Shown here piece by piece: positions 1-64,000 of a stretch of 64,000 bases of DNA. The first letter of the stretch is position 1, and every line of letters starts with the position of its first letter. The notes under the pieces are model-generated. The model searched no databases. It saw only the letters and a program-made list of their open reading frames with translations, and was not told where the DNA came from. The translations under genes and the position numbers were made by a program. Source of the DNA: Medicago truncatula (Eukaryota > Streptophyta > Magnoliopsida > Fabales > Fabaceae); contig NC_053045.1 of NCBI RefSeq assembly GCF_003473485.1, positions 58,570,494-58,634,493 of the forward strand, given 5' to 3'.

Positions 1-26
1 TCATACAAGTAAATTACTCAAATGCT

Positions 27-141
27 CTTCGGCAGTTAACTGCCGAAGTTTTAAAAATACGGCTGCAGTTAACTGTCGAGGAAAACTTCGGCAGTAAACT
101 ACCGAGGAAAACTGAAAAACTTCGGCAGTTAACTGCCGAGG
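27..141. repeat. Cluster of four palindromic repeats (CGGCAGTTAACTGCCG type)
   Basis: A perfect 22-bp palindrome centred on GTTAAC lies at 27-48, followed by three diverged copies near 62, 89 and 120, separated by short A-rich spacers (GAGGAAAAC). Every copy can fold on itself. Such palindromes are usually part of the ends or body of a DNA transposon; the array begins at the window edge, so the parent element cannot be delimited here. Confidence 0.75.
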
Positions 142-160
142 AAACCTCAAATCTGTTTTT

Positions 161-234
161 TTTTTTGACAAAATCCATAAATTGTCATTAATAACAAACC
201 TTTTTTTTTTTTGACAAAAACCATAAATTGTCTT
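161..234. repeat. Imperfect tandem duplication with poly-T
   Basis: A unit made of a T-run plus GACAAAATCCATAAATTGTC and TTAATAA occurs twice in tandem, about 43 bp apart, with one or two mismatches. It is a simple local duplication; no gene is seen. Confidence 0.6.
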
Positions 235-347
235 TAATAATATTTATTGATTTTGAATGTTTCAATCATTATTTTGATACGTTTCAAACAATTGCAGTAT
301 TATACTTATGCGTATATATCTTAATAAGAATAACATTTAAATCAGTG

Positions 348-548
348 TAAAAATTAAGCATTTGAATATTGTTTTGCACATTACTTAAATACAAATAATA
401 AAAAAAATTCGTTAAAATAATTGTGCACAACGATTTTTTTTAAGGTATAATATATTGTTATATTTTCTACATTAAAATAATTGTGTACAAAGATTTTTTT
501 TATTTATTTAAGTAATTTGCAAAACAATATTCAAATACTTAATTTTTA
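348..548. mobile_element. Short foldback MITE (201 bp)
   Basis: The first about 44 bases are almost exactly the reverse complement of the last 44 (arms start TAAAAATTAAGC and end ACTTAATTTTTA, with the AATATTGTTTTGC arm shared). The centre holds a second direct duplication of an ATTAAAATAATTGTG block. The element is non-coding. No clear target duplication is visible, so the superfamily is unknown. Confidence 0.65.
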
Positions 549-2058
549 AACTTATTGAAATGTTTAAGCGGGTAATGTGTGAATTCCCCTCTGTGAGGAG
601 TACGTGGTGTCCCATGTTTGGCTTACAGTCTTCATTTTCACATCATAATATGTTGAGGTGGCCACATGTTCGTAGCTTATCTACCATGTGGCTTCAGTGC
701 TCATATATAGTCGTTTCTGTTAGTGACACTATAAATATGGAGCGTGAGTTGATTTCCTAATTGTCTTGTTCCACGAAGCTTGATTAAGCCTAATGACTTC
801 ACAATTTTTATATACCTCAGTAGACTCAAAAAAAATCCAGGTTGCATGTATTAGACTTCGTTTGTGCTTGCCTAACCTACCATTGGAAGAAGATGTGGGG
901 GTACTCTTCCAACTTTGAGTCATATGTAATCTCAATCTCACTAAAGCCTTCCAAAATGATGCGTCGTTTTACTTCATACCTCCATATTTATACTCTCACC
1001 CCTATCCAACCATATGATATTTCTTATATAAACTTGTTTGTAGCCCACCAAAAATAATTTTTTTGGACTAAAAAAATCTAACAAAGGAAAGTTTTTTAAA
1101 TTTCCATATTTTTAAAGATCTGGTTTGAATATTTAAATAGAAAGTTTTGTAAGCAAAATATCAAATATGAATATAGATATGGGATATTTGGCACCACCAA
1201 AAAAAGATATGGGATATTTGGAAATTCAAAATATATTGTAATTTCCACAAACTTACTTTTTTTTATCTTTGGTAATTTCCAAATTTTACGAGAGTAGCCT
1301 AATCCATAAACTTTAGATCATAATAGCCAATACCTTTAAAGCTTTGGGCCAACTTTTTCCTTATACAAATAAAGATGAAAATATATTAGTTCGACCGATT
1401 TAGATCTGGCTAGGTTTGAATTATTTTAAATAGATCAGGCTAAGACTTAAAAAAAATCATATTTAGCTAAACATGTCAGACTTCAAGGCTTAAAGAAAGC
1501 CTTTTCCAGGTCTATGAGGCCGGCCGGTATATTTGAGTAAATATGAATGTTTTTTCATAGTTTTTCTTATTATATTAGATTGTATGCTCCATGTTAAGCA
1601 TGTTTATCTTCTTTTTTTTTACAAAAGATATCTTCACAAATTTAAAAAATATTAATTCACATTAATTTTTGACGTATTTAAATATATTATTATAAAGTGT
1701 AATAAACAATATTATTACAAAAGGTGAATTCAAGCCACCAGACTACTTGACAAAAAAAAAGTATAATAAAAATATTTTTTGTCAAAAATAAACAACATTC
1801 ATTCATTCAAATTGATAGCATAAAATGACAAAATACATATACCTAAAACATGACTATATTCAAGCAATCGAAAAACGCATGTCTTCAGATCTGCAAAGTT
1901 GAAGCCGCAAAAGTCATTAATTGAATATGCACTTGATCAAAGTTAATCTTTTCGACTTTGGGTTGTGTTGTGGTCCTTGAGTTTCAAACCTAAATCCAGA
2001 CACATCAATGAGTGGTCCATTTGTCGCTCTCTAGTTTCTCATTCTCTAACCTAGCTTG
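549..2058. other. Intergenic, no gene recognised
   Basis: No convincing coding region is present. The short open frames here have no recognisable motif and no supporting splice pattern. A TATA-like CTATAAATA at about 729 has no gene after it that I can identify. A small hairpin (TTGGAAGA ... TCTTCCAA) lies at about 883-912. The remainder is AT-rich and featureless. Confidence 0.5.
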
Positions 2059-2503
2059 TTAAGGTGTACAAAGAATACCAACGCTGTCTTGTAGCTTCGA
2101 CTCTTCGTATTCTATTTTTAAGTACTCATAAGCTTTCAACATACGAGACATTTTGGTTGAGTTCTTACATTCTCTATAAGAACATTCAGACTCCCTACAT
2201 TTGGCTCTTGCTTTATTTTTATCTTTCTTCACCCACTTAATTAATCCTCCCCATTTGTATGGTATAATCATGTACAACATACTTTAAACTTTCTAGATTT
2301 CCAAAACTCCATCTCAATCGCAAGGTACACATTCCCTAATCTCCTAGTTTTACGGAATCGTGGATATACTTTCTCACCGCCATCATCTTCGTCATTGGTG
2401 CTAAGAGTGATAAGAGTTTGTCATCCTCTCCATTTTCATCATTGACATCTTCTAAGTTTTTCACGAGTCTTTGTCTAGAGTCAACTTCACTATGAAACTC
2501 ATT
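2059..2503 (-). pseudogene. MuDR/MULE transposase N-terminal fragment, broken
   Basis: On the minus strand the translation contains KWVKKDKNKARAKC followed by ESEC, which matches my memory of the plant MuDR transposase N-terminal domain (lysine-rich KNDKxRxxxKC segment before the DDE domain). Upstream in other frames is an acidic stretch (VDSRQRLVKNLEDVNDENGE) and YPRFRKTRRLGN, then a degraded GMEF-type segment. Frameshifts and in-frame stops separate these pieces, and no DDE catalytic domain or zinc knuckle follows. It is a decayed Mutator relic, relevant because Mutator-type non-autonomous elements occur elsewhere in the window. Confidence 0.6.
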
Positions 2504-3243
2504 CGATGTTTCATGAGAAACAATTTCAAGTTCACCTAATTTGTAGTCATCATATGAAGAATCTTCAACCTAAGATATGTTTCACTATAAAACAACATCA
2601 TTTTACAGATATCATAGAAAAATCAGAAGAAAAAAAAATAGAGGTTCAAAAAACACAAAAATTAAAACTTAATAGAAACATATTCCATAAACAAGGTCAT
2701 ATAAAACCCTAAAACTTAATAGAAACATTAATCAGTAAATAATGTTGGAAAAATAGAAAATCATAGAAAAATCATTCGAAAAATAGAATCAGGGACAATG
2801 AAAAAATGTTACAAAGTGTCAGAAAGTTTCGACATGAGATCACAAAACCTAAAACCTCTAAAACCTAACTAAGCAACAATCAAGCCAAAAATCACCCAAT
2901 AATCAGACATAATCTTCACTCAACCCAAAACATAACCATTAGTTTTTTTTATCACAACTTCAATATAACTTAAGGGTTTGTGAATAAGTGAAGAAGATGA
3001 AGAAAAAAGGCATAGATATGCATACTCTACTGCAGCACTAAGAAGATGCATAGATATTTAACACATAAGTAGTAATTTTTGCTCTCTATATAATTTAACT
3101 TATGCAATTTTTTTTTTTTCATTACATATGCAATTTTTTGCTTGCTCGAGTTTTTTAGCGAAAAAATAATTACAACTTTATATATAGTCAAATTAATAAT
3201 AAATTAAAATGGTCATAAATTACATTTTTAAATAAATTAATGA

Positions 3244-3247
<4 letters not shown>
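2504..3247. other. Intergenic, no gene recognised
   Basis: AT-rich sequence with short duplicated phrases such as AAACTTAATAGAAACAT and ATCATAGAAAAATCA. Nothing coding is supported. It is possibly the 5' side of the broken MuDR element. Confidence 0.4.

Positions 3248-3284
<37 letters not shown>
3248..3284. repeat. (TA)n microsatellite
   Basis: An almost pure TA dinucleotide run of about 37 bp directly abuts the left terminal inverted repeat of the next element, suggesting the element inserted in it or used it as target. Confidence 0.9.
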
Positions 3285-3287
<3 letters not shown>

Positions 3288-3980
3288 AGGATCCGTTGAC
3301 ACCAAATCCTATCCGTCCTTTTTATCATCTCAACGGCTGTTATTTATTCACTTTAGATGTTTAGGTGAAGACCCTTAGCTGATAAAATAAACCACACTTC
3401 TTTTTTTTTCTTTTTTCTTTTCTGATAGCTATGGTGCTTTTATATTTGCAGAAAAAGTTCCATCATAAGATTGCTCTCTTATTTTTGATTTCACCAGGAA
3501 TAGATTTTGATTATGTTTCTCACAATTTCAAACTTCACTTTGTTATTATCAATTTTTTCTATCGATCGGCACCCCCCTTTCCATTTTATATGATTAGCTC
3601 TCCTTCTTATCTTAATGTTTATAATCAAGCAAATTTTCTACATATCAATATTATAATGGGGGATAAGTATGGATTATCACTCACAACAAACCCTGCAAAC
3701 TTTTAATCCCCTTTTCGTTGATAATTTATTTCCAATCACCATCAATAAAAAGGTTAATTAACTAATTCATTAAATTTGGAATCCTGTGATAAAAGAAGAG
3801 AGTAACGTAATCACCAGCAAGGATGAAAGAAAACTGTTGTTAGATCAGGAAAAGGAAGAAGAAGAGAGGAGATTTCTTTTATCAGCGAAAGAGTCTTCAT
3901 CTGAACAACTAAAATGAATAAATGTCATCCGTTGAGATGATAAAAAGGACGGATAGGTTTTGGTGTCAACGGATCCTGAC
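3285..3980. mobile_element. Non-autonomous DNA transposon with about 80-bp terminal inverted repeats
   Basis: The left end GTCAGGATCCGTTGACACC and the right end GGTGTCAACGGATCCTGAC are exact reverse complements, and the match extends for about 80 bp with a few mismatches (including TATCCGTCCTTTTTATCATC). Length is 696 bp. The interior contains an unrecognised 91-codon open frame (3431-3706) and is otherwise T-rich; no transposase is present. Flanks are TA-rich on both sides (ATATATATA versus TCGTATATA), so a 9-bp target duplication is possible but cannot be proved in the microsatellite. Confidence 0.85.
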
Positions 3981-3990
3981 TCGTATATAC

Positions 3991-4286
3991 TACCTCCGTC
4001 CCTAATTATAGGGCCCTTTTGAAAAAATAACGGGAATTAAGATAGTGAATATCTGTATTAAATATGTTTGTAATTACTATTGTTTTTACAATTTTATCCT
4101 TTAAGAGTGAGGAATGGTTTATGTTTTCAACATGTTATTTATTGCTGATTGAAGAAAAAGATATATAATAAATAGGGGCATATATGTAAAGAAATAATTA
4201 ATGTAGTTTTAAATAGTAAAGGGGTCTTATAAAAATGGACAAAAAAAATTCTCAAAAGGGTCTTATAATTAGGAACGGAGTTAGTA
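3991..4286. mobile_element. Stowaway-like MITE (about 296 bp)
   Basis: The left end TACCTCCGTCCCTAATTATA and the right end TATAATTAGGAACGGAGTTA are inverted repeats with the CTCCGTCC-type terminus typical of plant Tc1/mariner Stowaway MITEs, flanked by TA. Inner arms also pair (CCCTTTTGA near the left, TCAAAAGGG near the right). It has no coding capacity. It lies immediately next to the 3285-3980 element. Confidence 0.8.
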
Positions 4287-4555
4287 TATATTCAGATTCT
4301 CTAACATAATATAACATTTGAAATTAATTAATTAATTTTTTTATTATGTCAGACTTAGACCTTGAATTAATGTTATGTCAAATTAATCATAAATTTATGA
4401 TAGTAGTATCTCTAAAATATTACGCTAAATATTAGTAAAATGGAGCTTTATTTGATTGGTTATCAGCTCTTTAGTCTATTCCAAAAAATGACATATACTT
4501 TAAATACGTTTTTATAAAATAAGCATTTACATAAACAGACCCAATAATTTTCAAT

Positions 4556-5195
4556 TTTTTTTTTTTTAAGAAATCAAAATGAAATTATATATCACACCAA
4601 GCAGTAGCTCCCAGGCACAAGGTATGCCTAAGATACCACTAAAAGTTACAAGAGATCAGTATCACAACAAACAGAGATTACACAAGTTAGCCAATGTCAG
4701 ACAATCTAAAGGGTTTGACCACCACCTCTGCGTACCATAAACAAACACAACCTTTTTAGCTTTCAGCCCTCCTAAAGATAACAATTTAACCTTATCTAAC
4801 ATTTGAGGGACTAAAGTAACAGTATTATTGAACAAACGATTATTACGTTCGTTCCAAACTACCCAAGAACACAAGAGCCAAATAAGCTGCATGAACGAAC
4901 TTTTAGCTTTACCAACACTTGTCAAATGAGTAAACTGCATTAGATGATCTGCAATAATATTAGAGTCCACTCCAACAAAACCAATCCAATCACGCACCTG
5001 CTTCCATAAAGATGCAAACGTAGGACAAGATAAGAATAAATGTTCGGCCGTCTCCACGTGACCGCACCCAGAAACACAAAATATATCATCCGTAGGAATA
5101 ACACCACGAATAGCCAGGATAATTTTCAATAATAAATGAGGGTTAAAATAAATTTTCATATATGTTACACTTTTTGCCTGCAAGTGTAGCCTCTG
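4556..5195 (-). mobile_element. 5'-truncated LINE with reverse-transcriptase zinc-binding domain
   Basis: On the minus strand an open frame (5183 to 4662, 173 codons) reads CVSGCGHVETAEHLFLSCP then FASLWKQV and WVVWNERNNRLFNN. This is the pattern of the zinc-binding domain (zf-RVT) and following segment at the end of plant LINE ORF2. A non-coding tail follows and ends in poly-A on the minus strand (T-run at 4556-4569). The reverse-transcriptase core is missing, as expected for 5' truncation. A possible short target duplication AATAATTT flanks both sides. It is not an expressed host gene as far as can be seen. Confidence 0.75.
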
Positions 5196-6159
5196 TGTTT
5201 AAAAAATATAATGAAAAATAATAATTTGTTGGAAGATCTAAAGCTATAATTTAGTATGATAGATATACGTTAATTAGACCTAAATCTTAAGTTTGTTGAC
5301 TATAGCTAGGTCATGCTTGATCAATACCAGACTTTTATATTTTATGCATACCAATACCAGAATTTATATTTTTTAGAAAATTGCTTAATATTTTGTAAAA
5401 AATAAAATAAAAATTGCTTAATATGTGTTTATGAATCTTCCAGCGGAAGTGGCTAACAGTATACCCAAGAAAGCTATGTGTTAATTGAAATTAGCTAGTA
5501 GTGCTTTGAGCTGTCCATGCACGGCTATCTCTTTCATGTATTTTTAAAATATAATAACTAGCTAATAGTAATAACTTATAAAAAATTAGGAATTGTGCAT
5601 GGTTATATATATAAAAAAAACAATTTTTTTTGGAAAATAAAATACTTTTTAAATAGTTGGGCACAGATTAGCTAGTATTAAAAAAATTACTTTTTTGTTA
5701 TTACAATTCTATAACGTAGATATAGGTGATTTTTCTTTTTGTGTGTAACTCGCCATCGTAAAGAAACTACAAAAGATTAATCTCTCAAGTTATGAAATCT
5801 AAACAAGTGAATATTTTCTCTAATTTTTTTTACCAAAGCTCGAATTTAAACTCATGATGTTGATTAAACTAAAAGTTAGAAACTCGTGTTATCTCTTGAA
5901 TATAATGTAAATAGTGATTGAATTGATCATCACTTTTTGTTTACCCATTTTCTTGTAAAATAGTCAACTTTTTCTACGGTATATATTTACTCCATTGAAT
6001 GAAAAACATTGATTGATATTCTAGTTTGATTGGCTAAATATCCAAGATTGTTATCAATAAAGGTTGTAAGAAATTTACTCACCAACTAAATCGTGAGTGC
6101 AACTCTAATCTTGATAAGTCTCGAACCGAACTCACCTAAAAAAAATTCTCATAACAAAA
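5196..6159. other. Intergenic, no gene recognised
   Basis: AT-rich sequence with no recognisable reading frame, RNA gene or clear repeat ends. Confidence 0.4.
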
Positions 6160-6218
6160 AACATACCCAGGAATGCTAATTTTTTTTTTTTTTTTTTTTA
6201 ACATACCCAGGAATGCTA
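6160..6218. repeat. 19-bp direct repeats bracketing a T20 tract
   Basis: AACATACCCAGGAATGCTA occurs at 6160-6178 and again identically at 6200-6218, separated by only an A and about 20 T residues. A direct repeat of this length around a pure poly-T is what a target-primed insertion consisting of nothing but a poly-A tail would leave (minus orientation). It is inferred to be a LINE-machinery insertion footprint. Confidence 0.75.
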
Positions 6219-7160
6219 TATTTTAAATTAAAATTAAATTTAGTCTGATTACAGGCTGTGAGCTTATTAATTTGGACACCGGCATGATGGCTGATAATCT
6301 ACCTGATCTCATGCAAATTCCTAATGTGGTTTTGTGGCAACAAATATCACATGGTGGGGGCAAGCTTGCCATTTATAGGTGACATGAAATATATAAAGAC
6401 GTACTTATTGATCGATCGATTCATAAATGCATTCTCACTCATAATTTTTAATGCTAGGTACAGTTTTTACTTATATAAACTCTAAATAAAAAGAAGTTAA
6501 CCTTTTTTGGTGATACATAAAAAAAAGAAATTAATTAATGGTCGATCTATATATATGATATATCCTTGATCTAGACCAGTTATGTTCATTAATATTCTTA
6601 CCAACTTGGACTGAAGAAACAGGCTTGTTAATTTTTTTTCTTCGGAACCAATTATATCAAAATAACTGGAAAATGATTTTCAAAATAAAACAAAAAATCA
6701 TTTAATGTTTTAAATTTGAAAAGTTTTAGGGACTGATTTTTTTCTTCCTGATTGATGTTCATTATTGTAATTTGTAACTCAAACTGTTCATAATTTTCAT
6801 TTAAATTGTTAATGATTGGAGTCAAGCTTCTCCAATGTTACTAGTACTTACACTTCGCAAAACTTTGACATCTTCACAAATAGTAAAATATTTTTTCACA
6901 TTGAGTATTTTTTTTTTCACTCACTTTTCTTTTTATTTCGCTATTCCTTTACACTCATCTAACAGTTTTCACTAGGTGCGCGGGAATAGTGTATTTGAAA
7001 AAGACTAAGGTTGTTGATGGTTGGGACATGACAATTATGAATACACCGGCTAATAGATTGTCTTCCAACAAGTTTGACATTTAGGTCATGTAATGTAACT
7101 AGTCAGAAGAACTATATGAGAGATGCCCCCAAGTCTTTGTGTATTAATGGCATGTGCTCC

Positions 7161-7169
7161 TATAAATAG
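7161..7169 (+). promoter_or_regulatory. TATA box of the glycine-rich protein gene
   Basis: TATAAATAG lies 99 bp upstream of the start codon at 7260, in a position consistent with a short leader. No other TATA match lies closer to the gene. Confidence 0.7.
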
Positions 7170-7259
7170 AACTCCAATTGCCAAGCATTCTCATTACAAG
7201 AGCAAATCAAGTTTTTCCAGCTCTATTACAATTTTCTGTTTTAATTTGTGCAAATTAAG

Positions 7260-8072
7260 ATGGGAAATTTACACAAGTATGTTGGAGTACTAGTTGTGAT
7301 ATTTGCATTGGTGATAGGAACATCGGAATGCCGAAAAATACAAAAAGATGAATTTGTTGACAACTTTGGTAGAGGTGGCTTGGGTGGTGGTGCTGGCGGA
7401 GGTTTTGGTGGCGGCAGTGGTGGAGGTGTTGGAGGAGGACTTGGACACGGTGGTGGCTTTGGAGGCGGTGCTGGAGGTGGTGCAGGTGGAGGGTTTGGAG
7501 GTGGTAAAGGTGGTGGTTTTGGAGGAGGAATTGGAGGTGGTCATGGTGGTGGAGTAGGTGGAGGTGGCGGTGCAGGTGGAGGGTTTGGAGGAGGTCATGG
7601 AGGTGGAATCGGGGGAGGAAGCGGTGGGGGTGGTGGTATAGGTGGAGGTGCAGGTGGAGGCATTGGAGGTGGTGGTGGAACTGGTGGAGGTGCTGGAGGT
7701 GGCTTTGGAGGTGGTAATGGTGGTGGTGTAGGTGGAGGAGGAGGAGCCGGTGGAGGTATTGGAGGTGGTTCTGGCGGTGGCATTGGAGGTGGTAATGGTG
7801 GTGGTGTAGGGGGAGGAATTGGTGGGGGTGGTGGTGTAGGTGGAGGTGCTGGTGGAGGCTTTGGAGGTGGTGCTGGATCTGGGGGAGGTGCAGGTGGTGG
7901 AGTAGGTGGAGGTTCTGGTGGAGGCTTTGGGGGTGGTGTTGGAGGTGGCGGAGGTGCAGGTGGAGGAGCTGGCGGAGGATTTGGTGGTGGGGCTGGAGGT
8001 GGTGCTGGTGGAGGCTTTGGAGGCGGTGCAGGTGGTGGTTTCGGAGGTGGTGCCGGCGGTGATAGGGTTTGA
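7260..8072 (+). CDS. Secreted glycine-rich structural protein
   Basis: A single-exon gene of 270 codons. The first ATG in frame is at 7260; the open frame extends four codons further upstream but without an ATG. Residues 1-24 (MGNLHKYVGVLVVIFALVIG and on) form a signal peptide ending near TSEC, followed by a short charged linker (RKIQKDEFVDNFGR). The remainder is almost entirely GGGX repeats, where X is A, F, V, I, S, H, N or K, with a recurrent GGGAGGGFGGG module. This is the layout of plant cell-wall glycine-rich proteins, which are exported and deposited in the wall; the specific role is unknown. A TATA box lies at 7161 and an AATAAA signal at 8126. The repetitive DNA (GGTGGAGGT) makes long proline-rich or valine/leucine-rich open frames on other frames that are artefacts. 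Repeat number probably varies between accessions. Confidence 0.9.
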   Translation: MGNLHKYVGVLVVIFALVIGTSECRKIQKDEFVDNFGRGGLGGGAGGGFGGGSGGGVGGGLGHGGGFGGGAGGGAGGGFGGGKGGGFGGGIGGGHGGGVGGGGGAGGGFGGGHGGGIGGGSGGGGGIGGGAGGGIGGGGGTGGGAGGGFGGGNGGGVGGGGGAGGGIGGGSGGGIGGGNGGGVGGGIGGGGGVGGGAGGGFGGGAGSGGGAGGGVGGGSGGGFGGGVGGGGGAGGGAGGGFGGGAGGGAGGGFGGGAGGGFGGGAGGDRV

Positions 8073-8125
8073 GTTAAAATATTCTTAATCCTATTATAAT
8101 GTAATGGGTTATTCTTGAAAAATGA

Positions 8126-8131
8126 AATAAA
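8126..8131 (+). terminator. Polyadenylation signal AATAAA of the glycine-rich protein gene
   Basis: AATAAA lies 54 bp after the stop codon at 8070-8072, a normal distance for a plant 3' UTR signal. Confidence 0.5.
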
Positions 8132-9258
8132 TGCAACTTCTTATTAAATATGAATTGATCTTGTTCATTTGTAAAATTGGAGTAAAATTGATGCAAATTT
8201 TTAAAATATTTCATGCATCTCCACTTGTACCGCCAAATTCTTGCAAATCAAAGCACAGCAAATCTAGTGATTTCCATTTTCGCAAAAGATCGATTTCTCT
8301 TTTATACTTGAATGAAAATTGTAAGGCCATATCAGAAAAATGGTATAAGTAACCTCTTTCCTAATAAATTATGTGTATGGTGTAAAAAGTATAATATAAA
8401 GGGTTAACCATATTTGTTTGACTTGTTGTTTTTTGGTCTTTTTGGATGCACATGTATAATGTTTATTTTAAAATAGAAAATATATATTTTTCAGAGGTAG
8501 TTTCATGTACTATATCATTCTATTATAGGCTTGGTTTATTTGGAGGGAGGGAGAAAATTCGGTGTGTATCTTCATTCTAATTATAATTCTAAACCATTAA
8601 AATGCTTTAGAAAATATAGATACTATAAAACACAAAAAAAAAAAAAAAGGATTAATTAAAAAAATATGATACATGAAAATATAAATGCAATAAAAGAATA
8701 TGTATCTGCAATGTTCATTCGTAGTTGTAGCTATAATAAAAATTTACAAACTTGTGTAAAAATAGATATATCCGTTGACGTTATACATTGAAAAATCAAA
8801 GGATGCGTATTCCATTTCCATATAGTGTTGATCATATGACGGAAGTGAAGTCATTACCTTTTTATATCATGGTTGAACTACTCCTAAATGGACAACTCGA
8901 ACCAGCAGTAAAAATATATTATGGAGCTGGCTACTGGAGCCATCACATTTTAATGTTTGGAGTCAACCGGCTCTTGATGCTTATCTTAACTAGTTACAAT
9001 TGACAGTAATACCAAAAATTAGGATAGGAATAAAGTTCTAAACAACTTAAATCTCTGCTAAGCTCACCAAACTATGAGTATCCCAATATCTTGGAGATTA
9101 CCATAAGACAAAAGGATATGGCATTGCCACTGAGAGAGATGACCTATACTTTGTATCTAACAATATACACATAATGGAAACCGAAAACATTTCTAATTAA
9201 GTAGCATAATAACTTCTCTCATCATTGATTGTGAAATAATATGAGTTGAAGCACGTAC
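8132..9258. other. Intergenic, no gene recognised
   Basis: AT-rich sequence after the glycine-rich gene. An open frame at 8788-9003 has no motif or codon pattern that I recognise. No repeat ends were found. Confidence 0.4.
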
Positions 9259-9345
9259 TTTTCCACTCCTAATTGCAGTGTTGAAGTCCTCAGGAATTGT
9301 TGGAGGAGTAAACTCCTTCATTGGTGTGATATTCCCTTCTTCAAC
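9259..9345 (-). pseudogene. Isolated exon-like 29-codon block of unknown gene
   Basis: On the minus strand, between a consensus acceptor (TTAG at 9346-9349) and donor (GTACGT at 9258-9253), lies an open block of exactly 29 codons reading EEGNITPMKEFTPPTIPEDF and ending AIRSGK. Both boundaries are in phase 0. I do not recognise the family. No upstream or downstream exons could be joined, and a CACTA-like element begins 57 bp away on the upstream side, so this may be what remains of a gene cut by that insertion. Confidence 0.3.
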
Positions 9346-9401
9346 CTAACAAAACAAAAGACGCATAACTACAATATTATTTGGTGGACGGGGACAAATT
9401 A

Positions 9402-10314
9402 CACTACTTGAAATCTGCGTTATTCCAGTGGAATTACCTACGGATTTTGGGAAATTCTTTTTCCATCCTCAAGACTTCTCGAACATCTTACAACATTATG
9501 GATTATATAATGTAAAAATACGATAAAAACACTCTCCAACACTGTACAACATTTCCGATTTCATAATCTAAACCAAGTGAGAATGGTGGAAAAAGAAACT
9601 CTTGTATTTTTTTTTTTTGAGTAATCTTGTATTTTTATTATAAGTGATACATTTACAAGATTATTAATTTACTTATGGGAAATAAATGTGTCTAATAAAA
9701 TATATGACTGAAGAACCATTTTACTAAGTTTTCGGATTTTTGAATACCATGTGGTTCATTTTAGATAATATTGTCTTTTTTTTTATAAAAAAAAATAATA
9801 ATCTACAAAGATTTATGAATTTTGTTATCAAAGGGACTAAATTTTCCGTTTTTAAATATTGTAAGTGACTTGATTGTTCCTTTTTAATTATTGTCAGGGA
9901 TCTAATTTTCTTTTTTAGAATATTTTTAAGGGCTTAATGTCCCCTTATATATAAATGAAAGAAAGAAAATTATTAAATTGACTTTGCACACACAATAAAT
10001 TTGGATGTATTCTATTCCAAATATAATATCTAAATCTTCTTGTCAATAGTTGTGTTCTAAAATCATTTCTAAAAATAAGAAACTCAAAATCTTACAATTT
10101 TTATAATTTCATAAAGAAAGAAAAAAGTTAAACTAAACCGCAAAAACATCCGTAGGAAATCAAATTCTTAGAAATACCTGCGGAATTTTCAAAGGATTTA
10201 TTAATGGGAACGCCGCATGTAAATCCACAGGAAAACAAAAATTCTACAATATTTCTCCAGGAAATTTCTTCTAAATACCGGTATTAGTAGGAAAAACGAG
10301 AAATTCTAATAGTG
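9402..10314. mobile_element. Non-autonomous CACTA-like (En/Spm) element, about 913 bp
   Basis: The left end is CACTACTTGAAATCTGCG; the right end read in reverse is CACTATTAGAATTTCTCG, giving the CACTA terminus on both sides. Near both ends are short subterminal motifs of the CCGTAGGAAAT / CCTGCGGAATTT / CCACAGGAAAA kind, as in plant CACTA elements. No transposase is encoded; the middle is AT-rich. The expected 3-bp target duplication is not identical (TTA versus AAA), so the exact limits or integrity are uncertain. Confidence 0.55.
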
Positions 10315-10669
10315 AAAGTAAAAAAATCGTAACTAGAGAGATATAAATAAAATTTAAAGATAAATTAACTTATATAATGTAAATATAAATTAATCTTTGA
10401 CACCAAAACGAAGATTTCAGGTAATTGAATTAGATTTTTAAGGGTACAAGCAAAATTTAAGGGCACACACCTTATCACTCAAACTAGTTTACTAACACTT
10501 ATTTATATATAAGTAACACAAGGTGTCTCCCTATTGAATACTTGGGCCAAGGTGGAATTACCAAAATTAGGTGTTACACTGGTCATATATGTAATTAAAA
10601 TTCAAATGTTGTTTATGATATGACATGCATCTTTATCTTTTGAAAAATATTTAATGAATGAATATCTAT

Positions 10670-10808
10670 TTTTTTTTTTTGGTCAAGTAGCCTAGTGGCT
10701 ACAGCTCGCACAATTAAATTGTGGAGAAGTGGAGTGTCCGGGGTTCGAACCCTGGCCCCTGCATATAATATGCAATATCCTTACCAACTGAGCTAAGCTC
10801 ACGGGAAT
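10670..10808 (-). mobile_element. tRNA-derived SINE with 9-bp target duplication
   Basis: Read on the minus strand from 10808, the element starts CCCGTGAGCTTAGCTCAGTTGG (split here: CCCGTGAGC, then TTAGCTCAGTTGG, an A box), continues to GGTTCGAACCC (B box) and ends with poly-A (T-run 10670-10680 on the plus strand). The 9-bp AATATCTAT at 10661-10669 is repeated at 10809-10817, a target duplication. The plus strand also reads like a tRNA head (TAGCCTAGTGG and the palindromic GGTTCGAACC). Confidence 0.85.
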
Positions 10809-10817
10809 AATATCTAT

Positions 10818-12365
10818 ATCTATATTATAAGATGACAACTAGGGTACCCATGGAAGAATGGTGTATAATTTACCTCAACCAATACACATTAGCAACATAA
10901 GCACATTTTTAAGTGGTATCCATGAACTATCTTGATCCCACCAACAAATTGCTCATTTTCATTGATTGGTGGATAAATTACCCACCATTCTTCAAAGGTA
11001 ATCTAGAAAAAACCATATTATAAACATTTAACTTGCACAATTGGTATAGTACACGTCTGTCCAAAAAAAAATTTGGTATAATACACATGACATCTTCCTT
11101 TATTGAACATAATTAGTGCTTTTAAATACAACATCGATCCTATACATGTTGCATATTATTCTAAAGATTACATAAAATTGGTAAAGATATGTGATTTGGG
11201 CAGACTTATGCAATTGATACTTAAATTATATTGACAAAATAAATAATTTTTTTGTTACTAATTTATCATGGTATGTAAGATAAAATGAACCAATTGTAGG
11301 TATAGCCTTAACCTGGTATGTAAGGTAATTTGTTCATGTGGTTTGCTTTTTTTTCTTTCTTTTGAGTAATCTTTCATGGTTTACTAAAAGGCTTATAATG
11401 ATAAAATAATTAAATATTCGATTACTATGTTTGCTAAAAAAATCTCTCAAAAAAAAAAATATTTGCTAAAAAAAATATTGTATGTTTGCTCAAAAACAAA
11501 TCATGGTATGTAGTAGAAAATGAGTAAGTTGTAGTATAGCATTAACATGGTATATAAGAAAGGTAATTTTGTTTAAAAAAATAGGTTAAATTGGATATTA
11601 TGTCCCTTTCATTATTTTATTTTGGTCTCATAACTTCTAAATCGTTCATTTTAATCTCTCAAACATTCTCTCATCTATCAATTTGGTCTCAAACACTATT
11701 CCACCGTATTGTGAGAGTATGGTCGTCGTTCTCGCAAGACTAAACCACCACCACCACCACCCCCCCCCCCCCCCCGGTCATTTATATCTCTTTCTTCTCT
11801 AATAAATGTGTACATATATAGTTTGAAAAATATTTCTGAATAAAAAAGGACAACCTACATTATTTCCAAACTTCATTAATGATGAAAGGAGTTAAGGCAA
11901 GTTTTAAGTCAAAACTTCCCCATTACAGTTTACGCGGTTATGAACAAGATGCCAGACATGTTCAACTAGTATGGTGCAACCTCATTCCTAACTGTTGATA
12001 TAACATGTATCACTATGAAAATAAACATTTTATTTGTTAAACAATTTTATTTACCTGTCATTCTTATTTCTTCCATATGCTGCAGACCGAAAAGGAATGG
12101 ATACATTTGGTAGGTATCATCTTATCTATAGCAACGATTAAGATATGAGAAATGTTAACGAGTGTTCTGAAATACTCTTTAAAAATCTTAAATGATAAAT
12201 TTTTATAAAAATATATATATTCAATGCATTAGAAATTGTACCATTTATCAATACATTAGAAATTGTATAGTTTATTAATTTAGATTGTCTAAAAGAGGTT
12301 TGGAGAAATTCATTAGTGAGACCCGGAAAATATTACTCCCTTCATTCTTTTTCTTTTTTTATAAA
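10818..12365. other. Intergenic, low-complexity
   Basis: No gene is seen. It contains repeated phrases ATGGTATGTAAG around 11270-11560, the left-end-like start of a foldback element (AGGTTAAATTGG, with ATTTTGGTCTC phrases, 11584-11700) without a visible partner, and a CCA repeat running into 17 C residues at 11745-11776. Confidence 0.45.
11745..11776. repeat. (CCA)n followed by a 17-base C homopolymer
   Basis: Five CCA units run directly into an uninterrupted C run. In an AT-rich context this is unusual, and the length may be unreliable in assembly. Confidence 0.8.
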
Positions 12366-12477
12366 TACTCCCTCCATTTTTAATTATAAATAAATTTAAT
12401 TATTTAAATTCATTTAATTAATGATATATGTGGTTTTAAAAAATTAAATTTATTTATAATTAAAAACAGAGGGAGTA
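12366..12477. mobile_element. Stowaway-like MITE (112 bp)
   Basis: The left end TACTCCCTCCATTTTTAATT and the right end AATTAAAAACAGAGGGAGTA are inverted repeats with the CTCCCTCC terminus of plant Stowaway MITEs and TA at both borders. The arms continue nearly to the centre (TATAAATAAATTTAATT against AATTTATTTATA). Non-coding. Confidence 0.85.
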
Positions 12478-12730
12478 CATGTGAGAAATTCATGTAAAGA
12501 TCGAGTAGTTAGTTCCATTTTTTCTTACAAGTATAAATTTAATAGGTGAAAGTTCATTGATTCTCAACTTTGACCAACCTCCTACTTGATGGAGAAGATT
12601 TATTAAGTATATGAAACCCATGACCCCATACTCTGTTTCCATTGTGTTGCACTTAACTTCACATGATGGATGAGATTCTTGGAGGTCAGTGAAGAAAGCT
12701 AGGAAACAGTGTCACATGTCTAGGTGATAT

Positions 12731-12921
12731 TGTTGTAGTGCATAAGTGTGAGTTATATGTTCCACATCGGTTAAAAGAGTAAAGGTTGAACATCTTATAA
12801 GTAAGAGGACTCATAAACCCATTATCTTAAGGTTTTAGGTAAGAGCGTGGTGTCTCTCTTGCTTGTGTGGTTGTTCTAGCCTCGATGTGCACGGTCCCTC
12901 AAAGCTCCCCATGATCCAACA
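12731..12921 (+). mobile_element. Solo LTR or TRIM-type LTR (191 bp) with 5-bp target duplication
   Basis: The element starts TGTTGTAGTGCATAAG and ends GATCCAACA, so it has TG...CA limits with TGTTG/CAACA terminal inverted repeats. It is flanked by GATAT on both sides (12726-12730 and 12922-12926), a 5-bp target duplication. The internal GTTCCACATCGG and CTCATAAACCCATT phrases are common in short legume LTRs. No internal region, primer binding site or second LTR follows, so it is a solo LTR. Orientation is inferred from these phrases. Confidence 0.8.
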
Positions 12922-13334
12922 GATATATGTTCCAATGATTATTCAATTTTATGACCAATCTCTAGCTATAGTTTTTTATAATTCCTTTTTAGCCACCCAC
13001 TGAGCCAAATATATAAAAATAAAAGATGATTTGATCTTCCTTAAAAAAAATGATGATTTGATCTAATTCAATCACATTTATTCCCTCCAACCAAATGGTT
13101 ACTACGGCTACTACTAGTTAGTTATATATATGCAATGCAGGGCAATTAATGTTACTTCATCACAATATTATAATACTCTATCCATTAGTTTCTTCAGCTA
13201 GTGGCATGTTTTGTGCACATTATAAATCTCATTGATTTTGACACATTTTAGCAAAGAGGTCCATAGCATAAAACAATATTCTGATCATTCAGAACTTCAT
13301 TACTTTGATAACATATTTTATCGTGCACTTTCTA

Positions 13335-14958
13335 ATGGGGATCAATTTGAACAGGGTCACTATTGTTGATATTGAGCTTCGAATTTTCTTCATAGTCTTG
13401 GTCTTTTTTAAGATTTCAACTTCAGACAATCTACCTGCAAATTTTGTATTTGGAGATTCTCTAGTTGATGTAGGAAACAATAATTACATTATTTCTCTCT
13501 CAAAGGCTAATTTTTTGCCTAATGGTATCGATTTTGGAAGACCAACAGGGAGATTCACCAATGGAAGAACCATAGTTGACATCATTGGTAAGATTTTATT
13601 AGTAATAAAATTATTTCCCTTATTTCATTCTACTTGATAGTCACTATTTTTATATAACGAGTCTTATATTCTTGCACCACCGCAACTGAGATCTAACGCA
13701 AATGATTGACGCATAGCATAACTAATTGAGTGTTGTAAACTTTGGGTATCGAGATTGGTTCTTAGTGATATATTCTTGTGCTGCCAGGTCAGGAATTGGG
13801 TTTTGGACTCACCCCGCCTTATTTGGCACCTACAACAATTGGACCAGTGATTTTGAAGGGTGTCAATTATGCCTCTGGTGGGGGTGGAATTCTCAATCAC
13901 ACTGGACAAGTCTTTGTAAGTTTTTGCTTCATTTGCTCTCATGATTTCATTTTAATCTCATAATTATGCATGGAATAATAACAATAATAATGTACTTGTG
14001 ATTTTATTTATATAGGGTGGTCGACTCAACATGGATGCACAAATAGATTATTTTGCAAATACCAGACATGACATAATCTCCTACATTGGAGTTCCTGCGG
14101 CTCTCAATCTATTACAAAATGCATTGTTTTCGGTTACAATCGGTTCAAATGATTTCATTAATAACTACTTAACACCGGATGTCGCACTTTCCGAGGACAA
14201 ATTGGATTCACCTGAACTCTTTGTGACCACCATGATATCAAGACTAAGAACACAGCTCGCTGTAATTTTCTCACAACTTACAATCTTTATTTCAGATTAA
14301 AAAATTTCAATGATGTTTGAAATTAAAAATCATAAATCTCATTATTATTCTATATTGTACCATCTGCAGAGGTTGTACAATCTGGGAGCTAGAAAAATTG
14401 TTGTGGCAAATGTGGGGCCAATTGGGTGCATACCAAGTCAAAGGGATGCACACCCAGCTGAAGGAGATAATTGTATCACTTTTGCTAATCAGATGGCACT
14501 TTCATTTAACACACAATTAAAGGGTCTAATTGCAGAGCTAAACTCAAATTTAGGTGGTTCAATATTTGTATATGCAGATATATATCACATTTTAGCAGAC
14601 ATGCTCGTAAATTACGCAGCATTTGGTATGTATATGGTGTGACAATATATATTAAGCTATTAGAATATTAAATTTCTATACTATTTTTTAAACTAATTAA
14701 TCAATAGGTACTAATTTGAATGTATTTGTGGCAGGTTTTGAGAATCCTTCTTCTGCTTGCTGCAACATGGCTGGGAGATTTGGAGGGTTGATCCCATGTG
14801 GTCCTACGTCAAAGGTTTGTTGGGACAGATCCAAATATATTTTTTGGGACCCTTATCATCCTTCTGATGCTGCAAATGTTGTTGTCGCCAAACGCCTACT
14901 AGATGGTGGTGCCCCGGATATTTCGCCGATGAACATTCGTCAACTCTTTCAATCTTAA
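13335..14958 (+). CDS. GDSL esterase/lipase, secreted
   Basis: Five exons join in frame: 13335-13587, 13788-13915, 14016-14261, 14370-14625 and 14735-14958, giving 368 residues, the usual size for plant GDSL lipases. All introns are GT-AG. The start ATG is followed by a hydrophobic segment (residues about 15-25), a signal peptide or anchor. Block I is [15 protein letters not shown] with nucleophile Ser42. Block II is [10 protein letters not shown] and block III is [11 protein letters not shown], providing the oxyanion-hole Gly and Asn. Block V is [10 protein letters not shown] with catalytic Asp333 and His336. The segment [20 protein letters not shown] crosses the exon 3/4 junction and is typical of the family. 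It is predicted to hydrolyse ester bonds in an extracellular or endomembrane compartment; the substrate cannot be inferred. All catalytic residues are present and no frame break is seen. Confidence 0.93.
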
Positions 14959-15908
14959 CTTGTTTCTTTATGTGAGAAACTGATGTTTTCAGGCTCTTTA
15001 GATAATTTGAATTTTTTAATTCAATGTATGACAAATTGTATAAGTGCTATGTCCTCCTCATTCTATGAATTATATTGTTGATAATTCCAGCCATCACCCC
15101 TTCACTTGCTTCATAACCAAGAAAAAACATAATGAGCTTATGTACTTTGGAAATGAGAATTGGTGTTCTTCCTATTTGATTTTGGATTTTGAATGTGTGG
15201 ATTGAAAATGTTGGATTTCTAATGGACATCAACATGTGCTTACGAAAATTTGAAGTTTGTTGTTTTTGATGGAATAGATGTGAATATGGGAATTTGAATG
15301 TGTGAATTGAAAGAATTGTTTGTGAACGTGTTTACTGTTCAAATATGTGTTTTGGTGAGGTGAAAAAAAATTGGGGGTAGTGAATGGAGGGAGGAAGATG
15401 GTGTTTTAGATAATGATGGGGAGTGAAAAAATTATGTTTTGAAGAAATTAGATGTGTGTTGAAGAATTTCTAGGTTGAAGAAAATGATACGAGTTCTTCA
15501 ATGGAAGTGGTTGAAAGGTAGAAGATGAATTTGTTGGAAATGATAATTATTTATGTTTTTTTTTTTAAAATTTTTAGTTAACGAATATGCCACGTGTATA
15601 GTGACTGGATAAAGAAAAAAATAAAGAAATTATATAGTTAGTTTGCCAACTCAGCAGATTCTGCTGACATGTTTTAGTGAGGGATCAAAAGTGGAAGAAT
15701 CTGAAATGATAATGACAGAATTTAAACTTTTTTTTTTACGAGGACCAAAATTGGAATTCGCTAATATTACAGGGACCAAAAGAGGTATTAACCCTAATTT
15801 TTTTTTAAGAAGTCAAACTAATCTATTAAAATAGACACATTAAAGAAAATCAAACCTAAAATAGATACATGAATGATTTAAACATGCATGTGTGGATTTG
15901 ACTTGTTG
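14959..15908. other. 3' flank of the GDSL gene and intergenic sequence
   Basis: The first about 100 bp are probably 3' UTR. The remainder is G/A-biased with TTGAATGTGTGAATTGAA-type repeats (15180-15320). At 15770-15800 a phrase GGGACCAAAAGAGGTATTAA looks like one end of a Mutator-type foldback element, with no partner nearby. Confidence 0.4.
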
Positions 15909-16186
15909 GATTAGGTGTCGGTACTTCTACGGTAGGACAGACAGCCTTAAAAGTTGCGTCAAGCAAGATGACCAAACATGAGAAAGTGTCTTCCGACAAT
16001 CAACATGCTTTCATACCATTTGCTTTTGACACTTTTGATTTCCTTACACCAGAGACTGTTGACCTTCTACGTAGAGTTTAAAGGGCCATGCATAACAATG
16101 CCATGTCTCCCAAGTATATGATTGTGTTTACGAGGATTTGTTTTGCCATCCAAAAAGACCTAGCGGCGCAGCTTGCTGTCCGCTTG

Positions 16187-16195
<9 letters not shown>
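15909..16195 (+). pseudogene. LINE ORF2 C-terminal fragment, copy 1
   Basis: The translation reads TALKVASSKMTKHEKVSSDN then QHAFIPFAFDTFDFLTPETV and DLLRRV, a stop, and later FTRICFAIQKDLAAQLAVRL. I recognise this as the end of a reverse-transcriptase protein that is common in legume genomes (the segment after its DLTGVSP motif). It has an internal stop and indels. A (TA)n tract follows directly. A second partial copy lies at 17391 and a third at 36222. Confidence 0.6.

Positions 16196-16253
<58 letters not shown>
16190..16253. repeat. (TA)n microsatellite
   Basis: About 64 bp of alternating TA sit between the LINE fragment and the left terminal inverted repeat of the next element. Confidence 0.95.
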
Positions 16254-16255
<2 letters not shown>

Positions 16256-17390
16256 ACATATCTAGTGAGAATCACTTATTTATATGAGAATGTGAGAATA
16301 CTTTTTAAGCTATTAGATTAAAATTGATTGGCTGAGATTAGAGAGCCTCATTTAACAACATATATGCCTCTCTCTACTCTATCATCTCTTTTAAACCTTT
16401 CTTCCTCGCCGTCTAATATTCATCAGCTCATATGGCATTTTCAGTAATTTCTTTCCCAACATTTTTTTTGGGTTGTCGTTGTTAAATACAGTGTACAAGC
16501 TAGTTGAACCTATTACTATTGCTGACTCATATACATGAGTGACACGTGTATTGAGTATATAATGAATGAATACAGTGATGCAAATTAGAGCTCACTGAAT
16601 ATTATTTTTTGTTGTTCAGATCTAACAAACTCTTCTCTCTCTATCATTGTGAGTGTGTGAGTATAGTGCAGTGAAGCACTCAAGCTCCAACAGTCGTTAG
16701 TTTTTCTTTAGATTAGCACCACTTCTTTCTTTGTGACCAAAACTTTTCAGATCTCAATTGATAATCCCAATTTTCGTTCTCTGAGAGATCCATCACCGCC
16801 GACGAACCATCTCCGCCGCGGTAGCCACCGCCCACCGAGGTGTTTTTCTTTTGTTTCCCTCGCACCAGATCGTCTCTCTCTCTCTTGGTTTCCGACCACG
16901 AACGGGTACATATAGGTGGCGACGACGGGATTCCGGAATAGACCAGTGCCAGAATAGATCAGTGTGCCTCTGGCAACGTTTCACGATTGTGAATCTGATT
17001 GTGAATCTGAATTGTGAATCTGAATTGTGTTTTCATTTCATCTCTTGTGTTTCCATAGATTTTGAACTAATTTTGATTTTGTTTTCATATAAAATTGAGT
17101 TTTACTTTTAATTATTTTTTTAATTGATAGAGATCATAAATCTAATCATCAATTTTTGCCTTAATATACCAATGTCGACGACGGTGATGAAGTTGAAAAC
17201 GTAAACAGATGTGGGTGGGATAGATGGAAAGCAAGGTGTTTGGTGGTTATATGAACAGATATTGGCTACGGTTAAACATGCTAATTAATTAATTAGGCTT
17301 TTAAATCTCAACCATTTATTTGTAATCTAATGGTTGATAATTATTCTCACCATTCTCATATGAAATAATCATTCTCATATGATATGTCCT
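16253..17390. mobile_element. Non-autonomous DNA transposon A (about 1.14 kb) with about 66-bp terminal inverted repeats
   Basis: The left end AGGACATATCTAGTGAGAAT pairs with the right end ATTCTCATATGATATGTCCT, and the match continues about 66 bp to CATTAGATT / AATCTAATGG. The interior includes a CT-rich, relatively GC-rich stretch (16770-16960) with no recognised protein. It belongs to the same family as the 17562-18174 element (shared GAGAATGGTGAGAAT subterminal phrases). Confidence 0.8.
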
Positions 17391-17546
17391 CCCAAGTATA
17401 TGAATGTTGACCTTCTACGTAGAGTTTAAAGGGTCATGCATAACAATGTCATGTCTCCCAAATATATGAATGTTGTGTTTACGAGGATTTATTTTGCCAT
17501 CCAAAAAGACCTAGCGGCGCAGCTTGTTGTCCGCTTGCCTTCTATT
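17391..17546 (+). pseudogene. LINE ORF2 C-terminal fragment, copy 2
   Basis: This repeats the sequence from GTTGACCTTCTACGTAGAG to CAGCTTG.TGTCCGCTTGCC found at about 16058-16189, with a few substitutions. It lies directly after transposon A and is again followed by a short TA tract and a related transposon, so the block (LINE fragment, TA tract, MITE) appears duplicated in tandem. Confidence 0.7.
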
Positions 17547-17561
17547 TATATATATATATAG

Positions 17562-17824
17562 GGGGCATATCACATGAGAATGGCTTTTGTACGTGAGAAT
17601 GGTGAGAATGAATTGCAGCCATTAGATCAAAATTAAAGGTTGAGATTAAAAAGTCTCACATGTGTCTCATCACATTCTATTATTTCTCATGAACCCTTTC
17701 CACTCTCCATCTTCTCCAATCCGCCATCCTCAAACGAGATCTGGGCTCTGCCTTGCCACCTGACCTCGCCGCCTAGGTCCACTGTTTTGGCCGCCGCACC
17801 TTCAAACTAAGTAAAACGAGATCG

Positions 17825-17886
<62 letters not shown>

Positions 17887-18174
17887 TTCAAGGGTGAGAG
17901 AGCCGGCGAGGTATGAGCTTAACATAGATGGCGGCGTGGGTAAGATAACATCAATTGTTCTCAATGAGATGAACAACAATGGAACAACAATTTGAGATGG
18001 TGAGGCAGCGAGAGAAGACAACAATTAGGAGAGATGATGTGTTAAAGAGAGATAATACAATAAGGAGATGTGCAGGTTAAAGTTTTTAATCTCCACCATC
18101 TAAAACCAATCTTAGGGTTGACAATGATTCTTATCATTCTCACATAAGTTATCCATTCTTATGTGATATGCCCC
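17562..18174. mobile_element. Non-autonomous DNA transposon B (613 bp), relative of A
   Basis: The left end GGGGCATATCACATGAGAAT and right end ATTCTTATGTGATATGCCCC are inverted repeats, and further homologous arms extend about 80 bp. It is flanked by TATATATA on both sides. The interior carries a long GA microsatellite (17828-17884). No transposase is encoded. Confidence 0.85.
17828..17884. repeat. (GA)n microsatellite
   Basis: About 57 bp of uninterrupted GA dinucleotide inside transposon B. The open frame on the other strand that it produces (serine/leucine repeats) is an artefact. Confidence 0.95.
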
Positions 18175-18208
<34 letters not shown>

Positions 18209-19030
18209 CACATACATAAAAGATAATCTATATGTCAATAAAATTGTAGTCCATTTTAAAAAAAAAATGTTATTTAAATTACATAATAGATTACTAATGT
18301 ATGTAAACGCTTGAATGAGATAACAAGAGATATCTTACAAGTTAACTAAATGTATTAAATTCAAATCAAAAATAATCAATGTTAAATTTCTTGAGAGAGA
18401 TAAGCTTATAGAGGTATTAGATTCAGACTTCAAATAATCTAAGGATGTGTTTGGATCCTTGAAAAGATTAAAGAAAGAAAGGCTAGGGTAAGAAAGTGAG
18501 TGGATACAGTACATTTCCATCCTTTGGCAGCACATAAAAAAGATGAGAAAAGAAAGTTTTGATGTGGGTCCCACGCTCAAAATCTTTCCACACATCCATG
18601 GACGGAAACATGTAAAAAGCACCAACTTCTTGAGAAAAAGTCCAAAATAGCCTTGATTATGTTATTATTTATTAGCATTGTGTCATTTTTTAAGGCATTA
18701 AAACGTTGCATCATGCCATGTACAACTACAAGCATACTAGGCAATTAATAATTTAGACACAAACTCTACAAAAAATTTCTCCCGGCGTAAGAAACATACT
18801 TAAATTGTTATATTTAGATTAAAATATATTTTCCTTTCACTTTCTCTTATACCAAACAACTAAAAAAAAAAAATTCTTTTCTTATATTTTCATTTCTTTC
18901 ACTTTCTTTCCTTACACATTCTTCTGCAAACCAAAGATACACTAAATGTGTAATTTTACATTATCTTGTAAAGGTGTTAGACACGTGATTTTCATTTCCT
19001 TGGGCTGCGCATCACGCACTTCAACACAAT
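18175..19030. other. Upstream region of the enoyl-CoA hydratase gene, with a possible hAT-type MITE
   Basis: From about 18430 (GATGTGTTTGGATCC) to about 18945 (AACCAAAGATACAC) the two ends show the loosely inverted GTTTGG/CCAAA termini and purine-/pyrimidine-rich arms (GAAAGAAAG versus CTTTCTTTCC) typical of old hAT-type MITEs. No target duplication is clear. No gene is seen. Confidence 0.4.
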
Positions 19031-19122
19031 CCTAAAGAAGAAAACGATCCCATATTCCAAAACAAACAAAATAACCAGATCAAAGTAGCAATTGAACCGG
19101 ACAAAATCGAAACGGTTCGAAC

Positions 19123-20563
19123 ATGTCATCGCAGAAGCTGATACTCGTCAACCGCGAACCAAAAGGAATCGCGGTGGTGACTATTAACCGTCCTGATTCT
19201 CTTAACTCGCTAACTCGTGCAATGAACGTGGACCTGGCTCAAGCTTTTAAGAGTCTAGACCGGGACGAATCGGTTCGGGTGATTATATTAACCGGAACTG
19301 GTAGATCGTTCTGTTCTGGCGTTGACCTCACGGCAGCGGAGGATGTTTTCAAGGGTGATGTGAAGGATCCGGAAAGTGACCCGGTTGTGCAAATGGAGCG
19401 GTGTCATAAACCGATAATTGGAGCGATTAAAGGATTTGCTGTTACCGCTGGATTTGAGATTGCACTTGCTTGTGATATTTTGGTTGCTGCTAAAGGCGCC
19501 AAATTCATGGATACTCACGCTAGGTTCCTTAAGTTCCTTTCCTTTTTATTGCAAAATTCAATTTTATTAAGGATTGCTATCATTGTCAATGATAATTCAA
19601 TAATAGCTTATATTATATGAGAAGCAGTTATGTTATAAGCTGCAAATTAAATTGTTTACCCAAACATGGCTTAAATATATTGGTAACGTGCAGATTTGGG
19701 ATATTTCCTTCATGGGGATTGTCTCAGAAGCTTTCACGCATTATAGGAGTAAATAAAGCCCGTGAGGTATCACTTACGGCCACGCCTTTGACTGCAGAGG
19801 TAGCTGAAAAGTTGGGTTTGGTGAACCATCTTGTTGAAGATGGTGAACTGATGAAGAAAAGCAGAGAAATTGCGGAAGCCATTGCGAAAAATAGTCAAGA
19901 CATGGTTTTGAGGTACAAGTCAGTGATAAATGATGGCATCAAGCTGGATCTTGGCCGTGCTCTTTCCCTCGAAAAGGTTAGTGCTGTAGCATTAGTGTGT
20001 TAAAAACTACATAATATGGAGTCAATTATGCATATCATTACATAATACGGATTCAATTTCTCAGCAAATTATGTACAGGGTGCAGCCATAAAGCCATTAA
20101 TCATTCCTATCATTTTGTGAACTTTACAATTGTAATTTAGGCAAATAGATTTGCACTTAACTTAGTATAGTTGATAGAAATAAAGGGAGCTTAGAGCAAA
20201 ATTTCACTATCTAAAATTCACTCTGTATTTTGCAGCTGTAAATACTGTAGTTAAAAACACTAGTTATTTAGCATTGTTGGAAAACGTTGGAAAATTATTT
20301 TGCACGAGTCTATTCATTATCAGTTACATTTTTTGTTCTGTGTCAGTAATTCTTTGCATATATCTTCATCCTTATATTTGCATCTTAAGCTTTGAGCTGC
20401 ACAGTTCAGACTATTTTTTATGTAATTTTGATGGAGTTATCTACCTGTGTACGAAATTTAGGAGAGGGGCCATGCCTATTATAATGGAATGACGAAGGAG
20501 CAATTCAAGAAAATGCAGGAATTCATAGCAGGAAGAAGTTCCAAGAAACAGTCCAAACTATAG
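19123..20563 (+). CDS. ECHIA: Peroxisomal enoyl-CoA hydratase/isomerase (crotonase family)
   Basis: Three exons, 19123-19523, 19694-19976 and 20462-20563, join in frame to 261 residues with GT-AG introns. The crotonase fold is recognisable: FCSGVDLTAA and GFAVTAGFEIALACDI form the two oxyanion-hole loops, and Glu in AGFEIA corresponds to the first catalytic Glu of enoyl-CoA hydratases. At the position of the second catalytic Glu there is His (DTHARFG), which by memory is also the case in Arabidopsis At4g16210 (ECHIa), so this is a monofunctional plant-type enzyme rather than a mutation. The last three residues SKL are a perfect type 1 peroxisomal signal. It acts on 2-enoyl-CoA in beta-oxidation, probably of unsaturated fatty acids. 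The 101-nt last exon carries the MTKEQFKKMQEFIAG helix and the targeting signal. Confidence 0.92.
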
Positions 20564-21204
20564 GTCTTTTATTCGCACCAATCTCTGAAACTGTAAAGAT
20601 ACGTGTTTTGTTTCTCAGAGTTGAGGTTTTATGAGTTAGTACTCGTAAAAATCAGCAGACAATGTTTATCATATAGAAATGTATCCCCCCTAATAAAAGT
20701 TCCTTATTATCAAATTAAATGTTCTGTTATTAGTTTCATGTTATGAATTTTTATTGGTTCATATGTGTTTTTAATTCCTTAGGACTTGTTTGTTTATCTT
20801 CCCCTGTGAGGACAAAATAATGAAGAACTACATTCTTTCGGGGCTGTGTTTACATTGTGTTTGGATTTTTTTTAAGAAGCAAAATCATATTAATAATAAT
20901 AAATGATAGCAAATTGTAAAAGACGCTCCTTATTGCATTGCCACACACTTTCCTTTAATTTTTACTCCATTATGACATGGGAGATGCTAGTGAGTATTCT
21001 TGTTTCCAACTTTATGGACACCTACCCAACTTCTTTCTCACTTCGTTTTCTTCTTCCTTGTTTCTTTGCGTGTGCAAGTTGCTCTCAATCATGACCATGT
21101 GAGGTGCTAGTGAGTATTTTTGTTCATCCAATGATTCCTCACCCTGCAACGGTAAGAAGAGAAGGCTAAAGGTGTTGGTGTAGTATGGAATCATCTAATT
21201 CAAT
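20564..21204. other. 3' flank of the hydratase gene and intergenic sequence
   Basis: 3' UTR for roughly 150 bp (possible signal CCTAATAAAAG at 20689), then AT-rich sequence. Two near-identical phrases GAGATGCTAGTGAGTATTCT and GAGGTGCTAGTGAGTATTTT occur at about 20980 and 21100, typical of short MITE ends. No gene is seen. Confidence 0.4.
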
Positions 21205-21450
21205 ACTACACCATTTGAATCCAAGGAGAAAGTTCTTTGGAGCGTTCAATACAAGAAGGTAAGGTTCTTGTTCTATTTATGATTGGAAATCCTCCTAAAT
21301 TTTTTGGTTTGTATGGAACACCATTTGAATTTATTTGAGCAAGGCCATGGGAGGGCATGCAACTTCTTTGTGTGGTATGACGGTGAGGTTAATGAATGTG
21401 ACAAGGTCTCTGTTATAATTGCTTCCAAGATAAAAGAAAATTGAGGGATA
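21205..21450 (+). pseudogene. GRF-type zinc-finger protein fragment
   Basis: Two pieces in plausible exon context: LNPRRKFFGAFNTRR at about 21217-21261, followed by GTAAGG, and GRACNFFVWYDGEVNE with DKVSV at about 21347-21410. This resembles the GRF zinc-finger pattern (NPGRRFWGC ... CxFFxWxD) common in plant genomes, often within transposon-associated genes. The first conserved Cys is replaced and there is a stop soon after (KEN, stop). It is likely a relic. Confidence 0.45.
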
Positions 21451-22071
21451 GACTACCAACAAATTGCAAAGGAAAATCAAAATCGCATAATCAACGTAGT
21501 TGAAAGATTAAAAGTGGAAGCAACTCAAACTCTGGAAGCAACTCAAACTCTTTGCTAGCATCGTTATCTTTAACACGTATTTTTTCAACATATATTTATT
21601 TATCAATTTAAACTCACATGAACTCAACCAAATTATATGGGTTCCATTCCTTAAAAAAAAATATAAAAAAAAAAAACTAAATAATATGGGTTCCATCTAA
21701 ATTTTAATTTGTAAAAAAATATATTGAAAAATAAATTAAAAAATGTGTTATGAGCATTATTTAAAGTGGAAAAGGAATTAATCTACGAGAATATAGTGGA
21801 CTGGTCAAACATCAAGCTCAATCTAGTAATAAATATAGTATAAACATTCAGTTTGGTTTTTAAACTACCGCTATCTTATCAATTTGATTTCTAAATTATT
21901 TTTAATTAAAAAATCCTTAAAATATCTTTCGTCAATCAATTTGATTCACGGTTAAATATTTTAGAGATGAAATTGGTGACTTATATAATTTAAAGACATT
22001 TTAATAGTTTATGATCAGAAAACGCTAATAGTTTAACGATTAAATTTAGAGTTTTTCTAATAGTTTAACGA
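21451..22071. other. Intergenic, no gene recognised
   Basis: AT-rich. A 33-bp unit (AATAGTTTAACGATTAAATT and TAGAGTTTTTC) occurs twice in tandem at about 22027 and 22060, the second copy running into the Mutator-type element that starts at 22081. Confidence 0.5.
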
Positions 22072-22080
22072 TTAAATTTA

Positions 22081-23004
22081 GAGTTTTTCTAATTACATCC
22101 TGTTTAATCCTGGTTGTACTCTAAAATGATAAAATTATCCTTCTATAAACTTTAATTTTTAAAAAGCATCTTCCTTTTTTCTTGGTTACACCCTAAAATC
22201 CTTTTTCAGTTTAAGTATGTCATGCAAACTTAGTGTCAGTAGGTCATGTAAACTGAGTTTAAGTGTACATACTTAAACTCAATTTAAGTAGGTCATGTAA
22301 ACTGAATTTAAGTGTACATTTAAAAGTTCAACATTGTTCAATGATTCTACGTAATCTCATTTTAAGTATGTACATGTAAACTTATTTTAAGTAGGTCATG
22401 TAAACTAAGTTTAAGTGTATATACTTAAACTCAGTTTAAGTAGATCATGTAAACTTAATTTAAGTAGCTCATGTAAACTGAATTTAAATATACATACTTA
22501 AACTCGGTTTAAGTAGGTCATGTAAACTCAGTTTAAGTGTACATACTTAAACTCAGTTTAAGTAGATCATGTAAACTTAGTTTAAGTAGCTCATGTAAAC
22601 TGAGTTTAAGTAGGTTATGTAAACTAAGTTTACATGAACTTGCTTAAACTGAATTTAAGTTAACCTCAACAATGTAAAACTGAAACTGTCGTACACTGCA
22701 GTTGAACAAGAAGAAGAAAATTGAAACCAACGTTATTGAAAAAGAAGAAAAAATTCACTTATTTATATGTAATCGAGTATGAATGAAAGATGTTTTGATT
22801 CACTCTTTAATCTTCCATAGAGATTAATTGAACATCAGGATTGTTTGATTGTTGTGGGTGAAAGAGAGTTAAATTTTAGTGTGACAATGAATGAAATCAA
22901 GATTTTAAGAAAATTTATGTAAAAGGACAATTTTGGTACTATCAAAAACTTTTTAAAAAAATTGGGTGTAACCATAAATATATAGGGTGTGAATAGAAAA
23001 ACTC
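22081..23004. mobile_element. Mutator-type non-autonomous element (924 bp) with perfect 9-bp target duplication
   Basis: Terminal inverted repeats of about 41 bp start GAGTTTTTCTAATTACATCC on the left and end GGTGTGAATAGAAAAACTC on the right. TTAAATTTA occurs immediately outside both ends (22072-22080 and 23005-23013), a perfect 9-bp target duplication, the Mutator signature. The element encodes no transposase. Its interior is dominated by a degenerate inverted-repeat array (22203-22655). The sequence at the left junction is itself partly duplicated upstream. Confidence 0.88.
22203..22655. repeat. Degenerate tandem array of CATGTAAACT / CTTAAACTCAG units
   Basis: About eleven copies of AGGTCATGTAAACTGAGTTT, spaced mostly about 24 or 48 bp apart, alternate with CTTAAACTCAGTTTAAGT. 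Because AAACTGAGTTT and AAACTCAGTTT are near-palindromic, neighbouring units can pair as hairpins around GTGTACATAC loops. It lies wholly inside the Mutator-type element. Confidence 0.85.
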
Positions 23005-23013
23005 TTAAATTTA

Positions 23014-23682
23014 TTTTGTGAAAAAGAAAAGAGACATTCTTGCCCAACACATTATTCTTACATCCAACCAATAAAAATATGACACATGTTATTAACTTTA
23101 AAAAAAGTGTAATTTTATTTAAGGAAATGGAAACATAAATGGTGGTGGGTGGTTCTTGTCAGTTAAAGAAATTGGAAAAAGGAAAGAGAAATATTAAAAA
23201 TAATGAGAAAAAATTCTAATATTAATTCTTCATTATTTTATTGAGATGTTTGATTTTAATTAGTTAAGTGTAAGAATAATGCGTTCAGTAAGAGTTGACG
23301 TAAAAATTTTCAAAAGAACAATGGACGAAATTCATGATTTATTAGCCTAAAAAAAATGTATCGGACAAACAAAATAAGTCATTATTCTCTCCAAAAAAGA
23401 AAAAAAAAAAAGTCATTATGGTCACTACAAATTTACAAGAGTTTTTCTCAATAAAAATTTACAATAGTTATCAAGGGCATTCTGGGAAAACCGTTATTCA
23501 CATTTCAGAAACAGTGAAGTCCCGGCGGGTGGACTAAGTTGTTCTCTTCATCCCAGTGAGCTTCAGCGACGGCTGATTAATTCATCGCAACCAACAACAA
23601 ATTCTCAAATTCATTCATTCACTCACAATAGCAACCAACAACAACTCCGATTCAATCAATCAATCTAACTCGGCGAGGCGTC
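23014..23682. other. Upstream region of the 23683 gene
   Basis: AT-rich, no gene. From about 23510 the sequence becomes more balanced and CT/CA-rich (AACAACAAATTCTCAAATTC, CAATCAATCAATC), consistent with a 5' leader of the gene starting at 23683. Confidence 0.5.
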
Positions 23683-26600
23683 ATGGCGCCTCCTTCGATC
23701 ATCACACTCATCATTCCCATTTTTCTTCTATTGACTCAGTCCGAGTCAGCACCACAACCCTTCAAGAGAGAACCCGGTCACCCTCAATGGCACCACAGCG
23801 CCTTCCACGACGTTCGAGATTCCGTCCGATCCGATATTCGCCGCATGCTCCATTCTCGCGCCGAGGTAGTACCTCATCTCTCTCTACATAAATCGCATTT
23901 TAACTCGCAGAAATAAAATTGAAATAATCTCTTACTCTTACCGTGCTTTTTGTAGGTTCCGTTTCAAGTTCCGTTGGAAGTGAACGTGGTTTTGATTGGT
24001 TTTAACGGCGATGGAGGATATAGATACAATGTTGATCCGCATAAATTAGAACAGCTTCTCAAAACAAGTTTTCCAACTCACAGACCTTCTTGTTTGGAGA
24101 CTGAAGAACTTATTGATATTGAGCATCATTTGGTTTATAATGTGTTATCCGTAAGCTACTTTTCATCTTTCATTTCTTTCTCTATCTTTTATCCTAATTC
24201 TTGTTAATCACGTTGTTTCTGGAGATTCATGCTTTGCTGGGAGAGCTTATGTAAACAACTTATGACATAGTTATAAGCTATTTTTAGCTTATTTCCAAAG
24301 CTCTCCAGGTAACTTATATGAAAGTAGTAGGGACTCAAGTGTTTTATGTGATACTAAATTACGCTCAAGCTGAGTGTTTTTATTGGACAGCTACAAGACC
24401 GGCGATGTTTTACGGGAGAGAGTGTTGGTTGGCAAAGAACCAACACAAAAATAAATTAAGCTTAACACAAATGAGAATGTTGTGTTGGATGTTTGCTAAG
24501 ACTTGACGTAATAGGATTAGAGATGACAACATTAGAGAGACTCGGGGTAGCACTAATAGTAGAAAAGATGGTGGAAACTAGGTTTAAGTGGTTTGGGCAT
24601 GTAGAGAGAAGACCTGTGAATTCTATATTAAGGAGAGTAGACCATATGGAGAGGAGTTAAATTACTAGAGGTGGTGGAAAACCTAGAAAGACTATAAGAG
24701 AAACTACCAAGAAAGATCGACAGTTTAATAATGAGTTGGATAGAAATATGGTATTTGATACCATTATTGTGTTGTTTGATCCATGTAATCGACCCCACTT
24801 AGTGGGATAACGCTTGGTTGTTGTTGTATAGAAATAGCTTATATATACACGCTTATATGATAAACAATTATGCTTTAAGTGTGTAATTTAAGTGTTTATC
24901 CAAACAAGACACTGGTTCTTTCTTGCATGGTCACAGAAGGATATCCTTGTTACTTTCTTAAACTGCTCATAGTATAAAATAATAGAATTATAACCACTGG
25001 TAAAAAGCTTCATTATGTCAATCGTGATGCAAATTGTCAAGTTTTAGATTGCTGAAAGGAATGAACGCCAAGCTTGAGATTAGAGGAACTTAATTTTTTT
25101 TCATAAACTTTCACCGGGTTTTTTTCATAAATTTTCACCGGGTTGTGTATCAAAATCAAACTTTACTTTGAATTCTTGAAATTAATCAAGCCTATGTTCT
25201 TTTAATAGTTCTTCGTGCGCATACTACAATCGAACTATTTTTTATGTTGCTTAATCATTCTTTACATAGGTCATCCATGTAAATATCCCTTTGTCTGAAA
25301 TCTGAAAATTTATAACAATTTAAATTGAAATCTTACCATAGGCTGGACAGCCTGAACTGATAGCACTTGAAAAAGCGTTGAAAGAGGCAATGGTTCCTGC
25401 AGGAAAAGCAAGGGAGGTAACTTTTTCTTTTCATGTCACTTTCTGCTTATTTTAGTTATAGCCTCCATCCTGAGATATGATTCTAAAGTTTTTTTACAAC
25501 TTACAGTCTGATTTTGGAAGGGAGGTGCCTCTATTTGAAGTTGAAGCAACAGCTGTGGAGCCAGTATTTCAAATGCTGTACTCCTACATATTTGATATGG
25601 ATAGTGTGGGATCTTCTGTCACAGAGATGGATAAGCCAGTGCCAAGTGCAATATTTATTGTAAACTTTGACAAGGTATAACCAACATGCAGTACGTTTAG
25701 TTGTGAAATGTAAATTACCTTGCTTTATATCCTACAAATTTAATTGATATTAACTTTATACCAATTGCTTGTAAGTTGTCACAAATAATATAATTGGTAA
25801 GCTTGCTTTCACTAAGAAATATTAGTGACTGATTGTTTCACTTCATTTTTCCGGCTTGTTTAGTATCATCTTCCACTTTTAATCTGGCAGTTTATTTTAC
25901 TGCTAATTTAAATTTTAAAATATATTTTACAGGTGAGACTAGATCCTAAACTCAAGGGAATAGATCTTGATAGTTTAATGTATGGAAAAATTCCTCAGCT
26001 AACTGAGGAAGATATGAAAAATCAAGAAGCAGATTACATTTATCGTTATCGCTATGATGGTGGAGGAGCAACTCAAGTTTGGCTGAGCTCGGGCAGGTAA
26101 GAAAGGCTGTTTTTTATCTAACTTTTCTGTTAAACTTCAGTTTCTTTTGTTAAAAGAGTGTCATCAATTCTTGGAGGTTCTTTACTGGGAATAATTGGTT
26201 TCAACACATGTTTTGTGCCTCACAGTTACAAGCAAATTTTCAGTCTTGATTTTTTTGTTTGTTCAGATTTGTGGTGATTGACCTTTCAGCAGGGCCCTGT
26301 ACTTATGGTAAGATTGAAGCGGAAGAGGGAAGTGTCAGTTCTAGAACCCTGCCAAGATTACGAAATGTTGTGGGTCTAAGTAGCACAGCTTCTTATCGAT
26401 CCAGCAACGATATTTTTCTTGGACAGCTTGCTTCTTTGGTATCAACCACGGTGGAACATGTTATAGCACCTGATGTTAGGTAACGTAATGTTATTTATAA
26501 CAATGAAACTTTATGTCACTATAGTTGGGTTTGCTAGTTGCTACAAGGTCAAGGGTTCATTGGAATCTCTAGCAACCGAAATTTCTGTAAAACTCTTTAG

Positions 26601-29600
26601 GGTGAGACATTTTATATTAGTTTTCTCCTAAAGTTTTCTTAGGTCTTTTATGGGCCTCCAATAAACAGAGAGGATCTTAACTCCCAATGAAGTTCTACCA
26701 TAGAAGAGGGAAAAGGAATGAGGGTAGGCTGGTAAATGATTTGGGAAATTAAATACGGAAGAAGTCTGCTATGCTAAATTTTCACAGACTGGAAACGTAG
26801 CAGCAAGATAGAGGAGAAAGGGATGCTGGAATCATTAAGGGGGACATGAGTATTAGAGGAAAGGAGGGTTGTGGTAGAAGGTAGGCAATCATTTGGGTGG
26901 CTGTGCGACAGGTCGTAGAAGCTTTCTTCTCTGATGTTTCTTTCTATTCTAGTTTCTATATCTTTCTGCCCTTGCCATTGTTATCAGAGATGTGTCAGAC
27001 TTTTCTCTAATCTATACTATTTCAATATAATTTTCTGTTCCTGTCGGTCTTCCATTACCCTTTCAATTGGACTGTCTTTCATTTGGTCTAATATTTTTTT
27101 ACTGGAGTGTTTATTGGTCTTCTCATGTGACCAAACCTTGGAAAATGAGTAACCATCATTTTCATTTCAATAGGTAGTTTCTCAGCTTTCGCTTGGGGAA
27201 TGCATGTGTTTCCTAGATTTGTATTTTCCTTTTTGTCCAGTCATCTATCTTGCCATTCTTATATTTGCTGCATTATTTTGTTGTAGTTGGTGTTTCACTG
27301 CCCAATGTTGAATGCCACATGGCACATCTGATCTTATTGTTGTCTATAAGATTTTTGTGTGTTTGTAGGCTCTTTAATTATGCCTGAACCTCTTTCCCAT
27401 TTTAACTGTCTACCTGTAATTATGTTAAAATTATGGTATGTGTAAAGAACCCATATTTCTGTATGTGGGATCCCTATCAATGCCCCAATATGATTGTAAT
27501 ATGGGTTCTAGATATCCATGCTGTGAAATTTATGGTATGATGTAATCCTTATTTTTCACCCAAGAACCATTGCTAACTCATCCCCTTTTTATGCACAGTT
27601 TTTAATACTTCTATGAAAGTTGGGTTGCCATTTTCGCATCTAACATGCAAGTTATAAGAGAACGTGAATAATTAAATTAACTGACAGACTGATAACTGAT
27701 GTATCATCTTTAGAATCTAATTATACTTTTATTGATATGTTCAGGTTTGAAACTGTTGATCTTACTTCAAGATTGCTTATACCAATAATTGTCTTGCAAA
27801 ATCACAATCGATACAATATTATGCAAAAGGGCCACAATTACAGTATAAACATCGACGAAATTAAGGCAGAGGTTTGTAATTTCCTATGGAGTAGGCTACC
27901 AATTATTTTACCTCGGAGTTTGAAGATTCTCTGGTGCAGTTACTAGAATCAATATTTTCTGCAACTTAGCAGGAGCATGCAAGTGTTATAATTTATTCTT
28001 TCCTCAGGTGAAAAAATTGCTTAATGATGGACAAGAAGTAGTAATTATTGGGGGTACTCATGCACTGCATCACCATGAGAAGCTGTCAATTGCGGTTTCA
28101 AAAGCTATGCGTGGACATTCGCTGCAGGAAACCAAGAATGATGGCCGTTTCCATGTTCATACCAAGACTTATCTGGACGGTGCTATTTTAAAAGAAGTGG
28201 GTGCTATCCAGTTTCATAAATCTTCCATTTTTAATTTCTTATATAATTTTACACGGGCAATGTGGTCTCTTCCATTTCACTGGATAATTAGTTGAGAAAT
28301 TTTGAGTAACTTTTAAGTTTTGAATCATGAGTATGTCTTTGCTGATGCCTTTAATTAGATAGACAAAATTGAATACTTTCCGGTCATGGTACTGCTCATG
28401 ATCTGTTTTAGCCTATCTGAAGAACATGCATAATTCATTATCCATAATAGATGAATATGTCTTCAACCTGCATCTTAGATGCTAAATATCAATTAATTTT
28501 GTTATTTTTTAACATTTCTATATGGACTTGCAACCACCTTTGAACAGGAGATGGAACGTTCTGCTGATGTGCTTGCTGCTGGATTGCTTGAAATGGCTGA
28601 CCCATCTCTTTCAAATAAATATTTCCTCCGGCAGAATTGGATGGATGAATCTGAGGGGTCGACTGATTCAGTACTTAAGCATAAGCCTCTTTGGTCATCA
28701 TATAACTTAAAACATGACAAGAAAAAGAGGAAGAATGTAAAGAAACTAGGAGATCTTCAACCAACTTTTGGAACAAGAGTAGTTCCTGTGTGCGTACACC
28801 ACTATCTCTTGCCTAGATTCATGTTTAATCTACAACTTTATAATCAGAGTATCTTTGCAGTTGTGTTTTTCTTTTCGGTAAAAGCTTTCATATGTTTATT
28901 TATATTTATTTATTGTTTATTTTACTAGTAATTAATGTCTTCAATTTTTTAACTGCTCAAATTAAGCTAAATAGGACCCTTGAAATTTATGGTGAACAAA
29001 GACAATATTGGTAAGGTAGTACTGTGGGCTATCCGGACACTTGGCAGCCTTATCAATATGAAAGTGAATGCATGAATAACTTGAAGATGTCAAGACTAAC
29101 TAGCCAAAAGAAAAAGGAACAACTCTATAGGATGTTAGTTAGTTGTGTATTTCAACAATTGGATTGATTATAGTTGAAAAACTCTAGGAGTTGGACTTTT
29201 GTAATATAAAAAAATTAAGAATGTTTGGCTGCGTGTGAAAAGATATTATTGCAAAGCAGGGTGTCACTTGGTTGAAATGCTTTGGTATGAGGTGCATTAT
29301 ATTGCTACTAATAAAAATTGATTGGTGTCAGCATTATTTTTGTTTCAAAACCAGTTCAATATTGAAATTTTGAAATGCTATGCTTGTTATCGTGCAGTTT
29401 CGTGCTATCATTGGCTGATGTAGATCCAAATCTTATGATGGAGGACGAAAGTATGGTGTGGACAAGCAATGACGTTGTAATTGTGCTTGAGCATCAAAAT
29501 GAAAAGATTCCTTTGAGGTGGGTGAATATGATATACGGATATCCAGTACTTATGAGTTGAAGATTGATGCATATCAATGTTATTGTAGACATTGCGACAT

Positions 29601-31214
29601 GTAGATGATAGAGGAAGGAATGTAGTTTGCTTATGAGTGATTGTTACTTGCCAACATAATATGCTTATTGTAGACTGTATGAAACATCCAGTTTTTCTAA
29701 GCAGAAACTCAACCATTTTTGTCCATTGAGTTTAAACATCTCAATTGACTTAAAAACAAAAACACATCTCAATTCAAATAAACTGACTATGACATATGCC
29801 TTCCCTTCTCTCAACAGGAAAAAGAAGATGCCATTGTATTATGATTATTTTCAACTTTGTATTTAAATATGTCTGTCTGTTTTTGTGTAGATGTATTGTT
29901 GATGCAGTGAAATATAATTTCCTATAGATCCATTTCATTTAGTTCAGTCTACTGCAAACACTGCTCACTTTTCATGCTGATTGTCTATTTGGCTTTGATT
30001 TAATGGACTCTAAGAAGCCACTGAGTCCACTTTGATTTATCTTGGGTTTCCTCATTAATTGTCTGTTTTCTCTTGTAAAATTTGACATCACTCTTCGTTG
30101 CCTTGTTTGACAGTTATGTTTCAGAAATACAGAGAAGGCATGCCATCCCATCTCAAGCACAACGTCATATATTGGCTGGTATTGCCTCAGTGGTGGGTGG
30201 TTTAAGTGCACCATATGTGAAGGCTTCTCATGTACATGAAAGACCTATTGTGAATTGGCTTTGGGCAGCCGGTTGTCATCCATTTGGACCATTTTCAAAT
30301 ACATCTCATGTCAGTCAAATGCTTCGTGATGTTGCATTGGTAAGTGCCCTCTCAATATACCGATATTAATTTTATATACAAAGAGCTATTTCTCAAATTG
30401 GCTTTTCGTTTGCTGACAGAGGAACTCAATATATGCACGTGTGGATTCTGTACTTCGTAAAATTCGTGAAACATCAGAGGTAATTTGTACTCATTTGAGT
30501 TATGTTTATATGTTACTTGTTTATCTGATTTTGGATCCCGGTCAATTCTATGCACAGACCGTCCAAGGTTTTGCAGCAGAGTATCTGAAAACTCCCCTTG
30601 GTGAGCCTGTGAAGGGAAAGAAGGAGAAATCAACCACTGAACTGTGGTTGGAGAAGTTCTACAAGAAAACCACTAATTTGCCTGAACCATTTCCACACGA
30701 ATTAGTTGAGCGTTTGGAAAAATACCTCAATGTAAGTTGTTGTTACTCTATTGAAGTTTCTGATCTCTCTGGTCGTTTGGATTGTTGACATTTTTCAATA
30801 TGTATATGTTTTCCAGGGCCTTGAGGAGCATCTTGTTGATATGTCTTCATTATTATATGATCATCGGTTAAAGGATGCCTTCTTGAACAGTTCAGATATT
30901 CTTCAGAGCACCATGTTCACCCAACAGTAAGTTACCTTATTCAATTTTTTATTTTTCAAAAATTGGGAATATGTTTTTATTTTAGTAATAGCAATCGTGC
31001 CTTTTCAAAAAAAGTAATAGTAATCGTTCACGATTTTGTGAATTGCAGATACGTTGACCATGTTTTGACGAGTGAGAGGGATAATATGAAATGCTGCAAA
31101 ATTGAGTACAAGTACCCTGTGCACTCTTCTCAAACGTACATCTATGGGGGAATTCTGATTGCTGGATTCATTGTGTACTTTGTTGTAATTTTCTTCTCAT
31201 CTCCGGTGCGCTGA
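23683..31214 (+). CDS. Large type I membrane protein (At5g58100/At3g28720-like family)
   Basis: Fifteen exons join in frame: 23683-23865, 23956-24150, 25342-25416, 25507-25674, 25933-26096, 26267-26479, 27745-27871, 28008-28196, 28548-28789, 29398-29517, 30114-30339, 30420-30479, 30558-30731, 30817-30926, 31049-31214; 803 residues. The N-terminus (PPSIITLIIPIFLLLTQSES) is a signal peptide; near the C-terminus IYGGILIAGFIVYFVVIFF is one membrane segment followed by a very short tail, so most of the protein is lumenal or extracellular. No catalytic motif is recognised; a His-rich GGTHALHHHEK segment stands out. From memory this resembles an uncharacterised Arabidopsis family, one member of which was linked to pollen wall formation; that assignment is unverified. 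The exon 8 donor (GTGGGT) and exon 9 donor (GTGCGT) are weak but keep frame. The two 1.2-kb introns hold transposon remnants or unassigned sequence; a small missed exon is possible. Confidence 0.88.
24232..24910. mobile_element. Old hAT-type MITE in intron 2, interrupted by a LINE fragment
   Basis: The left part (GAGAGCTTATGTAAACAACT, AGTTATAAGCTATTTTTAGC) and right part (AAATAGCTTATATATACACG, AGTGTTTATCCAAACAAGAC) carry the subterminal AGCTTATA motifs and the GTTTGG-type terminus of a common plant hAT MITE. The LINE piece lies between them, so the MITE is older. Ends are approximate. Confidence 0.5.
24387..24833 (+). pseudogene. LINE reverse-transcriptase 3' fragment nested in intron 2
   Basis: The translation gives RPAMFYGRECWLAKNQHKNK and LTQMRMLCWMFAKT, then frameshifted pieces equivalent to RLRWFGHVERRP, and ends with GGGATAACGCTTGGTTGTTG. 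This is the well-known 3' part of a plant LINE (YGxECWxxKxQH...MRMLRWM). Multiple stops show it is inactive. It sits in the sense direction of the host gene and within the intron. Confidence 0.8.
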
Positions 31215-32039
31215 TCAAAATCATGAAGCCAGCAAACAAGAAGCCTTATCACACCAGGCAGAGCATACCACTGCCATGCCGATATAAAAGAATATAGAAC
31301 AGTTTTGAATGCACAGCGATCAATGCAGGACAGTTGAATAGAACAAATTCCCGGAGTAAACATAACATCGACTAGGCTGTGTCTTTTGTAGGTTCTGTCA
31401 GCAGGGGGCTTTGTGTATTTATATTTGCTTCGACTCTTATACAGTGTTAATAGCTGAACAAAATCATGTGCACTTTTACGCCCTTCCAAAGGAGCGAGGA
31501 AAACATGTTTTAGGCGTTTAAATGGAATGTTTAGGTCTCCTGAAGCAGATTTAGCGAAACTAAATGTTGAACTTGATGAGTTATGACAATAGGGATAAAT
31601 GTCAAAAACAAAACAAAAAAGACAACAGGGATAAAATGGTGTTGGACTTAGTCACGTGTGGTGGCATTTTGCTTGCTAATCTATCCGTTTAAATGCCTAT
31701 TTAATTGATCAACCAAATGGTCAAAAGAAAACCAAAGATGTTGTGAAATAAAATAAATGAGAGCAAAATTGAGTATAAAATTAAGAGTAATGAGATGAAA
31801 CTGTGAGATAAAAATTTATTATTCCTCAAATTATAGCAGCCATTTTGTTTGCTCTGTCTACGATTGATTTGTAACATTCAGTTGTTCCCTTTTCTTTTTA
31901 TGAATGAATGAATATTCAACGATATTCTAAAAGAAAAAAGTTTATTTGTATTTACGGTAGTACTTGCATGAAAGTTGGCAAATGAGACTGATCGGATAAT
32001 TTTGTTATCAAACAAAACCTTAAACCTAGGGGACCGATC
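31215..32039. other. 3' UTR of the membrane protein gene and intergenic sequence
   Basis: The first 300-400 bp are likely 3' UTR. After that the sequence is AT-rich, with a tandem ATGAATGA at about 31903. No gene is recognised. Confidence 0.4.
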
Positions 32040-32890
32040 ATTTTGAGCAATTTGGAGGTCTTGTTTGGGGGGTGGCAGAGTTTTTGAGTGTCGAGTAAAA
32101 GTGGTTTGTTTGTTAGCATTTTGGGCAATCCGGAAGGCTAGAAATATGACAGTGTTTCACGGTAAGGAAGTGAGGGCGGAAAATTTGTTTCGAAGAGATA
32201 AAAAAATTGTCTTAGAACTGGTTGAAAATCATCAAATTAAATAGTATCAACTGGAATTGGACTCTCCGAAGCATGGACACCTTTAAGATTAGGCATGTTC
32301 TTGTGTCGAACAGCAAAACATGTGTTTACATTCAATTAACTCATTTTCTCAAGTTATCACATGTGTCAATGTTAATCAGTTCAAATATGATTTAGATTGT
32401 GGAAATTTGTACAACGTGATATCAGTTTTTCCAACTGGTACATCAATTCTGCTTTCCTTGCTGATTCGTTGATCTCAAAAGCATTTTGGATCAGGATTTG
32501 CAAACTGGAAGGATTGGCAACAATTCTTTACGTGCGTTGTTGCGTGGTTTTTCTTGGTCGTGGTATTCAGCTCATTTTAGTCTGGGATGTTTGGAGCAGA
32601 GAAGATTGGATGGTCGCAACTTGTATGAGCTGACTAATATTGGTATGTTAATGAGAGTGAATTTTTTTTGAAGCTTACCTGGTTGGTACACTTTGATACA
32701 TTATAAAGGTCTCTGTATTGTATTGGTAGAGGGAAAAGTTTTGTGCTCCTAGTGTTTTGTAAGGCAGTTTTTTCTGCTCTTTTATTTGCAACTTATCAGA
32801 CGTCTGTGATTATACTCTTTGATCTAGTCATTGCACTCCTTGTGGTTAGATTATAATCTTATTAATATAATTGTTTTAAAAAAATATATA
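32040..32890 (+). pseudogene. Probable LINE 3' relic
   Basis: At about 32095-32225 the translation reads FVCLAFWAIRKARNMTVFHG then KEVRAENLF, similar to the segment W.IWKARN..F.GKE that follows the zinc-binding domain in plant LINE ORF2. Downstream is unassigned sequence, ending in a T-rich tail and ATATAATTGTTTTAAAAAAA near 32883, which looks like a retroposon 3' end. Identification is tentative. Confidence 0.4.
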
Positions 32891-33293
32891 TTGTTCTCAC
32901 ATACGGTGATACATCGTTGTCTCAAAAATCTATTTAAATTCCATTGTGTTTTACGTGATATTCAACCGTACCTTATTTTCTTGAGTTAGGTGTCGACATA
33001 GTTGAGATTTGAGTTTCATGTAATGCAATGTTTTGTAATAGATTAAGTAATGTTAATTTTGTATAGGAAGGAAATTTGAAGTTGAGTCAACTTAACCAAG
33101 TTTCAATAAGAAGTTGACAATGTGGCGTATAAAATTGATCTATCGACCATAATAATAAAAACGCAAAATGCTTTTCGTGCCACAGTTATACAATCAATAT
33201 CCTTAAAATGGCTGGAATTCATCATGAAAATTTCGAGAAGTTGTTTCTTTATAAGTCTGACAATTTCATAACACAATTAATTTATTCATGAAG
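32891..33293. other. Intergenic, no gene recognised
   Basis: AT-rich sequence between the LINE-like tail and a recent tandem duplication. Nothing supported. Confidence 0.4.
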
Positions 33294-33441
33294 TTATTTC
33301 TTTGTTCTTTATAAGTATTGGATAATTTTCATTTGACAAGAAAAATGGTTTCACCATACATATTGTAAATTATTTCTTTGTTCTTTATAAGTATTGGATA
33401 ATTTTCATTTGACAAGAAAAATGGTTTCACCATACATATTG
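33294..33441. repeat. Recent 76-bp tandem duplication
   Basis: The unit starting TTATTTCTTTGTTCTTTATA and running to CACCATACATATTGTAAA occurs at 33294-33369 and again from 33370, identical as far as the second copy runs (to 33441). Identity in non-coding AT-rich DNA implies a recent event. Confidence 0.95.
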
Positions 33442-33601
33442 TTTTGTTCTTGCTCGATCCCATTCACTTATCTTCGACAAAATAGAAAGCCTTTGGAAAC
33501 ATTAAACCTTGTGTTTATTTTCTATTCCTTTTCCTCTTTAGCTGATAAATGAGAACAAATTTTTAAAGAGAGGTTCGACATAAACATGGTTTTAGGTTTT
33601 C

Positions 33602-33955
33602 TCAGAAAGCTTTGAGAATAGCTTGATCAGCGATCAAGTGAGCGAGTTTGAGATAGGGAGAAGCCGATAAAAGCTCATGTAATATTCTTCTCTGAAATCT
33701 GTTGATTCTCCGAGCAAAAGCTTCCGCGAAATACTTAGCAACCTTACTCATCGCTCCAGTTGGCAACGAAGCTGACAACACAATACGATTCACAAGCATG
33801 TATGCGAGCTCAAGATTGTTTAGCTGAAGAGCTTCGCCACACACCATCAAAGTGTGAACAAGTTCAACCCCTGCTTGTGAGTCGAAGAGGAACCACCGAT
33901 CTAATGGGTTCAGTCGACGGAAATAATGTTGAAGTTGAAAGAATGTCACTCCCAT
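33602..33955 (-). pseudogene. DELLA/GRAS protein fragment
   Basis: The minus-strand frame reads DSQAGVELVHTLMVCGEALQ, then NNLELAYMLVNRI, GAMSKVAKYFAEAFARRI and SPYLKLAHLIADQAILKAF. This corresponds to the start of the GRAS domain (leucine heptad I) of DELLA-type gibberellin repressors, in which the pattern is DSQETGVRLVHTLMACAEA ... GAMRKVATYFAEALARRIY ... CPYLKFAHFTANQAILEAF. A stop replaces the expected continuation to the VHIID motif, and the N-terminal DELLA motifs are absent, so it is a truncated gene fragment rather than a repressor. Its upstream side runs into the repeats at 33889-34147. It may have been captured and moved by an element. Confidence 0.75.
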
Positions 33956-34147
33956 CCCATTCAGTCACCCAAGTTGTTCCATGTGGGTCAATGGGAACCA
34001 CCGGTGGTTTAAACCAGAGATAATGTTGAAGTTGAAAGAATGTCATTTCCGTCTCATTCAGTCACCCAAGTTGTTTCATGTGGATTGATGGGAACCACCG
34101 GGGGTTCACTGGACGGATACAAGGTTGAAAGAATATCATTCCACATG
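33889..34147. repeat. Three diverged tandem units of about 100 bp beginning GGAACCACCG
   Basis: Units start at 33889, 33993 and 34091; each has GGAACCACCG, then GTTGAAGTTGAAAGAATGTC or a variant, then CATTCAGTCACCCAAGTTGT. The third is partial. The first overlaps the 5' end of the DELLA-like fragment, so the fragment end itself has been multiplied. Confidence 0.85.
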
Positions 34148-34164
34148 TTTAAATTCAACAAAAT

Positions 34165-34342
34165 ATTCAACCTTATAAGGAGGAGTTTCTGTGCTTAGGT
34201 GTTTTTTTGGTTTTGCATATGTTTCATGCCAATGTACAGCTGCTGTGCTGATTGTTTTGTCCATTGTAACAATCTGCCTTTTGCACATCTTGTGCTAGGC
34301 TCTTTTCTATATATAATATGCTGATTCAAAAAAAAAAAAAAA
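34165..34342 (+). mobile_element. Retroposon 3' tail with poly-A
   Basis: A T/G-rich non-coding tail (GTTTTGTCCATTGTAACAAT, CTTGTGCTAGGCTC, ATATATAATATGCTGATTC) ends in about 14 A residues. This resembles the 3' UTR of plant LINEs. No coding part remains next to it. Orientation follows from the A tail. Confidence 0.45.
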
Positions 34343-34575
34343 TACAAAGATCAAGATTACTATTACCACAAAATATATAGATAACTTCATGAGTTGTTTA
34401 CCATGTCTTAGAAAAATTTATTTTACTAGTGTTTTTGAAGTAGCATTAACCTCGTTTTCGCAATGACATGACATATTGCACAATGCACCAAATTGAGTTT
34501 GATTAATCGGTATTAAGAAGTGTTGCAATCGGTTAATCAAACCACTTATCTTCAACAAAACATGTATCCATTTAG

Positions 34576-34738
34576 AAGTGCTAGCAACACTCTCTCTAGA
34601 TCACTCTCTTATTGGTTTAAATGATTGTGTGTCTACACTTTGAAAATAGAAACCATACAAAGTGGTGAGACATACTTTGATTTCATCCAATAAAAGAGTG
34701 AGTGAGAAAAAGAGTGTTGAAAAGTTTTGCTAGCATTC
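34576..34738. mobile_element. Short MITE (about 163 bp)
   Basis: The arms GTGCTAGCAACACTCTCTCT and, in reverse from the right end, ATGCTAGCAAAACTTTTCAACACTC with CTCTTTTATTGG pair with each other. The GGATGCTAGCAA-type terminus recurs in legume MITEs; related single ends occur near 20980 and 21100. Non-coding. Confidence 0.65.
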
Positions 34739-35415
34739 CTGTTGGAAACAATAACTTATTCTACTCATTTTCAGCCAGCTGAAATTATAAATGTTAGAAA
34801 TGTTATAGAAAATGGTTGATAGCATATAGTAGCATATCTCTAATCCCATGTCCGAACCAATTTTCAAATCTCCAAAGTAAGTTTTCCCCCACATCTGGTT
34901 CTCCATTAAAACAATAAGTATATTTAGAGAACCATGACTGAGGAGATTTGTTATCAGAGGCTGATTTAGCAAAGGAATTACAAACATTACAACACCTACA
35001 TCAAAATACGTAACCATAAATACAACAAAATATTTCACATTTAAGACTCAGTGATCAAACACCATACTCTATTACTGAATCAATCAGTAGTATGAATTGT
35101 AACAATCAAATTTAAATTCAACAAAATATTCAGCCTTTGAGAACATTATCTTCATATTACATAATATTATCAAAACTTGGACACTGGCATGTAGGATAAA
35201 TAATATAATAGTAAAGTAGATAAGATCAGCTACCCTAATTCACCTAATTAATGGGTTAAGAACAAAAAGAGTCAGATATAGCTTTCTAGGCTAGCAATGT
35301 GCATCAAATTATATGCTCAGAGCCCAGTGCTTATTCATCATTCATATTCATATAAAATGAGTAAATAACAAATTAAAAAAAAAAAAAAAATAAAAAAAGA
35401 TAAAAATAATTAAAT
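34739..35415. other. Intergenic, no gene recognised
   Basis: A 102-codon frame on the minus strand (35038-34730) has no motif and AT-rich composition; I do not regard it as a gene. An A-rich run lies at 35371-35400. This region may include the 3' end of the snoRNA host transcript. Confidence 0.35.
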
Positions 35416-35494
35416 GGATCCTCAGTGAGTATGCTTATAGCTGACATCAAATTAAAAATTCAGGTCTCAAAGATTTCATGCCATCATAGGATCC
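35416..35494 (-). ncRNA. C/D-box snoRNA with guide to the 5' end of 18S rRNA
   Basis: On the minus strand the segment is closed by a GGATCC...GGATCC terminal stem. C box ATGATGG is at 35487-35481, D' box CTGA at 35463-35460, a C'-like TGATGT at 35449-35444, and D box CTGA at 35425-35422. Length of 79 nt is normal. Directly before D' lies AATCTTTGAGAC, which is exactly complementary to GTCTCAAAGATT near nucleotide 34-45 of plant 18S rRNA as I remember it. By the D+5 rule it would direct 2'-O-methylation of C38. The guide before D (TATAAGCATACTCA) has no target that I recognise. It would act in the nucleolus with fibrillarin. It lies about 320 nt downstream of a promoter on the same strand. Individual boxes are short, but the stem, order and rRNA match together make the call reasonable. 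Confidence 0.78.
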
Positions 35495-35593
35495 AACATT
35501 TTTTACCCAAACAAACACAAACATAAAATTGTTACTACTACAAAATCAAAAATTTGGGAATTGAAAGATTTAACAGTCTGTTTATTCACTGCA

Positions 35594-35815
35594 CCTGTGG
35601 AAAAACGAAGGTGAAGTGACTCAACACGGCTGCAAAAAATCTATGCCACTTAACATAGATGATGAGATTAACCATTAATCAATTGAATATCAATCAATGG
35701 CATCTCAAGAGGCAATATTAAAATTTATAAACTATATAATAAATAAATAAATAAAACTACATATCTAATCTAATTACATACAAGACGAAAGAGAAAGAGG
35801 ATTTTCTGCAGCTAC
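35594..35815 (-). ncRNA. Inferred 5' part of a noncoding snoRNA host transcript
   Basis: Reading from the promoter, a leader of about 34 nt is followed by a strong donor GTATGT (35781-35776), and a good acceptor TTTTTCCACAG ends at 35595. No open reading frame of note is present. Within the predicted intron are short hairpins (TGAGATGCCATT paired with AATGGTTAATCTCA). The snoRNA at 35416-35494 would lie in the following exon or a second intron. The transcript is inferred from signals only. Confidence 0.4.
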
Positions 35816-35840
35816 AATATGAAGGTGGAGGCGTTCTTGT

Positions 35841-35962
35841 GATATTTATAGTTGGGGTTGTTAAATTAGGGTTTTTCACCTGCTGGAAAGACTATAAAAC
35901 CCTCAGTTTGGTTGGTTTATTACGAGTTTACCTTTCCTTTCTAACTCTTAATAAACGGCCCA
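35841..35962 (-). promoter_or_regulatory. Promoter with TATA box, telo box and site II motif
   Basis: On the minus strand: site II-type TGGGCC at 35962-35957, telo box AAACCCTA at 35874-35867, and TATAAATATC at 35850-35841. A second telo-like AAAACCCT on the plus strand lies at about 35897. The telo box plus site II combination is established for plant ribosomal-protein and snoRNA genes. It directs transcription toward the snoRNA. Confidence 0.65.
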
Positions 35963-36221
35963 CTCATGTAGGATGACCTAGTAAATCCAGCGGAAATAAA
36001 TACTACTTCGTACCACCCCCCTCCCACCCCCACCCCCACAATCTTCTTAAATTCAATTTAATTCGTGATTTTTTTTATTTATGTTTAGGTTCGATTCTCT
36101 CTTGTGACAATTTCAGGGGGTTAGTTTAGCTTCTTCAAAAAAAAAATGACTTAGTAGACTTATTTATATATCCAAGTGTGACTTGTTTAAGTAAATAGAC
36201 TTTAAAAAAAAATATAAAAAA
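35963..36221. other. Intergenic, C-rich then AT-rich
   Basis: A C-rich run (CCACCCCCCTCCCACCCCCA) at about 36015 and T-rich DNA; no gene is seen. Confidence 0.4.
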
Positions 36222-36436
36222 GTGGCAGAAAGCGTCTTCTGACAATCAACATGATTTTATACCATTTGCTTTCGACACTTTCGGTTTCCTAGCACCAGAG
36301 GTTGTTGACCTTCTACATAGAGTTCAAAAGGTCATGTCACATAGGTCCATGAATGTTGTATTCACGATAATTGATTTTGTAACCTAAAAAGGCCTAACAG
36401 CGCAGCTTGTTACTCTTTTATCTTCTATTCATGTGT
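36222..36436 (+). pseudogene. LINE ORF2 C-terminal fragment, copy 3
   Basis: This shares with the 15909 and 17391 fragments the segments GACAATCAACATG..TTTATACC, GTTGACCTTCTAC.TAGAGTT and GCGCAGCTTGTT, and translates to DNQHDFIPFAFDTFGFLAPE then VVDLLHRVQKVM. It is broken by indels further on and has no flanking coding sequence. Confidence 0.6.
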
Positions 36437-37267
36437 AAGTAATCTTGGATACATCTAAATAAATAAGCTTTTAAAAAAAAATCTAAACCTACAATTTTTC
36501 TGAAAAAGTTAGACTAGTCCGAACATTAGGGTAAGGATCATCTCCATTTAGCAAAATAAATTGAGTATGCAATTTGGAGACAGATAGACACGTAAAATAG
36601 ATATTCGATCCCACCATTAAGTGAGTCACATTATCATTAATTATTATTTTCAATTTTGTGTCTTTTTCTCTCCTCCCAATGGTGGAAATTGAGAGGATGA
36701 TAAATGGAGAAGATCTTAACTCCTTAAATAGACTGGGTTATAGATGTTTATCCAATGGTCCGACATACTCCCTTAAATAGATGAGTCAACTCTTTTCTTA
36801 CTAACGGAAAAAATCTTGATTGACATTATTTCTTCACTTTCAATTTGTTCATGGCATCTCGTGATCACTGACTGTATAACTTTTTTTTCCTTTGAATTAA
36901 TGTCGACAAAGTGAAGGACCACTGCGTAGCATAACAATTTACCACAACCAGCATGAGTGTTAATGGACGGTGGAATCAGATCCTAAACAAAGAAACAAAC
37001 AAATCAATGATGTCATGACACACGTAACAAAATCAACATATTCCACGAAAAGTCGAAAAAGTTTACAAAGTCCAACAACACCTTGCTGCCCAAGTCCCGT
37101 GTTCCATGTCTTACTAAGAATCGATTCTATGCATGCGTTCCCAATTGTGTGGGTCCCCAAATTCTCGGAACCCCCTATTTATTCAACACACACGTAAACG
37201 TTAAAACCAAAACCTACACAACACAAACACATTCATATTTTTCTTCATAACACAAAAAAACATCATC
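36437..37267. other. Upstream region of the EF-hand gene
   Basis: AT-rich DNA without genes. A possible TATA-type CTATTTATT lies at about 37175, some 90 bp before the start codon, followed by a CA-rich leader (AACACACACGTAAACG, CACAACACAAACACATTC). Confidence 0.45.
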
Positions 37268-37759
37268 ATGTGTCCATCTGACCGCAACCTCCGCCCACAA
37301 CCTACCGCAACCGATTTTCGACCGGCATTCGACATTCTTGACACCGATTGCGATGGCAAAATAAGCCGTGATGACCTCCGTTCGTTCTACACCACCGTGA
37401 CAGGTGGTGTGAACGGAGGAGACGATGCAATCCGTGCCATGATGTCGGTGGCGGACACCAACAAGGATGGATTCGTGGAGTACGAGGAATTCGAGCGGGT
37501 GGTTAGCGGAAACAACGGAGAAAAGAGACCGTTGGGATGTGGGGCCATGGAAGATGTGTTCAAGGTGATGGATAGAGATGGTGATGGTAAGCTTAGTCAT
37601 GGAGATTTGAAGAATTATATGGCTTGGGCTGGTTTTGCTGCTTCCGATGAAGAGATTAATGCTATGATTAAGCTTGGTGGTGGTGATCAAAACGGTGGCG
37701 TTAGCTTCGATGGTTTGATTCGTTTATTAGCTCTTGATCATTTTGTACCAGCTAATTAA
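37268..37759 (+). CDS. EF-hand calcium-binding protein (CML / CP1-like)
   Basis: An intronless gene of 163 codons. Three canonical EF-hand loops are present: DTDCDGKISRDD (residues 25-36), DTNKDGFVEYEE (63-74) and DRDGDGKLSHGD (102-113). Loops 1 and 3 end in Asp rather than Glu at position 12, which usually lowers calcium affinity or favours magnesium. A fourth loop (GGDQNGGVSFDG, about 138-149) lacks the first Asp and the final Glu and should not bind calcium. The N-terminus MCPSDRNLRP and overall layout resemble, from memory, the Arabidopsis calcium-binding protein CP1. No membrane segment or signal peptide is seen, so it is probably a cytosolic or nuclear calcium sensor or buffer. Single-exon structure and GC-richer coding DNA than its flanks are typical of plant CMLs. 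Confidence 0.92.
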   Translation: MCPSDRNLRPQPTATDFRPAFDILDTDCDGKISRDDLRSFYTTVTGGVNGGDDAIRAMMSVADTNKDGFVEYEEFERVVSGNNGEKRPLGCGAMEDVFKVMDRDGDGKLSHGDLKNYMAWAGFAASDEEINAMIKLGGGDQNGGVSFDGLIRLLALDHFVPAN

Positions 37760-38956
37760 TTTCATTTCATTTCATGTGTGACTCAATGATTTTTGAAAAA
37801 CCCCTTTTTGATTTTGATCATAGGGAGGTGTATTGTGTTTGTTGTGCGATAGGATGTGAAATTGTTGAGGAATGTATTCCGAATGAATGAATTTTGCTCT
37901 TAATTGCTTCAATTTGAGATGAAATTTCAGAGTTTTTGTTGGTTTTGATAATATATATAATAAAGAATTCATGGCATGGTACGCATGTCAAATTTAAAAT
38001 ACACAAAATAAACAACCTGTACGTGGTTAGTGTTTGATAGAATAGAACACGTAAAGAAGAATTGCAATCAACCAATTTCATTCGTTCCTTTATCATGTTT
38101 TTCTTTAAATAACAAAAATTAGTGATTAGTGATTAGTGATCGTTAAATTTAGTTTTTAAATTTTTTTTTAAGTCAAAACCCCAATTTTTATCTTTTGATT
38201 TAAACGAGTCGAGATGTTCAACCCTTAATTTGTTTCTTTTATCGTGTAAAAGAAGTAGTAGCCTTATAATTTGTTTATTTTATTGGAGTTTTTAGTCCAT
38301 AGTGTGATAAACCTCTCATTTCCCATCTGAACTAGTATTATAGGGATTTGGATTTATTGTTGTTACAGCAAGATGCTGAAACACATGAGGACTGTCTGTA
38401 TGATAGGCAATGAGAAAATTGCGTGCTCTATTAACAGTTGATCTATTGCGTGCTTTGTTATAGTAGGCAAACCCGTTTTGTGTTACAGTATAATTTTTCA
38501 GTTACTTGGTTCGAATTGTTTATTTCTCGCACTATTTTAATAATTAAGCAATGGTTTTGTTCGGCTAGAAAAATGTTTTAGCTTGCTTGAATCGTAACAT
38601 TTGAGGCATTCCTCTTAGGAATCAAAACTTTTAACCTGCTCTAGAATCCAAACAAACTCCTACTATCCTTCAATTAAATATGTAGATAAAATCGTGTTAA
38701 ATTCCCTTATTAAAAAAACTACACTCAACATCAATAATGATCCATAATGAATGAACTTTTTTTCATTTCGCACATTAAAAAAAAAAAATGCTCTAAATGA
38801 AAATTTAATGTATCTAAAAAGTGAAATTTAGTTTATAATAGTGATGAGATTGAGTACAAACTTGTTACTCTATATTTAGCGCCATAAATTATTGGAGAGA
38901 ACATTGAAAGCGAAATAAATATGATGGCATTTTATGGTGGAAGAACTCTTTGTACA
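37760..38956. other. 3' flank of the EF-hand gene and intergenic sequence
   Basis: The first about 200 bp are probably 3' UTR. A short triplicated TTAGTGA lies at 38118-38143. A 60-bp block (CTATATTTAGCGCCATAAAT and ATTGGAGAGAACATTGAAA) at about 38868-38915 is repeated at about 39092-39137, on the other side of a SINE. Confidence 0.5.
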
Positions 38957-38970
38957 AAATTGTTACTCCA

Positions 38971-39080
38971 ACCAAGTTGCTTGGGAGAACAACGATTGGC
39001 CAGAACGCATGCCTCTACGCACGAGCCGGATTAGTCGCCCACCATTAGTGGGTCGGAAACCGATGCAAAAGCCAAAAAAA
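38971..39080 (+). mobile_element. 5'-truncated SINE with 14-bp target duplication
   Basis: The body contains ATGCCTCTACGCACGAGCC and GGATTAGTCGCCCACC, then GTGGGTCGGAAACCGATG, the 3' body of a legume SINE type, and ends in an A run. AAATTGTTACTCCA occurs at 38957-38970 and 39081-39094, a perfect target duplication. The tRNA-like head with A and B boxes is missing, so it was truncated at insertion. Confidence 0.85.
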
Positions 39081-39094
39081 AAATTGTTACTCCA

Positions 39095-40408
39095 TATTTA
39101 GCGCCATAAATTATTGGAGAGAACATTGAAAACGAAACAACATATTAGTGTGTTCACTACTGCCATAAATACAAGGAGAAGATAGTGAAAAACAGATAAT
39201 GATATATGGAGTATTAATTAGAGAAATATGTCATGAATTTAGTCAACTCTAATTTTTCGGTTGTCAATTTTAGGGTGCAGGAAGTGTTGAGGTAGGTCCA
39301 ACCTTGGGGATAATGTTCTAACAAAAGGGAAAATGCTAAAATTGCGCAACAACTATATATATTGCAACTAGTTTGAAGACGTATAAGCTTATCTATCTTG
39401 CATCTCTATTGATGATATGAAGAACCTTCCACCCGGATACCCCGTTACTTCTGATGTACATTTTTGGAAAAACTAAACCAGACAAAATAATTTGAGATTT
39501 TTGTCTTTTTTCTTTGAGATTTGACACTTTTAGTTTAGACTAGTACTAGTATAGACTAGCATTAGTATAGTATGTCAATAACTTGTGTTTCACTCTTTAA
39601 ATAGAGAGGAACAAAATCCCTCCCTCAGAAAGAAAGAGGAACAATTGTCATTCATAAGATGCATCAGATTTAAATTGCCTCTAAATATATTATAACACCT
39701 ACTGTTTCATCGTTTGTTTTTTTGATAATCTCCTTTTCTGCCACTACCTAACCTATTCGCCTTCCTCGTGACAAGCCAACTTGCTTTGATTTACCTTGCC
39801 TATATTTGATCATCTTCCCGCTATCCTATTATTTGCCGCCCCCACTCTATCCACCTCTAGGCACTCGGTTTCAATACTTTCACGTACAACTAAAAGCTAA
39901 CACTGCACTGTTCTTTCAAAAAAAAAAAATAATAATAACACTGCAATCTCTAGAACACAAAAACTCATTTATAGACCCTCCGATATTGTGCCCGTACCAC
40001 AAACTTTCTCTTGTAATCGTTTTAAAATACACATAAATATAGCCAACACAGAGTGTTCACAATAGAACCCATCACATATTCACAGGCTACTCAGCGACAT
40101 GTCATCCATTAGTGTTAAGGTTGACCAAAGTCGTAGGTATGATGAAAAAACTTGAAAGGTTTTTTCCCATTAAATCTATTGCACCCTTTCTTGACTGTTC
40201 TGTTTTTTCAAGAGAAATCTCTTGATATTGGCATCATATATCCCAACGATTCAAAAACTTTTTAAATCGGCAGACGATCCACAATCCAACAGGCACCGGG
40301 CACCATACTGGCCCCAAACCCAGTGGCTATTAGGTTAAAATATGAATAAATTAAAGCAAATACATAGGTCCAGTCAGACTAATATAGAATAGGACCAAAA
40401 ATAAATCC
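39095..40408. other. Intergenic, no gene recognised
   Basis: AT-rich. Apart from the repeated block at its left end and short TAGTATAGACTAG repeats at about 39538-39570, nothing stands out. The last few hundred bases may include the 3' UTR of MCM2 on the minus strand. Confidence 0.4.
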
Positions 40409-40524
40409 ATAGATGCACTTTACGTTCACCTAGGGTGATGTCTGATCACTCGTTCTTCATCCAATACAAAACTGGCATTTGAAAATTGGTTGCTGTTGAA
40501 CAAGGGGATAGATGCACTCTATTT

Positions 40525-45314
<4,790 letters not shown>

Positions 45315-45441
45315 GATTCTTCACTTCTTCTCTTCTAGCTCTGAAGTGTTTCAATTTCAGTTTCGCTCTGAATAATTCGATTGTGTGTTTAGGGTTGCAA
45401 CTTCCGAGGGGTTATCAATGGGTGCTGGTGGGGTTCACTGA

Positions 45442-45468
45442 TTTTGGCGCGAAAACATTGGCGCCAAT
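45442..45468 (-). promoter_or_regulatory. Two E2F binding sites in the MCM2 promoter
   Basis: TTTTGGCGCGAAAA at 45442-45455 contains the E2F consensus TTTSSCGC in both orientations. The symmetrical ATTGGCGCCAAT at 45457-45468 is a second site. They lie about 130-155 bp upstream of the MCM2 start codon. E2F control of MCM genes in G1/S is established in plants and animals. Confidence 0.85.
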
Positions 45469-45476
45469 TCTATTGT

Positions 45477-45482
45477 TGGGCC
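45477..45482. promoter_or_regulatory. Site II-type TGGGCC motif near MCM2
   Basis: TGGGCC lies just beyond the E2F sites; a TGGGCT follows at about 45543. Such TCP-binding elements are common in promoters of genes active in dividing cells. Only a short sequence match supports it. Confidence 0.4.
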
Positions 45483-47486
45483 GGAGCGTGCTTCCGATAC
45501 CCGGTCCAGGTTGCGCCAAATCATTATAGAAGCATGTGTTCTTGGGCTTTGCAGCTTGAAAACTGCTCTTCTCCCCTCACGTTTTGCTCGCTCTCAACTG
45601 AACTTTCGAAAATGTCCCTGTATAACTTAAGTTTTTCTTCTAATCAAAGAAAAAGTAGAAAATGATGTCACTTTAACTAGTCAAAACTCAAAAGTTGTTT
45701 AAATGTATGCAATCAATTACGTGTGACTTTAAAAATAGTTATGATAAAAGTTGAGCGTTTTTAATAGTCAAACATTTGTTATTGATTAATGGTGTAAAAA
45801 CTTTTGACGCAATTTATAAAATTGATTGACAGTGTTGGAACTTTTGACGTGCTATAAAAACAATTTTGAAAATAAATTTGCTTATTCATGTTAAGGTTAT
45901 TAAAATTTGCAAGAAAGTCTTTGTTGAAGGATTCTATTTAAAATGAACAAACAATTTTGTTCCTTTTAGACCAGTTTGTAGAATTATGGTTTGAAGGTCT
46001 TGCGAGTTCAATATCTAAATAGTTTTAAGAATATTTTTCAAGAGTATTAAAACTAACTTAAAGTTAGCATCGAAAGGAATTCATGAATAATTAAAAAATG
46101 GGAATCAGTCAAAGTTAAGTACCATTTACGCTTTTTATCATTTTGATTTGATATTGTGACTCATGAAACTATATATATCATTCGTACAGTGTACGTTAGT
46201 TTTTTTGGCCGCACATTGTGCAATCTGTAATATAGTTAAGAGTATTGATACACCGCCTTGCGCGGCAAACTCTCCATTCTACACCTCCATATAGCATGTT
46301 TGGTGGAAGTGAGAGAAAGGAAATGATAAAAAAAAGAAGAGAAATAAAAAATAAAAAATGCCACAGGATGGTATATGAATGATATGGAAAAAAGGGTGTC
46401 AACCCATAGTTATCCTTTAGTTAAACATATGGAATATGTAACTTAGTGTTTATAAAAAGATGTTTAGCCTTACAACTTTGATTAGACCTTCCTTCCAGAA
46501 AAAATTGATTAGATCCATATATGCAATTAGAAGATAATTCAAATTTTTTTCTTTCATTTTGATATATGCTAACTTATACCCTTAGGACCAAACATCTAAG
46601 AATTTCATTTTAAGGGAGACCATAATCAAGACATGAAATCTTTAAAACTTTTGCAATAACAGACTACACAACAGACTACACAGTTAATATCATACGTAGG
46701 TAAAGATAAACACATAAATTTAGTGCTACTCCCATCACTTAAAATCTTTTATATATCTGTAAGTAGAACGAGAACTTGGATCTGAATGGATTGCATTTTT
46801 ATTCACTCTTCTTTAGCTTTCTACTTTTGAATTTTAACATTGTATTATGTGGTAGACAAATTTAAAACTCTTTGTTCATTTCCAAATAACAACACCATAG
46901 CAGGGAATTCAACATATGTTGTGTCTCAATATTAGTTATTTTATGAAAAATTCAACCCAAAAATATCTCAAACTTGATACTTAAACTTAAATTATTAGTC
47001 TTGTATTAAGAAATCACAACTCTCCAAGAGTACATGCTTTGTGGTTAATTAATATCAATGTCAAAGTTTTATTTAGCTATCCATTGTGCAAGATTATCAT
47101 TTCCGGCATATCTTGCTCGCCCTGAAACAATACAGTATAAACAAAAAGTGCATGATTATCTAATTGGATATAAAATGATATGGCAAATGACATTATACAA
47201 TCAACTATATATTTTGCTTACGAAGGGTAAAGGGGTATTGTGATTTGTGTAAGTTTCTTACTATCATCTAAACCAGTGGTGTGTCATTGCGTAAATTAAT
47301 AGGAGACCCTATTTGTTTCTATGGTGGGGTGGGACATGTCATGTGTTAATTTTCTTTTTTGGATTTTAGGGGAACCATAGCCTCCATAGGTCACCGTTTA
47401 CTGTGGTGGCTTCACCACTGTTCAGGCACACGTTAAGAAACTAGAATATGGAAACATTTTATTAGAAATTATACATTTATTACTTT
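45483..47486. other. Intergenic, no gene recognised
   Basis: About 2 kb of AT-rich DNA upstream of MCM2. No open frame with a recognisable domain, no RNA gene and no clear repeat ends were found. Confidence 0.4.
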
Positions 47487-49478
47487 AAAGTTTTGTTTGG
47501 GAGTTTGGAGCGGAAGGGAAGGAAAGACTTTGAAGGATAAAAAATATGAGGGAAAATAGAGAATTCTTTCAAAAAATTTAAAAGGATAGTTTTTTAGAGA
47601 ATGATAGATTAATGCATATGATTACTATATTTTTAATTTTAAAAGTATTATATCAACATAAATTAAATTTGAAGAATTCATATAAACCCCTCAAAACCCT
47701 CATTTAATTAATACAATTTTTTAGTTTCCTTGAATGAGGAGGGTTTTGTGTTATGAAGAAAACTTAACCCCCAAAACCCTCCTCTTGGTTTTTTCTAGAT
47801 TATCCTCTCATGTTTATGGGGTAACAATCAAAATGTAATATACATTGGTAACATTAAATGTCAATAAATGAGTCAATTTTTTCTAAAAAAAATCAACTTT
47901 ATTCATAAGGTAACTTTATTATTATTTTCTAACTCAATATTCAAACTCAGCATAAAAATAACCCCAAAATTGAGAGCAGCTTTGCACATCAATTTTGTTG
48001 TTTTCGGAACAATCTTAACTTTCGTAAAGCCTAACCCTTCTGCCAGTGACTTAGCCTCCACCATCCGCCTTGCAACATTTGTGAAATTGAGATTTTGATT
48101 TTTGTGTTTAGAAGAAGATTTGAGCTGAATATAACATTAATTCACGATATTTGAAGATATATTTTAGTATAATTTTTTTATTTATTTAAAGAAGAACATC
48201 TTCATCATATTTCTGAATTTTTTTCATTTTTAATAAAAATATATTTTTATAAATAAAATTATGTATTTTTTAATAAAAAAATGAGAAAAAATATGTATAT
48301 GTGCTTTTAAGAGAGATAAAGGACCTAAATAGGAAAAAATAAAGATAAAGGGCCAAAGTGTTACAAATAAATAAGATAATGGACCCCTGATGTAATCTTG
48401 CCTTAATTATATTTAGGTGTTCAATCTTAATTAATTTACACTACAGGACTGGCTTAGAACAATTAAAATTTCACATCAAATTTCTATCTGAATGTCCTTA
48501 AGTTTATAATTTACATTCATAAAATTTCTTGTTCTCATTTTGATTGTTAAATTATGTCGTTCTAAACTGCCGCTTTTTTTAATTTTCGTGAGAATCGTCG
48601 TCGTTTGATTCCAAATATCGTGAGAATTGCCATTATTTCCAGAACCACGTCAAGTATGGGGACTTGATTTTTCTTTTTGATTTGATTTTTCTTCGTTGTG
48701 AGGTAGTTAATTATAACAATTGAGTAAGTCATCCGTTGTACTTTAAGGACTGTTAGCAGGTGTTGCCGCTGTGATGTTGTGGGAGTTTGCTAGCTTTTTT
48801 TCCGGTTACTGCTGAAATGGTTATGTCATGAGGCTTTTGTTCTTTTGTTTGGACTTAAAGGCTTTGGCTGATAGTGCGATTCTAGAAACAACGACAATTC
48901 TCACTATAATTGGAAACTGCCGCAGTTTGGAACGATAGAGCTGAACAATCAAAATCAGAAGAATAATGTAAAGAAACAAGAATTGATCAATAGGGAAGAA
49001 TAAAGAAGAAGAAATTTGAATGAAGAAGATATTTTTGTTCTCACGTTCGGGGTTTTGGAATGGATGAAATTTTATGAATGTAAGCGATGAATTTAAGGAC
49101 ATCCAGATGAAGAAAAAAAAAATTGATGTAAAATTTTATTTGTTATAAGTCTTGTAGTGTAAATTAATTAAGATATTCGAACACCTTAATATAATTAAAT
49201 AAAAATTAAAAGTATTAAAAGTTACCTAATGATTAAAATTAACTCTTTTATTTAGAAAAAATTGACTCATTTTATTTGACATTTAATGTTGCTTATGTGT
49301 ATATTACATTTTGATTGGTTGATATCATTAGAGGGTAATTACCCCCTAAACAAGAGAGGGTAACGTAGGCCTCACCCTTCCTCTCCCATTTTCCTCTATT
49401 TCTTCCACTTACTTATTCTTTTTTTCCCACGCCTTTTTCTCCCTTCCCCTCCAAATTCACAAACAAAGTCTAAAAGGT
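47487..49478. mobile_element. Outer hAT-type element containing a nested foldback
   Basis: The left end GTTTTGTTTGGGAGTTTGGAG and, in reverse, the right end GACTTTGTTTGTGAATTTGG match as inverted repeats and continue as GAAGGGA-type purine tracts. The GTTTGG terminus suggests a hAT-type MITE. The inner 47818-49345 foldback lies inside. No target duplication is clear. Confidence 0.5.
47818..49345. mobile_element. Long foldback element (about 1.5 kb)
   Basis: The left GGGGTAACAATCAAAATG / AACATTAAATGTCAATAAAT / GAGTCAATTTTTTCTAAA is matched in reverse by the right end (GACATTTAATGTTGC, CATTTTGATTGGTTG, GTAATTACCCC). Further in, GGTGTTCAATCTTAATTAAT and TTTACACTACAGGACT pair with the segment at 49130-49185. 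So inverted arms extend, with gaps, over several hundred bases each. No recognised protein is encoded. Confidence 0.75.
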
Positions 49479-49996
49479 TAAAAATTTATCTTTTAGTTCT
49501 TAAACTCCTTAACTTATATCCTTAAAGTTTTCTAAAAAAAAATGTTTGTCCTTAAGTTAACACGACTCTTTAATATAACTATGGAGTCATAGATGAAGGA
49601 ACGAGACTTCTTTGATTCTTTTAAGTGTCAACCTCAATTTTGTCTTAACTCAGTGTTTTGATGTTCAAAATCCTCTCATTATTGAACATAGATCCGGTGC
49701 TTGCCGGTGTCCACAAGGTAACTCTCGGTGTTCAAAAGTATCTGGATTTATAGAATTTCAAACTACAAAATATTTTACCCTCTAAATTATAATATATTTT
49801 TTTTATGTAATATTTGATGCTTAATTATAATAAACACGTTTAATATTATTATTCCTTTTTTTAATTTAAAAATATAAATTAACTTTCAGAATATTAATTT
49901 TTATACTTAATTCATCAGTGTATGTTTTTAATTATTTGTTGTTTCAATATAAAAATAGAGAAATGATATTTAAATTTGAGACAACTTTATCTAATA
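49479..49996. other. Intergenic, no gene recognised
   Basis: AT-rich DNA between two foldback elements; nothing coding is supported. Confidence 0.4.
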
Positions 49997-50005
49997 CTCT
50001 TGTTA

Positions 50006-51109
50006 GGCTTAATACATCCTCCAGTCCCTCAACTTATTTTAATTTCTCAGTTTAGTTCCTTAACTATTAAATGTTTTAATTTGGTCCTTATCTTTGTTTT
50101 CGTCATCGATTTGGTCCAATTTTATTAATTTTAAATCCCTAAAAAAGAAGACCGTTGGATAAAGGAAGTTCATCATATCTAACCGTGCACCAGCAACACC
50201 TAAGTATATGAAATTAATTTTTAAAAATAATATAAATTCATTTATATTAATTTAGAAATAAAAAAGATTGGAAAATTAATTTTTGAAAATAAAAAAATTC
50301 AGAATTTTTTAATAAAAAAAACCTGGAGAATTACTTTTAATTTGGAAAGAAAAATCTGAATTTTTTCGAAATATATTTTCTAATAATTGGCCAAAATGGC
50401 TTTTTGTTAGAATCAGCCAAAATCGTAAAATCTTCATAATTTCGTAAAAAAATGATTTTTAAAGTAATCTGAATTTTTTCGAAAATAATAAAATTTTGAA
50501 AAAAAATAATCTGAATTTTTTCTAAATTTGTATCAAGATTATTAAAAGTTAAAAAAATTTCCAAAATTTTAATTTTGTAGAAAAAAATTTAAAAACTTTT
50601 TTTTGAAAAAAATCTGACATTTTTTTTAAACTTTTGAATTTTTGCTTTTTTTGTATTTTGAAAATTAAATTCCCGAATTTTTTAAAATCTTTTTATTTTC
50701 GAAAAAAATCTGAATTATAATTAATAAAAATCCATTTTGGCTAATTATTAGAAAATATATTTCGAAAAATTTCAGATTTTTTTTTTCGAAATTAAAATTA
50801 ATTTTCCAGATTTTTTTTTTTTTTATTTTCGAAAATTAATTTTCCAATTTTTTTATTTCTAAATTAATATAAATGAATTTATATTATTTTTAAAAATTAA
50901 ATTTCAGATAGTTAGGTGTTGGTGGTACACGGTTAGATATGATGAACTTCCTTTATCCAACGGTCATCTTTTTTTGGGATTTAAAATTAATAAAATATGG
51001 CCAAATCGATGACAAAAACAAAGATAATGACCAAATTGAAACGTTTAATAATTAAGGGACCACACTGAGAAATTAAAATAAGTGAAGGGACCGGAGGATG
51101 TATTAAACC
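50006..51109. mobile_element. Mutator-type foldback element (1,104 bp) with perfect 9-bp target duplication
   Basis: The termini GGCTTAATACATCCTCC (left) and GGAGGATGTATTAAACC (right) start arms of about 220 bp or more that are nearly perfect reverse complements, with further pairing of A/T-rich inner parts. CTCTTGTTA occurs at 49997-50005 and 51110-51118, a perfect 9-bp duplication. Arms include the GGTCC / GGGACC phrases found in the 61480 and 62280 elements. Non-coding. The whole transcript would form a long double-stranded hairpin. Confidence 0.92.
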
Positions 51110-51118
51110 CTCTTGTTA

Positions 51119-53514
51119 TATGCTTACTCTCTCTATTTCTCTTTCTCTCTCTATATATAGGGAACTTCTACTGTACTCTCACAAATTGAGGTTTACCGGT
51201 ACTCTTACTTTATAATTTTATAAAAGAGTAGTGATACATAGATCACCTTAGGTAGTATGTACCACTTATACACCCATACACAATTGTGACATGTGTCCAT
51301 GTGGTCCCCACACACACAAGAAACTCACATTCACACACTCTCATATGGGAGTGGTATATAGTATGTATGGAGAAAATGGTGTTCATGAAACATTATCCTT
51401 TATAAAATTAACGATTATTTTTTATGTAGTAAATAGCTATTTGTCAACATTTATATTTTATAGAATATCATTTCATAAGAAAAAACATCATTTCATTGTT
51501 TATAAGAATCATGTAACTAATTTTTTACATATTATCGTAAAAAATAATGAATGTTCTCAATTATGAGTGATAAAAATTCAATTTTTTTTTTTATTTCAGT
51601 GACACTTTTGATGAATAAGATTTAGTTATTATAATTATAAATGATAAAAAAAATTATTTTTATTCAAAAAACAACTCATTTAACTATCAATTTAAAAAGT
51701 AAATGTACCGGTACACTCTAATATACTGGAAGTACCATAAAATTTGTCTTTATAGATATCAATACTTATTATAAAAACTATTCATTTATTCACCCCTTAA
51801 AATAATATTCCCTTAGTCATGAGCACCTTGCCTGTTCTTCATCTTATTCTTTGGGAAATGTTAAATGTTAATGGGTGCCTCAGAAGCGTTGGTTAAAGAA
51901 TTAAAAAATAAAATATTTTTTTGGAAATTGTGTATTTTATTTTTTTAAAGTTAAAATATTGCTCTTTTTTTGCTCAAAAATAAATATTGCTCTTTTCAAT
52001 ATAAATCATGTCTTTTCTTTTTACTTTTAATATCTTAATTAATATTTCAAAGACATCGGTTAACAAGACCTTCTTTTTTTAAACACCTCTTCCATCTATT
52101 TGATGTTCAGTGTCTTACGGCCGGTGTCTCACACAGGGAAACACCCCCCCGGCATGAAATCATACCTTGTAATGATTTTGCTTTTCAAAATATTATATGG
52201 TTATTATGAACATTGAACAATTCTTGTTGGATGTTCCCATTATACACATGTGAGATTGAAGATTGTGCTTGTGGCTATTAATTTTATGGGGATAAAGTAA
52301 GGTTATTATTAGAGTGAAGAAGTGTCCCATAATTTATGGTATACTCATACTTAAAAATGGTTTAAAATTTTAATATGTCGTTAACTTTAATTAAAAGTTG
52401 AGTTTTAACATTCGAGACGCTCTGCTAGTCAACGTTGATATTCAACAAAAATTTGAAGATAAAAAAAAATGTAGATTTTGCTAACAAATGCTCTTAGGAC
52501 ATTAGATAAGAATTCGAAAAAGAAAATAATTATATTGAAGAAGTTACTTTTTAATGTTTCATTGTGTTGACTATACAATTTACTATTCCACTTTAAATTT
52601 TTTATCAAGTGCCTCAAGAGCACTTGTTCTTGTGAGCATTTTTCAAAAATGTAAGTTGGATTTCAAAGTACTAAAATAATATAATTATTTCTCTTAATTT
52701 TTTTTAAAACATCAATTGAGATCGTTCCGGTAAAAACTAGGGTCTTGTTGACATGTGCCTATAAAATAACATATTATTAGTAAACAAATAATATGTATCA
52801 TTTAGCTTGGACCTGTGTAAGTATTGGTCCATAATAAACCAATATTTATAACCATTGAATTATATGTATGCACAATAACATAATGCACCTCACACGTCTA
52901 ATTATTTTCTTTACTCTTTTCAAACTATTTTCCTGCCTTCTTTTTCTTTCTGTAATTTCAACATTCAATCTTCAATTGTTTTTAATAAAAATCCATCGTT
53001 TTCGATCAATATTTAGAATTTAATAATTTAACATATCTTTCATCATATATCATCTAACACACTTCTCCACCTAAAAATCACAGCAAAATAAACCATCCAA
53101 CCCATATGAAAAAGAGTGTTCGCCTTAGCATATGTTTGATTTTAATTTGGAGGGTCAAAAGTGATTTTAAAAGTTTTTTAGAGAAAAATAACGAAACAAG
53201 AATCGAACCCAAATTCGGCACATAAATAGGGCGGACCTTTACCACTGTAGTAGAATTGATTTTATTAGGTTTTGATGATTTATATGAGAATTGATTTTGC
53301 TCGTAGAACTAATTCTAATTGAAGTTAGAATTTATAATTTTTGACTACTACGATGGATGTTAGATATAAATTTAGAATTTATTGTTAAATCCAAACACAA
53401 ATCATTGTAAACACAAATTTATTGTAGAACTATCACCCCAAAACTAAACTTACACTTCGGGCTTAGGCAATCATTTCTATATTAAAAAAAAAAAAAAAAC
53501 TAAACATACACTTA
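51119..53514. other. Intergenic with possible old repeats
   Basis: A weak inverted pair (ACTGTACTCTCACAAATTGA ... ACCGGTAC at about 51168-51202 and GTACCGGTACACTCTAATAT at about 51704) suggests a decayed MITE of about 0.6 kb. At about 53190-53260 the minus strand shows CTACAGTGGTAAAGG and GGGTTCGATTC, resembling SINE A and B boxes. No gene is seen. Confidence 0.4.
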
Positions 53515-54130
53515 CACTATGTTTGAAACTGCTGATTCTTTGAGAAAAGATAACATGAAGGAAAGAATCACACATTTCAAGAATCCTTCTTTCGTTTGGT
53601 TGATCAACCAAGAGGATGGAAAGATCACTTTTGGTTGGGATCCACTAAAGATTGTCTTCTGACCCAATATGAGAAGAAAGGCTAGAGAAACAACAAGTCT
53701 TTTGAAAAAGACAAAAAAAACCTTATGCCAATATGCAATTATTTTGGTTTTTACTTTTATTTTTAATTACATAAAGCAAAGATGGATCAAATATATTACT
53801 ATATATTAAAACACGTATTATATTTATATCCATATATTTGTACTATATTTGTTGAAACACGCATCTATCTATATTAAAATATATATTTTATTTATATAAA
53901 TTGAGTTTATTAGTTATATTATATATATTTTTATATAAAGGACATTTATGTCATTTGAAAGTTATATATTTTTCTTTCCTTTCAATTTCTAATCCACTTT
54001 CATTCCTACCAAACAACCAAATAAATCATCTCACTTTTCACTCACTTTCTACTTACTTTCAATCCTCTAACAATCATTCCTTCTACTTTCTTTCCTTTTA
54101 CTTTTTCTTCTCATCCAAACAAGCCTTAGT
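53515..54130. mobile_element. Probable hAT-type MITE
   Basis: The left end (ACACTATGTTTGAAACTGC, then AAGGAAAGAATC) and right end (CTTTCTTTCC ... CATCCAAACAAGCCTTAG) show the GTTTG/CAAAC termini and purine- versus pyrimidine-rich arms of the plant hAT MITE type also seen upstream of 19123. Limits are approximate. Confidence 0.45.
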
Positions 54131-54418
54131 TTTAGCCTTTCATTTGGAATTGAAAACTTATTTTTATGTGTAATTATTGTAACCTTATTTTCTCGTATCC
54201 CTCGAGTCCCGAGCTTCACCAAATGAAGTAGGGACAGAGTCCTAAATTTTCATTCGTAGTGTCATAGCACAATGAACGAATAGGAACATGGTGGAAGGCA
54301 ATAAGAACAGGAAAAGGACAAACATCACCTTCAAGCTTCCTCATAGGCTTAATTAATTACGAAATTATTGAGAATTAAATTGATACTACTACTACAACAA
54401 TATAGGGGACTGAGATCT

Positions 54419-54555
54419 ATCCAGAAATTCTAGCTCAACTGGCAAAATACTGAAATTGTTAAGCCGGATGTTATGATTGGGATTCGACTCCGGTACCTCC
54501 ATTTATATGTGTGAGTTTATAATGGTTTTACCATTTCGTCTATCTATAAAAAAAA
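54419..54555 (+). mobile_element. tRNA-derived SINE with about 17-bp target duplication
   Basis: Near the start TCTAGCTCAACTGGCAAAAT is an A box and GGGATTCGACTCCGG a B box, the internal RNA polymerase III promoter of a tRNA-derived SINE. The body continues TATGTGTGAGTTTATAATGG and ends in A9. ATAGGGGACTGAGATCT (54402-54418) and ATAGGGAACTGGGACCT (54556-54572) match at 14 of 17 positions, an aged target duplication. Confidence 0.85.
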
Positions 54556-54572
54556 ATAGGGAACTGGGACCT

Positions 54573-55254
54573 TAATTTCAAATAATGTGTAGCATATTGA
54601 TGGTTGTCAAGAAGCTGAAAAGGGAATAAAGATATCCAGAAACAACAAAACAAAGCCGAGGATACGGGAAGTGCCAGAGAAACAATCCACATAGCACATG
54701 CATACCCCTATTGTTTATTGGATCATTACATTACACCTAATAATCATTGCAAGGGATGAAAACAAATAATTTGTGGGCCTAATACTTTGTTTTATAATGC
54801 ACTCAATAAGTGGAAGCCAACACCATCCATAAACTTATCTAACGGTTATCCAATTAATTGCTCAATGCTCATCTTTTATGAAATTCGATTCGATATAGTA
54901 TAATGATGTGTTTGGATTTACGGTCAAAACATCTTTTTCACGTCCCGAGACAATTTTTAACGTAATTTAAAGAAGCTTCAAAAGGTAGTTTTTCCTCAAA
55001 CGTGGGTTTTTACTGCTGAATTAATAAATCAACCGCTTGCACAAACATACTATAAGTAAGATAGACATATTGATCAATTTAATACTAAAACAGTAGAGTC
55101 CATAACCATATGGTAGTAATTTATAAGAGCTGTGTAGGTCCTAGCTACTCCTACCAAAGTGTAATGCATCCAGACCCCAAAACTGTTCCATTATCTCAAA
55201 CATTATAATTACTGTTATGACTCTGTTTTGTAAGACCAAGAAGCTGCTTATAAC
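54573..55254. other. Intergenic, no gene recognised
   Basis: No coding region, RNA gene or repeat end could be supported. Confidence 0.35.
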
Positions 55255-56128
55255 TTATAGCGGATAATTTATAAGCTCGTTTGATAAAAAAAGTTATCTT
55301 TGGTAACGGTTTTTTACAACGAGTTTATAGCTTATTTCACGAGCTTATAAGCTATTTTTCAGACGCTATTCCAAGTAGTGTTTGAGCTTATGGATTATTA
55401 ATATTTCTTCCACTTCTACCCTTATTATTTTTTATCAAAACCCACTTTTACCCTTCTGTTGTTTATTTCATTGCCTTTGTGTAATAGTCCAGCTGCACAT
55501 ATCTTTTTCATTGCGTGTGTGCCTTCAGTTATTTTTTTTTCATAGAATAAATATGCATTCCATTATTTATTTTTCAGCACGTCAACTTTTAATAAGTTTT
55601 TTCATTCAAATATAACCTCTTCTGTTGTTAATAATATAGTACATGTAACATTCAAAAAAAAATAAAAAATCAAAAGATAATATTCATTATAAGTATCTGT
55701 TGTTTGAATGTAACAATCGATCAATTTATTCAAAAGATAATATTTCCTCCGTCTCGTATGTTTGAGTTTCGAACTTCGATTCTTATATATTATACAATAT
55801 CTCTACTAATTGAGTTAAATTATAAGAATTATTATTCTTTTGAATTTTTTGAGTTAAATATTATCTTTTGAGTTAATATTCATTATAAGCATCTATTGTT
55901 TGAATGTAACAATCGATCAATTTATTAAAAAAAAATTCAAAAGATAATAATAATATAGTACATTTAATAATAATTCTTCTAAACAAATGCATATAATAAT
56001 AATGGTCTATTGTTACATATAATTGTTTTATAAAGTACAATCATTTAATTAAAATAAAATTTTTGCCAATAATTTTTTTTTTAATAAATTTAAATTACTT
56101 TTAAAAATAATAAATTATTAAATACTTT

Positions 56129-56170
<42 letters not shown>

Positions 56171-56345
56171 ACGAATTAAAGATGACCTTTTATGTCATTT
56201 TACATTTATCAAGTTGAACCGTTAATTTTACCAAACACTTAAATTAACTTATCAGCTATCAGTTATCAGCCATCAGCTATAAGCTATCAGCTAGCTTATC
56301 AGCTATCCGCTATTTTTACCAAACAGACTAGAGCTTATGAGTTTA
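55255..56345. mobile_element. hAT-type non-autonomous element with subterminal AGCTTATA / ATCAGCT repeats
   Basis: The left part has TTATAGCGGATAATTTATAA, GCTCGTTTGATAAAA and several GAGCTTATAAGCTA motifs. The right part has tandem TATCAGCTATCAG units, AGCTATCCGCTATTTTTACC and AAACAGACTAGAGC. The TAGCGGATAA / TTATCAGCTATCCGCTA ends are inverted. The interior includes a TA repeat (56131-56166). No transposase was found. Confidence 0.6.
56131..56166. repeat. (TA)n microsatellite
   Basis: About 36 bp of alternating TA inside the 55255-56345 element. Confidence 0.9.
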
Positions 56346-56836
56346 GGCGGAGCCAGCGAAGGCATACACAATCTAATTGGTTTTCTAACTTGCTTTTATA
56401 AAAAAAACGTAACACCCAATTTCAATTTCTTTCAAAATGATTTAACAATACTGGAGTATTTCGGTATCATATGGTTTTTCTATTGCTCGTTAACCGTTAT
56501 CATACGATGATGTATACGTACTTTTAGCCTGTTTGGTATCACGACTGAAAAGTTAAATGCGTGTCTAGAGGGGCTTTCACTGCAATTTTTAAAAGCTCAA
56601 ATTCCAAGCTTCATCAGAAACGCGGTTTCTGAACGTGAGTTTGGTAACTTCACCGCTAAAGCAAACACACATTTTTATTTATGGTTGGTTTTCTTGTGAC
56701 TAGGGTTTAGTGTAATCAGGGTGAGTAATTTTTTTGCAGCATGCCTTATTAATACGTGGAAATAAAATCTATCAAGAGTCTTATCACAAATGTTCTAAAA
56801 TAATCTTCTAACTAAAGACGAAGTGAATATAAAAAA

Positions 56837-57263
56837 GGCTTAATGATGTGTTTCGTCCTCGCAATTAGGCATCATTTAAAAATCAGTCCATGTAATCGTT
56901 AATCTTAGCAATTTACCCTTGCATTGTTTAATCATTTAAAATTCCGTCCTTTGACCAACTTAATCACTGCCACGTCATCAAATTAGCAAAATGGCATGGG
57001 AATGGACAAAAATACCCTCGTCTTTAATATGAGAAGAAGATGAAGACATGGGTAAAAATGTCATTTCAAGAATGGATGACGAGGGTATTTTTGTCCATTC
57101 CCATGTCATTTTGCTAATTTGATGACTTGGGAGTGATTAAGTTTGTCAAAGGACGAAATTTTAAATGATTAAACAATGCAAGGGTAAATTGCCTGGATTA
57201 ACGATTACAGAGACTAATTTTTAAATGACGCCTAATTACAAGGACGAAACACATCATTAAGCC
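56837..57263. mobile_element. Mutator-type foldback MITE (427 bp) with perfect 9-bp target duplication
   Basis: It begins GGCTTAATGATGTGTTTCGT and ends ACGAAACACATCATTAAGCC; arms of about 190 bp are nearly perfect reverse complements with only a short central loop. TATAAAAAA flanks both ends (56828-56836 and 57264-57272). The terminus GGCTTAAT is shared with the 50006-51109 element, so both belong to one group. Non-coding; a transcript would fold into a long hairpin. Confidence 0.93.
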
Positions 57264-58025
57264 TATAAAAAAAGAGTGAATAATAATAACTAAACCCAAC
57301 TAAATAGGTGAGAGAAAAAGGAAGAGAATTCTTGCAAAAGAGAAACAATTATAAACTCCACCAATGTGCCACTAATCTAGTCGATAAAATTCGATCAATT
57401 TATTCTAATTAGTATTTCCTCCGTCTCATGTTTGAATTTCGAAATTCGATTCTTATATATCATGCAATATCTCTATTAATTAAGTTAAATTTACGAAGAC
57501 GGTGTGATCATTTTTTTTAATAACCATGTATACTCAAATGAGACATCTAATTATGAGACGGAGAGATTACTCGAATTTTACCTTTTTTTTTTAACGCTTA
57601 TTGAAACTCATTAAGCACTAAACTTTATCCAATTGGTTTTTTTTGCACTTATATTTATATTCTTTCTCCATTGTCACTTTAATTGAAGGCAAAGAGAAAA
57701 CGACATGTGCTTTGTAATTGTGAGTCTATTATTGTTGTGTTTGTGAGTCCTTTATAAGCATCCCACACCGTTACGTTCTTCCTCCAACCTCCCAATTGCA
57801 GGGACACCTCACCCACTCCGTCCCGTTCCGTTCTCATTCATCTCATCTATTCCAACTCAACCACCTTCACTCTTCTTTCATCTCTCAAATATAGGTTTCT
57901 TCATTTCTCTGACTCACTTCCTTTTTTCAACAAAAACAAATTAAACAATCATCACTCTCTCAACAATCTAACCAGAATCCACAATCAGTTTCTCTTCCAT
58001 TTTTACTTCAAGCCAAGGTACTCAA
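57264..58025. other. Upstream region of the bHLH gene, with a small MITE
   Basis: At about 57413-57570 the ends TATTTCCTCCGTCTCATG and TATGAGACGGAGAGATTA are inverted repeats with a Stowaway-like CTCCGTC terminus; a related half occurs at about 55740. From about 57780 a CT-rich segment leads to the start codon (probable 5' leader), with CTTTATAAGC at about 57750 as a TATA candidate. Confidence 0.55.
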
Positions 58026-58631
58026 ATGACATCACCATCTACTACAATACCAAACATAGTAACAAACACAGACATATCACGTGACACAAGAAGAAAGAAA
58101 AGAAAGAACAAGACACAGAAACATCATCAACAAGATCAAATTCAAATCAACCCTAAATGGAAATCCCAAGAACAACAACAAATCTACTCCACCAAGCTCC
58201 GTCAAGCCATAACAAGAGTCAACTCATCATCCACCCCGCGCCGAGGAAAAGCCGTTCGAGAAGCCGCTGATAGAGCTCTGGCGGTGACGGCCAGAGGAAG
58301 AACTCGTTGGAGCCGGACCATTCTAATGACCCGGCTCAAGATCAAGTTTAGGAAGAAAAAACCTAACAGGGTAACGGCGCTGCCGTCAACTAGGTCAAAG
58401 AAGTCAAGGGTCAATGTTTTCCGGTTGAAGGGAAAGGTAGTACCAAGTATGCAAAGGAAAGTAAGGTTTCTTGGAGGGTTGGTTCCTGGTTGCAAAAAGG
58501 AACCATTACCGGTGATTCTTGAAGAAGCTATTGATTATATACCTGCACTTGAGATGCAGGTTAGAGCCATGAGTGCTCTTTTTAACCTTCTTTCTGCTTC
58601 TACTTCCGGCGCCGGCGTCAGTTCCGGTTGA
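58026..58631 (+). CDS. Atypical bHLH transcription regulator (IBH1/AIF type, bHLH147-150 group)
   Basis: An intronless gene of 201 codons. A basic N-terminal stretch RRKKRKNKTQK (22-32) is followed by KWKSQEQQQIYSTKLRQAI (44-62), then RALAVTARGRTRWSRTIL (83-100), which is the degenerate basic region, and RKVRFLGGLVPGCKKEPLPV through YIPALEMQVRAMSALFNLL (144-189), the helix-loop-helix. The conserved Glu/Arg pair needed for E-box DNA contact is missing, so this should act by dimerising with other bHLH proteins. From family knowledge, Arabidopsis relatives (AIF1-4, bHLH147-150) restrain cell elongation and brassinosteroid responses. Expected location is the nucleus. The coding DNA is GC-richer than its flanks, the reading frame is intact, and the start ATG sits after a CT-rich leader. 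Confidence 0.88.
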   Translation: MTSPSTTIPNIVTNTDISRDTRRKKRKNKTQKHHQQDQIQINPKWKSQEQQQIYSTKLRQAITRVNSSSTPRRGKAVREAADRALAVTARGRTRWSRTILMTRLKIKFRKKKPNRVTALPSTRSKKSRVNVFRLKGKVVPSMQRKVRFLGGLVPGCKKEPLPVILEEAIDYIPALEMQVRAMSALFNLLSASTSGAGVSSG

Positions 58632-61479
58632 TAAGATATCATAAGATACACTTTTGGTTTTGGGCCTGTATGTAATATATGGCAATTCATGTGTCCATAT
58701 TTTAATTTTTATTATTGTGAATTATTATTATTTGCCTCTTTTAAGCTAAATATTTATGCTTTATTTTTCTATTTTTGAAGTGTTTGTGAGAATAGGAACG
58801 GCATCTTTCAATTTCCAACGACGAGGTTAAATTCTTGGAACTTGAAAATTTAACGTTTATGAGAAAGAAATGAAGTACTAGTTCTAGTTCTAGTTATAGG
58901 TCATGGCTCCCCATCAAAGGTGGGTTTAGGTACCTGTTTCCTTACTCAACAAATGTTACCCTCCCTTAAAGCATAAGGAAGGAAGTTACTGCATTCATTC
59001 CTAGTAAAAAATTATTGATAAATTATTACTAGTACTGCACTAAAATAATGGACCAATAATAAGCAGATAAGTTTAAGATTTGACTTTTTATTATTCAGAG
59101 TCTATCTGAGAATGCTGATGTATGAGAATTTATTGGTCTTCTTCTCAGCTTAGAACAGAGCAATTAGTAGTAAGTGGATGTATGTATGTATGTGTCATGG
59201 AAATTGAATGAACCGAATGGCTAACTCCACTTTCTATAAAGTTTTTCATTCTTTCATTCATGAAAGCGCCAAAAAACAAGCTTATTGGACACAAGGAAAT
59301 GGTCTAACATGCCATGTGAATTCTCGTCCCCACCACCTATTACAACCTAACTGACATTTGACATTGTGCTCTTTACGTTCCTTGTCTTTTTCTTTCTTTC
59401 TTTAGAGAAATGATATTTGAACAACCATTTTTTGATAATTTTTGAGATAATTTTCTCTCTCATATTCACATTATCATTCTACTCTCCCTATTGCTTTGAT
59501 TTTGTGCCACTACCTAAATTTCTTTGTATAATTTAGTTGTCCAAAAGGTTGTCACAAGAAATAGTTGTTCAAATAACATTGCTCCTTTCTTTATATTTCA
59601 ACCAATTTCTAATTAAGTGTTGGAATATTTAACATTGAAATATTTATCCGAGATATTCAAATTTTATAGATACAAGAAATGATATAGTATTTGTAAATAA
59701 ACAATATTTAACAAGTGTGTATAAGTTCCCTCAAAAAAAAAAAAAGTGTGTTTAAGTTATTCTCTCTCTATCTCTCTTGATGCTTATTACTGAGGAGAGA
59801 TCTTTTTTAAGTATCAACGGCCTAACCAAACAAATAACATAAGTACATAACCCATCACATGTCAATATGTCATTTTCAATAGTCTATTTATATTTAAATA
59901 AGTACATTAAGATTTAAGATATAAAATATATAATTGATATTGTATTTTAAATTTCTATTAATTAATTCACATGTCATTGTTAAACTTAAAAGTTAAACGA
60001 TGAATTGATTAATATTCTTCTTATAATGATTTTCTTTGCGCTTCAAACGTTTATTCAGAAGAAAATGCTTTATTTCTTGGTTGTGGGCTTTTTATACCTC
60101 CTTTAGAGAGTATTATGTAAAATGTTGGTAAGTTTTTTGTGGCCTATTAAATTAGCGAATGCATAAGTTAGGATAAAAGACATATTGCAAAAATAGATTT
60201 GTTAACTTGATTGTGTGTGTGGTAAATGAAATGTTTTTACATTGATGGTGTATGTGGTACCCCATATTTGACCTGTTTTCTCCCATCCCATGGCTGCATG
60301 GCATTTATATTTTCAATAATCATGTGTGAATTACAACTGCAGTTTCTCCCTAAAAATAATTTAATCATTTTAATCATCAAGATATGTACTGAATACCCTA
60401 AATTCACCAAATAGTAGTTAGAGAATTCTTAAAAAAAAAAAAAAAAAAAGTATAGTTAGAGAATTCATTCTTTATAGTTTGGTCTCTAAATAGTAAAGAA
60501 AAGGCGGATTCTACTACAAAGGGAGAAAACAAAATTAAAAATGTGGGCATGATTATCTAAGATGCTTTGATTAATGAGTCACACACCCTTGCACACAAGG
60601 ATATATGGTCTTAATAAATACTATAGGTCGCTTTCTCACTTTCATTCCCGTGGCTGTGAGTCAATTAAGGCACACGAGTGCATGAGTTTCATCGCTTTCA
60701 ACAGAGGTATATACACTATTCACCATACTCAAACCCTGGTTACAGACTTACAGTTTCATGCATACCTCGGAAATTTGTTCATACGTGACTTTCTTTTGGA
60801 GTTACATGGAAACTGGAAACACAATTTATAACATCGTTTGTATTTTTTAATCATTATTTTCTCTCATGTCCGATGAAATTCAAACTTGATCGAGTGTATT
60901 TTATATATAATATTGGACAATTTAAAATGTCGTGTTTTGTGTGTCTAAATAATACAATTTAGTTTTTTAGGGTTTGGACTAAGTTTTGTTACAATAGCAC
61001 TATTTCAACATTTCTTTTGAAGCACATTCATTTCAGCATTTAAAAGTGTGACCAAGCTATAGTTCAATACATTCCCATGCGGTTGTTGATGTTGAATCAC
61101 CTTCTTACATTATGAATGATAAAGCGGAAGATGGAAATAACACAAACACACTTTAAATAAATTGAAACAGGTCATTGTTTTATGCGTCCACATCGATCAC
61201 TAACACCAAAGTATCATAATTTTCGACAAAAGGAAAATGGCCACAATTCTAATCAATCTTCATTTACTTAATGAAACTCGTGTCACCAACTTTAAACACA
61301 AATGTTACTATCACAGCCACTTGATGAAAGATAAGAAAAGTTTGAATAATAAACTAAAAAATAAAACAGTGTCGTCCATTCATTGGTTCATGCGTTTCTC
61401 AAAATGTTTCCATCTCCAAAAAAATATTCTCCATTAATTTACCTAATGGAGGACCAATAATTACTTCCCTCATTCTTTT
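58632..61479. other. Intergenic, no gene recognised
   Basis: Nearly 3 kb after the bHLH gene. The first part (to about 58760) is probably 3' UTR. Open frames around 60226, 60574 and 61237 lack motifs. A poly-A run of 19 bases lies at 60431-60450. Confidence 0.4.
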
Positions 61480-61917
61480 AGCTTAATTACCTTTTTGTCA
61501 TCTAACTATTTAATTAATTGGTAACTAAAAATTGATTTATTTCGGTCCTTTAAGTTTCTCACCGTTACTACATTTAGTCATTTTTGTTAGTTTTATTCAA
61601 ATAAACGTTAGGGTTTGTGTTATGTAGGTACCTGACCTCCTGTTTCGCACATACATATGAACCATAACAGTTACCAATAATATTAGTCACTATTTAATCA
61701 TAATACCTTAACAAGGCATATGACCAAAATAATACTAATAAATAAAGTTAGAGGACCCACATAACATAAACCATAACGTTTATTTGAATAAAACTAACAG
61801 AAAAGACTAAATGCAGTAACGGTGAAAAACTTAGAGGACCAAAATAAATCAATTTTTAGTTAGATGACCAATCTGATACCAATTAAATAATTAGAAAACC
61901 AAAAAGATAATTTAGCC
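61480..61917. mobile_element. Mutator-type foldback MITE (about 438 bp)
   Basis: The arms pair over about 170 bp: left GTAACTAAAAATTGATTTAT and AACGTTAGGGTTTG; right AATAAATCAATTTTTAGTTA and ACCATAACGTT. The end TTTAGCC in reverse is GGCTAAA, close to the GGCTTAAT terminus of the other elements. Flanks CATTCTTTT and TATACTTTT match 7 of 9, a possible decayed 9-bp duplication. Confidence 0.75.
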
Positions 61918-62264
61918 TATACTTTTCCTGTCCTGTTATGTTTTCTATGTGTATTCATTCTCTTGTAATTGCTTTGAAGTATAGTTACATATTAAACATA
62001 TACTTTTTTGAGGTAATAGAAATCAAATAATAGATTCCCGTCATATGTTCTTAAAGAAAAAAAGACAGAGACATGAAATAGGGCTCCACAAACTGACAGG
62101 AACACCTACACTTCAAATATATGTAGGACTTTATATATCTTTCTCTTCGAACGACACTATACAAAACTAACTAACCTGAGATAATCTACTCTCACAAAAA
62201 TTCTCTGATTATGCAGATAGGGATTACAACAATCATTCTTAACAACGATGCTATATAGTAAATT

Positions 62265-62487
62265 AATATGAATAAATTACACTTCCCTCCCCTATATTTT
62301 GCTTTGTTATTAATTTTAGTCTTTTCTGTTAGTTTCTTTCAAAAAAACGTTAACTTATGTACCAATAGAAAAGACTAAAATTAGTAACAAAGCAAAACAT
62401 AGGGGACCAAATTGGTACAAATTATAGTTAGGGGACCAAATTAAGACAATCAATTAAGTTAAGGGATCAGATGATTGAATAAGCCTG
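62265..62487. mobile_element. Truncated foldback MITE related to the 61480 element
   Basis: CCCCTATATTTTGCTTTGTT and TAATTTTAGTCTTTTCTGTT pair with AAAAGACTAAAATTAGTAAC and AAAGCAAAACATAGGGG. The right side continues with GGGACCAAATTGG phrases to AATAAGCC (reverse GGCTTATT), while the left side has lost its outer part. Non-coding. Confidence 0.65.
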
Positions 62488-62634
62488 AAAAAAATTAGCC
62501 ATTTATAAATTTCAAAATTGATTATTCCAATTATTTTTTTTTATTTTTTATTTTTTATCTTATGGTGTTTCCAATTGATGTCTTGAACGATAAATTTCAA
62601 ATTGCTTTTTTTTTTTAAAGAGAAAATTTCAAAT

Positions 62635-62637
<3 letters not shown>

Positions 62638-62703
<66 letters not shown>
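62638..62703. repeat. (TA)n then (AAT)n compound microsatellite
   Basis: About 32 bp of TA is followed by about 30 bp of AAT units. Confidence 0.95.
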
Positions 62704-62707
<4 letters not shown>

Positions 62708-64000
62708 TAAAGTAGGATTTAGTAGAGGATGGTAATTTACAAAATACAATTCAGTTCTCTAAAAAAAAAAGTACAATTCAGTTGACATCCCTTGACATAA
62801 GGATGCAATAATAACAAAATCAAAGTATTAAATGCGGAGACGAGGATGAGATAGGGATATTCGAGCCTGTCGAGGATAGGGATGAGGTTCAATTTCTCAT
62901 CCCCTTTGGGTATGAGTAAGGTAATGAATTAGTATATGAGAATCGGGCATGAGGACGGGGAATGTAAAATCTGTCCCCACCCCCACCCCATTGCCATGCC
63001 TACATAACACAAACGGGTTATGTGAGGTCATCATCTTCGATATGAGTTCTATTTAAAACATTGCATCTTTCATTCTTGGCATTCATTAAGCGCCTTTCAC
63101 TTCCATATATTCTTTTTATTTGTTTAGAATCCAACGTAAAGACCGACTAATCTGAAGACCCAATTTCACCGTTCATTTGCAGGGCTCCGCAAAACTCTGT
63201 ATAGACTAGTTCGTCGAAATTGACATCAGAGGGAATCAAACGGACCTTGAGAGAAGCACGAACCAGTGTAGTTAAATTAAAGGTTTAAATGCAATTTTGA
63301 TCCTCCTATTTTCAATCTTGTTAACTTTTGATACCTCATTTTCAAAAACCAACTTCTTGGTCCCCTTATTTAAAAAGTCAACGGAATTTTTTGGTCCCCC
63401 CTCCTATTTTAATGGTGTGCCTCGCTCATTAATGACGTCGATCCAATGTAGCATTGCCTATTGGTACCGTCATTTGACACCTCATTCCACATCATTATTA
63501 TTAAAATTAAATAAAAAAATAATAATAAATAGAATTTTAAAAAAAAATTGAAAATTTAATGTTTATAACATTGAAGAACCCTAACTTATAAAATCCTTTA
63601 AGTTTAGTCAGCCCGCCCTATCAACAGTCTTGCATAGCCTTGTTCTTGTTCCATTACCCTTGTTCCATCGTTTCTTCATCACCCACCCAATTTTGATTAG
63701 TAATGACTCAAGTGAAGCAATCAAAGTTTTCTTTGTTGACAAACGAAGACAAAGTACTTTAGTCACATGGCAAAAGGTAGTTTTTATCAACATCTTCATT
63801 TATTATGTTATATTAGAAGTTCAGCGACAAAGCATATAGGTCAGAGGGAATTTTGTCCCTACTCCCCGTCCTCTTCTTGAGTCTTGAGGACATTATGGAG
63901 ATGAAAAAACGACGGAATAAGGGTGATGATTCAATTTGAAGAAGAAGAAGGATCGGGGACTGATTTAATTTGAGGAGGAAAATCAATTTGGGAATTCTTC
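62704..64000. other. Intergenic to window end, no gene recognised
   Basis: The GGGACGGGG/GATGAGGA-rich block at 62840-63000 resembles a common plant non-coding repeat (TCCCCACCCCCACCCC). A phrase GGTTTAAATGCAATTTTGAT at 63280 with GGTCCCC further in looks like the left end of another Mutator-type foldback whose partner is not seen. Open frames at 63297 and 63608-63839 have no recognisable motif. Confidence 0.4.

Follow-up and report, generated by a model that had tools for sequence, protein, structure and literature searches.

We identified a two-snoRNA gene on the minus strand of a 64,000-nucleotide stretch of Medicago truncatula C4 (hereafter, the window), in which snoR66 is followed by snoR118. 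Very probably, the pair belongs to a gene that Pol II would transcribe from a promoter with site II, telo box and TATA motifs into a noncoding precursor, and a second pair at a 60S ribosomal protein L7 (RPL7) gene on C7 is its duplicate or shares an ancestor with it. The pair is genuine, conserved and ordinary for a plant, its target is known, and the gene itself is unremarkable, combining conserved guides for rRNA methylation with promoter motifs common in plants. The change of host between the two loci and a possible accessory pairing of snoR66 are the sole points of mild interest. The features of the locus are listed below from upstream to downstream.

35957–35962, minus strand: site II element TGGGCC (motif search; TGGGCY definition from a passage of PMC4660826)
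35867–35874, minus strand: telo box AAACCCTA (motif search; definition from a passage of PMC4660826)
35845–35850, minus strand: TATA box, TATAAA within TATAAATA (motif search)
35079–35589, minus strand: cassette common to the window and the C7 RPL7 locus (two blastn pieces, 35079–35152 and 35245–35589)
35416–35494, minus strand: snoR66 box C/D snoRNA, 79 nt including the GGATCC stem (Rfam RF00202)
35494–35489 / 35421–35416, minus strand: GGATCC stem of snoR66 (read from the sequence)
35487–35481, minus strand: C box of snoR66, ATGATGG (read from the sequence)
35464–35475, minus strand: 12-nt D' guide of snoR66, AATCTTTGAGAC, directly before D' (read from the sequence)
35463–35460, minus strand: D' box of snoR66, CTGA (read from the sequence)
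35450–35444, minus strand: C' box of snoR66, TTGATGT (read from the sequence)
35430–35438, minus strand: AUAAGCAUA, preceding the D box, which may pair with 18S U27–U35 as an accessory element (shuffle test)
35425–35422, minus strand: D box of snoR66, CTGA (read from the sequence)
35269–35345, minus strand: snoR118, the other box C/D snoRNA of the cluster (Rfam RF01424)

The original prediction placed a C/D-box snoRNA on the minus strand, with defined ends, a D' guide and a complete C/D', C'/D box set closed by a GGATCC stem, and all of this was borne out. Every box is intact, and an Rfam covariance search matched snoR66 (RF00202) to 35418–35491 on the minus strand with 67.5 bits (gathering score, 43; E = 2.5e-12 in the 64 kb searched), which is far beyond chance. 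Other Rfam families on the same stretch scored below their gathering scores (for example, snoR77Y at 28 bits). The C box consensus is RUGAUGA, from which the last base of the window's C box (G) departs, and the same G is present in the Rfam consensus of the snoR66 family.

When compared with 76 bases of generic plant 18S rRNA, as opposed to Medicago's own 18S, the D' guide forms 12 contiguous pairs with positions 34–45 (G34–U45), which sets C38 across from the fifth base ahead of D'. In Arabidopsis, 18S C38 is a 2'-O-methylated (Nm) site mapped by RiboMeth-seq and assigned to SnoR66 (PMC8053127, Table 1). Together, the 12-bp pairing and this assignment uphold the C38 target that had been predicted; the target is correct and already published, so it is not new.

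A single snoRNA had been proposed at this locus. While snoR66 is real, its neighbor had been overlooked: Rfam snoR118 (RF01424) matched with 80.7 bits against a gathering score of 44, 72 bases downstream of snoR66 on the same strand and beyond the 35416–35962 covered earlier, which makes the locus a two-snoRNA cluster, snoR66 then snoR118. Arabidopsis RiboMeth-seq data assign 25S C2198 to SnoR118 (PMC8053127, Table 1), and a cotton DNA-methylation paper also mentions snoR118 (PMC11222342). Over the whole window, the Rfam matches above the gathering score were snoR66, snoR118 and two microRNA families, MIR5269 (34612–34690, plus strand; 66.1 bits versus 60), which lies ~580 bases from snoR118 on the opposite strand, and MIR2629 (22–93, minus strand; 72 bits versus 60). 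A weak MIR2629 match (18 bits, under the gathering score) was also seen near the C7 copy. On the plus strand of the window, 37268–37759 holds a 163-aa open reading frame (ORF) with EF-hand pairs that is calmodulin-like.

Querying the genome (430 Mb, 42 contigs) with a 185-base DNA sequence returned two places, the window and C7:27785257-27785441 at 89% identity, and the snoR66 covariance model gave two loci in the genome among the best 60 candidates scored. The C7 locus carries both snoRNAs in the same order and on the same strand as in the window. About 500 bases below its snoR118, on the same strand, starts the first coding exon of RPL7, followed by four more open exon pieces; the first 62 residues match Pfam Ribosomal_L30_N (E = 1.5e-6; 28.8 bits, slightly under the cut-off of 31.6). 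We take the host to be L7 from these features, with its exon pieces presumably spliced together. The C7 pair lies upstream of the RPL7 start codon and, on the simplest reading, would sit in a 5'-UTR intron. Upstream of the C7 pair lie one telo box and, in the opposite orientation, two site II motifs; a search of their vicinity gave no TATA motif. The RPL7 first exon also matched C3 (84%) and C2 (65%, 2 stops), with 0 Rfam matches up to E 0.1 in the 6,324 bases around these two places; the C2 match, at C2:14277007-14277147, is a decayed first exon with two TAA stops. Judged by titles, and by passages of PMC5122169 and PMC4660826, no literature title among those listed names a Medicago, host-gene or RPL7 link for the snoRNA pair.

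Between the window and C7, the mature snoRNAs match at 149 of 151 positions (snoR66, 73 matches and 1 mismatch, in a loop; snoR118, 76 matches and 1 mismatch; 0 gap columns in either), whereas the spacer between them has 28 matches, 17 mismatches and 22 gap columns and the downstream part 89, 23 and 85, respectively. The 94 upstream bases (35496–35589; 87 matches, 6 mismatches and 13 gap columns) are intermediate. Conservation of the two snoRNAs is much stronger than that of the spacer or the downstream part, and the contrast is uneven by side. Retention of the mature RNAs next to a diverged spacer and downstream part speaks for selection on both copies, which two sequences cannot prove.

The same comparison bears on an improbable alternative, in which the window would hold a silent relic, an intron fragment that was copied and no longer yields its snoRNAs, and the C7 RPL7 copy supplies all snoR66 and snoR118. 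A paralogue beside open RPL7 exons does exist, and the well-kept 94 upstream bases somewhat weaken the contrast with the mature RNAs. Against a relic, however, stand the very low divergence of the mature positions relative to the strongly diverged spacer and downstream part, the intact boxes of snoR66, and the telo box, site II and TATA motifs upstream.

Duplication of the whole neighborhood, as in a whole-genome duplication with retained neighbors, is unsupported, because, beyond the cassette, the 59.6 kb surrounding the C7 copy gave scattered matches to the window, which we treated collectively as repeats; several of these join one C7 stretch to more than one place in the window. For example, window positions 15901–16253, 17405–17546 and 36227–36465 all match C7 joined positions 10841–11212, which is likely a dispersed repeat. 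Separately, a 39-base match at 82% links window positions 33466–33504 to the C7 piece just below snoR118 and is possibly a third trace of the cassette flank. Homology of the promoter and leader with C7 is not claimed, with a best local alignment score of 26 that involved only a pyrimidine-rich stretch and was reached by 7 of 300 shuffles.

Turning to the promoter of the window pair, the TATA, telo box and site II elements of the original prediction could all be located (35845–35850, 35867–35874 and 35957–35962), in line upstream of snoR66 on the minus strand, from which transcription would be expected to start at about 35815–35820. With 7 telo boxes and 17 site II elements in the window on both strands, this is the sole telo box/site II pair with starts less than 200 bases apart, although ~0.7 such pairs are expected by chance (7 × 17 × 400 / 64,000). 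A close pair is not rare by chance, so what matters is that this one lies immediately upstream of the snoRNAs.

We consider a free-standing noncoding host likely, because the window shows no RPL7 exon (five exon pieces from C7 gave no match in it better than E 1.3) and contains the site II, telo box and TATA motifs. The dedicated noncoding host proposed earlier is thus favored yet unproven, and the other locus is hosted by RPL7. According to passages of PMC4660826, most Arabidopsis polycistronic snoRNA genes are independent Pol II units with promoters rich in telo box/site II motifs, while the hosts of intronic plant snoRNAs are mostly genes for ribosomal proteins or ribosome biogenesis. Both arrangements seem to occur here, an independent unit in the window and a ribosomal-protein gene at C7.

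As improbable as the silent relic is a protein gene extending downstream along the minus strand with the window snoRNAs in one of its introns. Such an arrangement would resemble the sister pair, which precedes the RPL7 start codon and is most simply placed in a 5'-UTR intron, and both snoRNAs would fall between a donor-like site at 35781 and an acceptor-like site at 35244. A candidate coding region is also available in a GRAS-domain ORF on the same strand (33602–33955), perhaps a fragment of a DELLA-like gene, but it covers only profile positions 1–106 of 374 and lies 1.3 kb below snoR118, and none of the RPL7 exon pieces was found in the window.

Whether or not the free-standing precursor that we favor is spliced, the spliced leader that had been suggested for it fares less well: splicing is permitted by the sites present, but weakly, with one donor-like site (35781) versus 13 acceptor-like sites passing the filter in 34901–35850. 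Within the putative leader, 35600–35715 on the minus strand can form two hairpins (fold z-score, −2.62; 1 of 200 shuffles as stable). These hairpins lie outside the part common to C7, and no Rfam match up to E 5 was found for this stretch, a candidate third structured RNA.

The second guide region of snoR66, before the D box, had been regarded as a possible orphan. It does lack a listed methylation target, but instead of an orphan guide it may be an accessory element that pairs beside C38. With the same generic plant 18S bases, AUAAGCAUA can form a 9-bp helix, one G–U included, with 18S U27–U35, just before the C38 guide duplex and overlapping it by two bases. A helix of this length was reached by 26 of 5,000 shuffles against 18S positions 1–36 and by 59 of 5,000 against positions 1–76, and its 7-bp non-overlapping part by 372 of 5,000; the idea of accessory pairing was formed after the sequence was seen. 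Duplex energy was not significant, with 203 of 2,000 shuffles as good against positions 1–36 and 251 of 2,000 against positions 1–76. The element is kept both in the Rfam snoR66 consensus and at C7. A role as a true methylation guide was rejected: the helix begins with the fifth base ahead of the D box, which would direct methylation to U27, and among the entries listed, the 18S column of Table 1 in PMC8053127 begins at A28. The main text of that paper does not use 'accessory', 'extra base' or 'additional base'. In yeast, accessory pairing of snoRNAs with rRNA, including overlaps with the guide target, is described in parts of PMC5389607, as is the extra pairing of U18, which was without a role in the construct tested.

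C/D snoRNPs contain fibrillarin, NOP56, NOP58 and the 15.5K protein. In the mechanism that we propose from these sequence comparisons, Pol II would probably transcribe snoR66 and snoR118 on the minus strand from the site II/telo box/TATA promoter, and the noncoding precursor would be trimmed, with or without splicing, to two C/D snoRNAs, each expected to bind these four proteins. The D' guide of snoR66 would then pair with 18S G34–U45 and direct 2'-O-methylation of C38 in M. truncatula, and snoR118 would aim at 25S C2198, a target taken from Arabidopsis (PMC8053127, Table 1). The window cassette would be a duplicate of the C7 RPL7 pair or descend with it from a common ancestor, and the direction of any duplication is likewise conjectural.

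More tentatively, and with considerable doubt, the observations can be joined in one reading, in which the pair was transferred within the genome, from a ribosomal-protein gene to a free-standing noncoding gene or the reverse, both settings having telo box and site II motifs upstream, and AUAAGCAUA acts as a second grip on 18S U27–U35. If true, such a grip next to and overlapping the C38 duplex would explain why the D side has no methylation target, and accessory pairing, if real, would be a testable reason for a conserved snoR66 guide region without a listed target. The RPL7 locus and the apparently free-standing locus form a small natural case of host change in plant snoRNAs, with the mature RNAs nearly fixed.

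Compared with known systems, the window's snoR66 agrees with its family (RF00202) in boxes, D' guide and length, and in the 18S C38 target known from Arabidopsis; differences are minor overall, with three consensus positions absent from the D'–C' loop and a single extra base where the guide region begins. Its snoR118 shares both guides and the boxes with RF01424 but has a D'–C' loop without 16 consensus positions. Like yeast snoRNAs with extra rRNA pairing, such as snR13 (described in parts of PMC5389607), snoR66 has a second short element whose predicted pairing adjoins and overlaps the guide target, although for snoR66 the support consists of one predicted 9-bp helix. Finally, the window locus resembles the plant polycistronic telo box/site II snoRNA genes described in passages of PMC4660826, with two snoRNAs in a row behind a telo box, a site II element and a TATA box, and differs from them in that a sister of its cassette lies within a ribosomal-protein gene.
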